A stretch of DNA of 45,576 nt, from positions 1 through 45,576 of IMG/VR virus record IMGVR_UViG_3300030106_004614, one strand, 5' to 3'. This document shows, in pieces, positions 1-45,576 of this stretch. How positions within the stretch are numbered: position 1 is the first letter of the stretch; each line of letters starts with the position of its first letter. A program made the position numbers and the translations under genes. This DNA is from a virus. The notes beneath the pieces were generated by a model that was given only the letters and a program-made list of their open reading frames with translations, did not search any database and was not told the origin of the DNA.

Positions 1-23
1 CTGTTTTGCACCCTATTTCGCAC

Positions 24-53
24 ACTATGGGTTACAGAATCGTGACTTTAATT
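24..53 (-). promoter_or_regulatory. 30-bp intergenic motif, copy A
   Basis: The copy reads in minus orientation directly after the stop codon of the 52-222 gene. It differs from copy B (5145-5174) at only 4 of 30 positions. It carries the degenerate inverted repeat AAAGTC/GATTCT followed by TGTAACCCATAGT. Any transcript it drives would leave the window at the left edge. A promoter or operator role is inferred from its recurrence between genes. Confidence 0.55.
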
Positions 54-222
54 AGCGACGACCACCCCATCGAGATGCAGCACCCATGGCAGCGATCTTA
101 GACCTCTTTCGCTTACCTAGCTTAGATGCACGAGCTGGCCCACCTTTTAGTCCACCAAGATGACCTGATCTAGCTTGGGGAGTTCTGAACTTCTTCTTTA
201 GTTGTTTGTCACGTTTAGGCAT
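52..222 (-). CDS. Small Arg/Lys/Gly-rich protein, 56 aa
   Basis: The protein starts MPKRDKQLKKKF and ends SRWGGRR. It is strongly basic, with no cysteines and no membrane segment. An AGGAG ribosome binding site lies 8 bases before ATG. It belongs to the group of tiny basic proteins encoded between 1041 and 3835 and at 38286-38453, which suggests a nucleic-acid-binding or virion-internal role, but no family was recognised. The gap between it and the small terminase gene holds three copies of a 13-bp repeat. The stop codon abuts motif copy A. Confidence 0.7.
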   Translation of the reverse strand: MPKRDKQLKKKFRTPQARSGHLGGLKGGPARASKLGKRKRSKIAAMGAASRWGGRR

Positions 223-241
223 TTTTATTCTCCTGTTCAGG

Positions 242-322
242 TTCGCTCAAGCATAAGAAATATATTCGCTCAAGCATTCAAGTGATGCTACCCATTCTAG
301 TACATATAATTCGCTCAAGCAT
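242..322. repeat. Three copies of the 13-bp repeat TTCGCTCAAGCAT
   Basis: Exact copies lie at 242-254, 265-277 and 310-322 between the small terminase gene and the 52-222 gene. Two further exact copies lie at 19231-19243 and 22013-22025. All are in the same orientation. On the minus strand each reads ATGCTTGAGCGAA. No gene was found in this gap apart from very short frames starting at the repeat ATGs. Confidence 0.85.
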
Positions 323-332
323 AGAGATGATG

Positions 333-902
333 CTAGTCAGTTTTCTTGTCAGCATTTGGTTTGGATATTGTGCCATCGACTATGTTCTTATTGAATGACA
401 CTAGCCCTGCATTCTTTAGCTCTGTTAATGCTGCTGCGAGAGACTCATTAGTAGCTGGCGCACGCCCGTCATAGACAACATGTTCATGCTCCACCTCAGC
501 TTCAAACCTGATTAATTGGTCTGGATCATCTCGCCATTCATCTCCCAACAAACGTCTTGGCCCATTCTTTAGCCATGCCATAGGGTTATTTACTTTGATC
601 TGAGCTTCGACCATTACAGAGGCGTGACCGATAGAACCGATGACATCCCAATAAAACTCTCGATACTTACCTTTGGTAGCTTCCTTACCTTTACGCATCC
701 AAGTGGCAAACGTATTCGGAGCAACACCCAGAACACCACAAATACTAGTTACAGTCGCTCCAAGCCTTAAATACTGTAACATCTGCTCATATCTATCTCT
801 CTGGGAGAGGAGCTGATCTAGTTTGCTTGGTCGCCCACCTTTTGAAACATTGACTGGGGGCTGTTGAAGGTTTTCAGTCATGTTTTCTGTTTGCTCATCC
901 AT
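333..902 (-). CDS. terS: Terminase small subunit (DNA-recognition subunit)
   Basis: The 189-residue protein has the architecture of phage small terminase subunits. A GRPSKL segment is followed by a helix-turn-helix at about residues 48-71, with the pattern GATVTSICGVLGVAPNTFATW. Next comes YREFYWDVIGSIGHAS and a helical region ending AWLKNGPRRLLGDEW, the usual TerS end of fold. It would recognise the packaging site and hand DNA to the large subunit encoded at 41020-42540. It sits far from that gene, so the pair is split. A terminator lies just upstream at 945-990, which implies independent or read-through expression. The start could also be the second Met (residue 8); neither has a strong ribosome binding site. 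Confidence 0.75.
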   Translation of the reverse strand: MDEQTENMTENLQQPPVNVSKGGRPSKLDQLLSQRDRYEQMLQYLRLGATVTSICGVLGVAPNTFATWMRKGKEATKGKYREFYWDVIGSIGHASVMVEAQIKVNNPMAWLKNGPRRLLGDEWRDDPDQLIRFEAEVEHEHVVYDGRAPATNESLAAALTELKNAGLVSFNKNIVDGTISKPNADKKTD

Positions 903-944
903 GCTTTAAATGTACCAATGCGCCCCTTTTGATGCAAATACATT

Positions 945-990
945 AAAAAACCCCGACTAAAAGCTCATTAACTGAACTGATAGACGGGGT
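945..990 (-). terminator. Rho-independent terminator
   Basis: On the minus strand ACCCCG (990-985) pairs with CGGGGT (955-950) and is followed by a run of T. An inner helix AGTTC/GAGCT can form within the loop. It lies after the 1041-1274 gene and before the small terminase gene, and would end the transcript of the small basic-protein cluster. Confidence 0.65.
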
Positions 991-1040
991 GTAAAGAGAA
1001 TCGATACTCCGTTAACGCGCGCGCTTGGTGTTTATCCTCT

Positions 1041-1274
1041 TTATTTCAACTTCTTTAAGGACTGTTTTGCTTTATTGTATTTAGTGCCACTCATCATTTC
1101 ACGTTTAGCACCTTTAACTGTCTTCATCCTAGCCCTGTCTTTGTTGTGGGCAGCTAATCTTACTAACTTCCGAGAGTCTGCTCGACCAGCTAAAGATTTA
1201 CTAGTAGACTTACCCTTTTCATAATTTCTAATTAATCGAGCATTACCGCTTGGTTTCATTTTTGGACGTTGCAT
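1041..1274 (-). CDS. Small highly basic protein, 77 aa
   Basis: The protein begins MQRPKMKPSGNARLIRNYEK and ends KQSLKKLK. It is about one third Lys plus Arg, without Cys and without hydrophobic segments. AGGAG sits 7 bases before ATG. No family was recognised. It is the last gene of a run of small basic proteins that ends at the 945-990 terminator. A virion-internal or DNA-compacting role is inferred only from composition and neighbourhood. Confidence 0.75.
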   Translation of the reverse strand: MQRPKMKPSGNARLIRNYEKGKSTSKSLAGRADSRKLVRLAAHNKDRARMKTVKGAKREMMSGTKYNKAKQSLKKLK

Positions 1275-1292
1275 TTTTATCTCCTCGGTTTC

Positions 1293-1601
1293 TTAGGTGT
1301 ATAGATCATCAGCAACTTCTGCGGATAACCAACCACTAACAGATGTGCTGGAGCCAACAGAAGCTACATTGATCCGTAATTGACAAGGGTGAACTGAGAA
1401 TCCAGCAGCTCCTGCTACGGTAAAGGTAGATGCATCACCTACAGCTACCCATGTAGTACCTGCGTCTGGAGACATTTGTAGCGTAACTTCTGCTGTATCA
1501 AATGTACCAGATACTACAATCTGACCTTCTCCACCATTGAATTTATATACGGTACTGTTGCTATTAGCAGTAACAGTAGTCATTACTTTTGTAAAAGCCA
1601 C
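1293..1601 (-). CDS. Small beta-rich structural-type protein, 102 aa
   Basis: Translation starts at GTG (1601-1599) behind an AAGGAA site. The sequence is rich in Thr, Ser, Val and Gly with alternating hydrophobic residues (TVTANSNSTVYKF, GQIVVSGTFDTAEVTLQMSP, TWVAVGD, GWLSAEVADD). This is typical of a single small beta-sandwich such as phage decoration or fibre-associated proteins. The segment MSPDAGTTWVAVGD resembles repeats found in phage surface proteins. No specific family can be assigned. It follows the 1618-2079 gene by 16 bases. Confidence 0.65.
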   Translation of the reverse strand: MAFTKVMTTVTANSNSTVYKFNGGEGQIVVSGTFDTAEVTLQMSPDAGTTWVAVGDASTFTVAGAAGFSVHPCQLRINVASVGSSTSVSGWLSAEVADDLYT

Positions 1602-1617
1602 TTGATTTCCTTCACAA

Positions 1618-2079
1618 CTAATATGTTATTTCTAATTTTGTTTCTTCGTCTGCTGTTGGAGTATTATCTTCAACTGCATACACTGTTCTGCGTTTATCTG
1701 CTGATTGATGAGCAGTAGAGTGGTAAACAAACAGCATCAAATTGTTTCCTTTGACCCACCCACTTCTACCTACAATTTCTTCTATGATAGATTTAATATC
1801 TGGAGTTGTATTGTATTGTACGCCACTTGCTCCTGATTGATCAGGAAGAGTCCAATCAACATATGCAGTTGTCTCACTATCATGATCAGCGTATGTATGT
1901 GCTGCATCTAAAGGAGGTTCATCAACATCATCAGCATCTAGCCCAGCCACTCTAAATACTTGAGAATTTCCTCCTTGAAAAGGTAGACTCAAATATGCAC
2001 TCTTTATAGTAGCTCCACGAGGTACCATTACATCTTGGAATCTAAAATAAGCCTTGTAATATCTGTATCTGTGAGACAT
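1618..2079 (-). CDS. Beta-rich carbohydrate-binding-like domain, C-terminal part
   Basis: The 153-residue frame contains YYKAYFRFQDVMVPRGATIK, SAYLSLPF and a closing YAVEDNTP...LEITY. This is the pattern of DNRLRE/CBM-like jelly-roll domains on extracellular and phage adhesion proteins. Such domains normally begin with a strand of the DDGYW type. That strand is encoded by the upstream frame 2083-2322, in the same reading frame and separated only by TAA CAA. The two may therefore be halves of one protein, either broken by a nonsense mutation or joined by stop-codon readthrough. A separate start at ATG 2079 is possible, but the ribosome binding site is weak. Confidence 0.6.
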   Translation of the reverse strand: MSHRYRYYKAYFRFQDVMVPRGATIKSAYLSLPFQGGNSQVFRVAGLDADDVDEPPLDAAHTYADHDSETTAYVDWTLPDQSGASGVQYNTTPDIKSIIEEIVGRSGWVKGNNLMLFVYHSTAHQSADKRRTVYAVEDNTPTADEETKLEITY

Positions 2080-2082
2080 TTG

Positions 2083-2322
2083 TTAATATCTATCAAAACC
2101 AATATAAAAATCACCAGAACCTTTTACTGCACTACCGTACAGATTATTAGCAAAAGGATCATGAGCATATGTCTTTGAGGTTCTCCAGTAACCATCATCA
2201 TTATTTGATGTAATACCGTAAGTTACAGTAGTATCTCCCATAAATGGGTGAATTTCTAATTGCCTACTGAGGTAAAAACTAAGAGGCCACGGAACCTTAT
2301 GGCTGATTCTTTTATTTGTCAT
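2083..2322 (-). CDS. N-terminal part of split beta-rich protein, 79 aa
   Basis: The frame starts at ATG overlapping the TAA of the upstream gene (TAATG), indicating translational coupling. Its second half (TTVTYGITSNNDDGYWRTSK ... GSGDFYIGFDRY) looks like the opening strands of the jelly-roll domain continued in 1618-2079. The two frames are in phase, with TAA at 2085-2083 between them. The N-terminal 25 residues are basic and hydrophobic (HKVPWPLSFYLSRQ). Whether the short form works alone is unknown. Confidence 0.6.
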   Translation of the reverse strand: MTNKRISHKVPWPLSFYLSRQLEIHPFMGDTTVTYGITSNNDDGYWRTSKTYAHDPFANNLYGSAVKGSGDFYIGFDRY

Positions 2323-2498
2323 TAATAGAACCCTTCTTTTTTCTTAGACAAAGCCTTACGCATAACTTTGCCAAGGTTCTGTTCCTGACTTCTCTTGTGT
2401 TTTAGCTTTTTACGAGTAGTTGTACTTTTGCGAAAAACTCCACGAGTGTAACCACCCCGTTTTGTTAATGTGCTTCGTTTTGGTAAAAATTTACTCAT
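2322..2498 (-). CDS. Small basic protein, 58 aa
   Basis: The protein starts MSKFLPKRSTLTKRGGYTRG and ends KKKEGFY. It is about one third Lys plus Arg. Its ATG lies inside the end of the 2491-2640 gene and its TAA overlaps the ATG of 2083-2322, so it is locked into a translationally coupled chain. No family was recognised. The composition suggests binding to DNA or RNA. Confidence 0.7.
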   Translation of the reverse strand: MSKFLPKRSTLTKRGGYTRGVFRKSTTTRKKLKHKRSQEQNLGKVMRKALSKKKEGFY

Positions 2499-2640
2499 GA
2501 ACTTTTGCCTTGTAGTTTATCCCCATCTTTTCACGGACTGCAACCTTGCTCTTTCCCTTCATTTTTTGGGCTTTTGCTTTTCGGTATGCCTTCTTACCTT
2601 TGGCAGTGTAACTATATTTCTTCCCATTTAACTTTGGCAT
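2491..2640 (-). CDS. Small Lys-rich protein of the PKLNGKKYSYTAKGKKA type, 49 aa
   Basis: The start MPKLNGKKYSYTAKGKKAYR resembles a short conserved protein I recall from many aquatic phages, where it lies beside head genes; its function there is undetermined. It is strongly basic with no Cys. It overlaps the next gene by 8 bases and follows the 2643-2759 gene by 2 bases. This family assignment rests on memory of the motif and needs a profile search. Confidence 0.65.
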   Translation of the reverse strand: MPKLNGKKYSYTAKGKKAYRKAKAQKMKGKSKVAVREKMGINYKAKVHE

Positions 2641-2642
2641 GA

Positions 2643-2759
2643 CTAATCTTTCTTTCCACAGTTAGGAACCATTTTACCGTTCTTCTTCTTCATTCCGTAA
2701 GCCTGATAGCCTTTCCAACAAGGGTTCTTCATCTTACGTTTTTTCATTTTAGCTTTCAT
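2643..2759 (-). CDS. Tiny NPCWKGYxxxGMKKKxGKMVPNC-type protein, 38 aa
   Basis: The 38-residue protein consists almost entirely of a conserved motif: CWKGYQAYGMKKKNGKMVPN with a Cys after it. This motif is recognisable in small proteins, or C-terminal tails, of many marine and freshwater phages. Two Cys flank a basic hairpin-like core, which could hold metal or a disulphide. Start ATG 2759 immediately follows the 2761-3054 gene. Its function is unknown; position in the basic-protein cluster suggests a head or DNA-associated role. Confidence 0.65.
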   Translation of the reverse strand: MKAKMKKRKMKNPCWKGYQAYGMKKKNGKMVPNCGKKD

Positions 2760-2760
2760 A

Positions 2761-3054
2761 TCAGCATTTCCAAACTCTTAATGATGCATTTATTTTGCTG
2801 TTAGGATCGTTAGCAGTTTTAGCACTTGTTCGTTTACGCTTCATGCCTTTCATTCTGGCACAGAAGCTCTTTCGTCTAGCCTGAGTCTTTTTGGACATCT
2901 TGCGAACACCGCCTTTGCGTTCCGCTTCTCTTTTGGTTTCGATGCCTGCCCTGATGCCTAACTTCTTTGCGTAGGAAGGCTTGAGTCCTCCCTCGGGATG
3001 ATTCTTTTTTTTGTTGTAGCCTTTGAATGGCTTTTTTAATTTTCGTTTAGTCAT
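2761..3054 (-). CDS. DUF6321-like basic protein, 97 aa
   Basis: The C-terminal half carries the pattern RRKSFCARMKGMKRKRTSAK followed by NDPNSKINASLRVWKC. This matches the signature of DUF6321-type phage proteins (SFCARM..GM...DP.S..N.aLR.W.C). The N-terminal half is a Lys-rich extension (KRKLKKPFKGYNKKKNHPEGG). Two conserved Cys and one Trp are present. The family occurs near capsid genes in aquatic phages but has no known function. Its leader contains an 8-bp stem-loop at 3076-3120. Confidence 0.65.
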   Translation of the reverse strand: MTKRKLKKPFKGYNKKKNHPEGGLKPSYAKKLGIRAGIETKREAERKGGVRKMSKKTQARRKSFCARMKGMKRKRTSAKTANDPNSKINASLRVWKC

Positions 3055-3075
3055 GGTAATACCTAAATAGGAAGA

Positions 3076-3120
3076 CGGTGCAGATCATAAACTGAGTAGC
3101 CAAGTCTAATCACTGCACCG
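3076..3120 (-). promoter_or_regulatory. Leader stem-loop before the basic-protein cluster
   Basis: CGGTGCAG (3076-3083) is fully complementary to CTGCACCG (3113-3120), and a nested AGACT/AGTTT helix can form inside. It lies between the 3136-3288 gene and the start of 2761-3054. No T run follows on the minus strand, so it is more likely an mRNA-stability, processing or attenuation element than a simple terminator. Confidence 0.5.
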
Positions 3121-3135
3121 CCTCAAGCCCTTTTA

Positions 3136-3288
3136 TTATTTAATCGATTCTCGGAGTTTCCTTAGTTTGTAAAGAGCCTCCTGCCTTCGGGCTTCCGCTA
3201 ACCTATGGTCACCGGATTCTCTAGCTTTTTCCATCTCGTACTTAGACTGAGCTATGCACTTGTTGGGATCATCGATATATTCCTTCAT
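3136..3288 (-). CDS. Small charged helical protein, 50 aa
   Basis: The protein reads MKEYIDDPNKCIAQSKYEME at the start and LYKLRKLRESIK at the end. It is highly charged and predicted mostly helical (coiled-coil-like). AGGAG with a 7-base spacer precedes ATG, a strong initiation site. It is the first gene after the 3315-3337 terminator, so its expression may depend on read-through. No family was recognised. Confidence 0.7.
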   Translation of the reverse strand: MKEYIDDPNKCIAQSKYEMEKARESGDHRLAEARRQEALYKLRKLRESIK

Positions 3289-3314
3289 AATACTACTCCT
3301 ATGAAGAGGGCTTT

Positions 3315-3337
3315 AAAAACGGAAGGACGTTCCTTCC
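3315..3337 (-). terminator. Rho-independent terminator
   Basis: On the minus strand GGAAGGA, loop ACG, TCCTTCC is followed by GTTTTT. It begins only a few bases after the TAA (3344-3342) that ends the -1 frame of the H1-like gene, and nearly 200 bases after that gene's frame-0 stop. This placement fits the longer product being a real gene end. Confidence 0.75.
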
Positions 3338-3341
3338 AAAC

Positions 3342-3542
3342 TTACCTCGCTCTAGTTTTAGCGGTCTTTCTCACTGACTTTTTCTTTCTAGGGATTCGTA
3401 CTGTGTCTCCACTTCCAAAACCTACTGTGTCACCTGCTGTGGCTGCTCTTCGTCGTGGTGGTGGTGGTGGTGCTGGTACTCTTCTTGGCGGTGGTGGCGG
3501 TGCTACTCTTCGTGGGGGCGGTGGTGCTGCTGCTCTAGTTAC
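3342..3542 (-). other. Pro/Arg-rich -1 frame extension of the H1-like protein (66 codons)
   Basis: The 98-residue gene ends TCT AAA AAA AAG TAA. A -1 slip on A AAA AAG continues as VTRAAAPPPPRRVAPPPPRR and ends RKKKSVRKTAKTRAR, stopping at 3342. The frame has no ATG and no internal ribosome binding site, so it could hardly be expressed alone. Its Ala/Pro/Arg/Lys bias matches that of the upstream protein. The fusion would be 164 residues. An indel or sequencing error in the A8 run would give the same picture. Confidence 0.6.
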
Positions 3543-3835
3543 TTTTTTTTAGATGGACGGAATTGTGCATCTCTATCAGCGTAGCCTTTGAATTCCTTTG
3601 CTTTTCCTTTAGCCTTTTTTCTACCTGAAGATGTTCCACGTTTAGCTTCATATTTTCCTCTAGTAGCAGCTTCACCTCGTGGGTCAGCAGCTCTAGCCTT
3701 TTCACGACCCTTCTTAGCTGCTGCTGTAGCACGCTTAGATTTTCTACGCCCTCTTTTGTTTGCATTGTCTGCATCTTTTTGTGCGCGAGTTTTTGTTCTC
3801 TTTTTAGGTGCAGCTGCTTCTTTCTTCTTAGCCAT
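3539..3835 (-). CDS. Histone H1-like Lys/Ala-rich protein, 98 aa (possible -1 frameshift to 164 aa)
   Basis: The sequence begins MAKKKEAAAPKKRTKTRAQK and is dominated by Ala, Lys, Arg and Gly (KSKRATAAAKKGREKARAAD). This composition resembles the tails of histone H1 and of bacterial H1-like proteins such as AlgP and HctB, so a DNA-binding or condensing role is likely. AAGGAA lies just before ATG within the end of the ParB-DUF4417 gene, and the spacing to that gene is 3 bases. Its last codons form an A8G run with an open -1 frame, described separately. A highly disordered protein is expected, so homology searches may be weak. Confidence 0.7.
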   Translation of the reverse strand: MAKKKEAAAPKKRTKTRAQKDADNANKRGRRKSKRATAAAKKGREKARAADPRGEAATRGKYEAKRGTSSGRKKAKGKAKEFKGYADRDAQFRPSKKK

Positions 3836-3838
3836 AGT

Positions 3839-5101
3839 TTATTCCTTCATTCTATGCCTTCGTTTTGTCATGTATGCATCGAGTAACACATAGTCACAAC
3901 CGCTAGGCAACTCACCTAAGCGTTTTTTGTGTTCTAGACCACCGTAAATCACAATAGTCTTAGGGTTTACTACCTCTATTGTATCCTCTAAAAGTTGCTT
4001 AAAGTAAGACCAATGTCGTTTTGGAGACCTAGCAGATATAGTTCTACACTGGACTGCAACTACAGGGCAATGTTTAGGTAGTGTTCCAAGGATTATTTGT
4101 TTGTCTTCTGCAAGACTTCCTTGGATCACAGGAATTATTTTAATGTCAAACTCCTGCCAAAACCTAGCTAACCATCTGGAACGATAGAGCTGATACATTC
4201 TTACTGCTTTAGGTTCATCATACATAATAGAAAAATCTATGGAACAAACTCCATCCCAATCCTCATTGAGAAGTTTATTTAGTCCACTGGTTTTACTATT
4301 CCAATAACTTTGAAACCTGTAATCTTCAGTAAAGAATCCTAAGATTCCACCTTCTCTGTCTTTAGGGAAAGGTCTTCCTGACTGACAAAACCAAGAATCC
4401 ATTGTGTTTGTTTCATCAGACCTATCCCAAGTATCCCTTGGTATATGTGTACATAACTGATCTTCTAATAAATCAGGGATTCCCCAGTCATTAGAAGAGG
4501 GGTAAATAACATCCTCATCGATACTAATATCAATCGCACTCTCTGATTGATCTTGTCGTAGGATAATTTCTTCCTGAGTAACAATGTTTTGTTTTGGAAG
4601 AAAAGTACCCCGATCATCACCAACAGAAACATTAAAGGCATAGGTATCTAATTCGTCATTCACCGTTTCAAGAATCTCTTGATCCTTTTCACCGAGTGAA
4701 GCAAATGCCTCTTCGTCTTCTCGAATCATATCAGTCAGACTGGTAAGAGCTTCAGCATCAGTCTCAGCCATTGCAGCCATGGGATCAAGAGTTGCAAGTA
4801 AATGCTTCTCTTGCTCTTCTGTCCACGAACCAACTAAGACTGGTACTGAATCAATACCATCCCTGATAGCAACAGCTCGTCGAGCATGACCATCGATTAG
4901 TCTTCCAGTCGTTTCATTGAAGAGAAGAGTGTCAGCCCAACCATTAGCTTTGATGGATGCACCGATGGCATTCTTTTGCCTGTTAGGGTGCTTACGCCAG
5001 TTCATTGGATTCTCATCAAGACTCTGAGGGTCTACCCACACTAACTCCCTTATGCCTGCTGTGGGGGGTGCAGGGGGGCTTTCTTTCTTTGTTCTAGCCA
5101 T
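3839..5101 (-). CDS. ParB-like N-terminal domain fused to DUF4417-like domain, 420 aa
   Basis: Residues from about 15 to 120 have the ParB/Srx-like fold signature: VDPQSLDENPMNWRKHPN, then SIKANGWADTLLFNETTGR, then LIDGHARRAVAI and VPVLVG. Phage members of this family include nucleases and adaptor proteins. The C-terminal part (about residue 200 onward) contains DWGIPDLL, SIDFSIMYDEPKAVRMYQLY, RSRWLARFWQ and IIPVIQGS, the pattern of DUF4417, which is of unknown function. I chose ATG 5101 because GAGAAG precedes it, rather than the upstream ATG 5116. The upstream gap holds motif copy B. No helix-turn-helix is evident, so parS-type partitioning is not implied. Confidence 0.7.
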   Translation of the reverse strand: MARTKKESPPAPPTAGIRELVWVDPQSLDENPMNWRKHPNRQKNAIGASIKANGWADTLLFNETTGRLIDGHARRAVAIRDGIDSVPVLVGSWTEEQEKHLLATLDPMAAMAETDAEALTSLTDMIREDEEAFASLGEKDQEILETVNDELDTYAFNVSVGDDRGTFLPKQNIVTQEEIILRQDQSESAIDISIDEDVIYPSSNDWGIPDLLEDQLCTHIPRDTWDRSDETNTMDSWFCQSGRPFPKDREGGILGFFTEDYRFQSYWNSKTSGLNKLLNEDWDGVCSIDFSIMYDEPKAVRMYQLYRSRWLARFWQEFDIKIIPVIQGSLAEDKQIILGTLPKHCPVVAVQCRTISARSPKRHWSYFKQLLEDTIEVVNPKTIVIYGGLEHKKRLGELPSGCDYVLLDAYMTKRRHRMKE

Positions 5102-5144
5102 TGCTACTTCTCGCATTCGGTAAAAATAGGGTAAAAAGTTATAT

Positions 5145-5174
5145 ACTATAGGTTACAAAATCGGGATTTTAATT
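5145..5174 (-). promoter_or_regulatory. 30-bp intergenic motif, copy B (reference copy)
   Basis: On the minus strand it reads AATTAAAATC, CC, GATTTTGTAACCTATAGT. It contains the perfect inverted repeat AAAATC/GATTTT and ends in TATAGT, which could be a -10 box. It overlaps the stop codon of the 5169-5543 gene and lies upstream of the ParB-DUF4417 gene, which it may drive. Six relatives occur in other intergenic gaps. Confidence 0.6.
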
Positions 5175-5543
5175 GAGAGGATTAGGATCCATCAGGGTGA
5201 AAGTAAGAGAAATCGTGCCATCGTCATTGGTCGTTTTAAAGACCTTACAATCAAACTTTCCTTCCTGCACAATGTCAGCCATCTCATGTAATTGGAGAGC
5301 TGTATACTTGTCACCATCTAATGGTTCTACTATTCCTTCTGCACCTACCCGAGATGATGCTTTGTTAATCAACTCATCTGCAATCATATGAACTCTCTTC
5401 TGGAGGAAGTCAAACCTCTCTGGTTCTAGTAGGTCTTCAGACACAAAGTTGTACCCTCCGACCCCACAGAACCCTTTAGGCTTTGCAAGTGCTTCGTCAA
5501 AAACTACAACACGCATCTCTATTTGAAATCCTTTAATCGTCAT
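5169..5543 (-). CDS. Hypothetical protein, 124 aa
   Basis: The start MTIKGFQIEMRVVV overlaps the end of the 5533-5763 gene. The protein has mixed alpha/beta composition with a helical centre (RFDFLQKRVHMIADELINKA) and a C-terminal strand region (GTISLTFTLMDPNPLN). No known motif was found. It is part of the chain that starts with the primase-helicase, so a role in replication or nucleotide metabolism is possible but unsupported. Confidence 0.6.
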   Translation of the reverse strand: MTIKGFQIEMRVVVFDEALAKPKGFCGVGGYNFVSEDLLEPERFDFLQKRVHMIADELINKASSRVGAEGIVEPLDGDKYTALQLHEMADIVQEGKFDCKVFKTTNDDGTISLTFTLMDPNPLN

Positions 5544-5763
5544 CTCTACTCTCACTTTCTTGTACTGCTTTCTCCATAATGTCGAAGATTGCATTCATGT
5601 TTTTGAGGTGGGCTAACACCTCAATTAAAATTAAAGCTCCGTCTTTCAGGGTGAGGTCATTCTTCATGCATTCCACACCTAAAAGTTTAATTACTTTGTG
5701 ACCTATTTCAGAGTGAACTTCAGTCAATTTATTATCGTCACCTAGTTGGTTATTAGCAATCAT
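5533..5763 (-). CDS. Hypothetical small acidic protein, 76 aa
   Basis: The ATG overlaps the TGA of the primase-helicase gene (ATGA), a mark of translational coupling. The protein is helical with a central hydrophobic helix (LKDGALILIEVLAHLKNM) and a very acidic C-terminus (ESESRDDD). It resembles small accessory or anti-host proteins only in size; no family was recognised. Confidence 0.6.
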   Translation of the reverse strand: MIANNQLGDDNKLTEVHSEIGHKVIKLLGVECMKNDLTLKDGALILIEVLAHLKNMNAIFDIMEKAVQESESRDDD

Positions 5764-7802
5764 CGTTTAATCCTCTTCAAACTCACACTAGCATTTTCCC
5801 AGTGCTGCCTCATATCATCGGTAACTTTCCACAGATTAGTAGGGCGACCTGCCTTACCTTTCTTGATCTTCTCACTGACTACAATCTTCAGCTCTTGAAG
5901 GTCTACCAGTCTTCTCTGGACAGATGAGATTGATATCTGAAGAGCTTCTGCAAGTTTCTCTACGGTTATGCCATAAGGGTTGTGAATCATCTCACGATAG
6001 ATTTCACTGTGCCACCCATGAGCAGTCGAGAATGCTACCTTCTCCATCAGTTTATAAATCTCTTCGTCGATAGCATCTTTGCCTTTAACGTAAGCACAGG
6101 ATCGCCCCAACTTCACTAACTGGTTAGCTAGTCGAGTACCAATCTCAGGTCTAGGACGATAAGATACGTCTTCATTACGCTCTCTGAGAACGCTGGAGCG
6201 TAGTTTACCTACGATCTGGCATAGAGATACCACCCTGTCGATGACCCAATCTGGAACATCTGGAAGGTTATCTTCATTGTATTTCTCAGTCAGGTGATAG
6301 ATAAATGCTTCCACACAATCTTTAAGACCATGCTCTGCTTTTACGTTTGCTACCAAGTTCTTTAAGGAAGCCCTGATCTGCGCATCCTGATTGTACTCTT
6401 TGTCAGAGGGGATCATCTCCACCTTTAGAAATCGCTCTCCAAGAGCAGCCCTATTATCCCCATGAACAACATCAGTAATCCCAGCGACGATAGAAAAGTG
6501 AACCTTGGGGTAATTACGCTTAACCCCATTCCCATACTCAACAAGAACCGAACCATCATAGGCATCACGAAGGATTCCATACAAATTCTCCTGAACAACA
6601 ATAGGCATACTCTTGATGGCAGTAAAGTCTTTAATCAGTAGAGTGTTACCATCTAGCTGAGACAGGAGGGATGGGTCAGAGCCATCTTCTTGTTTCATCC
6701 CTGAAACGAAAGCAGTAGCTGTTAGCTTAGACCTGAAGACACAGGCTTCAGCATTCTGAAAAGATTGAAGGATCATTGACTTACCACAACCGGGCGGGCC
6801 AACAAGATATATCCACAACGGATCGCCAATAATCATGTTACTAGCAACAGTTGAGATGGTCATTAACAAGGCTTCTTCCATGTCCTTGTTAAAGTGTAGC
6901 TTGGACTTGAAGTCCTTCAGTAGTGAATTGAAGCTGGTTCTCTTTACCTTGGGCTTAGAGGACTTACCAGCATCGTCCAGAATCATCTCTTGAAGTCTCT
7001 TCCAAGTCTTCTTAGACGTTCCATACTCGTTGATTAAGTCACGGACATCATACTTGTCAGGAGTATTTACAGGCCAATGAATAGACTGTAAAGTCTTCGC
7101 AGTGTCACGAAGGGTATCAATCACTTTGATCTTACCGTCCTGCCCAGAAGCATCGTTATCGTACAGAAGTATTACATGACGATCCTTAAAGTACTGAACC
7201 CAGTCTTTCTTAAACGTCTCAGCACCCCCTACGCCCACTACAGACGCAGTTGTAATCCCTGCCTTATCCATTAAGCTCAGGAGAGCTAGAGCGTCCCATT
7301 CGCCCTCACAGACGTATATAGGGCCAGTATCACCAATCTTGTTAGCTCTGTAGAGATGTCGAGCGCAACCTGTGGTACTACGAGTCTTTCCCTTGGTAAG
7401 GGATTTGTCGTAGGTCATCAGGTTAACCACATTCTCTGAGGTGGGAGTCCAGATGGGAATCAACCAACGATCCGTGAACTTGTCGTAGGCTATCTTCTCA
7501 CGTTTCAAAACGTACTGAGAGATTCCTCGTTCTTTGCCAAATTCCTTATACTGCTTTTCAGTCGTATCCTCACGACACTGCTCAGCTATTTTAGTCAGGA
7601 AATTGTAACCATTACCCTTCTCCCCACAGGTCTTACAGTGGTACTGACCTCGGGCTTTAGAGACATAAAATTTACCTTCCTTGGCACAGAAAGGGCAGTC
7701 GCCTATGACTTGAGTCCCTCCTTTGTCCTCTAGTTCAAGTCCATGAGAGGTAAATAGTGCTACCTTGTTATCACCATTCTTGCTTTTTAATTTAGTTGCC
7801 AT
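5760..7802 (-). CDS. Bifunctional DNA primase-helicase, 680 aa
   Basis: An N-terminal zinc ribbon has Cys36, Cys39, Cys56 and Cys59 (CPFC...CKTC). A TOPRIM domain follows, with the glutamate motif VCEGEWDAL at about 164-172 and YDND at about 214-217. A AAA+/P-loop motor has Walker A GPPGCGKS at 335-342 and a Walker-B-like LLIKDF. The C-terminus carries a winged-helix-like segment (GITVEKLAEALQISISSVQR). This layout fits a phage enzyme that unwinds DNA and lays down primers at the fork, working with the DNA polymerase and SSB encoded nearby. The motor looks closer to AAA+ D5/MCM-type helicases than to the T7 gp4 DnaB-like one. AGGAGC precedes ATG. Confidence 0.85.
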   Translation of the reverse strand: MATKLKSKNGDNKVALFTSHGLELEDKGGTQVIGDCPFCAKEGKFYVSKARGQYHCKTCGEKGNGYNFLTKIAEQCREDTTEKQYKEFGKERGISQYVLKREKIAYDKFTDRWLIPIWTPTSENVVNLMTYDKSLTKGKTRSTTGCARHLYRANKIGDTGPIYVCEGEWDALALLSLMDKAGITTASVVGVGGAETFKKDWVQYFKDRHVILLYDNDASGQDGKIKVIDTLRDTAKTLQSIHWPVNTPDKYDVRDLINEYGTSKKTWKRLQEMILDDAGKSSKPKVKRTSFNSLLKDFKSKLHFNKDMEEALLMTISTVASNMIIGDPLWIYLVGPPGCGKSMILQSFQNAEACVFRSKLTATAFVSGMKQEDGSDPSLLSQLDGNTLLIKDFTAIKSMPIVVQENLYGILRDAYDGSVLVEYGNGVKRNYPKVHFSIVAGITDVVHGDNRAALGERFLKVEMIPSDKEYNQDAQIRASLKNLVANVKAEHGLKDCVEAFIYHLTEKYNEDNLPDVPDWVIDRVVSLCQIVGKLRSSVLRERNEDVSYRPRPEIGTRLANQLVKLGRSCAYVKGKDAIDEEIYKLMEKVAFSTAHGWHSEIYREMIHNPYGITVEKLAEALQISISSVQRRLVDLQELKIVVSEKIKKGKAGRPTNLWKVTDDMRQHWENASVSLKRIKR

Positions 7803-7826
7803 TGTTTAGCTCCTTATGGCTTTAAG

Positions 7827-8195
7827 TTAGATGTTCGGTTCGTACTCGATAAGGTCACATGCATTCTGCGACACATATTCATTAAGCTGCTCTTCCACAT
7901 ACTCCTTCGTAATGTCGGTCACTATCGGAAGTATTTTGTGGTACTCTTCTCCGTGACGCAAACAGTACTCAGTCAGCGTCAGGTCTTTCTCTTCATCATC
8001 GAAGTAACTCATGTACTCAAACTCACAAGAAGTTATCTCAGTTACTTCATAGTCAGTCATTGAGGGGGTGAGTGAATCACCCTCGCAATGATCGACATTA
8101 ACATCCGCAGACACGACACACTCGTAATCCAGATGCAGCCCTTCGAGGACTTTGATTTCTCCAGAGAGACCAGTTGTTATAGAATGGCTACTCAT
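7827..8195 (-). CDS. Hypothetical acidic protein, 122 aa
   Basis: The protein is strongly acidic (YFDDEEKDLTLTEYCLRHGE, EEQLNEYVSQNACDLIEYEP). It starts at an ATG overlapping the TAA of the 8195-8845 gene. Such acidic small phage proteins are sometimes DNA mimics that inhibit host enzymes, but no family was recognised here. It precedes the primase-helicase gene in the same transcript. Confidence 0.6.
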   Translation of the reverse strand: MSSHSITTGLSGEIKVLEGLHLDYECVVSADVNVDHCEGDSLTPSMTDYEVTEITSCEFEYMSYFDDEEKDLTLTEYCLRHGEEYHKILPIVTDITKEYVEEQLNEYVSQNACDLIEYEPNI

Positions 8196-8845
8196 TATTT
8201 GACTCCTAATTCGTCTTTCAAGTGTGATTCGTAGTTAATTACTTCTGCAACAATTTCACTAAGATAGCTCAATACAGTTGACTTGTTATCGTGACGAGTC
8301 TCTCGGTAAACAAGAGGGTTCACTATTGAGACACGTTCGTTGTCCATGTAACAGACGTTGGGGGAGATAACCCATCGATGATCGCATCCACCAGTTTCAT
8401 CCTGAAACCAAGCAATCTTGATGAAAGCATCGTGCTTACCGCTAGCAGGCTTGTATTTCGCTCCGAGCTTCGTTGATTTACAACTCCAAGTCTGAGCATG
8501 ACCGTGGAGACCCCACGGGCGAACTCTACGGTCTTCTGGTCGCAACTTGTCACGACCAATGTGGATATCAATCCACGCTCCGTGCAGATATGGATGGTCT
8601 TGATAACGCTGCTGATTAGCTTCCAGCTCGTCACTAGCGTCCTTCCACCTTCGGGAGTAATTCATACTTCCAGAGTGGACGTTAACGTAGTAACCAAGCG
8701 ATTCGAGAGGTGCTTTGATCTCATCCAGAAGTGCATTCAGATTGTTCGTCTGGGTTACTATACGACGATCATGCTGTAGTTCCAGCTCTTTTCGCTGTTC
8801 TTTGTGTTCTTCGATTTTCTGTTCTAGTAGTGCTGAGAAATTCAT
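8195..8845 (-). CDS. Hypothetical protein with N-terminal coiled coil, 216 aa
   Basis: Residues 1-45 are a charged helix (LEQKIEEHKEQRKELELQHD). The remainder is mixed alpha/beta with several Trp and His (GAWIDIHIGRDKLRPEDRRV, WGLHGHAQTWSCKST). A strong AGGAG site lies 8 bases before ATG. It is the first gene after the promoter and motif region 8896-8950. No family was recognised; a replication-accessory role is only a guess from context. Confidence 0.6.
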   Translation of the reverse strand: MNFSALLEQKIEEHKEQRKELELQHDRRIVTQTNNLNALLDEIKAPLESLGYYVNVHSGSMNYSRRWKDASDELEANQQRYQDHPYLHGAWIDIHIGRDKLRPEDRRVRPWGLHGHAQTWSCKSTKLGAKYKPASGKHDAFIKIAWFQDETGGCDHRWVISPNVCYMDNERVSIVNPLVYRETRHDNKSTVLSYLSEIVAEVINYESHLKDELGVK

Positions 8846-8894
8846 GACTTAGGCTCCTGTCATTAGGCTTAAATTTAGTAATACAAGAATCTTA

Positions 8895-8950
8895 CTATAA
8901 CCCATATCGGTATGTCAAACGGTATTCCTTACAAAATCCTGAATTTAATT
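8895..8950 (-). promoter_or_regulatory. Motif copy C plus sigma70-like -35 box
   Basis: The region between the Lar-like gene and the 8195-8845 gene carries motif copy C (8921-8950, 22 of 30 identical to copy B). Immediately after it on the minus strand comes TTGACA (8918-8913). Candidate -10 boxes are TAAGAT at an 18-bp spacing or TATAGT at 13 bp. This is the likely start of the transcript carrying the primase-helicase genes. Confidence 0.55.
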
Positions 8951-9220
8951 CTTACCGTCTCCTTGGTAAGGTCGAGTGTTCCACGCCCTTTGTGCCTCAG
9001 TAACCGTAGGTTTAGGTGGCCCATCAGCATCACATTCGATACAAGATATCCAACACAAATCATCTGATTCCAGAAGCTGTGGGAAGAAATGACCGCAGAA
9101 GGGGCATGGCTTTGTCCCCTGTGGTTCTGGATTAATTGATGTAGGAGGTTCATCTTGAAGCATAAACTTATCCTCTGGGGTAAGGTACCTATAGAACATT
9201 TCACGGTCGATATCAATCAT
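8945..9220 (-). CDS. Lar-like zinc-ribbon protein, 91 aa
   Basis: The core CPFCGHFFPQLLES...CWISCIECDADGP followed by TEAQRAWNTRP matches the phage Lar (restriction alleviation) family: CPFCG, C..C.GP, EA..AWN.R. Four metal-binding Cys are in place. In Rac prophage, Lar modulates type I restriction; most phage relatives are uncharacterised. The ATG overlaps the TGA of the DNA polymerase gene. Its stop abuts motif copy C. Confidence 0.7.
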   Translation of the reverse strand: MIDIDREMFYRYLTPEDKFMLQDEPPTSINPEPQGTKPCPFCGHFFPQLLESDDLCWISCIECDADGPPKPTVTEAQRAWNTRPYQGDGKN

Positions 9221-11142
9221 TTTAAGAGTCTTCCCTTAGACCATTTCTGGTCAATGCGTTCAACATCAACAGGAGTCTTAACCCCAAGATCAGTTCCAGC
9301 ATCTTCCATAATTTTCTTAATCATCTGGGGAGCATTACCTAATGATTTCTTATCAAAATCGAAAACCAATTCGTCATGAATACACATAATGAGATAGCCC
9401 TCATTGTTGTTAGGAAAGTCATCATCAAACTTAAGATACTCGTCCACCTGAACCATTGCTCTGTTCAGAATGTCACCTGCTGATCCTTGAATGATATAAT
9501 TGGTTCCGATGTAAGGTTTATCTCTGGGGACAGTGAGTCGGTACCCTCCAATGGTTTTTACATAGCCATCTTTCTTAACCTTACGAGTGGTCTCGTTCAT
9601 GAACTCACTAACTCTAGGGTAGGCTTTACTAAACACTTCATTGAAGTTTTCTAGCCCTGTCATAGCTTCTAATTTTTCTTGTCCCGCCCCATATATGATT
9701 CCATAATTAACACCCTTAGCTGCCTTACGAGAGATTCCACAGAGGTCAGCAGTAAGGGAGTGGATATCTCCGTCTCCGTCAAAGGCTTCGAGAAGTCTAT
9801 GCTCTTGCGCAAGCACACTAAGTATCCGCAACTCCAACTGAGAATAATCAATGGATAACCATACCCGTCCAGCGGAAGGGCCAAACACATCTCGAAGACA
9901 AAAATCGTCCACTTCATTTCCGAACGCATCTTTACCTCCTGATCCAATATTTTGTCCGTTAGGATTACTAGATGACCAACGTGTTGTTCTAGTTCCAGTT
10001 TGATTAAAGGAAGGGTGTAATAAGTTTTTCTTCCCTTCTTTTTTTACTCCCTGTTTATAACTTTCCAAATATTGAGCGCAAGTTTTATTCTTGCGATACC
10101 TGAGTATGTTACCTACAAATTCCTTTGCTTTTGATCTGGGTCGTACATGACCTTGATACAACTCTAAAAGAACGTCTGCTGATGTACTCAGTTGCCCTGA
10201 CTCTGTGAACTGAATGATAGGACAATTCAATCCCCTCTTCCTGAGAGAGGTGCCACCTTCAGGATCACCGTACAAAACCTTTTGTATTTGCTTTCCCGAA
10301 CGAATGTTAAACTCTTCATCTAAGTAATCTCTGGATTCAACAAGCTGAATACACTTAGCCTCTTCAACTAATGCTGCGTCTTCATACCGTTTAATCTCTC
10401 TCCCCAGTAAAACCTTTTTAACTGTGACTCCTGTAGTTTCCATCCGGTAAGTAACTGGAGTTAAGGCCTTACGGGTTCTGTATTGAGGTGTAAACTTCTC
10501 ACGTTCCATTACCCCAGAATACATGTGCCATAACAACATGGTTCTGACTGCGTCCTGAACTGCATATTTCTTAAGGACAGTAGAAGAGTTATCAATGGCT
10601 TTAGGAAGCCAGTAGTCTCCTTTTACACTGGGAGCCATATTCCAGTCTTTCTTAGCCTTTGCTGCCCTCCTAGAGGCCCTCACAGCCTCCAGAAGCTCCT
10701 CTTCATCATTAACTAGAATATCTAGATACTTCTCTGAAAGGGGCTTTAGACCGTGGCTCTCGACGCTGTCACAGACATGAGCTGCTAGTAGTGTATCTTC
10801 GAAGGTCTCACAAACTGCTTCATATTTGTGGTCACAGTAGGGTAGTGTTTTCCACTCCTGCTCTCGTATGTCATCAACCTGTTTAAAATGAATTCGTATT
10901 CCAAGGTTACTCAAGGCTCTCAAGTCAAACTTGATGTTATGAAAGACTAGAGTGTGTCCGTCGATGTAATCAACAAACTCTGCTAAGTCTTCTGAAGTTG
11001 GCATTACCTGTCGAGTGTTGGGGTCAACATCCCACTCCCAGAATCTAGTAGTTCCGGTTTCCTCACAGGTAGAAATTGCGAAGGGGCAATCACCCCCAAA
11101 TAGATCAAGTCCTGTTGTTTCTGTATCGACTGCAATTAACAT
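9217..11142 (-). CDS. Family A DNA polymerase with 3'-5' exonuclease, 641 aa
   Basis: The exonuclease motifs are AVDTETTG (Exo I), FHNIKFDLRAL (Exo II) and YAVQDAV (Exo III). The polymerase motifs are LSIDYSQLELRIL (A), RKAAKGVNYGIIYG (B) and CIHDELVF (C), all with catalytic Asp/Glu and Lys/Arg intact. No 5'-3' exonuclease domain is present. The residue equivalent to E. coli Phe762 is Tyr, a substitution reported mainly in virulent phages. I chose ATG 11142, preceded by AAGGAG; longer frames to 11256 would run through the 11161-11198 terminator. It is the replicative polymerase for this phage. Confidence 0.95.
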   Translation of the reverse strand: MLIAVDTETTGLDLFGGDCPFAISTCEETGTTRFWEWDVDPNTRQVMPTSEDLAEFVDYIDGHTLVFHNIKFDLRALSNLGIRIHFKQVDDIREQEWKTLPYCDHKYEAVCETFEDTLLAAHVCDSVESHGLKPLSEKYLDILVNDEEELLEAVRASRRAAKAKKDWNMAPSVKGDYWLPKAIDNSSTVLKKYAVQDAVRTMLLWHMYSGVMEREKFTPQYRTRKALTPVTYRMETTGVTVKKVLLGREIKRYEDAALVEEAKCIQLVESRDYLDEEFNIRSGKQIQKVLYGDPEGGTSLRKRGLNCPIIQFTESGQLSTSADVLLELYQGHVRPRSKAKEFVGNILRYRKNKTCAQYLESYKQGVKKEGKKNLLHPSFNQTGTRTTRWSSSNPNGQNIGSGGKDAFGNEVDDFCLRDVFGPSAGRVWLSIDYSQLELRILSVLAQEHRLLEAFDGDGDIHSLTADLCGISRKAAKGVNYGIIYGAGQEKLEAMTGLENFNEVFSKAYPRVSEFMNETTRKVKKDGYVKTIGGYRLTVPRDKPYIGTNYIIQGSAGDILNRAMVQVDEYLKFDDDFPNNNEGYLIMCIHDELVFDFDKKSLGNAPQMIKKIMEDAGTDLGVKTPVDVERIDQKWSKGRLLK

Positions 11143-11160
11143 ATTTGGCTCCTTATTCAT

Positions 11161-11198
11161 AAAAAAGGGTGGAGAGCATTCAAGGTTACTCTCCACCC
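11161..11198 (-). terminator. Strong rho-independent terminator between SSB and DNA polymerase
   Basis: On the minus strand GGGTGGAGAG (11198-11189) pairs perfectly with CTCTCCACCC (11176-11167) across a 12-base loop and is followed by six T. It lies after the SSB gene and just before the polymerase ribosome binding site, so it would keep polymerase levels below SSB levels. Confidence 0.9.
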
Positions 11199-11221
11199 CC
11201 AACTGACACAGCGGTTCGGTT

Positions 11222-11929
11222 CTAGAACGGAATATCGTCCTCAACATCTGCGTCATCTACCAACTCACCGAGTGTGTCCCAAGGAACATTCTTAAACTCT
11301 TTTGCATCCTTAAGACGAGTGAGGGTTACAGTTTCCTCTTCTTCGTCTACCTCACGGACTGCGTACTGAGCTTGCGATTTTGACTTGGGAGACTTCCAGA
11401 GGAACACATCACTCTCCTCGGGGATAGTCTCTTCGGTAGTGGTTGCTACATCATCAAGTCGCTTGTTGATGTATACGTTAATACCAGAAGACTTATCTGA
11501 CTTCCAGTTCTTGATACCAATTTGAATGGTAGGACATTCCTCATTCAATTCAGTAACCATCTCTTCAATGTCTTCAGGCTCTATTTCTGAGAAGTCATCT
11601 TCTCCAGATAGCCTCTGTAAATCCACGAAGAGTGACTTAAGTGATTGCTCGATGGATCGCCATTCGGTCTCTGCCATCGAGTGGAAGACTGAGACGCTAA
11701 CGCCCTCAAATTCTCCCCGTAAGACTCTGAAGTTGAACGAGGCGTACCCGTTCTTGTTTTTGTCGACTCCTGTGCGAGCTGATGTAAGACCTGCAACATA
11801 AGTCCCATCGTCGATTGGTTGCTGCTCATAACTATTTCCTGTGTCTTTAACTTCCCGTGATGTTTCCCATGCATCACCTGCTTTTTTCATCGCTGATGCG
11901 AATCCTAGGGATTGCTTCGTCCTTGGCAT
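11222..11929 (-). CDS. ssb: Single-stranded DNA-binding protein, 235 aa
   Basis: The N-terminal region has a DGTYVAGLTSARTGVDKNK segment and further strands (GYASFNFRVLRGEFEGVSVS) compatible with an OB-like fold. The C-terminus DDADVEDDIPF is the classic acidic SSB tail that recruits partner proteins (E. coli ends DDDIPF). ATG 11929 is preceded by AGGAG at 7 bases; the ATG at 11935 is too close to that site. It has its own sigma70-like promoter and a terminator, consistent with high expression, and sits between the polymerase and RecA-like ATPase genes. Confidence 0.8.
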   Translation of the reverse strand: MPRTKQSLGFASAMKKAGDAWETSREVKDTGNSYEQQPIDDGTYVAGLTSARTGVDKNKNGYASFNFRVLRGEFEGVSVSVFHSMAETEWRSIEQSLKSLFVDLQRLSGEDDFSEIEPEDIEEMVTELNEECPTIQIGIKNWKSDKSSGINVYINKRLDDVATTTEETIPEESDVFLWKSPKSKSQAQYAVREVDEEEETVTLTRLKDAKEFKNVPWDTLGELVDDADVEDDIPF

Positions 11930-11972
11930 TTTCATGCTCCTAAATAAAAATGAAACTGTTAGTTGGATAGTA

Positions 11973-12001
11973 ATTAGAAGTACTAGTGGTATTTATGTCA
12001 A
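11973..12001 (-). promoter_or_regulatory. Sigma70-like promoter for SSB
   Basis: TTGACA (12001-11996) and TCTAAT (11978-11973) are separated by exactly 17 bases on the minus strand: a perfect -35 box and a -10 box with one mismatch. It lies in the 84-base gap in front of SSB. With the terminator at 11161-11198 it defines a short dedicated SSB transcript recognised by host RNA polymerase. Confidence 0.8.
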
Positions 12002-12013
12002 TACCATCAATTA

Positions 12014-12877
12014 TTACTTTCGGTTACTTTTACGTTCTTTCTTCACTGCTGGTTCCAGAATACTTTCATCTTCCAGTTCATTTCTGAAAGCCTTAGTTAG
12101 ATTTTGGTACGCTTCTGAGTGGGTAGTGCCTGTGGAGAACTGACCAATAGGTTCCCCAGATGTAGTGAGAAAATTATTCTCAGTTCCACAGGCACTCCAA
12201 ACAAGAGAATTGTTGCGTAGAGTAATAGCTCGATCTGTGCCATCATAACCGTAGTAAAGTGCAAAATCACATACTGCTTTTAAGTACTTCCAAGATGCAG
12301 GCGAACAGGTAGGAATCCATTGCTCCATACCATCGTGAGCTTCTACCTCTCGGAGATGAGCGTGACTTATAAAAATCAAACCCATGTCATTATATAAAAG
12401 CTGATTCATAGTAGCTTCAAAGTCTGCCTTAATTGCAGCCCATGTAGCTCCATAATCATTAGCGTCAGAAGGATGATTCAAACCCTTCTGGTAGCAGTGG
12501 TGATTTAAGCAAGCCTCATACGCTCGATCTATGGTATCGATAACAACCGTTCCCACAGTCTCATCATCCATAGCTGCGTGAATATATTCCTGAACGTATC
12601 TCCATGGAGTTATATCAGTGTGACCTTCGTTCAGTTGTTTGATAGAACTTGGTTCTATATTTACCTGACGAATACTCAGATTACGCCTCTTTGGTTCTAA
12701 CATCATTACCAAAGAGTCATCGAACTGGGCAGCTAATGAAGTCTTCCCTACACCCTTTTCACCAAAGAGACAGATGCAATAGTCGCTCAGGTTCTCAGGT
12801 GGTACGTTTACTTCTTTGGGAATCTCCAGTTTAATAGCTGGTTTCTTTTTTGCTGGAACTCGTTTTGTTCTAGCCAT
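12014..12877 (-). CDS. RecA-like P-loop ATPase (AAA_24/Sak4-type recombinase candidate), 287 aa
   Basis: Walker A is GEKGVGKTSLAAQF (about residues 39-52), Walker B is GTVVIDTIDRAYEA and a further strand is GLIFISHAHLREVE. The N-terminus is basic (RTKRVPAKKKP). This matches phage AAA_24 ATPases, some of which (Sak4) promote single-strand annealing and strand exchange together with phage SSB. The flanking SSB gene and the RecB-like nuclease gene support a recombination role. AAGGAG precedes ATG. Confidence 0.8.
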   Translation of the reverse strand: MARTKRVPAKKKPAIKLEIPKEVNVPPENLSDYCICLFGEKGVGKTSLAAQFDDSLVMMLEPKRRNLSIRQVNIEPSSIKQLNEGHTDITPWRYVQEYIHAAMDDETVGTVVIDTIDRAYEACLNHHCYQKGLNHPSDANDYGATWAAIKADFEATMNQLLYNDMGLIFISHAHLREVEAHDGMEQWIPTCSPASWKYLKAVCDFALYYGYDGTDRAITLRNNSLVWSACGTENNFLTTSGEPIGQFSTGTTHSEAYQNLTKAFRNELEDESILEPAVKKERKSNRK

Positions 12878-12894
12878 GGCATTGCTCCTTTTGT

Positions 12895-13857
12895 TTAGCG
12901 TTGATAAAGTCCTTCAGTACTTCCTCTGGTAATCAGATTAAAGTAACGAGACCTACCGTACTTTGTGAATAAAGCCTGTGGATTGCTGTAGTGTAATGGA
13001 CTGTCCCATGGTTCGAATGGGTTGTCTTTTATCGACTTCCACCACAAAGCAACTTGATCTACGATTGGGTTCAGGCTACGGGATACCCAATTTACTATAT
13101 CATCTGCTAGCAAGTCAATCTTCCATCTCATGAAATAATATTCAGGACGAGTAACTACATCGTCCTCTACTCTCCAAAGATATTCTGCAACAGATTCACT
13201 TTTTCTCTGGCGAAGGAGTGGTCTACGAATGACGTTGTATAAAATCCCTGCCACAGATTCTTGTTCTCGTTCTTGAAGAGCGTAAACATACAACATTGTC
13301 TGCAAGTCAAAAGGAAGAGACGCAAGTATAGACTCTTCATCAATTCGACTTTTAGTTTTGTTCTCCATCAACCAAATCTTTTTTGTGGTGTTGTCACGAT
13401 AGACTGCGTCCCAACGTCCTCGAAGCGGAACCACATGACCTGATGAAGTTGTGTGATCTACCTTAAAAGATTCTTCCTGATACAGGTATTCAAAATCTGC
13501 ATCATAGTCTCCCCAGAACTTAACGTATTCTGTGAAAACTACTTTGACGATCTCCATGAGAACTTCAAGATTGTCATAGTCCTCTGGAAGCAACTTGTGA
13601 GATTTCTTGTCGAGGTATGGATTGATGATCCACCTTCTAATAGAGCGTACACTTTTCCCCGCAGCGATCCATTCTAAACAGTCGTGGAACACTAACCCAA
13701 AGTTAAGAGCGTCTGAACCTCCTTCTGAGGCCCAACCCTCGACATACGATAAACGGGCTTGTTCTCTATCCAGTAACCACTCATCCAAAAAAGAATAAGT
13801 GATTCCATCTTTCTCAATGTCCCTAAACGGGATCGATCTTTTGTTCCTGCTCTTCAT
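12895..13857 (-). CDS. RecB/Cas4-like PD-(D/E)XK nuclease, 320 aa
   Basis: The signature elements of the PDDEXK_1 group appear in order: FGLVFHDCLEWI (GxxxHxxLE type), LRGRWDAVYRD (catalytic Asp), LMENKTKSRI (E-x-K) and LQTMLYVYAL (QxxxY). No Cys cluster is visible, so this is not an iron-sulphur Cas4. It likely processes DNA ends for recombination, working with the adjacent RecA-like ATPase. GGAGTAG precedes ATG. Confidence 0.85.
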   Translation of the reverse strand: MKSRNKRSIPFRDIEKDGITYSFLDEWLLDREQARLSYVEGWASEGGSDALNFGLVFHDCLEWIAAGKSVRSIRRWIINPYLDKKSHKLLPEDYDNLEVLMEIVKVVFTEYVKFWGDYDADFEYLYQEESFKVDHTTSSGHVVPLRGRWDAVYRDNTTKKIWLMENKTKSRIDEESILASLPFDLQTMLYVYALQEREQESVAGILYNVIRRPLLRQRKSESVAEYLWRVEDDVVTRPEYYFMRWKIDLLADDIVNWVSRSLNPIVDQVALWWKSIKDNPFEPWDSPLHYSNPQALFTKYGRSRYFNLITRGSTEGLYQR

Positions 13858-14017
13858 TTTTGCTACTCCTTCGTAGGGCTTCTAAGATAACTTCCAGACC
13901 TTCTTCTGCTTGGGCTTTGGTCGGGTAGCGTCTTACAATAACTTTAAGTGGGCTTATCAATTCGTAATAGCAATCCAAATCGTTTGATTGTATATACCAT
14001 TCTTTTTTATTTTTCAT
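13823..14017 (-). CDS. Hypothetical small protein, 64 aa
   Basis: The protein begins MKNKKEWYIQSNDLDCYYEL and contains a YPTKAQAEEGLEVILEALRR helix, the pattern of small DUF-type beta-beta-alpha proteins. AAGGAT precedes ATG. It overlaps the start of the RecB-like gene by 35 bases. No function is assigned. Confidence 0.6.
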   Translation of the reverse strand: MKNKKEWYIQSNDLDCYYELISPLKVIVRRYPTKAQAEEGLEVILEALRRSSKNEEQEQKIDPV

Positions 14018-14019
14018 AT

Positions 14020-14583
14020 CTAAATCCTTTGCAGGAATTGTTTTAATGTTTTTAAGTCTTTCTGGTAGGCAGATGACTCTCTACCTCCTGCCTTCATTAT
14101 GTGCGATAACGAAGACATATTGAGATGGGTAAATGGATATTTATATTTTTCCATTACAGGAATGGCTAAACTCTGTGAACCTCGACCCAATAACACTATG
14201 CCTTTTGGCTTGCTCAGCATAAAAACTTGATGCAATCTTTCAGAGCATTTTTCTGCTTCGTAATTTGTGGGAGGTCTTGACTCCCCTTCATCACCTTTTG
14301 CACAACAAGCCACAATGTTAGTTGCTGCATAAGAAAACTCCATCCCCGTGTCTTCTATTAGCTTGTCTAGTAACTTACCTGTTTGAGTAGAAAATGGAAT
14401 CCCGATTGTACTTTCTATTGCTTCAGGAGTCTCTCCAATAAAGAGTACATCTGAAGGCAAAGTTCCTCTTACCAAAACTCTTTTATCTGTTGTTTTGTGT
14501 AAAGGGCAATCGGTACATTGCTCCCAACGTAAACGATGATTCTTCCACGCAAACTCGTAAGCTCTTCCTTTAATCTCTATCAT
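14020..14583 (-). CDS. Uracil-DNA glycosylase-like protein (family 4 type), 187 aa
   Basis: The segments GETPEAIESTIGIPFSTQTG, KLLDKLIEDTG, AATNIVACCAK and GIVLLGRGSQSLA follow the family 4 uracil-DNA glycosylase pattern (GE.P...G.PF.G..G, TN...C, LG..A). Four Cys (EQC, TDC, ACC, EKC) sit where the family's 4Fe-4S ligands lie. It may remove uracil from phage DNA or act as a structural relative. The ATG 14583 lies within the end of the resolvase gene. Confidence 0.75.
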   Translation of the reverse strand: MIEIKGRAYEFAWKNHRLRWEQCTDCPLHKTTDKRVLVRGTLPSDVLFIGETPEAIESTIGIPFSTQTGKLLDKLIEDTGMEFSYAATNIVACCAKGDEGESRPPTNYEAEKCSERLHQVFMLSKPKGIVLLGRGSQSLAIPVMEKYKYPFTHLNMSSLSHIMKAGGRESSAYQKDLKTLKQFLQRI

Positions 14584-15067
14584 TTTCCAGCTCCGTTCGT
14601 CGACAGTATTCTGCAATCAAAATTGCGTCTGCTACTGCATGAGTTACTTTGAGCTTGGGATATAATTCTTGGGCTTTTCTTTTGGTGATATTTTTATCAC
14701 CTCCAGTTCGACAGTCAAGGTAATCCATCCACACTATAGGTCTAACTGTCTTAAAAGGAATTCCAAGTGATACAAGCATCCCTCGCAAGAAGCCATTGCT
14801 TTGTCCAAATGTGAACGCTGACTTCACTCCCATTTGAGGGCTACTGTGTACCAACTCAAGTTTGGCAGCTACTACAGATTTTCGAAAGTGAGAAACATAC
14901 TCTATGAGTTCTTTCTCGCCTACCTTAATCTTGCATGCGAATTGTTCATCGCCATCTTCGCTGATGAAGGCTACCCCACCAGAGACTCCAACGTCAATTC
15001 CCATATACCATTTCTTGAGTTTAGAAATTCCCAATACATCATCCTTGATATTTTTCGATGTAGGCAT
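14570..15067 (-). CDS. RuvC-like Holliday junction resolvase, 165 aa
   Basis: The RNase H-fold pattern is MGIDVGVSGGVAFI (first Asp), KLELVHSSPQMG (Glu), FGQSNGFLRGML, and HAVADAILIAEY (last Asp). This matches RuvC-like phage nucleases that resolve branched DNA before packaging. Start ATG 15067 has AGGAG 5 bases upstream inside the preceding gene. It belongs to the recombination block with the RecB-like nuclease and RecA-like ATPase. Confidence 0.85.
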   Translation of the reverse strand: MPTSKNIKDDVLGISKLKKWYMGIDVGVSGGVAFISEDGDEQFACKIKVGEKELIEYVSHFRKSVVAAKLELVHSSPQMGVKSAFTFGQSNGFLRGMLVSLGIPFKTVRPIVWMDYLDCRTGGDKNITKRKAQELYPKLKVTHAVADAILIAEYCRRTELENDRD

Positions 15068-15524
15068 CTATCTCCTCTTCGCTTAACAGACGGTTGCCTG
15101 TTCTGGTGTTAACAATTTTGCCATCACCATCATAGCGAAAAGAAATATGTTCAGGGGCATCACCCTTTGTCATACGTCCCTTGTTGTATAGATGTCGGTA
15201 ATAGTTTACAGATTGACGACCCGTATCTAAGTTCTCCAGCAACGTCTTTTCGTGCGGAAACTCTAAACGAACTTGCCTTTCAATCTCTGCATTCGTCATC
15301 TTTTTGGACTTGGGTAAAATCTCATTACCTTCAAACAATGTTTTCCAAAAAGCCATGATCCCCAAACCTGTCTTCTTACCATGGGTTCTATGCCATGCTT
15401 TTCGAGGCGGGTCTTTAGTCTTTTGAATATCAAGAATCTTCTCCAGATTAGAAGGGTCTACCTTCTCAGCTTTTCTCTGGGAGAGGGATTTTTGACGGGC
15501 TTTTTCTTTGCTTAAAGAGGGCAT
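15039..15524 (-). CDS. Hypothetical basic protein, 161 aa
   Basis: The protein is Lys/Arg-rich at its N-terminus (LSKEKARQKSLSQRKAEKVD). A middle helical segment (MTNAEIERQVRLEFP...DTGRQSVNYYRHLYNKGR) resembles a DNA-binding winged-helix-like motif found in small phage proteins. A GTG at 15536 is an alternative start; ATG 15524 is preferred. It includes one copy of a four-times-repeated 12-mer (CTCTCCCAGAGA). A regulatory or DNA-binding role is inferred. Confidence 0.6.
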   Translation of the reverse strand: MPSLSKEKARQKSLSQRKAEKVDPSNLEKILDIQKTKDPPRKAWHRTHGKKTGLGIMAFWKTLFEGNEILPKSKKMTNAEIERQVRLEFPHEKTLLENLDTGRQSVNYYRHLYNKGRMTKGDAPEHISFRYDGDGKIVNTRTGNRLLSEEEIDAYIEKYQG

Positions 15525-15528
15525 CCTA

Positions 15529-15768
15529 CTACTCACTTTCTTTCTTTACTTGTTCTATGCATTCCATAATTCGAGCTTCGTCAAAACGACCATCCTCGTA
15601 TTTGAGAATTGCGGATTTCAATAACGCTGGGTCTACTCCAGCAGCTTCTATCTTTTTAACGATATCTGACTTAGGAGCTGCCTTCTTTGCCTTTGCTCTT
15701 GATCTTGGCTTAGGTGCAGGTACAGCTTCCTTTGGTACGTTATCGTCATTCTTATCTTCAGAATTCAT
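15529..15768 (-). CDS. Small protein with Ala/Lys/Pro-rich N-terminus, 79 aa
   Basis: A disordered basic first half (AVPAPKPRSRAKAKKAAPKS) is followed by a helical domain (DIVKKIEAAGVDPALLKSAI). This resembles small H1-like or SAP-like DNA-binding proteins. AAAGGA lies 9 bases before ATG. It is the first gene of the minus-strand replication operon, transcribed away from the divergent region 15769-15967. Confidence 0.6.
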   Translation of the reverse strand: MNSEDKNDDNVPKEAVPAPKPRSRAKAKKAAPKSDIVKKIEAAGVDPALLKSAILKYEDGRFDEARIMECIEQVKKESE

Positions 15769-15967
15769 ACGAATATCCTTTAGTAGAGGTTAATTTGTAA
15801 TATGTATAAGCCTAAGAACATAGCCCTGAGCTGTCAACAGCAAAAAATTATGACAGAAAACAGTACTATTGGTATTGCAATAGAAATCAAATGACGATAG
15901 AAATGTTATATCAGGATTAAATTCTGAATTTTGTTACCTATAGTTATCACTTTTGGAGACTTGAAAC
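15769..15967. promoter_or_regulatory. Divergent control region between replication and early operons
   Basis: These 199 gene-free bases separate oppositely transcribed operons. Motif copy D (15915-15944, plus orientation, 24 of 30 identical to copy B) precedes the helicase gene and ends TATAGT. On the minus strand a TTGACA box lies near 15836, with no clear -10 at standard spacing. A weak TTGCAA (17) TAGAAA pair is seen on the plus strand upstream of copy D. Confidence 0.55.
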
Positions 15968-17524
15968 ATGTCACTTTTTGAAACAGAAACAATCGTTGGT
16001 TCCACAGAACAAGAAGCATTCTGGGGGGAGCTAGTTGACGGAAATTCACACATCTTTCTAGAAGCCCGTGCAGGGACTGGAAAGACTTTTAGTTGCATAG
16101 AAGGTTGCAAGCGATACTTGGATAAACATCCAGACGCTAAGATTGCAATGGTTGCATATAACAAATCTATCGCAACTGAGTTACAGGAAAAGGTTCCTGC
16201 TGGAGTCACTGCTTGCACTATGCACAGTCTTGGCTTTAAGGCTGTTCGTGAACGCTACGGTAAAGTCAAAGTTGATAACTGGAAGACTGCTAACATCGCT
16301 GAAAAGCTGATGGGGAAACGACAGTGGAAAGGAGCAGGAGCTTCATTCCAAATGGGTCTTCGCAAAGTGGTAAGCCTTGCTAAAAATACCTTGCTAGATT
16401 GGGAAGAAGATTACACCCGTCAGTTCAATTCTTTGGTTGCTCATTACAACCTTCAGTTGAATGGTGCTGAGAAAGCTATTAAAGCCCTTATCCCAGAAAT
16501 ACTCCAGCACAGCGAAGATGATGTTTTAGAAAATGGCATCATTGATTTTGATGATATGATTTGGTTGCCAACATTATCTAATTGTTCTGTTGATACCTTT
16601 GACATGTTGTTCGTGGATGAAGCTCAGGACTTAAACAAGTCACGACAAGAGCTAGCTCTAAATGCTGTCCGTCATGACATGGAAGACCACGGTCGTCTGA
16701 TTGTTGTAGGTGACCCAAAGCAGGCTATCTACGGATTCGCTGGAGCAGATGCTTACAGCATGATCAACCTTCGTAATCGTGTGGAGCATCAGGACGTAAT
16801 GACTCTTCCTTTGACTATCACTCGACGATGTCCTAAAAGCCATGTAGCTTTGGCACAGAAGATTGTTAAAGACATCCAGCCAATGGATGATGCGATTGAA
16901 GGCACAGTAATGGATATGCCTATAGAAGCTCTCTATTACGATGAACAGTTTACTGATCCTAACGAAACATTAGTTCTGTGTCGCATGAATGCTCCTTTGA
17001 TGGCATTCGCTTACCAGTGTATCTCTCGTGATATCCCATGTATGATTCAAGGGAAAGATATTGGTAGCTCACTTGTAACTCTTTGTAACAAGTTAGCAGG
17101 TAAAAATATTTCAATGAGTATTCCTGAGTTTCAAACTCAACTTAGTCAGTACCATATTAAAGAAGTTCAGCGATTAGACGCTAAAGCTGTTAATACTCGG
17201 GTAAGCAAAACTGCTTATGAAATGCTAGGTGATAAGGTGCAATGCATTGAGTTGCTCTGTGAGGGTGCTAGCATCGTCGGAGACGTTATCAATCGCATTA
17301 AGAAGCTCTTTGATGACACTAGCAAGGGTCAACGTAAGAATAAGATTGTGCTGTCCTCTGTGCATCGTGCTAAAGGTTTGGAAGCAGATACAGTCTACAT
17401 TCTGGAAGAGCAGATGATGCCTCACCCAATGGCAGAGCTGGAGTGGGAGATTGAACAGGAACATAACATTCGTTATGTCGCATTAACCCGAAGTAAAAAC
17501 ACTTTGATATTAGTGAGGAAGTAA
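15968..17524 (+). CDS. UvrD/Rep-type superfamily 1 DNA helicase, 518 aa
   Basis: All hallmark motifs are intact: Walker A ARAGTGKT (residues 33-40), motif II FVDEAQDL, motif III VVGDPKQAIYGFAG, motif V VHRAKGLEADTVYIL and motif VI YVALTRSKNTL. It is a compact SF1A helicase translocating 3'-5' on single strands; roles in phage replication or recombination are typical. It is the first plus-strand gene, downstream of motif copy D. GGAG lies about 10 bases before ATG. Confidence 0.9.
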   Translation: MSLFETETIVGSTEQEAFWGELVDGNSHIFLEARAGTGKTFSCIEGCKRYLDKHPDAKIAMVAYNKSIATELQEKVPAGVTACTMHSLGFKAVRERYGKVKVDNWKTANIAEKLMGKRQWKGAGASFQMGLRKVVSLAKNTLLDWEEDYTRQFNSLVAHYNLQLNGAEKAIKALIPEILQHSEDDVLENGIIDFDDMIWLPTLSNCSVDTFDMLFVDEAQDLNKSRQELALNAVRHDMEDHGRLIVVGDPKQAIYGFAGADAYSMINLRNRVEHQDVMTLPLTITRRCPKSHVALAQKIVKDIQPMDDAIEGTVMDMPIEALYYDEQFTDPNETLVLCRMNAPLMAFAYQCISRDIPCMIQGKDIGSSLVTLCNKLAGKNISMSIPEFQTQLSQYHIKEVQRLDAKAVNTRVSKTAYEMLGDKVQCIELLCEGASIVGDVINRIKKLFDDTSKGQRKNKIVLSSVHRAKGLEADTVYILEEQMMPHPMAELEWEIEQEHNIRYVALTRSKNTLILVRK

Positions 17525-17525
17525 A

Positions 17526-17723
17526 ATGAATACTCAAACAGAAATTGTAAAGGTAACAAAAGCCTTAGCGAAAGAGTACCACTTCCTCGATCCAGAAATG
17601 GAGGAAGGGAAGTGGGAAGTGAAGGTCACTTTCAAAGACGAATCAGTTGAGTATTATGGCCCGTATAATACTAAGAAAGAGGCTGAGGAAGCTCGACGGG
17701 GAATGAAAAAGTCTAAATGGTAA
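17526..17723 (+). CDS. Hypothetical small protein, 65 aa
   Basis: The gene starts one base after the helicase TAA, behind AGGAAG. It is a charged beta-beta-alpha-type protein (GKWEVKVTFKDESVEYYGPY, KKEAEEARRGMKKSKW). The pattern V.F.DG....GPY.T..EAE.A resembles small phage proteins with a single compact fold. No function was recognised. It is followed by a 233-base gap rich in RNA structure. Confidence 0.65.
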   Translation: MNTQTEIVKVTKALAKEYHFLDPEMEEGKWEVKVTFKDESVEYYGPYNTKKEAEEARRGMKKSKW

Positions 17724-17731
17724 ACCTGTTG

Positions 17732-17839
17732 CTCCCGACAATTAGCTGGTTGTATATCAGCAGGGAGAGCCAAGCTGTGAGTGGCTTTGTAACCGCAGTG
17801 TTTCATTGACCTAGTGTCACTTACCCTTTCCGACACTAG
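17732..17839 (+). ncRNA. Series of three stem-loops in the plus-strand intergenic gap
   Basis: In the transcript, CTCCC (17732-17736) pairs with GGGAG (17763-17767) around an inner GCTG/CAGC helix. AGCCA (17768-17772) pairs with TGGCT (17782-17786). CTAGTGTC (17811-17818) pairs with GACACTAG (17832-17839), a perfect 8-bp stem. No T run follows any of them, so they are not ordinary terminators. No coding frame covers this gap on the plus strand. Confidence 0.5.
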
Positions 17840-17849
17840 TGTCCTCCAA

Positions 17850-17937
17850 AAGAACTGGCGAGACTACGAGTCCGGTGTAGTCCAAAACCGTAACCGAGTA
17901 AGATTGTGTCTTGCGTAAGTCGGATAAGCCAATTCTT
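17850..17937 (+). ncRNA. Candidate three-way-junction RNA element
   Basis: A closing helix AAGAACTGGC (17850-17859) with GCCAATTCTT (17928-17937) pairs at 9 of 10 positions. It encloses two hairpins: GACTAC, 9-base loop, GTAGTC (17862-17882); and CCGA GTAAGA, loop TTGTG, TCTTGC, bulge, TCGG (17894-17923). The element ends 20 bases before the GTG start of the next gene, beside its AAAGGAA site, so it could control that gene or be a processed RNA. No known riboswitch class was recognised. Confidence 0.55.
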
Positions 17938-17956
17938 TCTTTAAAGGAACTTAAAA

Positions 17957-18211
17957 GTGAAGACAAAAATACATATCAATCAACACATCATTAAATACAA
18001 TCGTAAACACAATAAATCTGAACCATGCATTACGGTTAAAGATTATAAAGAAAATAGATACGCAAGTACTGTTTATATCGTAGATAGCGAAGGAGAAGTC
18101 GTAGCCAAGGTTATCTACAGTCCAAACAAACCCCTTACCTGCGGAGCAGAGTGCTGGGTAGAAACAGAACTAAAAGTTGTCACAGAAGATAAGGAGCTTA
18201 CTAATGGCTAG
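17957..18211 (+). CDS. Hypothetical protein, 84 aa
   Basis: Translation starts at GTG behind AAAGGAA. The protein is beta-rich (ITVKDYKENRYASTVYIVDS, EGEVVAKVIYSP, CGAECWVETELKVVTED). Its stop codon overlaps the start of the next gene (ATGGCTAG). It follows directly after the branched RNA element 17850-17937, which may regulate it. No family was recognised. Confidence 0.65.
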   Translation: MKTKIHINQHIIKYNRKHNKSEPCITVKDYKENRYASTVYIVDSEGEVVAKVIYSPNKPLTCGAECWVETELKVVTEDKELTNG

Positions 18212-18623
18212 CTATAACGATAAACAAATGTCAGAAATGATGGAACAGGTTCTTCTCTGGAAGAGGGAACTCAGTAAGATAGAACAGCTGTCATTGTTAT
18301 TTGAAGAGATCGATGAGGGGTCTTTGGCAGTGGAAGAAGAGCTGTCATTGTACGACCCAGAGGCTGTATCCCCAGAGATAGTAGATAACTACTGGTCAGA
18401 CTACAACAGAACAGCGCGTCTCATGAGGAGCTTACAACAGGCTAGTAGATTTATTATGGAGTACATCTATCCTGAAGCCTTTTCTGAGATGAAAGTTAAG
18501 TTAGCTTCAACAGGCATTTACAACAGTGAACGTAAGTGCAGTAAGTGTGGAGTAAATATAGAAATGTGTATAAACGCAGAGGAACTCTGCATAGATTGTT
18601 CTAAGGAGAAAGAAAATGAGTAG
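18204..18623 (+). CDS. Hypothetical helical protein with C-terminal zinc ribbon, 139 aa
   Basis: AAGGAG lies 8 bases before ATG 18204, preferred over the upstream frame start. The first 110 residues are acidic and helical. The end carries two Cys pairs (CSKCGVNIEMC and CIDCSKE), a probable zinc ribbon. Phage proteins of this type often contact nucleic acid or host polymerase, but no specific family was identified. Confidence 0.65.
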   Translation: MASYNDKQMSEMMEQVLLWKRELSKIEQLSLLFEEIDEGSLAVEEELSLYDPEAVSPEIVDNYWSDYNRTARLMRSLQQASRFIMEYIYPEAFSEMKVKLASTGIYNSERKCSKCGVNIEMCINAEELCIDCSKEKENE

Positions 18624-19032
18624 CGATAAGATGATTAAGGTTTTAGGTATTCAATGGTCTGGAGAAACAATACAAACTACTGTAAAGCAAAATACAGCTC
18701 TGGAAGAGATGAAAGCTATTGCAGGGTATGATGTTGGTCAGCCTGTGTTTTTAGATGGAGTCACTATGATTGTTAATGACAATGGCATTATGGATGGTGA
18801 CCCAATAAACAAAGTAGCAACCAGCTACTTACATGGAACAGTACTTCATCACCTTGGTTCAATTACCCCAACAGGTATTCACGGAAATGTTTTCTTAGTT
18901 GGAGATATAGGTGATGAAGTGTGGGTTGATTGTCCGATTAAAGAGATGGAAAGAGTCGACCATATCAAACGTGCTTATGGCATGGCGATACAAGAAAACT
19001 GTGAAGGTTGGGTAGACGTTTCTGTAAATTAA
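18616..19032 (+). CDS. DUF3846-like protein, 138 aa
   Basis: The core pattern FLDGVTMIVNDNGIMDGDPI, NKVATSYLH and GNVFLVGDIGDEV matches the layout of DUF3846 proteins (vNe.G.l..lp.N..At......i.GnvlvvG). The function of that family is unknown; it is common in phage early regions. The ATG overlaps the previous gene. It is the last gene of the plus-strand early operon, followed by a branched RNA and a terminator. Confidence 0.65.
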   Translation: MSSDKMIKVLGIQWSGETIQTTVKQNTALEEMKAIAGYDVGQPVFLDGVTMIVNDNGIMDGDPINKVATSYLHGTVLHHLGSITPTGIHGNVFLVGDIGDEVWVDCPIKEMERVDHIKRAYGMAIQENCEGWVDVSVN

Positions 19033-19040
19033 ACTGGGAT

Positions 19041-19110
19041 GCTGACAGGGTCTAGTTAAACTCTCGGACTAGGCTACATATGGGGTGTAGTCATTCCCTG
19101 TCAGCTTTTT
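19041..19110 (+). ncRNA. Three-way-junction RNA ending in a T run (terminator or sRNA)
   Basis: A perfect 10-bp closing helix, GCTGACAGGG (19041-19050) with CCCTGTCAGC (19096-19105), is followed by TTTTT. Inside are two hairpins: CTAGT/ACTAG (19052-19072) and GCTACA/TGTAGT (19073-19091). The second hairpin shares GGTGTAGTC with the hairpin of the 17850-17937 element. It starts 8 bases after the DUF3846-like gene. It could act as a terminator, and its branched shape suggests it may also be a stable 3'-end-derived RNA. Confidence 0.65.
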
Positions 19111-19187
19111 AATAAATAAGACTGTATGGAGCTGTTGACAGAACGCAGTCTATAAATCAGAATTGTTATTGAAACGGTTCGGTTCAC

Positions 19188-19229
19188 GCCTCCTTGGGTT
19201 TGTTAGGCTCCTCCCAAGGGGGCTTTTTT
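19188..19229 (+). terminator. Rho-independent terminator of the plus-strand early operon
   Basis: GCCTCCTTGGG (19188-19198) pairs over 11 positions (one G-T) with CCCAAGGGGGC (19213-19223), followed by six T. It separates the early operon from the convergent 911-residue gene. It is the second termination-type structure in this gap. Confidence 0.9.
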
Positions 19230-19230
19230 A

Positions 19231-19243
19231 TTCGCTCAAGCAT
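19231..19243. repeat. 13-bp repeat TTCGCTCAAGCAT, copy at the 3' side of the 911-aa gene
   Basis: This exact copy lies 3 bases beyond the TAG stop of the 19247-21982 gene. The copy at 22013-22025 lies just before the start of the same gene, so the pair flanks it as direct repeats. Confidence 0.85.
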
Positions 19244-19246
19244 ACC

Positions 19247-21982
19247 CTATGACGGGTCACCACTGGCATCTCTATTAGAACCATTGCTTGCGTTACCTGC
19301 GTAAGCATCTGCACAGGGGTCTTGCAAAGTTTCAGCAAAACCAACATAAGTTGCGCCGGGATTCCATCTTGCTTGAAGTTGAGTAACAACAGGATCGTTG
19401 CCAGCCTTTACTGCTTTAACTAGTATTCCGTCTTCCCATGAAAAAGTATATATAGTGCTACCGTCTCCTCCTAATATAGATATGTTTCCACTTAGGCCGG
19501 GCTTTGTCCATTTCATTTTTGTAGCACTATTATTATGTCCTCTAACAGTTAAATGCTGTCCTGCTAATGAACCGCTACCATATGATGAGTAGGCTTGACT
19601 CATATGTACATCATCATTTGGAAATATAAGTTTTCCTGTACTAGTAGTTTTATTACCAGCAGGAGAATGGCTTCCTCCTGCTGCTAAACTACCTCCGATA
19701 GGTTCTGATTCAGCATCAGCAGGAGCTATTGGCACTTGGCAAGTAAGAGTATACCCACTAGTCCCTGCTCTCTCTGCTCCAACTAAAAAATCAATGCGTG
19801 GAGGTTCACCAGTAAACCTATCACCTATCTCTAAATAAGAAGCTAACTTAGGCGCACGACTCCAACGTATAATATTTCCATCTGACCATAGAACACCTCC
19901 TCCAATTTTTCGAGAAGGATTAAAAGAGATAAGCATTTCATTTTCTTTTAAGCCTCCTGCTTGCGAGTAAGCATATCCACAAGCATCACCTTCGACGTAA
20001 TCATCTCCTCTTTTATAACTTCTTAGCATGGTTTGTTTGTTTACCCGCAGAAACTTTACAGTTTCAATACAGTCATCATGTCCATACTTGTCGATTCTTG
20101 CAGTGTTCTTTCCAGAGGCCTGACTCATGTTAGGCCCTCTATCTACAGTTGCACATATCTCGCCACCTCTTAGATTAAATGCTCCTCTGGGGTTGGCGAG
20201 CCAGAACCTCATTTGCTCATTAAACCAAGCAAAGTAACGCTCCCCTGCTGTTAGTGCGACAGAATCGTCTATGTTCTTAACTTCAATATCTTTAAGTGAA
20301 GCATGAAAAACTAACGCTTCATCCCCATTCTCAGAAATTCCATATTCAATAGAACAAGTCCCTACAGCACCTCCAGCAATGTCTTCGTCAGGTTTAATTA
20401 ATGCCCAACGAAAAGCAGGTTCCATCCATCTTGCATGGTCAGGTGGACTAGGACTTTCATTGGACACTCTTCTACTGAGAGCTTCATGGTATTCGTGAGA
20501 ATTGCTGTATTCACCCGCAGTTCCTCCTCTACCGTACCCCTCAGTCTCCATATAGTCCTCCTCAGAGGCTATAGGGCAGCTTTCAATGATAGTTACAGCT
20601 CCACGTCCAGTATTCTTCCAAATGATCTTAGAGAGGTCGTGAGAAGGTTCAAAAGGAATATAGCCTTGGTACACCTCTCTTACAATTTTTTTATCACCTC
20701 TAACCCTAGCTTTTATCCAACGAAGGGCGCGTTCCTGAACCTGAGTTGCAATTTGGCTATTGTTAATAGGAAGAATTGAACCTTCATTAGCAGGGTCTTC
20801 ATTAGGTTCTCCTGCACCATGCAGCCTTGCTGCCCATTGAGCTGGCAAACTGTCATGAAGTATTTGACAAGTTCCAGCTTGAAGTGTTACGTCTTGAGGT
20901 GCTTCTGGAACGTATGCAAGTAATGTTTTTGTGTCTTTTTCAACAGCCCAACAAGGATGATTGTGCCAGTAATCATTAGCAGTTACTTCTTGAGGGTCAT
21001 CAGATGTTTGCCAGTTGTAATCTAGTCTAGGAAAGATAACCCAAATTTTTTCTGGGAGAGTTAGGCCATTACTGTCGTTACTTACTTCAAGTAGTTCTGA
21101 TTTATACTTTTCTCTTTGTGTGTCAGAAGTTGAAGGAGGTTCAGTTCCCATATCCCAGACAGAAGAAGTTCCGTCTAAGTTTCTTACTATGGTATGCTCT
21201 ATATCATTTAAGGTGTGATGAAAAGCATCTAAAGCATTAACCCCAAAGTAGTAATAATTTTTTGGGCCTTCAAGACTGTAGTTAGCGTTAGCGTGGTCTA
21301 AAGAAGATTGCGTTCCCCACAAGTCATCTAGCATTGTTTTCCAAGTGAAGCCCTCGTGTCTCTTGTACACTACGCTAGCGTCATTATCTAACCACCATCT
21401 AGTTTTAAGATTAAACGCACCTACATATCTAGATAATTTATGCCAGTATCGATAGTCAACAACTTTGACTAAGTACATCTGATCTTCATAAGGATCAGAT
21501 GTTATGCTGTCCCCACTGTCATACCCTGCTTCTAAAAAACTTATTCTAGAATATTCTTCATCATGTTTAGTGATGTCTTTTCTAATTACACCTGTAACAG
21601 CATAGGCTTCTACAGCGTACAGTTTTTTTATTTCTGTTTCTATGTGGTTGCCTGTAGTAGCACCACCGAAAGCTGGATCATTCCCTGCTTCTAATTCTGC
21701 TGCTTCATCTTTGATGACTATTGAGCAATTATCAAAACCTTTACCTTCCCAGATTTGAGGAAGAAAGTTTCTTACATCATTAGCTCTAAGTAAAAACCAA
21801 GCGTACAGCTCGTTCCTTCCTCTACAGCTATAATGAATTTCATTAGCTTTATTAAGAAGAGTTTCTACATTCTTTCCTCGTTTCCTGCGATCTGCAATTA
21901 GATACGCAGGATTAAACAAAGTAAGAACTTTTCCGTTAGCAGTTAACTCTATTCTTGTATGCCTAGCACCTGCATAAGTCAT
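19247..21982 (-). CDS. Large virion-type protein of unknown family, 911 aa
   Basis: The protein begins MTYAGARHTRIELTANGKVL. It is rich in Trp, Tyr, Gly and Asn with long beta-type stretches (GYTLTCQVPIAPADA, KLIFPNDDVHMSQAYSSYGS near the C-terminus). No signal peptide, membrane segment or catalytic motif was recognised. Its size and its place at the end of the head-tail transcript behind the portal suggest a baseplate, fibre or receptor-binding protein. It is flanked by direct 13-bp repeats, and motif copy E lies just upstream. Confidence 0.65.
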   Translation of the reverse strand: MTYAGARHTRIELTANGKVLTLFNPAYLIADRRKRGKNVETLLNKANEIHYSCRGRNELYAWFLLRANDVRNFLPQIWEGKGFDNCSIVIKDEAAELEAGNDPAFGGATTGNHIETEIKKLYAVEAYAVTGVIRKDITKHDEEYSRISFLEAGYDSGDSITSDPYEDQMYLVKVVDYRYWHKLSRYVGAFNLKTRWWLDNDASVVYKRHEGFTWKTMLDDLWGTQSSLDHANANYSLEGPKNYYYFGVNALDAFHHTLNDIEHTIVRNLDGTSSVWDMGTEPPSTSDTQREKYKSELLEVSNDSNGLTLPEKIWVIFPRLDYNWQTSDDPQEVTANDYWHNHPCWAVEKDTKTLLAYVPEAPQDVTLQAGTCQILHDSLPAQWAARLHGAGEPNEDPANEGSILPINNSQIATQVQERALRWIKARVRGDKKIVREVYQGYIPFEPSHDLSKIIWKNTGRGAVTIIESCPIASEEDYMETEGYGRGGTAGEYSNSHEYHEALSRRVSNESPSPPDHARWMEPAFRWALIKPDEDIAGGAVGTCSIEYGISENGDEALVFHASLKDIEVKNIDDSVALTAGERYFAWFNEQMRFWLANPRGAFNLRGGEICATVDRGPNMSQASGKNTARIDKYGHDDCIETVKFLRVNKQTMLRSYKRGDDYVEGDACGYAYSQAGGLKENEMLISFNPSRKIGGGVLWSDGNIIRWSRAPKLASYLEIGDRFTGEPPRIDFLVGAERAGTSGYTLTCQVPIAPADAESEPIGGSLAAGGSHSPAGNKTTSTGKLIFPNDDVHMSQAYSSYGSGSLAGQHLTVRGHNNSATKMKWTKPGLSGNISILGGDGSTIYTFSWEDGILVKAVKAGNDPVVTQLQARWNPGATYVGFAETLQDPCADAYAGNASNGSNRDASGDPS

Positions 21983-21984
21983 AA

Positions 21985-22014
21985 GCTACTTCTTTCAAAA
22001 TCCAGATTTTAATT
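21985..22014 (-). promoter_or_regulatory. 30-bp intergenic motif, copy E
   Basis: Reading on the minus strand: AATTAAAATC, TG, GATTTTG, then a diverged right part. It is 21 of 30 identical to copy B. It is squeezed into the 42-base gap between the portal gene and the 911-residue gene and touches the 13-bp repeat. The GTAACC...ATAGT half is not conserved here, so the conserved core is the inverted repeat. Confidence 0.5.
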
Positions 22015-22025
22015 CGCTCAAGCAT
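22013..22025. repeat. 13-bp repeat TTCGCTCAAGCAT, copy at the 5' side of the 911-aa gene
   Basis: This exact copy touches the portal TAA stop. On the minus strand its ATG overlaps that stop (TAATG). It is a direct repeat of 19231-19243 and of the three copies at 242-322. Confidence 0.85.
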
Positions 22026-23224
22026 TACTCTTCAGGAGCTGGTTCTGGTTGTGCGCCAGTTCCTGCCATGATCCCAGCCTGAGCAGACTCAGCATTACGA
22101 GCATCTTCTCTTATTTGATTTTCACGCTCTTCTGCTTTGTAAGTTAAACCAAAGGGTACGATTTCGTAATCAACTTCACCAAAGTTTAATTGCACTAAGT
22201 GCCTAAAAATTTGTTGATCAGCATCAGAAATTAACCAGCCAACCATCTCTTGAAGAACAGCAAAGAATGCCTCTTCAGGAATTTGCCTACCAGTCATACC
22301 ACCAAAGCCACTTGTTGCATTTTGAAAAACTTCTGGAGGAATCCCCATTCCCTCAAATAATTCTTCCTTTAGACTTTGACCATACTCACTTAGACCTGCT
22401 GGAACAGGGCTAGACGAAGGAGCTTGATACTCCCAACTTCTAACTCCTTCACCGCCTTGAGTATTAGGTAAGGTCAACGTACCACCAGTACGTTTCTTCT
22501 CAATCATCTCTCTAGCTAAGTCTTTGTTAGAGATTTGAAGACCGTCTTTCGTTCGTGTAATTCCCGGTGGGTGATACATAATACCACCTTCAAATGCATT
22601 CTTATGGAACCACAAACGACGAATGTCTCGATAGCCTCCGTCAGACCACATCTCCCACCAAGGTATGTGCGCACCGTATAAACGGGATAAACCATACCAT
22701 GGGTGATGAGTTCTCCAGTGAACGTGCCAGAATCCTTTTGGAGTACCTAGAAAGATTTTGTTCCGACCCTGTTGAGTAATTGGGTCTGGCACATTCCTTA
22801 CAGTAAACCCTACAAGTCTACCTTGATGAGTCACACAGGCACAATCCTGTGAGTGAAGGTCTTTGAGTGTATCAAAATGAATATTACCATCCACAACACG
22901 ATACATAACTTCACTAGCTGAGTAACCCCACTCTACAGCCTTCAAAGCTCTGGCAGCAGAATTTCTCCAGAAACGAGTTACGTTCTTAATAAGAAACTGT
23001 TTTACTTTTTCATCTTCGCACTCAATTTTAAATCTTGAGTTTGCTAAGATTGGCCCTTTAACTAACCAAAGACCAAAAATGACCCGAGGGTCAGCCATCA
23101 TCTCAGAGATAACAGTAAGTCCAAAAGGAGGGCGATTACGGGCAAACAAGAAGATACCTTGATATCCACTTGGCATGTAATCCCCTGTCATCGGGTTGCC
23201 TAATAGTTCTGATGCTTTAACCAT
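22025..23224 (-). CDS. Portal protein (DUF935-like), 399 aa
   Basis: The sequence has the portal-type pattern of the Mu gp29/DUF935 group: MMADPRVIFGLWLVKGPILA near the start, VEWGYSASEVMY, YGLSRLYGAHIPWWEMW, WFHKNAFEGGIMYHPPG and SLKEELFEGMGIPPEVFQNA. It would form the dodecameric ring through which DNA enters the head. The C-terminus is acidic and Ala/Pro-rich. ATG 23224 follows immediately after the TAA that ends the -1 frame of the upstream gene. Its placement behind the tail genes and far from the terminase is unusual. Confidence 0.75.
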   Translation of the reverse strand: MVKASELLGNPMTGDYMPSGYQGIFLFARNRPPFGLTVISEMMADPRVIFGLWLVKGPILANSRFKIECEDEKVKQFLIKNVTRFWRNSAARALKAVEWGYSASEVMYRVVDGNIHFDTLKDLHSQDCACVTHQGRLVGFTVRNVPDPITQQGRNKIFLGTPKGFWHVHWRTHHPWYGLSRLYGAHIPWWEMWSDGGYRDIRRLWFHKNAFEGGIMYHPPGITRTKDGLQISNKDLAREMIEKKRTGGTLTLPNTQGGEGVRSWEYQAPSSSPVPAGLSEYGQSLKEELFEGMGIPPEVFQNATSGFGGMTGRQIPEEAFFAVLQEMVGWLISDADQQIFRHLVQLNFGEVDYEIVPFGLTYKAEERENQIREDARNAESAQAGIMAGTGAQPEPAPEE

Positions 23225-23467
23225 TTATTTACTCGTTTTGCGTATAAAGTCAGCTCGAATTTTATCAGCCTTGTCGGAGTCCTCATGTATTGCATACATA
23301 ACATTATAAACTCTCTCAGCGGTTAGCACTCCATCACTATTTCGATGTTGAACTTCTCTTTTAGCTTCTATGTAGGGTATCCACAAATAAAGATAATGAA
23401 GTTGTGAGTTACTTAGCTCGAAGGGGTTGATTCCGTAGGTTGCTGCGACATTAGCATGCTGACGTAT
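23225..23467 (-). other. -1 frame extension of the chaperone-type gene (80 codons)
   Basis: Frame 0 reads ATT AAA AAA AAA TAC. Slipping -1 on the A9 run continues as IRQHANVAATYGINPFELSN, then QLHYLYLWIPYIEAKREV, and ends RADFIRKTSK with TAA at 23227-23225, directly before the portal ATG. The frame has no usable start codon of its own over its first 56 codons. The product would be 175 residues. Confidence 0.75.
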
Positions 23468-23751
23468 TTTTTTTTAATATCCCACATCAATTTAGTAGCT
23501 TCTCGGGCTACAAAAAATGCATCTGTGCTAGATAATTCACAGTCGTAGTGTTCATGAACTAAAGCTGTAAATTTTGGAAGCCATTGAAGAACTGAATTTT
23601 CATCTTCAATATTAACGCCATCTTGCGCTCTAGAAACTAAATGATCAATGTAAATTACTTCTTCTTCCAGAAGCACGTTACCTTCCTCATCTTTGACTGA
23701 AAGAATGCAATCAAGATTAGGTATTACAAGTTCTTTACCTGTTGAAGGCAT
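23413..23751 (-). CDS. Tail assembly chaperone-type protein, 112 aa, with -1 frameshift to 175 aa
   Basis: The protein has an N-terminal beta part (VIPNLDCILSVKDEEGNVLL) and a helical C-terminal half (WLPKFTALVHEHYDCELSST, FVAREATKLMWDIKKKYVSM). A long open -1 frame follows an A9 run. A short protein plus an extended frameshift product is the standard architecture of siphovirus tail chaperones (lambda gpG/gpGT type). The gene lies downstream of the tape-measure-like gene rather than upstream, so the assignment rests on architecture rather than position. Confidence 0.65.
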   Translation of the reverse strand: MPSTGKELVIPNLDCILSVKDEEGNVLLEEEVIYIDHLVSRAQDGVNIEDENSVLQWLPKFTALVHEHYDCELSSTDAFFVAREATKLMWDIKKKYVSMLMSQQPTESTPSS

Positions 23752-23761
23752 AGCTACTCTC

Positions 23762-26092
23762 CTATGTATAGTGATTTCTAATAAAGTTAGTCTGACTTTT
23801 TGTAAAGATTGGCGACTTAACCAATCGTGGGTTCATTTGTTTTTTATTCCCTTGCAATGCAACAGGGGAAAGACCATTAGGACTACCAATAATATCATAC
23901 TCCATATCCCACTGGGAGAGCCAAAGTTCTTGCTCACCCCCACCCTTCCTTGTGATCTTATTCCTCTTTTGACTGCATACTGCATAACCTTCTCCCCATC
24001 GCATCGTTCTGGGGGGAGTGGTTGGTAAGTGAATAGATAATGCTTGGCCTGTAACTCTAATACGGTAAGTTTGAGGCCCGTGACTTTGAATCTGTCCTGC
24101 TCGTTGACTAGATGCACTAAATCTAGATGTTGTAGTATCTGCTACTTGTTGTCGGTCTCCTATTTGTTCCATCCCATCAAGAGGAATTACTCCACCATAT
24201 GCGCCTGCGTTATACGGTGCTTCCTCTGAATAAGAGCTTCCCTTTTTTTGTTCTTTATGACCGTCTTGACTTTCACCAATATCAGTTGGGTCTTCAGGCA
24301 TATCTAAAGGTACAGTCTTAGCGTTTTGATGGTTTTCTATAATTTCTACTGAAGATTCATGATGAAGTATCGTACCGTTTTTATCGTAATCTTTAGTCAC
24401 ATACTCTGGAGTATTGTGTTCGCTAAATGACTTATTTGTTTTTTCACGAACTTGGTACCAAAAGTCAGGGCTATTTTGACAAGGCTCTTGTCGAGCATCT
24501 CCTTCAAACGCTGCTTTTTTTGCACCTCGCATATTAAATGCGGGTCTTTCTACCGGATCCCAATCCTGTAAAATTATTATCCCTTGGGTGATAATGTAAG
24601 AGTCACGCACAGGAGGATAGTTGTCTGCAGGCACTTCTACTGTGATCCGGTATGACCAACCCTCTTTATCGTATGGGTGATAGAGACTCTCGTTCCATAA
24701 CTTCCAATTCCAACTTTGTTGAGTGTCACCTCTATTTTGATTTTCCATATATCGAGTAGGATCGCAACCAAAGCGAAGCATGAACGGAGCTTCTTGTGGT
24801 CTACAACCTATTAGTTCCCACTGGAAGTTAAAACTAAACTCTCTACCAAAAACACTTTCACTCATAGTGAATGATACAGGCAACGAAAGAATGTCACTTC
24901 CAGTTTGAAATCCAGAGAACCCGCCTTCACCACCAGCAAAACCAGTCCAACCAACTTCTTGTCCACCTTCTTCACCTGCCCTCATCATCTTTAAGGCAAA
25001 TCTAGATCGAATAATTAAAAGGAAAACATAATACGGATACAACCTTCGATAGTATGGATCAAAACCTTTAGCTAATTTCATTCTTCCAGAAAGATTAGCA
25101 ACCCAAACTTTCCACCCAGTGTAGTTTGTATTCGTAAAAGTAGACTTTTGAGCTATACCAGATTGAATCGTATAGTCTACAGAAATGTCGGGAGAACCCG
25201 GAGGCAAAGGCCAGCTAGTATGATGTTCTTTGTCTTCAATGTTTACAACTAGTTCAGACTTATCATCGTTTAGGGAATACTTTCTGGTACGGATGTATCC
25301 ATTTAGTAGAGGAGGTTCAAAGTATTTTCTGTAATCATCTGCACTTCTAAGAATTTCAGTTAATTTATTTGGGTCTACATACCCTCGTATCTTAATTAGA
25401 GCTTGATAGTTTTTAGTCGTGTGACCGCAGTCATCAATATCCCAAGATTGGTTATAGGTTACTCCCATTATTTCTACGGGAAGCGCGCCTTCTGCTTGTG
25501 GTACATTAAAAATAGTAGGCTTTTGTTCTTTGACTCCATTTGCTAACACTTCACATTCAGGAATGCAAAATTCAATCTCGTATTGAACTGATGCAGCTTT
25601 ATTTGCTGCAATAGGTTTCCAGCTCATTGATTGTGGTTTTGGCCCATAACTAACATCGTGTAATCCGTTAGGCTCATACGGATCATTAATATTTAATTCA
25701 TAACCAAAACCCATGTCACTGCATCTTAAATGCCTAGCAGGTTGCATTAACCTTCTTCGTAAATGTGCTAATGCAGGGTCAATAGAATGTTTATCGGTAA
25801 CTTCCCCACCACCACCTATGGCTAAATTTGAGCTATTTCCATCTCCTGCTAGGTCTACATAAGGGTAGTAATTAGCAGCTTCAGCACCTACTTCTCCTAG
25901 GTAACCTGTATCTTGCAACGTAATAACAAACTCTACCTTAAGAGCGTAACGAACATACATAAGGCTTCGTTTTGATTTATCGTAAACAGGAGTAGCATCT
26001 ATCGATGAACGAAGAGCAGGGGGAAACCTAAAACCGTTGTACTTTAGTTGGCCCTGTGTAGATACAAAGGAAACATTTCTTCCAGTTGTCAT
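23762..26092 (-). CDS. Tail or baseplate structural protein, 776 aa
   Basis: The protein begins MTTGRNVSFVSTQGQLKYNG with FRFPPALRSSIDATPVYD and carries long beta-rich stretches with many Trp, Tyr and Pro residues. The C-terminal region repeats the theme (SIHLPTTPPRTMRWGEGYAV). No enzymatic motif was found. It is encoded directly after the tape-measure-like gene, where distal-tail and baseplate-hub proteins usually lie. AGGAG with a 6-base spacer precedes ATG. The specific family is unknown. Confidence 0.65.
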   Translation of the reverse strand: MTTGRNVSFVSTQGQLKYNGFRFPPALRSSIDATPVYDKSKRSLMYVRYALKVEFVITLQDTGYLGEVGAEAANYYPYVDLAGDGNSSNLAIGGGGEVTDKHSIDPALAHLRRRLMQPARHLRCSDMGFGYELNINDPYEPNGLHDVSYGPKPQSMSWKPIAANKAASVQYEIEFCIPECEVLANGVKEQKPTIFNVPQAEGALPVEIMGVTYNQSWDIDDCGHTTKNYQALIKIRGYVDPNKLTEILRSADDYRKYFEPPLLNGYIRTRKYSLNDDKSELVVNIEDKEHHTSWPLPPGSPDISVDYTIQSGIAQKSTFTNTNYTGWKVWVANLSGRMKLAKGFDPYYRRLYPYYVFLLIIRSRFALKMMRAGEEGGQEVGWTGFAGGEGGFSGFQTGSDILSLPVSFTMSESVFGREFSFNFQWELIGCRPQEAPFMLRFGCDPTRYMENQNRGDTQQSWNWKLWNESLYHPYDKEGWSYRITVEVPADNYPPVRDSYIITQGIIILQDWDPVERPAFNMRGAKKAAFEGDARQEPCQNSPDFWYQVREKTNKSFSEHNTPEYVTKDYDKNGTILHHESSVEIIENHQNAKTVPLDMPEDPTDIGESQDGHKEQKKGSSYSEEAPYNAGAYGGVIPLDGMEQIGDRQQVADTTTSRFSASSQRAGQIQSHGPQTYRIRVTGQALSIHLPTTPPRTMRWGEGYAVCSQKRNKITRKGGGEQELWLSQWDMEYDIIGSPNGLSPVALQGNKKQMNPRLVKSPIFTKSQTNFIRNHYT

Positions 26093-26104
26093 AATTAACT
26101 CCTA

Positions 26105-27922
26105 TTAAGGTGCTGCGTCGCCCCAGATATTTGGGCCACCATCCATTACACCTAAAGCTCCCCTAGGGTCGCCTACCCATTGTGCAAGGTTGTCCCATAG
26201 AGGGTCTACTTGTTCATCATCACTTCCTAATAACCAACTTGTTACCCAGTCAAACATTCCTCCAATACCTTCTAAAAGTTCAGGTATCATTAACATGTCG
26301 AGTAGGGCTTCAATCACAAAATAAATAGCTTCTATAATTACCATTATGAGAGCTAAAATCATGTTTATAAATTTTGCAATTACCGTAATGATGTTCATTA
26401 TAAAAGTTACGATAGGTACTATTATTCGCATTAAAATTTCTTTAGTGTCTTCAAAACTAGTAAGCAACTCTCTTCTACTGTCTTCGTAATCAGCAAACTG
26501 TTCGCCCATTCTTCCAGCACGACCCATTCGTTTTTCCATCAGCTCAAGTTCTGTATTAACTCTCGCTTCAATCATCGCGCCACTAAAGCCCATGATTTCG
26601 TTATAGGCTTCTTCTACCGCAGCATTTAATTGCATAAATACTTCGAAGCCTTTTTCCATGACCTCGATAAACATGTCTACTCCTTTTAAAGGAGCAGAGA
26701 AGACTTCATCAATCATATCTCCAGCCATAGCATTGATAGGGTTTCCCCCACCACCGCCACCGTCACCTCCTCCTCCCCCAAGGAGACCACCCATCATGCC
26801 ACCACCACCGCTTCCACCACCCCCACCCAGACCTTCTTCTTCAGAAGAGGTAGGTTGTACTGCGCCTTTTGTAGCAATCCCTACGCCTATCTTCGCTGCT
26901 TTGGAGGCTTTTCCAAGAGTACCCGCATACTGATCTCTAGCAAGACCAGCACCAGCTCGGGCCATCCCCCCAAAGAAACTTAAAGCATCTCCAGCACTAC
27001 TTGCTCCAGCAGTACTTCCCGCAGCAGCTATGCTAGCTTTTCCCATAGCTTTAACGTGGCCCATACTGTCGGTATCAAATTTAGAAGATATTTCTGGGTT
27101 GTGTACCCCACCCATATCTGCAGCCATATCTCCCGCAGCGTCTTCTATTAAGTCTCCCCCTACGTCTTCTGCCAAAGTTGAAAGACCTGTTTCGTCTTCC
27201 CCTACCCCACTACCAATGACATCAGGGTCTTGTTGTCTTGCTTCAGCAGAATTAATAATTCCTTCGCTAATAACATTTTCGTCATCGTCTACAACTTCAA
27301 CATCTAAAATGTTATCATCATCTTTGTCAGAAGTACCTGATGACATTTCTGGAGAAGGTACACTAGAACTAAGGTCTTCTGCAAAACCTGTTTGAGTTCC
27401 CGCAGGCATATCATTGTAGAAATCTTTAGTCATTTCTACTGCTCGGGCAAGATGCTCCTCTTTTATCTTTCCACCAAAATCACTGATCGTCTCAAATACA
27501 ACAGCCCACATTTTTCCCATGTCAGCTAAAGAAGGCATTAGCTGTTCTGGTTCAATTTGTACAGGCTCTAGTTGAGCTTCAGATTCAATTTCTTCTGGAG
27601 TTTCAGGTTCAACAAGTTTATTGCCACCAATTCCTACCCGAGTAAATTCATCATGATCTATTTTAGATGGGCCTTGGCGAGCTTCCAAAAATTCCTGATG
27701 AACGCTTTTACCACTTTGGCTAAGAGCTTCATGATAAGTCATGGACGGTTTGCCTGACTCATCCCTGCTCTCGTCTACTAATTGTTTAGCACGAGAGTGC
27801 ATCTCCTTAGACATGTCAGACTGAGTATTTGTTGGTTTAGGAGATTGAGCTTGAGAGGGTTGAACCTTATCAGAAGAGTCTCCCTGAACCTTGATAGTTA
27901 CTTCATGTTTAGAATTAGCCAT
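26105..27922 (-). CDS. Tape-measure-like or membrane-active tail protein, 605 aa
   Basis: The N-terminal 200 residues are polar and acidic (DKDDDNILDVEVVDDDENVI). A Gly-rich linker lies at about 360-392 (GGGGGSGGGGMMGGLLGGGG). A strongly hydrophobic helical region at about 495-555 (IIVPIVTFIMNIITVIAKFI, MILALIMVIIEAIYFVIEAL) would span membranes. Tape measure proteins combine helical rods with such segments for DNA injection. The length is modest for a tape measure, predicting a short tail. It overlaps the upstream gene by 8 bases. Confidence 0.6.
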   Translation of the reverse strand: MANSKHEVTIKVQGDSSDKVQPSQAQSPKPTNTQSDMSKEMHSRAKQLVDESRDESGKPSMTYHEALSQSGKSVHQEFLEARQGPSKIDHDEFTRVGIGGNKLVEPETPEEIESEAQLEPVQIEPEQLMPSLADMGKMWAVVFETISDFGGKIKEEHLARAVEMTKDFYNDMPAGTQTGFAEDLSSSVPSPEMSSGTSDKDDDNILDVEVVDDDENVISEGIINSAEARQQDPDVIGSGVGEDETGLSTLAEDVGGDLIEDAAGDMAADMGGVHNPEISSKFDTDSMGHVKAMGKASIAAAGSTAGASSAGDALSFFGGMARAGAGLARDQYAGTLGKASKAAKIGVGIATKGAVQPTSSEEEGLGGGGGSGGGGMMGGLLGGGGGDGGGGGGNPINAMAGDMIDEVFSAPLKGVDMFIEVMEKGFEVFMQLNAAVEEAYNEIMGFSGAMIEARVNTELELMEKRMGRAGRMGEQFADYEDSRRELLTSFEDTKEILMRIIVPIVTFIMNIITVIAKFINMILALIMVIIEAIYFVIEALLDMLMIPELLEGIGGMFDWVTSWLLGSDDEQVDPLWDNLAQWVGDPRGALGVMDGGPNIWGDAAP

Positions 27923-28163
27923 CGTCTATTTCCGTTCTTATTACTGGGCCAGCGTATGACGGGATTACAGGGACTTCAAACTTTTTACGAAATGGAGAGC
28001 CTGCCCTCTCAGCACGACTCTCCAATTCTTTATCCGACCAAGAACTACGAATTCTCTCAGACTCTTCAGCTATATGAGCATCCAGTTCTGCTACCTCTTC
28101 ATCAGAACGTGGGCCTCTAGCGAAGAGCCAAGAGATTCGATTGTCAAACCTACCGTAAGACAT
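27915..28163 (-). CDS. Small charged protein between tail tube and tape measure genes, 82 aa
   Basis: The protein reads MSYGRFDNRISWLFARGPRS at the start and is charged and helical in the middle (EVAELDAHIAEESERIRSSW). It occupies the slot where tail assembly chaperones normally lie. No slippery sequence was noticed in it. Function unknown; a tail-assembly role is plausible from position. Its stop overlaps the ATG of the next gene. Confidence 0.6.
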   Translation of the reverse strand: MSYGRFDNRISWLFARGPRSDEEVAELDAHIAEESERIRSSWSDKELESRAERAGSPFRKKFEVPVIPSYAGPVIRTEIDDG

Positions 28164-28168
28164 TTCAA

Positions 28169-28687
28169 TTAGCTATACCACACAATGTCACTGTTGTAAG
28201 AAGCCAGATAGCCACTACCTGAACCGTGAGGGTATACCTGAAGTCTTAGTGGTATTCTTTTTAACCTGTTAGCAAGTTGAATTCTAACAGGAAAATTTGT
28301 TGCTAATCGAGTTTCTGCAAATGTTAAAGTTGCGGGAGCAGCGGAGGTGTTAGCATCAGCTCTGGTCAGTATGGTTGCACCACCTTGATCAGTGTGAACA
28401 TCTCCCAAAACTCCAGCTTTACCTTCAGTTGCATGCGAAGGCCAGTAAACATTTCCAGCATCTGCTGTAGCAGGTTTAGCTATTCCATACTCGATTAAAG
28501 TAGTGTTAACAGTAACATCTACTCCTCGGTAAATTTCATTTTGAATTGCGTCACCTAAGTTGTCTCCACGAACTGGTTCCGAGTAATAGTTGTGTTCAAT
28601 CTCGAATCCATCTTCAGTGGCTCCAACGTATGTCCCAGCATACGTCATGTAATAAGCACCAGCGATTGGTTGTAAAGTTAGACCCAT
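28169..28687 (-). CDS. Major tail tube protein candidate, 172 aa
   Basis: The start MGLTLQPIAGAYYMTYAGTY followed by VGATEDGFEIEHNYYSEPVR, GDNLGDAIQNEIYRGVDVTV and NTTLIEYG matches a pattern seen in phage tube proteins (YN....G.tEdGf.ie......v..D..G......i..G....v...L.E). The remainder is beta-rich. It is followed by the tape-measure region and preceded by connectors, as expected for a long-tailed phage. Confidence 0.65.
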   Translation of the reverse strand: MGLTLQPIAGAYYMTYAGTYVGATEDGFEIEHNYYSEPVRGDNLGDAIQNEIYRGVDVTVNTTLIEYGIAKPATADAGNVYWPSHATEGKAGVLGDVHTDQGGATILTRADANTSAAPATLTFAETRLATNFPVRIQLANRLKRIPLRLQVYPHGSGSGYLASYNSDIVWYS

Positions 28688-28691
28688 TTGT

Positions 28692-29153
28692 CTATTCCTT
28701 TGTCTTAAAGTAGTTCATTAAATTTGCGTCTTGGTTATCGCCACTCTCAATGTACTTAACTAATTCCTCTAAACATTCATAACAAGTTGCTGCGTTAGGG
28801 TTTGTTGTAAAGAATGAAGGATAATCAGGGTTGGACTCGTTTCCTACATAATAGTTCTGTTTAGCTCTGTCGCAAAAAAACGTCCATCTTTTTATAGGAT
28901 GTTTTTCAAACAATGTTTGTCCCAGTTTAGAGACCGCTATTGTGCCATCTACCTCACCATTTTCATCCGGTCGTAATAAACAAGCGACATCTAAAGGAGA
29001 TACGTTGTTTTTACATTTTGGACATTTGGTAGAAACATCTTTCATCAACCTTTTATTTTTAAAAGGAAGATGCTTTAATATTTTACGCTCACTGCAGGCT
29101 GGATTTTTACAAATAACAGGATGCATGTGAATACGAGGCTTGTAAATGGGCAT
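28692..29153 (-). CDS. Zinc-ribbon protein in the tail module, 153 aa
   Basis: Pairs of Cys are visible: CKNPACSERK, STKCPKCKNN, FCDRAK and TCYECLEEL. One or two zinc sites are probable. The ATG overlaps the stop of the previous gene (TAATG). It sits between the tail-terminator-like gene and the tube gene, so it may help tail assembly, but no family was recognised. Confidence 0.6.
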   Translation of the reverse strand: MPIYKPRIHMHPVICKNPACSERKILKHLPFKNKRLMKDVSTKCPKCKNNVSPLDVACLLRPDENGEVDGTIAVSKLGQTLFEKHPIKRWTFFCDRAKQNYYVGNESNPDYPSFFTTNPNAATCYECLEELVKYIESGDNQDANLMNYFKTKE

Positions 29154-29716
29154 TATGTGTAATTACCTACTCCATTGCTATAGAAAGAGCTAAACCTTGT
29201 TGCTTGGTTAAACCTACATTCCATAACTAAACCAGATGCTGAAGTTTCATCACTGTTAAACCATGTACCAGTTACTGGTAAAGGGTTAGGGTCAGCAGAA
29301 ACCCATCTAAGTTGTTCTAACATTCCTCCAGAAGCAGAACTATGATCTTCTTCAATCATGTCATTAACCTTCTGTAGGATAGTTTGATTTCTATGAACTT
29401 TTCCTATTATCTTTCTACAAAAATCTTCAATACCTACGAGTCTCTTTGTGTAAAGAGATTCTCCAAGTTTATCGAAAGGAACATAACTACTTCTAAAAGT
29501 CACTGCACAAACAATATCGTAACTTTCATGTACCCCTAAATCTGCTTGAATGTCATCAGACACTGCTGACCAGTTTGAACCGTACACAGACACAAACCTT
29601 TGACCGCAGGACGGAGGGGGTTCAGGCCCGGGCATTACATTGCACTCTAAGTCCCCTAAGTCTAATTCAGACCTAAGATGGTCACGAGTTGCGATAAGTA
29701 ATCTTCCTAAGCTCAT
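29153..29716 (-). CDS. Tail terminator/completion-type protein, 187 aa
   Basis: The pattern RLLIATRDHLRSELDLGDLE, CGQRFVSVYGSNW and VCAVTFRSSYVPFDKLGESL resembles the tail-terminator/minor-tail group (short proteins with an early helix, a central sheet and VSVY/VTF strands) that caps the tail next to the connector genes. No exact family is claimed. The gap upstream is occupied by motif copy G. Confidence 0.55.
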   Translation of the reverse strand: MSLGRLLIATRDHLRSELDLGDLECNVMPGPEPPPSCGQRFVSVYGSNWSAVSDDIQADLGVHESYDIVCAVTFRSSYVPFDKLGESLYTKRLVGIEDFCRKIIGKVHRNQTILQKVNDMIEEDHSSASGGMLEQLRWVSADPNPLPVTGTWFNSDETSASGLVMECRFNQATRFSSFYSNGVGNYT

Positions 29717-29746
29717 AATTAAAATCTGGTTATTAGTACCTATAGT
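29717..29746 (+). promoter_or_regulatory. 30-bp intergenic motif, copy G
   Basis: On the plus strand: AATTAAAATC, TG, GTTATTAGTACCTATAGT. It is 23 of 30 identical to copy B and overlaps the TAG of the 29740-30381 gene. Its orientation is opposite to the surrounding genes, and no plus-strand gene follows, so here it is unlikely to be a simple sense promoter. Confidence 0.45.
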
Positions 29747-30381
29747 TGTTTAAGTTGTTCCACTATTGCTTTAGTAGCTTTTACCATAGCTCTTTCAACA
29801 AACACTTCTTCGTTTCCAAATAAAGGACGAACCGCATTCTGTTTGTCTGCGTAAGGAACTTCAGAGCCTAATTTTACCCTTCCATCTCCCAATTCATATA
29901 TCTGATCTTTCTTCTTATAGTACCTGTTTCCAGACATTTTTGCAGGTTTAATACTTTCTACCAATCTTCCAGAGCGTATTAAAATAGGAACATTCCCACT
30001 ACTAACCATCTTCTTTGCGTCTTTCTCACCCATTACAGCAGCAAGACGACCAAAAGCAGTAGTTTTATACTTTTGTTTTTTAGTAGCAGGATTGCTTTTT
30101 TTATTACGCTTAGAAAGTAAGCTCCCTAAGCCACCTTTCTTTTGAGTAAGACGATTACGTTTTGTCTTTTCAGATAAAGGTTTCCATTTCATTCCGCTTT
30201 CATCTGCACCACCTTTAGACTTTGTTAAGAATGCTTTGTGAGCTTCTTCGTAAAAAGTGTGTGCAAAGTGACCCCAAAAAGCATCTCTTAGCTTTTCAGT
30301 TTCAGGAGTTTTCTTTCCAAGAGCTAGTGCTTTAGGTAAATCCTTTACTAAGCCTTGAAGTTTAGCACCTTTAATTTTCAT
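29740..30381 (-). CDS. Tail completion/neck protein (HK97 gp10-like or Mu gpG-like), 213 aa
   Basis: The basic N-terminal half (KLQGLVKDLPKALALGKKTP, THTFYEEAHKAFLTKSKGGA-type helix) and WKPLSEKTKRNRL are typical of gp10-like tail-completion proteins that carry the W.PL...T...R signature. Later segments SGRLVESIKPAK and EVPYADKQNA fit the same family (sGrL..Si, vpYA..qe). ATG 30381 overlaps the TGA of the previous gene. It would join the tail to the head connector. Confidence 0.7.
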   Translation of the reverse strand: MKIKGAKLQGLVKDLPKALALGKKTPETEKLRDAFWGHFAHTFYEEAHKAFLTKSKGGADESGMKWKPLSEKTKRNRLTQKKGGLGSLLSKRNKKSNPATKKQKYKTTAFGRLAAVMGEKDAKKMVSSGNVPILIRSGRLVESIKPAKMSGNRYYKKKDQIYELGDGRVKLGSEVPYADKQNAVRPLFGNEEVFVERAMVKATKAIVEQLKQL

Positions 30382-30881
30382 AGCCACTCAAATGGGAATC
30401 TTGGACTGAGGTCTTGTTTACCGTATGTACCACCAGTAGAGATCGTAGGATGAACTCGAATCTTGTGAGTTCGGAAACGATCATCAATATGTACATTGGA
30501 CATTGCAGGAGTAAGGTCTTCTCTTGTCGGAAGTCGAGGAATGATTCTGTTGAACTTGTACACTTCTTCCAGAAGAGCGATAGTCTCTTCGTACTTATCA
30601 GAGAATAGAGCAGGGTTACCTCTTCTCTGGGAGAGAAGGTAGCATGCGATCCATGTAGCCCAACGTCTCACAATAAATGAGGTTTCTAAATCCTTTTCGT
30701 CGTAATTTAGACCTGCATAGAAGTTAACCATCTCCGTGGCTTCGCCTGTGACTTCATCAATCATAGAGCTGTCTTCAGAACCACCTAAATCGTCTGAACG
30801 CAAATCTATACCAGACGCACCAAGCACTCGTTGCATTTCAGCTCTGCTAGTGTATCTATAAGCTAGTGTTTCTACAGCCAT
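30378..30881 (-). CDS. Head-tail connector (gp6-like/DUF1320-type), 167 aa
   Basis: The protein has YRYTSRAEMQRVLGASGIDL, then DEVTGEATEMVNFYAGLNYD, WATWIACYLLSQRRGNPALF and a helix ending IPRLPTREDL. This is the layout of adaptor proteins that bind under the portal. It is followed by the completion protein, with which it overlaps by 4 bases. It contains one copy of the CTCTCCCAGAGA 12-mer, encoding LSQR. Confidence 0.65.
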   Translation of the reverse strand: MAVETLAYRYTSRAEMQRVLGASGIDLRSDDLGGSEDSSMIDEVTGEATEMVNFYAGLNYDEKDLETSFIVRRWATWIACYLLSQRRGNPALFSDKYEETIALLEEVYKFNRIIPRLPTREDLTPAMSNVHIDDRFRTHKIRVHPTISTGGTYGKQDLSPRFPFEWL

Positions 30882-31273
30882 TAAGTCACCTTATCCAGTT
30901 GACGAACTTCTATCTCTAATTCATGTCTTCCAGCAGACGCTCCAGAGGCCCATGTATACTCAAAAAGAGCTACATGAGTTTCGTACCCACCTACTCTAAT
31001 TTTAGTTCCTACAATCGGATTATCCGCAGGTTGAACTGACCAAGTCAGAACTCCCCCAGAAGTTATAGTCACATTGTTTGTGTTTTTTACATCCTGATCG
31101 CTTCTGCTATTAATAATTGTACCGGATTCTTTGTCATACAACGTCAGTGTGATTGCATGTAAAGAAGACAAAGATAAAGCAGATGCGGTTTCATCTGTTA
31201 AATTAGCTGTATATAAAGCAGAAGAATTTTCAGCAACTCGTCTGTCTTCTTTGGAAAGAGTTGATTTAGACAT
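30881..31273 (-). CDS. Small beta-rich structural-type protein, 130 aa
   Basis: After a helical N-terminus the protein is made of strands (AITLTLYDKESGTIINSRSD, GVLTWSVQPADNP, GRHELEIEVRQLD), consistent with an Ig-like or BppU-like domain as found in fibre- or head-associated proteins. The TAA overlaps the ATG of the connector gene. A role in surface decoration is inferred. Confidence 0.6.
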   Translation of the reverse strand: MSKSTLSKEDRRVAENSSALYTANLTDETASALSLSSLHAITLTLYDKESGTIINSRSDQDVKNTNNVTITSGGVLTWSVQPADNPIVGTKIRVGGYETHVALFEYTWASGASAGRHELEIEVRQLDKVT

Positions 31274-31282
31274 TGTTTTCCT

Positions 31283-31516
31283 CTAGTTAAGAGTCTCATT
31301 CTTAATCCGAGAAGTTGTAAATTTCTCAGAGGCTAGACTAGGAATAGTTAATGATTCAGTTTTGATTCTTGGATAATTTAAGTCTTCATTTTCAAAAGTT
31401 ACAAGTCCTGTACCTGTGCCTTCTACATCAGGGTTAGCACTTAATCCTCTAAGCACTATAGCACTTACAGTACTAGTACTTAAAAACGCAGGTACAATTA
31501 AATCTCTAGTTGCCAT
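31283..31516 (-). CDS. Hypothetical small beta-rich protein, 77 aa
   Basis: The protein starts MATRDLIVPAFLSTSTVSAI and is rich in Thr, Ser and Leu. Its ATG overlaps the TAA of the 759-residue gene. It may be an accessory of that large repeat protein. No family was recognised. Confidence 0.6.
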   Translation of the reverse strand: MATRDLIVPAFLSTSTVSAIVLRGLSANPDVEGTGTGLVTFENEDLNYPRIKTESLTIPSLASEKFTTSRIKNETLN

Positions 31517-33795
31517 TAACCTGACCTTGTTCTAGAGGTTGGATTTGTTCCGTCATCAGTAGTCCAAGTCATAGCTGTGTCACTACCGTTTAATTTCTTT
31601 CCTGTAATGGTAGTTCCTGAGACTGCAAACTCGCCAACACAGCAGTAGATCATGTACAACAGTTGTGCTGGGGTAGCAGCAGCTCCGTCAGCAGCGTAAC
31701 TTTCTGACTGGGCTGTTGTCCACATTGCGTCCATCTCTGCTTTAGTTGGTGGGTCGTAAGCATTTAATGCATCGGTTACCTCAGACTGTACTTCTGAGTC
31801 CCAAGCACTATTCCAAGGAACCGCTGAGAGGCCAGCACCATTAGCACCAATGACTGCGGTATCCACTAAAATATCGTCTACAATACCGTCAATGGTTGCT
31901 AATGTAGCGGGAAGAGTTGTACTAGTATCTACCAGAATATCATCAACAATTCCATCTATAGTAGCTAAAGTTGCTGGAAGGGTTGTACCAGTATCTACTA
32001 GAATCGAGTCTACAATCCCATCTATAGTAGACAAGGTCGAAGGAAGAGTGGTTCCAGTATCTACTAAGATGTCATCTACGATCCCGTCTACTACATCAAT
32101 TTTAGAGATAGCAGAATCTAGTAGTAAATCTAATCTACCGCCATTTACCCAGTCACTTTGTAGCTCGTTAGTATCAACTAAAATCGTATCTACAATTCCA
32201 TCTACTACGTCAATTTTAGAAATAGCAGAATCTAAAAGAAGGTCTAATCTTCCTCCATTTACCCAATCAGCTTGTAACTCATTTGTATCCGCAACAATCG
32301 CTGCAAGTTGAGTACTATTGCTATCCATCTCTGCACGAATCTCAGCAACAGTAGGAGCAGAACCCCCGCCTCCCGTTGTCCAAGCAGAATCGCCCCTGTC
32401 TCTAAGAGCTTGTAAACTGTCTGTTGTATTGACATAATCATCCCAGTCAGCAGTTGATTCTTTGCTAACCAGTTTGGCAATGATAGAGTCATCTACAACG
32501 TCTGAACCAGCTACAGATGCAGATACAAGATGATCTAAACCAATAGCCACTAGAGCATCATTACATTCAGATTGAACCTCTGCATCCCACGAGCTATTCC
32601 AAGGTACTGCTGTTAACCCTGCACCCGCAGTACCGATTTCAGCAGTATCAACTAGAATGTTATCTACAATTCCATCTATGACATCGACCTTAGATATGAC
32701 TGAATCAAGAAGTAAATCTAATCTACCTCCGTTTGCCCAATCACCTTGAAGCTCATTCGTATCAGCTAGAATTGCAGCTACCTCTGTATCCAGAAAATCA
32801 TCAATGGTGGTTAAAGTAGCGGGAATAGTAGTTCCGGTATCAACTAAGATGTCATCTACAATTCCATCTATAACATCAACTTTAGAAATGACCGAGTCGA
32901 GAAGAAGATCAAGACGACCGCCATTAGCCCAATCCCCTTGCAGTTCATTAGTATCTGCAAGTATTGCTGCAACTTCAGTATCAAGGAAGTCATCGATAGT
33001 ATCTAACTTCCCGTCTAATGTTGTTCCAGTGTCAACTAAAATGTCGTCTACGATTCCATCTACGACATCAATCTTAGAAATAGCTGAATCAAGGAGTAAG
33101 TCTAAACGACCCCCGTTAACCCAGTCTGTCTGAAGTTCATTTGTATCTACTAGGATCGTATCCACGATACCGTCTACAACATCAACCTTAGAAATAACAG
33201 AGTCTAACAATAGGTCTAATCGCCCACCATTAGCCCAGTCTGCTTGAAGCTCATTAGTGTCTGCCAGAATAGCTGCGACCTCAGTATCTAAGAAGTCATC
33301 TACCGTATCTATCTTCCCATTGGTAGTACTGAAAGCAGAATCCATTTCAGCTTTAGTTGGTGCATCGTAATCAGACAGTGCGGTGTCACAGGCTGCATTT
33401 ATTTGATCGGTGGCATCAGAACCCTCGATGCTAGCCACATCGACACGACCATCGCTGTTAAAAGCATTAGCACTAGCCCCAAACATGGCATCATAGATCG
33501 CCTCCTCCAGAACATAAAATGTTTTGAATACAGGTAATGCACCTGACTCGTGACATGCTACTAATAGTTCACCACATGTGTTCGTATCAGTTGCATCTAA
33601 AACAACAATGTAGAAACCTATTTCATCGTGCGTAGATGTAGAACTTTCGTTCTTCTGGGCAAAGTTGCCTCCACCTTTAGAGAGTCGAATGTCTGCTTGG
33701 CTGATAGTTAAACCAGTCTCTGCTGTTTTACCATCCGTATCATCTAAGAATGGCCCAAAACGAAATGTATAGGCTGTAGATTGTTTTAGAAACAT
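31516..33795 (-). CDS. Repeat-rich fibre-like structural protein, 759 aa
   Basis: The N-terminal 110 residues form a BppU-like beta domain (STAYTFRFGPFLDDTDGKTA ... GFYIVVLDATDTNTCGELLV). The centre consists of repeated units built from TNELQADWANGGRLDLLLDS, VISKVDVVDGIVDTILVDT and IDDFLDTEVAAILADTNELQ. The heptad-like repeats predict a long helical or trimeric rod. Two copies of a segment ending VPWNSSWDAEVQSE (or close) punctuate the rod. This is typical of phage fibre shafts; it is encoded between the capsid and connector genes. Confidence 0.7.
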   Translation of the reverse strand: MFLKQSTAYTFRFGPFLDDTDGKTAETGLTISQADIRLSKGGGNFAQKNESSTSTHDEIGFYIVVLDATDTNTCGELLVACHESGALPVFKTFYVLEEAIYDAMFGASANAFNSDGRVDVASIEGSDATDQINAACDTALSDYDAPTKAEMDSAFSTTNGKIDTVDDFLDTEVAAILADTNELQADWANGGRLDLLLDSVISKVDVVDGIVDTILVDTNELQTDWVNGGRLDLLLDSAISKIDVVDGIVDDILVDTGTTLDGKLDTIDDFLDTEVAAILADTNELQGDWANGGRLDLLLDSVISKVDVIDGIVDDILVDTGTTIPATLTTIDDFLDTEVAAILADTNELQGDWANGGRLDLLLDSVISKVDVIDGIVDNILVDTAEIGTAGAGLTAVPWNSSWDAEVQSECNDALVAIGLDHLVSASVAGSDVVDDSIIAKLVSKESTADWDDYVNTTDSLQALRDRGDSAWTTGGGGSAPTVAEIRAEMDSNSTQLAAIVADTNELQADWVNGGRLDLLLDSAISKIDVVDGIVDTILVDTNELQSDWVNGGRLDLLLDSAISKIDVVDGIVDDILVDTGTTLPSTLSTIDGIVDSILVDTGTTLPATLATIDGIVDDILVDTSTTLPATLATIDGIVDDILVDTAVIGANGAGLSAVPWNSAWDSEVQSEVTDALNAYDPPTKAEMDAMWTTAQSESYAADGAAATPAQLLYMIYCCVGEFAVSGTTITGKKLNGSDTAMTWTTDDGTNPTSRTRSG
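31850..33340 (-). repeat. Tandem protein-coding repeats within the 759-aa gene
   Basis: About 20 units coding for variants of ISKVDVVDGIVDDILVDT and FLDTEVAAILADTNELQ recur with different spacings. Third-codon-position differences among copies show the repeats are old and kept at protein level. Recombination between copies could change shaft length. Confidence 0.7.
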
Positions 33796-33796
33796 T

Positions 33797-34351
33797 CTAA
33801 GGAGTCCTTAATTGTTGATATGTATTATGAACTATTGCTGAGATTGGAACGGAAGCACTTGCTGCATCTTGAGTCTCTAAATAGGCTATAGTGACATGCA
33901 TTTCGTCACCAGCCATCATTCCTCCACCATCTCCTGCCATCATTGTTAATCTTAATTTTAAGTTAGACCAATCACTTATAGATACTCCAAGACCGTTAAA
34001 GGTATGAGACAAATCCCCCCAACCACTGGTAGATACCGAGGTGAAAGTATTTGATACTCGACTTGTAGACCCTTCTAGAAGTTCAACTTTAAGTTGAGGG
34101 GGATTTCCTGTCCAAGCATTATCTGATGTCTTTGCTCTAGCTTTTAAGTAAGCATTCCCTGCGTCAGGAGTGTCTACATCACTGAGCCTAACGATACATA
34201 TTTCATTGCTTCCATTGTCAGTTACTTTTATGTAAGTCGTGCTGTCATCAGTACTACTCTCATCAATACTTGTGTACAGCGTACTACCACCGGATTTGTC
34301 AGTCCAGTTACCATCTGTATCATCTGCATCTGGTCGAGCGTATTGAGCCAT
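33797..34351 (-). CDS. Beta-rich surface protein, 184 aa
   Basis: The start MAQYARPDADDTDGNWTDKS, then TLYTSIDESSTDDSTTYIKV, matches a domain common in phage structural proteins (RP..D...GnWt......Ly..iDE...dD..yi). Jelly-roll strands follow (QLKVELLEGST, NLKLRLTMMAGD). It is probably fibre- or head-associated. Its ATG overlaps the stop of the 34351-34479 gene. Confidence 0.65.
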   Translation of the reverse strand: MAQYARPDADDTDGNWTDKSGGSTLYTSIDESSTDDSTTYIKVTDNGSNEICIVRLSDVDTPDAGNAYLKARAKTSDNAWTGNPPQLKVELLEGSTSRVSNTFTSVSTSGWGDLSHTFNGLGVSISDWSNLKLRLTMMAGDGGGMMAGDEMHVTIAYLETQDAASASVPISAIVHNTYQQLRTP

Positions 34352-34479
34352 TAATTTTCTTTACAGTGAGGACAGGAATCTGAATTTTGCTGGTAAACGA
34401 TTGTGTCGTTGATTATTTGATATTTTACCTCATAATGCTTTTTGCATTTATTGCAGTAACGTATCTGCTTAATAATCAC
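34351..34479 (-). CDS. Tiny zinc-ribbon protein, 42 aa
   Basis: The start codon is GTG overlapping the TGA of the previous gene, and TAA overlaps the next ATG, so it is coupled on both sides. Two Cys pairs, YCNKCKKHYEV and SCPHCKEN, form a classic minimal zinc ribbon. A function beyond metal binding cannot be stated. Confidence 0.7.
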   Translation of the reverse strand: MIIKQIRYCNKCKKHYEVKYQIINDTIVYQQNSDSCPHCKEN

Positions 34480-34778
34480 TGTTCTAGTTTCTCTATTAAG
34501 GTTTCTAGAGTATCTACTATCTTATTATGACGTTCTTCGTGCTTTTCTTGCTGATCATCTAGTAATCGCTCGTAATGGTCTCTCTGGGAGAGTAATTGAG
34601 AGCCAAAACTTTGTTGCATGTCTGATATCTGGTCTTGGTGTCGAGGCATTACCACTTTTGTCGTGTACCACAGATACCACCCTAACAAACCGGTTGCACT
34701 GACAGTTCCCCATTCAAAATGAGTGATTCCATCAGTTGCTGCAAGAAATGGGGGTAAAAATGCAAATAGTATTTTCAT
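34476..34778 (-). CDS. Membrane protein with C-terminal coiled coil (holin/spanin-like), 100 aa
   Basis: ATG 34778 gives MKILFAFLPPFLAATDGITH and a second hydrophobic stretch (GLLGWYLWYTTKVVMP). The C-terminal half is a charged coiled coil (QLLSQRDHYERLLDDQQEKH). Two membrane segments plus a coiled-coil tail fit a holin or spanin-type lysis protein. The longer frame begins at TTG and is not preferred. A copy of the 12-mer CTCTCCCAGAGA lies in the coiled coil. Confidence 0.6.
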   Translation of the reverse strand: MKILFAFLPPFLAATDGITHFEWGTVSATGLLGWYLWYTTKVVMPRHQDQISDMQQSFGSQLLSQRDHYERLLDDQQEKHEERHNKIVDTLETLIEKLEQ

Positions 34779-34785
34779 ATTTCTA

Positions 34786-34911
34786 CTAAGCGAAAAATAA
34801 TTTCTTTGCGTGACCAAATAACATAAAAATGAGCTTCGCCACTTTCTTTTTTACAAGCCTAATTGCTTTACCAAAAGCAGCCCATAATTTTTCTGCTAAC
34901 ATTAATAGCAT
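34786..34911 (-). CDS. Tiny amphipathic cationic peptide, 41 aa
   Basis: AGGAG with a 7-base spacer precedes ATG. The sequence MLLMLAEKLWAAFGKAIRLV and KKKVAKLIFMLFGHAKKLFF alternates hydrophobic and Lys residues, as in membrane-active peptides or short holins. It is followed by the membrane protein at 34476-34778, supporting a lysis-related role. This is inferred from composition only. Confidence 0.6.
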   Translation of the reverse strand: MLLMLAEKLWAAFGKAIRLVKKKVAKLIFMLFGHAKKLFFA

Positions 34912-34923
34912 TTTGCTTCTCCT

Positions 34924-34965
34924 AAAAAAAGAACGGGCTACAGGCCAAATGCCCATAGCCCGTTC
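34924..34965 (-). terminator. Strong terminator after the major capsid gene
   Basis: On the minus strand GAACGGGCTA pairs perfectly with TAGCCCGTTC across a 15-base loop and is followed by seven T. It lies 23 bases after the capsid stop codon, allowing capsid and decoration proteins to be made in excess of downstream tail proteins. Confidence 0.95.
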
Positions 34966-34988
34966 GTGCTTACTAGGATCGACTAATC

Positions 34989-36146
34989 TTAGAAGTTCGC
35001 TACTTTACCGTATGCCAAGCACTTAGGTACATAGAGAACAGGAAGACCATTGTCGATCATCTTCAGTTCCATACCAGCAGGGTCAATTACATTTGTTGAC
35101 CAGCTATGGAAACCATATACCTGCTTACCGTTGTCCATGATGTTTTCTTTCACGAACTCAGAAGCATTTACATATCCGATCCAATCTGGAGATGGATCAG
35201 GCATGAAGATAGCGTAGTTATCAGGAATGAAGAGACTGCTGTTAGCGACTGTGTCACTATCAACATTCTGATCAACATTCAAAACGCCATCGTAGATATG
35301 GAAGGTCTGAAGTGGTAGACCACGGAAGACTACGTCGAAACCGCTATCTGGAATACCTTCTTCAGATGTCTGAGCGCGAGCAGTCAGAGAATCGAAGATA
35401 CGGTAAGCAGTACCAGCTACGTTTTGTAGGCTAGTGTTGCTCAACAGCAACTCGAAAGTAGAGCTGTTAATCCAAATGTGACGAAGTGGACGACCTTGAA
35501 GTCGTTCAAACGCTTTATTGATGTTCAAAACATGTTTGACAACATCAGTAGAAGCAGTTTGCCATCCAGCATCGATAATATCAGAACCGGTTCCTAGATC
35601 GAGCTGATCAAGGTGAGCTGCGGGTAGATTGTAATCTACGTCAAACGTACCTGCACCTTTTTCAACTGGAACCCAAGATTCGCCATTCTGCTTAATACCA
35701 AAACCACCACGAAGCATGCGAGAGATCATGAACTCACGAGAGTTACGAAATCGCTGCGTCATGTACTCAAGTTGACGAGTAATGTAGTTCTGACCATTCA
35801 CATCGACTGCACCGAACTGCTGTCCGAGTGGACGAGTACGGAAGATTTCTTCGTGAAGAAGAGTAATCTTTTCGAAGGAACGATAAGCTACCGAACTGAC
35901 ATGACCGACTGCTTTACGCTGTACGGTTGATGGCCCAGTTCCGGGCGCACGACCTTCAGCGATCAGACGAGTCTTGTCGAAAATATCCCAACCGACATAA
36001 CGACCAGAAACATTCTGATTCGCTGCCTGTCCGGGCTTCATATTAAAGAAGCTCTGAAACAGGGTCATTGGGGTCTTGATGCGGGAAACAACCCGAGTAA
36101 TTACGGGAGTCTGCATCAACTGTTGAAGAGTGATTTCTCCAGCCAT
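34989..36146 (-). CDS. Major capsid protein (phage major capsid protein E-like), 385 aa
   Basis: The early helix MAGEITLQQLMQTPVITRVV and FFNMKPGQAANQNVSGRYVG, with RSFEKITLLHEEIF and HIWINSSTFELLLSN, fits the lambda gpE/PF03864 capsid group. Length is near the family norm. It lies behind a decoration-type gene and a protease/scaffold gene and directly before a strong terminator, as expected for the most abundant virion protein. AGGAG lies before ATG. Confidence 0.85.
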   Translation of the reverse strand: MAGEITLQQLMQTPVITRVVSRIKTPMTLFQSFFNMKPGQAANQNVSGRYVGWDIFDKTRLIAEGRAPGTGPSTVQRKAVGHVSSVAYRSFEKITLLHEEIFRTRPLGQQFGAVDVNGQNYITRQLEYMTQRFRNSREFMISRMLRGGFGIKQNGESWVPVEKGAGTFDVDYNLPAAHLDQLDLGTGSDIIDAGWQTASTDVVKHVLNINKAFERLQGRPLRHIWINSSTFELLLSNTSLQNVAGTAYRIFDSLTARAQTSEEGIPDSGFDVVFRGLPLQTFHIYDGVLNVDQNVDSDTVANSSLFIPDNYAIFMPDPSPDWIGYVNASEFVKENIMDNGKQVYGFHSWSTNVIDPAGMELKMIDNGLPVLYVPKCLAYGKVANF

Positions 36147-36169
36147 AATTTAATTTCTCCTAGTAATTA

Positions 36170-36994
36170 TTAAGTTGCTACCGTAAGGGTATTAGCACCA
36201 TGATGAACGACTAGCCACTGAGTACCGTCACTGTAGACCTCAATAAATCCACCCATTTTCTGGCTGGAGGTACTAAACGCTACACTGTCAGCAGCAGCAT
36301 CGTTAAACGTAACCATTTTGTCAGCAGTACCGCCTGTGATAGTCACGTTCTGGTCAGCAGTTACATAAAATCCGTAACGCAAACCAGCTTTGGTGTGTCC
36401 ATCAGCATCTAGCGTAAAGTTGACTGCTCCACTTGCACCAGTGTTGGTGAATAGAGTGTCGTGGTCAGCTTCAGTTACAGCGTAGTCAGCAGTCTTAGCT
36501 GACACATAACGGTAACCACCAAAGTTATTACCTTCAAGTTGATCCGAGAAAGTAAATCGTTTGTTAAGCTGTGCGCGAATCAGGTGTTCGCTTACGTTTC
36601 CAGAGATACCAAAAGCGGTAGTCCCGGGAACAATAAGTCGATCTGCTTTGAGGAATCCCCAAGCATAAACCCAACCAATCCAACGATCAGCATTTGCGCC
36701 CATTCGTTGCATTTTTTGTGAGTAACCAAGAATACCGTAGATTTCTTGAGTACCATCAGTTGCAGCAGGGTTCCACTCTTTCAGCTTACCGCTGGCAGTA
36801 ATCCTACCTAAAATGAGGCCCGGACGTAAAACATCCGTGTAGCCTGTGTTGCCTGCATCTCGTGCAGAACCATCAATGATAGAACCTATGAACGCTTCCT
36901 GTTCAAATCGTCCCCACCAGAAAACATTTTCGCTGGTTTCTAGAGCAGACTGTACGGAAGGGAGTCCAAAGGCTCCAGTGAATTCAAAAGACAT
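36170..36994 (-). CDS. Capsid decoration protein, 274 aa
   Basis: The N-terminal half (DVLRPGLILGRITASGKLKE, WNPAATDGTQEIYGILGY) matches the head decoration/HDPD pattern (lrpG.vLg.it..gk..p......dG...~.Gil). A beta-rich C-terminal domain (TLFTNTGASGAVNFTLDADG, NVTITGGTADKMVTFNDA) resembles repeat domains seen on surface proteins. It sits between protease/scaffold and capsid genes in the usual decoration-protein position. Confidence 0.75.
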   Translation of the reverse strand: MSFEFTGAFGLPSVQSALETSENVFWWGRFEQEAFIGSIIDGSARDAGNTGYTDVLRPGLILGRITASGKLKEWNPAATDGTQEIYGILGYSQKMQRMGANADRWIGWVYAWGFLKADRLIVPGTTAFGISGNVSEHLIRAQLNKRFTFSDQLEGNNFGGYRYVSAKTADYAVTEADHDTLFTNTGASGAVNFTLDADGHTKAGLRYGFYVTADQNVTITGGTADKMVTFNDAAADSVAFSTSSQKMGGFIEVYSDGTQWLVVHHGANTLTVAT

Positions 36995-37024
36995 TACGCT
37001 TTCCTCTCACTAAAGGGACAAAAA

Positions 37025-38281
37025 TTAACCAGCATGACCTGTGTTAGACAAAAACTCTAAAGCAATCTCTTCAGCACTTGGGCCTCCAACTTCATTAGGA
37101 TTACCTTCTTCTTGGTATCCTTGTGGAAGACCTGTTGTACCAGATTGAGACATTGCCAATCCAATTTGCTGTAAAGAGGCTTGGTCTGAATCAGAGCCAC
37201 TGATAATTCCAGTGGTCAATGATGGAGATGCTTCAAGAGCTTCCATAATTGTTGATGCAGGGCAAACTTTAACAGAACCATCATCTCCAAATGACATTTG
37301 GAACTCATTGATTTCTGAATCTAAATGCTTAGACGCATAATCTTCTGAGATTTTTCCACTCTTAACGAGTGCATCACGACGAGCAGAAAGTTTATCCTTC
37401 TCCTGTCCGTTTAAGTGGCTCATCAAAAACTCAATGGTTTTAGATGCAGCTTTGTAAGTTGGGTGAGAGAGAACAGCTTCTTCGTTAGAAGCGACACCTG
37501 CACCCTGTTCAAGATTTTCTTTTTCTTGTGACATAGCAACTGGGGCAGGTTGTTCCTTAGCCCCCTCCGGTGGGTTAGAAATTGACGAATCCTCTGGATT
37601 TTCAGAGGCCTTCTTTTGACGAAGAGCTACAAGTAGTCTCTCCATAAAATTCACTTCATGTGTATCATCAGGTAAATCAATCATTACTGCACGCAGAGCT
37701 TCCAACATATCTTGGATTCCACTTTTAGTTTTGACTGCTCCTACTTGATGATCATTATCTACAGACGACATGGATAATGGTTCCGTAAGTTGGGACATGG
37801 CTAGCGAAATGCCAACCGATTCCTCATTAGTAACAGGCTCAAAATTACCCTGCCCATTTTCAATGGGATGAGTAACAAGAGCTATGTGCATTAAAGAATC
37901 ATCCCATGAATTTCCCGAACCATCACTAAATTCAGGACGAACATAAATAGATGTCTCTTTGACGTTAGTACCAATTTTAACAGCATCTTCGCTTCGGGGA
38001 ACATCCAATTCTCCCCAGAGGGTATTATCTTCTACCCAAATTTTATCCCACCAACCTGCATTTATATCACTTCGTGGAAGTGTTCCATCATTTCCTACAG
38101 ACATTGGGATGGCTTCTTTGCTATGATTCCAAGGTGCGGGTACAGAAACTCCTGCATCTTTCATAGCTGAAAATTGGGAAGCCCAATGGCTTAATCTATC
38201 GTTTGTTATTTCTACTTTTCTTGGCGAGTCACCCGGAATAGTATAAATTCCAGTAGTGACTATTGGTTTTTTAAAACGCAT
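37025..38281 (-). CDS. Prohead protease/scaffold protein, 418 aa
   Basis: The N-terminal 150 residues (TTGIYTIPGDSPRKVEITND, NHSKEAIPMSVGND, SIYVRPEFSDGSGNSWDDSL and MHIALVTHPIENGQG) follow the phage protease pattern with a conserved H-ALVT-P segment. The C-terminal part is a long polar helical region (LEQGAGVASNEEAVL, KTIEFLMSHLNGQEKDKLSA) as in fused scaffolds. It begins the head operon, just before decoration and capsid genes. Confidence 0.75.
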   Translation of the reverse strand: MRFKKPIVTTGIYTIPGDSPRKVEITNDRLSHWASQFSAMKDAGVSVPAPWNHSKEAIPMSVGNDGTLPRSDINAGWWDKIWVEDNTLWGELDVPRSEDAVKIGTNVKETSIYVRPEFSDGSGNSWDDSLMHIALVTHPIENGQGNFEPVTNEESVGISLAMSQLTEPLSMSSVDNDHQVGAVKTKSGIQDMLEALRAVMIDLPDDTHEVNFMERLLVALRQKKASENPEDSSISNPPEGAKEQPAPVAMSQEKENLEQGAGVASNEEAVLSHPTYKAASKTIEFLMSHLNGQEKDKLSARRDALVKSGKISEDYASKHLDSEINEFQMSFGDDGSVKVCPASTIMEALEASPSLTTGIISGSDSDQASLQQIGLAMSQSGTTGLPQGYQEEGNPNEVGGPSAEEIALEFLSNTGHAG

Positions 38282-38285
38282 TAAT

Positions 38286-38453
38286 TTACATGCCTCGTTT
38301 TTTTGGTCGAAGTTTAGTTACACGTTTACGTTTAGACTCTTCAGTCGCTCGACGCTTTTGCTTCTTCCAAGTAACTCGTTGATTTTTAGTACCAACTCGT
38401 TCTGCTCTTTGAAGAGCAACTTGAATTGGATCACCAGTGTTCATATATGCCAT
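38286..38453 (-). CDS. Small basic protein at the head-operon start, 55 aa
   Basis: The protein is MAYMNTGDPIQVALQRAERV at the start and very basic at the end (KQKRRATEESKRKRV, LRPKKRGM). AAAGG lies upstream of ATG. It is the first gene after the putative promoter at 38479-38508 and sits 4 bases before the protease gene. Its composition resembles the tiny basic proteins at the left end. Confidence 0.65.
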   Translation of the reverse strand: MAYMNTGDPIQVALQRAERVGTKNQRVTWKKQKRRATEESKRKRVTKLRPKKRGM

Positions 38454-38469
38454 AATAAACTAAACCTTT

Positions 38470-38508
38470 CTGTTAATAAGGATAGTTGTTTAACAGAATT
38501 CGTGTCAA
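38470..38508 (-). promoter_or_regulatory. Head-operon promoter overlapping an inverted repeat
   Basis: On the minus strand TTGACA (38508-38503) and TATCCT (38484-38479) are 18 bases apart. The perfect inverted repeat CTGTTAA (38470-38476) and TTAACAG (38490-38496) overlaps the -10 and spacer, where a regulator would block or help polymerase. The region also lies upstream of the divergent 38536 gene. Confidence 0.55.
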
Positions 38509-38535
38509 GTAAAAGATATATAAGGAATTTACCCA

Positions 38536-39882
38536 ATGGGTCTCTCTTCTGCTCAGTATACCAATCTATTTGAATGTATTGGAGAATATGTTCAACGAAT
38601 AAACGACTTCCAAACAATTATCAGTGATCTAGAAACAGATAGAAGTCAAATAGAGACAGAGCTTGAAGCAAACTCAGTTCCTGTCGCTTTTTACTCAGAC
38701 AACACTGCTATGTTTGATAATTACAAAGCTAGTGTAGTTAGTTGGATAAATCAATTAACAAATAAAGTTTCTCAACTAATGGAGAATGATGACTTTATCT
38801 TAGACAACTTTATCACTACTGGTGGTTGGGAAGGTATTCTTCCTGAAATCATAAAAGACATGACAGACACTACGCAGCACATTAAACAATCAGTTGTTAC
38901 CGTAGGTTCCGTTTCATCTACTCTTGCTAACGCAAACTCTTCAATTTTATTAGTTGATAAAAAGTTAGATGGGTATAACGCTCCTATTACTGGTGGGATT
39001 TCAACTCGACATCAATCAGGATTAGATAGTGAGCTAGGGCCAACAGCAGAAACATTTAGAGTAACTGCTATAGAAGATTCTGATGAAACTGGAGTCACAG
39101 ATGGTAAAGAAAGTTTTGTTATTCATGGAGACGAAGGTTCTACAGGGTATCACTACGGTGATACAGGTTCAAATTCAGGCCCGACAATATCAACTCTTTA
39201 TGAGGAATCTAGTAGATACGGGTTAGGGAACGGAGACTTTGAAACTTGGACGGATAGTACTACTCCGGGTTCTTGGACTCAAGTTTCAGGTTTTGATCCT
39301 GTAGAGAGAACTGTAGATGGTTACAAAGGTGACTACGCAATGGTTTGTGTAGGCAACGGTAGTAAAACATGGAGAATAGAGCAAGCAGTCACAACATCTC
39401 GTCTAGATAGATATCGCAGGTATGTACTTGCTTGTTTTGTTCAAGGGACTGCGGGCATTTCCGCAGGAGCATTAACTATTAAGTTTACAGGAACAGGTTA
39501 TACAGCAAGCTCTTCTGAAAAGATTGAAATGGATGCTTCTGCACTCGCTGCTCAAACCGCATACGGAGTAGAGTATTTTTATATTACGATGCCTAGTGCG
39601 ATTCCTACTGATATGAAATTACAAGTTGATTTAACAGGAGGTCTAACTTCTGGAAAAGTGGTTTTAGTTGATCACATTCAGTTTGGCCCTGTTGAGTATT
39701 TTGGTGGGGTTAATTTTGCGCTTATTGATGGATCAGGTAAGACTACAATAAGAGACACACATTCCTCTGCAATTTCTAATAATGATGCAGGCGTGTTTCA
39801 GACTTTCTTCAGAAAAGGTTTGAACGTACAGCTTCCATCAAACTCATCACCAAGTATTGCAGATTCCCTAGCTTCTGATTAA
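38536..39882 (+). CDS. Fibre-like structural protein, 448 aa
   Basis: Residues 1-150 are helical and coiled-coil-like (INDFQTIISDLETDRSQIET, WINQLTNKVSQLMEND). The C-terminal half is beta-rich with a carbohydrate-binding-like jelly roll (YGLGNGDFETWTDSTTPGSW ... KTWRIEQAVTT, YVLACFVQG). This is the usual form of phage host-recognition or neck fibres. AAGGAA precedes ATG. It leads a plus-strand trio that is inverted relative to the main structural operon. Confidence 0.65.
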   Translation: MGLSSAQYTNLFECIGEYVQRINDFQTIISDLETDRSQIETELEANSVPVAFYSDNTAMFDNYKASVVSWINQLTNKVSQLMENDDFILDNFITTGGWEGILPEIIKDMTDTTQHIKQSVVTVGSVSSTLANANSSILLVDKKLDGYNAPITGGISTRHQSGLDSELGPTAETFRVTAIEDSDETGVTDGKESFVIHGDEGSTGYHYGDTGSNSGPTISTLYEESSRYGLGNGDFETWTDSTTPGSWTQVSGFDPVERTVDGYKGDYAMVCVGNGSKTWRIEQAVTTSRLDRYRRYVLACFVQGTAGISAGALTIKFTGTGYTASSSEKIEMDASALAAQTAYGVEYFYITMPSAIPTDMKLQVDLTGGLTSGKVVLVDHIQFGPVEYFGGVNFALIDGSGKTTIRDTHSSAISNNDAGVFQTFFRKGLNVQLPSNSSPSIADSLASD

Positions 39883-39894
39883 TGGAGAATTCTA

Positions 39895-40806
39895 GTGGTA
39901 ACTAAATTTGAGCCTAGCTACGTTACAACAAAACTAAATAGAAATATATTTACAGTAAGATGTACTCCCAAAGGTAACCTAAAAGACTGGGAGCAATGGT
40001 TCTTACTTACATCTGATAGGCATTGGGATAACCCAAAGTCTAATTGGGAGTTGCAGGTAGAGCATTTAGAAGAAGCTAGAAAAAGAAAAGCTGGAGTCAT
40101 TGACTGCGGAGATTTCTTTTGTGCAATGCAAGGTAAATATGACCCACGATCTTCTAAAAGTGATTTAAGACCTGAACACCAAGGTGCAGATTATTTAGAC
40201 TCACTAGTAAATACTGCTAGTGATTTCTTTATTCCCTACGCAGATCAATTCATTGTTATCGGAAGAGGTAACCATGAAGCTAATATTCTGAAGAGACACG
40301 AAACTGATTTAATTGGTCGTATGACTGAACAAATTAAATACAGGTCTGGTCATAAAATTCATAGCGGAGGTTATGGAGGTTTCGTAAGATTTGCTGTTCA
40401 ACAAAAGAAGAGCAGTAAATTTCTTCAATTTGGAAAAAGTTTAACACTGCACTACTCTCACGGATATGGTGGTGGTGGCCCTGTTACAAAGGGTGTAATT
40501 CAAACAAATCGTAAAGCAGTTTATCTTCCTGACGCTGACATCGTTATCAGTGGACATATCCACGAAGCATGGAAGCTCGATCTGGTAAGATTAAGGTTAG
40601 GTCGCAACATGACCTACCATGATGTACAAACTCATGTTTGTATTCCCACTTACAAAGAAGAATTTAAGGACGGACATGGTGGATGGCATGTTGAGAGAGG
40701 CGCACCTCCGAAGCCCATTGGTGCTACATGGCTTCGTTTGTTCTTTAAGTATGAAAGATCGGATCGAACGAAGGGAATCGATTACGAAATCATACAGGCT
40801 AGATAA
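39895..40806 (+). CDS. Calcineurin-like metallophosphatase, 303 aa
   Basis: All metal-site motifs are present in order: TSDRHWDN (DxH), DCGDFF (GD), IGRGNHEAN (GNHE), LHYSHG and ISGHIHEAW (GHxH). Start is GTG behind GGAGA. Phage relatives are thought to act on nucleic acids or phosphodiesters; the substrate is not predictable. It is encoded between a fibre-like gene and a membrane protein gene rather than with replication genes. Confidence 0.85.
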   Translation: MVTKFEPSYVTTKLNRNIFTVRCTPKGNLKDWEQWFLLTSDRHWDNPKSNWELQVEHLEEARKRKAGVIDCGDFFCAMQGKYDPRSSKSDLRPEHQGADYLDSLVNTASDFFIPYADQFIVIGRGNHEANILKRHETDLIGRMTEQIKYRSGHKIHSGGYGGFVRFAVQQKKSSKFLQFGKSLTLHYSHGYGGGGPVTKGVIQTNRKAVYLPDADIVISGHIHEAWKLDLVRLRLGRNMTYHDVQTHVCIPTYKEEFKDGHGGWHVERGAPPKPIGATWLRLFFKYERSDRTKGIDYEIIQAR

Positions 40807-41027
40807 TGCTTAAAAAATTGAATCCTCTAAATGTGGTTGCAACATTGTTCTTTGTTGTAGCCACATCTTATTTTGCGCTTGAACTTTACGCCACTTACCA
40901 GAAAGCTGTTGCACTTCATCACCTTAAAATGATGATTGAAAGACAAAATATGATGCAACACTTTCAAGATCAACAAAAAGAATGGGAGGAGTATTACAGG
41001 AACCAAGAGGAACCTCGTATTACATAA
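40806..41027 (+). CDS. Membrane-anchored coiled-coil protein, 73 aa (spanin-like)
   Basis: An N-terminal membrane helix (VVATLFFVVATSYFALELYA) is followed by a charged helix (MMIERQNMMQHFQDQQKEWE). This signal-anchor plus coiled coil matches an inner-membrane spanin or a small virion-associated membrane protein. The ATG overlaps the TAA of the phosphatase gene (TAATG). The 3' end overlaps the convergent terminase gene by 8 bases. Confidence 0.6.
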   Translation: MLKKLNPLNVVATLFFVVATSYFALELYATYQKAVALHHLKMMIERQNMMQHFQDQQKEWEEYYRNQEEPRIT

Positions 41028-42540
41028 TGATTCCCGGGAGATCATCTGTATATATTTCAACAAGACTTCGTTCTTCATGTGCAGCCTCCCAAGAGACATC
41101 CTTTGCAGCATACGCTAGAGTATCGATGATATCATCACTCTGGTGAGGGTGAGCAGTCCATGAGAAGAGTTCCTTCTCGCAATCATGGAGCCACCCTGCT
41201 GTCTGGGGCAACCAAATCTTGCCTTGTTGCATCCGGTTCATCGCATCCGTGGCCCGAACCAGTTTGTCATGGTGGGGATGTACTGAACGTACAGGGAGAC
41301 CACACTTAGCAATCATTTGGAATGCCCCTTTCCCAAGCCCCGACGACTCACAAATGAAGTATTGTGGTTGCCATTGTTTGTACACACCTCTGACTTCTTG
41401 AAGGATGTCGGGGATTTCTTTGCGGAATCGACGCATATCCAACCACACTAAGTTGTAATCTGCAGTCAAACCAAAGGTAGAGATTACTGTATAGCTTGGT
41501 TGCTTACGCCAAATGTCTTTATCTCCGGGGCCTTCCCTTGCAGAAGCAGCAGGGTCAATGGTCGAAAAGACTCTTTGAAGACCCTGCATGGGATGTGCAG
41601 CTCCTTTCCCGTCTTTCCCTAAACAAATATGGCCTCCACGCATGCTGTAATACTTTGCCCAAGACTTTTTGAACCTAGAGTCCTGACTGATAGCCCAGTC
41701 ACCGTCTTTCAGTTGCTCTCTGGTGACGGGGTCAAGTTGTTCGAGTCCGATGATGTACTCTTCTTGGTCGAGGAAAGGGTTGTCCCTAATGTAAGCTGGG
41801 ATGTAAGGACGGTCTGGGTGTCTTCCAATGAATCTCTGTCGTTCTGGGTTGTCTGGATCGATTGCTGGCCCGATGTCGAACCTGTCTTTAACCCAACTAT
41901 GTCCAACGCCACCCGGGTTCGAAGCTGAACGCATCCTGATAGGAACAGAAGCACGAACATCACAATTATTGCAGTTAGGGTCTGTCTCGTTACCATGTTC
42001 TGGACACCTATTTCTTCTGATACGGGAGAAGAGATACAGATAATCGTCCTCCCAGTGTTGAGTAAGTTCATCGAAAGCACAGTACTGAAGCTCGATACCT
42101 TGGTAACGAGTGTACGCATCTGTCTGTCCGATGTAGCCAAATGTAAGTTTTGCAGGCTCCGCAGGGTTCCCACGTTTGTCATAAGTAGGGAAATAGTAAG
42201 TATGCTCTCCTGCATTCCACTTAGCAGGCGTGTTTGAGAGCCATGCGTGCGCTCGGTCGAGTAAAGCCCCGGGTTGTTTGAGGTCAGATAGCGTTTTTCG
42301 GAAAATCATCGCAGCGTAGCCCGGAACGTCTACATACTGCAAGGCTCCCATCAAAAGAGCGTCTGATTTCCCCCCTCCCGCAGCTCCCCCGTAGAAAGCC
42401 TCACGATGAGGAATCATTAAGAAGGCTAATTGCTTTGGAGTAGGGTCATGAGGAATATATGGAGACCATTTAGGACGTAAACCATGGAAAACACCATCGT
42501 TATCTTCAATTTGCTGTAAGATTTTGTCCTTAAATTCCAT
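41020..42540 (-). CDS. terL: Terminase large subunit, 506 aa
   Basis: The N-terminal ATPase has DPTPKQLAFL (Q motif), Walker A GGAAGGGKSD at residues 51-60 and Walker B YCAFDELTQHW. The C-terminal RNase H-like nuclease has STIDPAASARE, FICESSGLGKGAFQM and DDIIDTLAYAA with the metal-binding Asp residues. A zinc-type insert CPEHGNETDPNCNNC lies between. ATG 42540 overlaps the TAA of the DUF3310 gene (TAATG). It cuts and pumps phage DNA with TerS (333-902). Confidence 0.95.
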   Translation of the reverse strand: MEFKDKILQQIEDNDGVFHGLRPKWSPYIPHDPTPKQLAFLMIPHREAFYGGAAGGGKSDALLMGALQYVDVPGYAAMIFRKTLSDLKQPGALLDRAHAWLSNTPAKWNAGEHTYYFPTYDKRGNPAEPAKLTFGYIGQTDAYTRYQGIELQYCAFDELTQHWEDDYLYLFSRIRRNRCPEHGNETDPNCNNCDVRASVPIRMRSASNPGGVGHSWVKDRFDIGPAIDPDNPERQRFIGRHPDRPYIPAYIRDNPFLDQEEYIIGLEQLDPVTREQLKDGDWAISQDSRFKKSWAKYYSMRGGHICLGKDGKGAAHPMQGLQRVFSTIDPAASAREGPGDKDIWRKQPSYTVISTFGLTADYNLVWLDMRRFRKEIPDILQEVRGVYKQWQPQYFICESSGLGKGAFQMIAKCGLPVRSVHPHHDKLVRATDAMNRMQQGKIWLPQTAGWLHDCEKELFSWTAHPHQSDDIIDTLAYAAKDVSWEAAHEERSLVEIYTDDLPGIIM

Positions 42541-42824
42541 TATCCATACCACTTATCGTAGTTTTCTATCATCAATTCGAGGTAGCGTTTAGCCTTTTCA
42601 AGGTCTTGTACCCCGTTTTTATACTGATGTCGGGCGACATATTTCACTACATTGCCCTCACATGAGTCTAATCCCATCCCCATAATAGCATCTACGGTCT
42701 CCATATTACCCATATTGTAGTGCTTAGGAGCATTAACAAGGTCTCCTTGCTTCTCATAAGCTACATCCCAAAGTGTTTTCTGGGTAAGGTCAGGAGTGTA
42801 GGTCTCGTTAAACATCTTGTCCAT
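42540..42824 (-). CDS. DUF3310 protein, about 94 aa
   Basis: The core NAPKHYNMGNMETVDAIMGM, CEGNVVKYVARHQYKNGVQD, LEKAKRYLELMIE matches DUF3310 (PkHY......E.id.i......f..GN..KYv.R...K....DL.KA..YL). The family is frequent in phages and unassigned, although some are annotated as nucleotide kinase. The exact start is uncertain: ATG 42866, 42824 and 42815 are all possible, with overlap into the nuclease gene. Confidence 0.75.
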   Translation of the reverse strand: MDKMFNETYTPDLTQKTLWDVAYEKQGDLVNAPKHYNMGNMETVDAIMGMGLDSCEGNVVKYVARHQYKNGVQDLEKAKRYLELMIENYDKWYG

Positions 42825-43224
42825 AAATCTTTGCATATCCTTCATTAACCATAATGTCATTAACACAGTTGAAATCCACGAATAGGTCGACCAAGTACCT
42901 TCCGTACTTTCCAGTTTTAATTGTGTGGCAAATAAACTCGTGAGGGCCTGATAGAAGCCATCTTAAGAACTCTGTAGACCTCTGACCCATCTCTTTGTCT
43001 TCTCCACGCCTCTCAGGAGCGTCTATATCGTTCAGACGCACGCTGTGACGCACCCAAGTCCTTAACCCGAGGTCTATGTCCAAAACAACAGAATCACCGT
43101 CTATGACCCGCACAGGCGTACATTTGTAGAAATACAAAGCTCCATCATCGATTTTAATACTTCGAACCACATGTTCTTTGTTAGGTTCAAAGGGTGGAGT
43201 TGGAATATAGACTTCTTCAGACAT
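42808..43224 (-). CDS. Staphylococcal nuclease-like (SNase) protein, 138 aa
   Basis: The SNase pattern is clear: PVRVIDGDSVVLDIDLGL, VRLNDIDAPERRG, KYGRYLVDLFV and MVNEGYAKIYG. Residues corresponding to the catalytic Asp (DGD), Arg (VRLN) and Asp (IDAPE) are present. It could degrade host DNA or RNA. GGAGA lies 7 bases before ATG. Its leader contains the long hairpin at 43273-43336. Confidence 0.85.
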   Translation of the reverse strand: MSEEVYIPTPPFEPNKEHVVRSIKIDDGALYFYKCTPVRVIDGDSVVLDIDLGLRTWVRHSVRLNDIDAPERRGEDKEMGQRSTEFLRWLLSGPHEFICHTIKTGKYGRYLVDLFVDFNCVNDIMVNEGYAKIYGQDV

Positions 43225-43272
43225 GGGCTTGTCTCCAATGTGAGCTTGCCAGAGGCTGCGCTCTTGCTTTGT

Positions 43273-43336
43273 CCCGCTTAGGCGGGAGTAACAGCAGTAG
43301 GTTATTAGAATCTGCTGTTACTCCGTTAATCGCCTA
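43273..43336. other. Long interrupted hairpin in the leader of the nuclease gene
   Basis: GGAGTAACAGCAG (43285-43297) is perfectly complementary to CTGCTGTTACTCC (43312-43324). Outside it TAGGCG (43279-43284) pairs with CGCCTA (43331-43336). A competing hairpin CCCGC, TTAG, GCGGG (43273-43286) uses part of the same bases. There is no T run on the minus strand, so the switch-like structure may act on RNA stability, processing or translation of the SNase gene. Confidence 0.65.
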
Positions 43337-43351
43337 GACACGGGGGAGGTG

Positions 43352-43558
43352 TTACTTCTTCTCTGGAGGAGAGGTGGCCTTTCGAGCCTTTTTAGCTCCC
43401 CACTTCCAGAAGAGGACATGTTTCCAGAACTGCACTAGAGTAGCTGGTTTATATCCAGAGGAAATTAGATATTTAGATAAGTGAACCGTGTCCTCTGTGA
43501 ACGGGCCACGAACCATGATACGGTTACGCACGTTGGGCTTAATAAATCGAGTTCTCAT
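43352..43558 (-). CDS. Small basic protein, 68 aa
   Basis: The protein is basic (MRTRFIKPNVRNRIMVRGPF at the start, KKARKATSPPEKK at the end) with an aromatic central segment (LVQFWKHVLFWKWG). The ATG overlaps the TGA of the 43555-43890 gene. It could associate with membrane or nucleic acid. No family was recognised. Confidence 0.6.
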   Translation of the reverse strand: MRTRFIKPNVRNRIMVRGPFTEDTVHLSKYLISSGYKPATLVQFWKHVLFWKWGAKKARKATSPPEKK

Positions 43559-43890
43559 AATCCGAAAATTCCTTTCGCCTTGTTGAGAAGATCGCCTCCA
43601 AGGTTAAGTCCACCGAATTTAGTGAGTCCGTAGACCACTCCGACTGCGATCAGTACCCATTTAATAAGATTTGCCAATGAGTTCCGTTTTTGGGCGGTTG
43701 CGAGGCTCTTCTGAGTTTTAGCGTCTAGCTTTGAGACCTTGTAGTCGTACTTGTTAGACTTAGCCTCCGTCTTGGCTTCTATACGAGACTCCTTCTTCCA
43801 TCCATGAGCTGCTGCTTCAGTGGAGTCTTCGGAGTTGGTGTAGTAACCTTGACTGTCCATACGCTCTCGTCGTTTACGCCCCATGACCAT
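43555..43890 (-). CDS. Membrane protein with charged N-terminus, 111 aa
   Basis: Start ATG 43890 overlaps the TAA of the holin-like gene (TAATG). A charged helical N-terminus (EAKTEAKSNKYDYKVSKLDA) is followed by one membrane segment (LIKWVLIAVGVVYGLTKFG) and a Gly-rich tail. It belongs to the small membrane cluster 43352-44114 and could be a lysis accessory or virion membrane-interacting protein. Confidence 0.6.
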   Translation of the reverse strand: MVMGRKRRERMDSQGYYTNSEDSTEAAAHGWKKESRIEAKTEAKSNKYDYKVSKLDAKTQKSLATAQKRNSLANLIKWVLIAVGVVYGLTKFGGLNLGGDLLNKAKGIFGL

Positions 43891-44114
43891 TAGCTTTCTT
43901 CTAGCTTGGAGGGATTCATAGGTCTGTATGAATCTCCTAAGATTGCTGCGATTACAATACCTGCGATGTTCATGGATTGGTTTTCTGTCAACCAACCAGT
44001 CTCTACGCCAACTGTAGTAAACACTGCTGTTACTATCGCTGCTACTAGACGCTTAGACTGGGCTGATTTCAACCAGTCAGAAGCCATCGCCTTAAGATTG
44101 TCCAGAAACTTCAT
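43890..44114 (-). CDS. Holin-like protein, 74 aa
   Basis: ATG 44114 follows AGGAG by 8 bases. The segments RLVAAIVTAVFTTVG and MNIAGIVIAAILGDSYR with an ENQS link resemble small class II phage holins. The N-terminus is basic and the C-terminus polar. It is encoded next to another membrane protein. No endolysin gene was recognised in the window, so the assignment is tentative. Confidence 0.6.
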   Translation of the reverse strand: MKFLDNLKAMASDWLKSAQSKRLVAAIVTAVFTTVGVETGWLTENQSMNIAGIVIAAILGDSYRPMNPSKLEES

Positions 44115-44484
44115 CTGTATTCTCCTTCTTAGCAACTTGGTTTAATCGTTCGCCATAGAAGATAAGAATCCTCTCAGCGAGTTCAAATGCCATTTTAGCA
44201 TAGACCTCTTGGGTATCTCCCCGATTTAGGTTGTGAAGAGGTGCATTACTTAAAACACCCTCTATAGCCCCTTTAATTGCGGATGCGATCACAGCTTCAT
44301 GCCCCAGAGAAGACCAAACTTCCCGAGGAACTAACGAATCCTTTGGTGTCATATGTTCTACCTTGGATTCTAAAACTGATAGTCGTTCATTAAGTAAACC
44401 AACAGAATCGGAAATGGTTGCTGTAGCCTCTTGAATAAGGGCTGTTACATCTACAGCGGGTGTGGAAGGTTTGGCTTTTGCCAT
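44092..44484 (-). CDS. Hypothetical helical protein, 130 aa
   Basis: The protein begins MAKAKPSTPAVDVTALIQEA with a coiled-coil region (LLNERLSVLESKVEHMTPKD) and helical C-terminus (MAFELAERILIFYGERLNQV). AGGAG lies 9 bases before ATG. It precedes the holin-like gene with a 23-base overlap. Function unknown. Confidence 0.65.
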   Translation of the reverse strand: MAKAKPSTPAVDVTALIQEATATISDSVGLLNERLSVLESKVEHMTPKDSLVPREVWSSLGHEAVIASAIKGAIEGVLSNAPLHNLNRGDTQEVYAKMAFELAERILIFYGERLNQVAKKENTDEVSGQS

Positions 44485-44498
44485 GGTGCTACTCCTAG

Positions 44499-44621
44499 CT
44501 AATTAAAATCTGAAAATTGTAACCCATACATACTAATAGTATTGACCATTAAAGTTACTACTATATGTAATAGAATTCCCCATGTACTAATGTACTTGAT
44601 GAGAGGGAATAAGGCTACTCC
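44499..44621 (-). other. Hydrophobic -1 frame extension after the 82-aa gene (40 codons)
   Basis: The 82-residue gene ends GAA AAA AAG GAG TAG. A -1 slip on the A run continues as GVALFPLIKYIST and WGILLHIVVTLMVNTISMYG, a plausible membrane helix, and stops at TAG 44501-44499. The region is AT-rich and also contains motif copy F, so the open frame may be chance. No start codon precedes it in frame. Confidence 0.35.
44501..44530 (+). promoter_or_regulatory. 30-bp intergenic motif, copy F
   Basis: On the plus strand: AATTAAAATC, TG, AAAATTGTAACCCATACA. It is 22 of 30 identical to copy B. It lies between the 82-residue gene and the 44092-44484 gene, in opposite orientation to both. Confidence 0.45.
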
Positions 44622-44863
44622 TTTTTTTCTAACTTATCGATGGTGGGCTGAATGCTTGCCATTAGTTCCTGTGCCTGAAGAAACATGGAGCTTACATCAG
44701 CACGCATTGAGTTAACTTCTGACATCATTCCTTTAAGGTCTTCAGGTGACATTAACTTAGAACCTTCGAACCCTCTGTCCCGTAGACGTTGCTTTGCACC
44801 ATCGATCTCTTTAATCTCTTCTTCGGTGAAGAGAATTGTTTCTTTTTCTCTTTTGTCGCTCAT
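44615..44863 (-). CDS. Small charged coiled-coil protein, 82 aa (possible -1 frameshift)
   Basis: ATG 44863 is preceded by an excellent GGGAGGT site. The protein is helical and charged (FTEEEIKEIDGAKQRLRDRG, EVNSMRADVSSMFLQAQELM). A longer frame to 44983 adds 40 residues but lacks a comparable ribosome binding site. Its last codons carry an A7 run with an open hydrophobic -1 frame. No family was recognised. Confidence 0.6.
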   Translation of the reverse strand: MSDKREKETILFTEEEIKEIDGAKQRLRDRGFEGSKLMSPEDLKGMMSEVNSMRADVSSMFLQAQELMASIQPTIDKLEKKE

Positions 44864-45090
44864 AGATACCTCCCTTGTGGCGTTTTCCCAATTATGGGAA
44901 CCATCGGCATTTTTTGCAAGCAAGTAGGTGGTATATCGGCAATTTTTATTTTTGGTGTAAGGGGGGGCCATTTCCCACCCCACTGATCCCCTTACCTTGA
45001 CACCCCCCCCTACCTGTCAACCCGCCGAAGGTGGCAAATATGGCTTTAAAAGTAGTTACCAAATAGTGACTATTAGACTGATTATCACCC
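44864..45090. other. Gene-poor divergent region with palindromes and G/C tracts
   Basis: About 230 bases lie between divergent transcripts. A perfect hairpin TTCCCA/TGGGAA occurs near 44886-44901. An inverted repeat TTGACA (44997-45002), C8 tract, TACC, TGTCAA (45015-45020) places a -35-like box on each strand. A G7 tract lies at 44961-44967. Apart from the possible 44864-44983 extension of the 82-residue gene, no coding frame was supported. Confidence 0.5.
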
Positions 45091-45119
45091 TTGTAAATGG
45101 TCGATGATATAGGTAGAAT
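45091..45119 (+). promoter_or_regulatory. Sigma70-like promoter for the right-end plus operon
   Basis: TTGTAA (45091-45096) and TAGAAT (45114-45119) are separated by exactly 17 bases. Transcription would start near 45126, giving a roughly 220-base hairpin-rich leader before the first coding frame. Confidence 0.55.
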
Positions 45120-45126
45120 ACTAATG

Positions 45127-45355
45127 TAGTTTGTATTCCAAACTATGGGAATGACTAGTAGTCTTCATTCTCTGGCAACACGGTCTACGATATGAGACAC
45201 GGTTGAAAGGCGCCTTAGGTCAGAGCTTCATTGCTCCAGCGCTAGCCCACTCATCCTCTAAGATGATGGCTCCAGAGTTCAAGTGACGAAAATCAGGGTT
45301 TTAAAGTGCCTATCCGATTGCTACGCCTAGTAGATGCCAGACGTTGACTCTGGAG
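45127..45355 (+). ncRNA. Hairpin-rich leader RNA candidate
   Basis: Five hairpins follow one another: TAGTTTG/CAAACTA (45127-45145), GAATGA/TCATTC (45149-45170), CAAC plus GTCT with AGAC plus GTTG (45176-45205), GAGC/GCTC (45223-45236) and TCATC/GATGA (45251-45266). CTCCAGAG (45270-45277) can pair with CTCTGGAG (45348-45355) at the start of the coding frame. No coding frame covers 45121-45340. Confidence 0.5.
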
Positions 45356-45559
45356 TTCATCGAAACCGCCGACCATGACGTTAGTGTGGAGTTCCCCAAT
45401 TTCAAGGATTGGGTTGAGCAAAAGCAAGAGTACTCGCCGACCAACTTGTTGGTCTCCCGTGCTACTTATAATCTTTCTAATCTTTTATCAAAGGAGTTTG
45501 GCCGTGAATATACGACTAAACGATACAACTGTTACAGCTTTGACCGCCGCTTACGATGA
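45344..45559 (+). CDS. Hypothetical protein, about 71 aa
   Basis: The frame encodes FIETADHDVSVEFPNFKDWV, then NLLVSRATYNLSNLLSKEFG and ends CYSFDRRLR. The composition is protein-like, but the start is TTG or a later GTG without a clear ribosome binding site, so the boundary is uncertain. It ends beyond the start of the next gene. Function unknown. Confidence 0.5.
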   Translation: MTLEFIETADHDVSVEFPNFKDWVEQKQEYSPTNLLVSRATYNLSNLLSKEFGREYTTKRYNCYSFDRRLR

Positions 45560-45576
45560 ATTCTTTCGCCACTTGA
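45504..45576 (+). CDS. Start of a gene cut by the window edge
   Basis: AAAGGAG lies 7 bases before GTG 45504. The visible residues are NIRLNDTTVTALTAAYDEFF after the start. The frame overlaps the previous gene by 56 bases and runs off the window. Too little is visible to name it. Confidence 0.5.
   Translation, partial: MNIRLNDTTVTALTAAYDEFFRHL

Follow-up and report, generated by a model that had tools for sequence, protein, structure and literature searches.

A pseudoknot-containing leader and a separate 3'-end three-way junction as candidate structured RNAs in one operon of an uncultured phage

The operon studied here appears to contain two unrelated structured RNAs, a cis-acting mRNA leader and an independent three-way junction at its 3' end, a reading to which we give a probability of about one half. 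It is located in a 45.6-kb IMG/VR phage record, which was analysed over its whole length and is referred to as the window. A first-pass annotation had described two branched elements, E1 and E2, each consisting of two hairpins inside a closing helix of 9–10 pairs, and both folds were recovered at their positions as minimum free energy (MFE) and centroid structures. It missed the best-conserved part of the locus, a pseudoknot-containing core at 17728–17848. The structures, their conservation and their noncoding status are seen directly, and from these we infer the functions discussed below. Covariation-supported homologues are rare for structured RNAs of uncultured phages, and this locus yields two compact, well-delimited RNA candidates whose conserved nucleotides are defined and which are open to direct probing.

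Genomic setting and relatives

The window encodes DNA polymerase, primase, portal, terminase and tape-measure proteins. The plus-strand operon (15968–19032) consists of a UvrD-like helicase gene, a 65-aa ORF, a phrog_8676 ORF, an ORF with CxxC motifs and a DUF3846 ORF, and a minus-strand gene (19247–21982) converges head-on with it. E1 is situated inside the 233-nt gap preceding the phrog_8676 ORF (17957–18211, plus strand, GTG start) and, as first reported, just before a ribosome binding site, the Shine-Dalgarno (SD) sequence AAAGGA at 17943 (17943–17959 together with the start). E2 is found in the 214-nt gap bounded by the stop codon at 19032 and the end of the convergent gene at 19247, in front of the T run (TTTTT at 19106) that had also been noted. 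Further downstream lies a conventional terminator of the operon, distinct from E2 (19188–19229, plus strand; 11-bp stem, 14-nt loop, T6), for which the hairpin scan reported a partial stem, and similar terminators are carried by the relatives L003 and L007. As a side observation, the operon-final terminator in three diverged phages (window 19176–19229, L007 about 8530–8590, L129 about 7507–7563) has GGTTCGGTTC or a closely similar sequence in front of it and CTCCTCC in the loop or on the 3' side.

A search with the helicase revealed one near relative, L002 (protein 96% identical), and the diverged L003 to L008 (55–58%), among which L003/L004 and L007 have kept a related gap after the helicase gene. 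A scan that used the conserved box GTGAGTGGCTTTGTAACC, described below, as its pattern added L127 and L123. L123 is a 58-kb phage unrelated to the window apart from the leader core, with neighbouring genes for an AAA ATPase, a VWA-type protein (assigned by inspection), SSB and a Lar-like protein. L126, L129 and L130 have the same sequence as L003. In total, the comparison covers five different leader sequences and, for E2, two diverged lineages.

When checking for coding frames over both regions, as the first-pass annotation had proposed, the E1 and E2 gaps were found to be noncoding; stops occur in every frame (a single one in one minus-strand frame of the first gap) and both gaps show 1–2-nt indels compared with a relative that is 93% identical. 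Frames across the leader core are likewise broken, by stops in the window and by a frameshift in L127 relative to L007. In L007 an ORF (6767–7273) is open through the core into the downstream gene, but it is probably accidental because the near-identical L127 is frameshifted, and the other relatives have stops; a coding function of the core was therefore rejected.

No family in Rfam 15 reached its gathering threshold in the region 17500–19250 at two sensitivities (best E 0.1–4, scores far below gathering), in agreement with the earlier remark that the elements match no described RNA class, and resemblances to a group I intron, a hammerhead ribozyme and a purine riboswitch were dropped since Rfam was negative and the conserved core motifs were absent. 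Neither the region nor the pseudoknot matched any named phage in nucleotide searches, and a pattern scan of GTDB genomes gave no match with the structure. When viral contigs were scanned with relaxed patterns for the pseudoknot and for E2, only the lineages listed above were returned, the remaining matches being due to chance or coding and having no flanking structure.

The leader core and E1

The whole gap of ~230 nt (17724–17956) suggests a noncoding cis-regulatory mRNA leader, as its core recurs in four lineages and each time precedes a small gene. The core is positioned just 5' of E1 and comprises, all on the plus strand, a hairpin (H0), an H-type pseudoknot and a second hairpin (H2). H0 (17732–17767) has an outer stem at 17732–17736/17763–17767 and an inner stem at 17745–17748/17758–17761 with an asymmetric internal loop (8-nt/1-nt). 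Comparison of the window, L007/L127, L003 and L123 (the latter for the inner stem only) showed compensatory changes in both stems, with all cells paired. The pseudoknot (17767–17798) is formed by S1, AGCCA/TGGCT (17768–17772/17782–17786), and S2, CTGTG/CGCAG (17775–17779/17794–17798). Pairs 1 and 2 of S2 covary across four lineages, and L003 has one mismatch in each of S1 and S2. Within the pseudoknot the near-invariant box GTGAGTGGCTTTGTAACC (17777–17794) is identical at 18/18 positions in the window, L002, L003, L007, L127 and L123, the identity in L123 being a selected one as that match was obtained using this very pattern. H2 (17811–17839, loop ACTTACCCTTTCC at 17819–17831) shows double-sided changes in 6/7 compared pairs across four lineages, all paired, although the registers of H0, S2 and H2 were set by hand and the perfect pairing in H2 is thus partly by construction.

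A covariance model of the core built from the window and L002 only and run against 425 kb detected L127 (E = 6.5e-9), L007 (4.6e-8), L003 (9.3e-7) and L123 (0.003; 4e-4 when the L123 record was searched alone), matching once per record. As judged from these sequences the core is more widely shared than E2, and the presence of a pseudoknot leader in otherwise unrelated phages may point to a regulatory input that these phages have in common during infection.

The segment 3' of H2 varies. In the window and L002 it contains E1 (17850–17937, plus strand), a three-way junction with the closing helix 17850–17859/17928–17937, a first hairpin at 17862–17867/17877–17882 and a second at 17888–17890/17921–17923 with an inner stem at 17898–17904/17908–17914. 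Its folding energy (-23.8 kcal/mol, z = -2.3 against dinucleotide shuffles) is by itself modestly better than chance. The differences in L002 are all compatible with pairing but single-sided (A-U to G-U, G-C to G-U and G-U to A-U), and where the window has a C-A mismatch, L002 has C-G. Only L002 shares the fold; in L003, L007 and L123 there is no three-way junction at that place, the site in these farther relatives being occupied by a short hairpin (loop ctGAGTAC in L003/L007) or a perfect terminator. In L123 (3880–4060, minus strand) the core is followed directly by this terminator, with a 12-bp stem, and then by GGAGG and the ATG of the Lar-like ORF. Because the L002 changes are all single-sided, the E1 fold is considered probable in the window/L002 clade only, where E1 would be the variable 3' part of a longer leader.

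A conserved core combined with a variable 3' part is the pattern expected of a putative sensing domain with an expression platform. The first gene after the leader is the phrog_8676 ORF in the window and the Lar-like gene in L123, while the gene in L007 and L003 is homologous to the next ORF of the window (E = 5e-12 for L007), and these differing gene families argue against one dedicated metabolite switch. Complementarity between the H2 loop and the downstream SD amounts to 5–6 nt, which is not significant against shuffled loops.

The three-way junction E2

E2 (19041–19105, plus strand) consists of P1 (19041–19050/19096–19105), hairpin 1 (19051–19057/19067–19073, loop AAACTCTCG) and hairpin 2 (19074–19078/19086–19090, loop TATGGGG), and since the stem is branched it was omitted by the simple hairpin scan. 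The fold of 19041–19110 is clearly more stable than expected by chance, with -29.7 kcal/mol, z = -5.2 and 0/200 equally stable shuffles. A covariance model from the window and L002 only identified E2 in L007 (E = 1.4e-5) and L127 (1.7e-5) at the corresponding place, after a DUF3846-like gene, the protein of which can be aligned with that of the window across 22 residues only. In the alignment fitted to the model 14/22 pairs are doubly changed and 100% of cells are paired with none broken, compared with 31–46% in slid controls; this count stems from two diverged lineages, and L127, which is one register off L007, inflates the P1 part. A hand alignment gave double changes in 11/21 pairs. The compensatory changes sought at homologous loci were accordingly present in E2 and in the leader core, while for E1 the search yielded the single-sided changes of L002. 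Constant across the E2 lineages are the loops AAACTCTCG and GGGG and the 5' flank AACTGGGA (19032–19039), identical in the window, L002, L007 and L127. A model of four sequences (R3) detected no additional copy of E2 in 13 viral records or in 68 further loci.

The tract 3' of E2 (19106–19110) is T5 in the window and L002 and TTTAAT in L007 and L127. This weak T tract in L007 argues that termination is not the conserved feature of E2, which from its location between convergent genes is most likely a 3'-end structure or a branched terminator. For the L007 sequence, another folding of the inner part is favoured over the three-way junction by about 4 kcal/mol, and E2 might therefore switch between the two folds there. 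Kissing of the two loops (ACUC/GGGU in the window, UCUC/GGGA in L007) was considered and set aside, the 4-nt complementarity being weak and shifting in register between lineages. In L007 a second branched hairpin, CCTCGCCACC...GGTGGCGGGG, is located at 8240–8295 and followed by ATTTTTT; the inner loop of this hairpin, AAACTCGGA, is similar to the loop AAACTCTCG of E2.

Proposed functions and alternative readings

In the mechanism that we propose, the 5' domain of the leader (H0, pseudoknot and H2) would serve as a recognition module. A factor from the phage or the host, on binding the pseudoknot, would shift the 3' platform, i.e. E1 in the window, the short hairpin in L003/L007 and the perfect terminator in L123, between states that permit and do not permit expression, and the platform, followed by the SD of the small gene, would control the downstream genes through SD access or termination. 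E2 could act as a transcription terminator with the conventional one at 19188 as a backup or, alternatively, as a barrier protecting the 3' end of the mRNA, possibly with a protein bound at the conserved loops AAACTCTCG and GGGG.

A more far-reaching version, which we hold only tentatively, is that the leader core represents a new class of phage regulatory RNA that has moved between unrelated phages, and E2 a second class, also new, that caps the operon. The pseudoknot would then sense a phage or host factor and a loop resembling the 16S rRNA tail would switch translation or termination downstream. The same loop raises the unlikely prospect that the core works in trans, as a small RNA that processing or termination sets free. 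The H2 loop is of a pyrimidine type, with CCTCCTT, a copy of the 16S rRNA 3' tail, in L003, L007, L127 and L123 (three lineages) despite their differing stems, and if exposed it could, with the same low likelihood, pair with SD sequences or titrate a factor. The terminator immediately 3' of the core in L123 and the single copy per phage would fit such an RNA, but the window and L002 have ACCCTTTCC in this loop, which is not an exact anti-SD, no recognisable promoter lies directly upstream in the window and the RNA sits within an operon.

That the conserved sequence is a DNA site, such as an origin of replication or a hairpin-bearing site bound by a protein, seems improbable. The box is found in one copy in each record and adjoins the helicase gene in 3/4 lineages, but covariation such as that in S2 is not easily explained in duplex DNA, a gene in the same orientation lies downstream of the element in every case, and in L123 the element follows ssb rather than a helicase gene.

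The first-pass suggestion that E1 and E2 form one regulatory family or a pair is largely refuted, and we regard it as very improbable. Their overall shapes are alike, with 16/22 identity over one hairpin, and the shared 9-mer GGTGTAGTC does occur at exactly two sites, 17874 and 19084, where 0.23 are expected per shuffled window. These sites are, however, in different hairpins (hairpin 1 of E1 and hairpin 2 of E2), the 9-mer is missing from the E2 counterpart in L007/L127, which also lack a three-way junction corresponding to E1, the E1 junction being restricted to the window and L002, and the R3 model of E2 does not match E1 when run over 17700–19250 with filters off at E<=10. By this comparison E1 and E2 are taken to be real structured RNAs unrelated to each other. 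Equally far-fetched is a decoy antitoxin against a host type III toxin-antitoxin system, as in phage pseudo-ToxI (PMC3475682), for which the ~32-nt H-type pseudoknot has the right size and lies in a phage operon, with a terminator following in L123, but which is contradicted by the single copy without tandem repeats of the pseudoknot unit, the negative result for ToxI in Rfam and the lack of toxin family matches among the scanned neighbours.

Comparison with known systems

The leader pseudoknot through which gene 32 of phage T4 is autoregulated (PMC535899, PMC3014915) resembles the present leader in being a pseudoknot in a phage mRNA leader before a phage gene and a plausible nucleation site for a bound protein. 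It differs in that the downstream genes here are not ssb, the core in L123 instead following ssb, and in that two more conserved hairpins, H0 and H2, as well as a large variable platform are present here. Leaders of the riboswitch or ribosomal-protein type share the conserved 5' pseudoknot domain and, in cis to the start codon, the variable 3' part, a terminator or an SD-proximal structure; unlike those, the leader has no Rfam match, varied downstream families and a very narrow distribution, in phages only.

With a Rho-independent terminator E2 has in common a GC-rich helix of 10–11 bp followed by T5 between convergent genes, but its helix encloses two hairpins with conserved loops, the 5' flank is conserved, the T tract is poor in the relative and a normal terminator is present 80 nt downstream. 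The prohead RNA (pRNA) of phage phi29 is, like E2, a small phage three-way junction with conserved sequence in two loops. E2 differs by the weak 4-nt loop complementarity (register shift judged by inspection), by the lack of an Rfam match and in genomic setting and phage type.

Other structured regions of the window

Two further hairpins were observed on the minus strand. In the intergenic gap at 43225–43351, GGAGTAACAGCAG...CTGCTGTTACTCC lies inside a second stem, giving a nested hairpin of very high stability (z about -6 relative to shuffles), and at 3055–3135, between two ORFs, a 12-bp hairpin, GGCGGTGCAG/CTGCACCGTC, carries an inner hairpin (z about -3.7).
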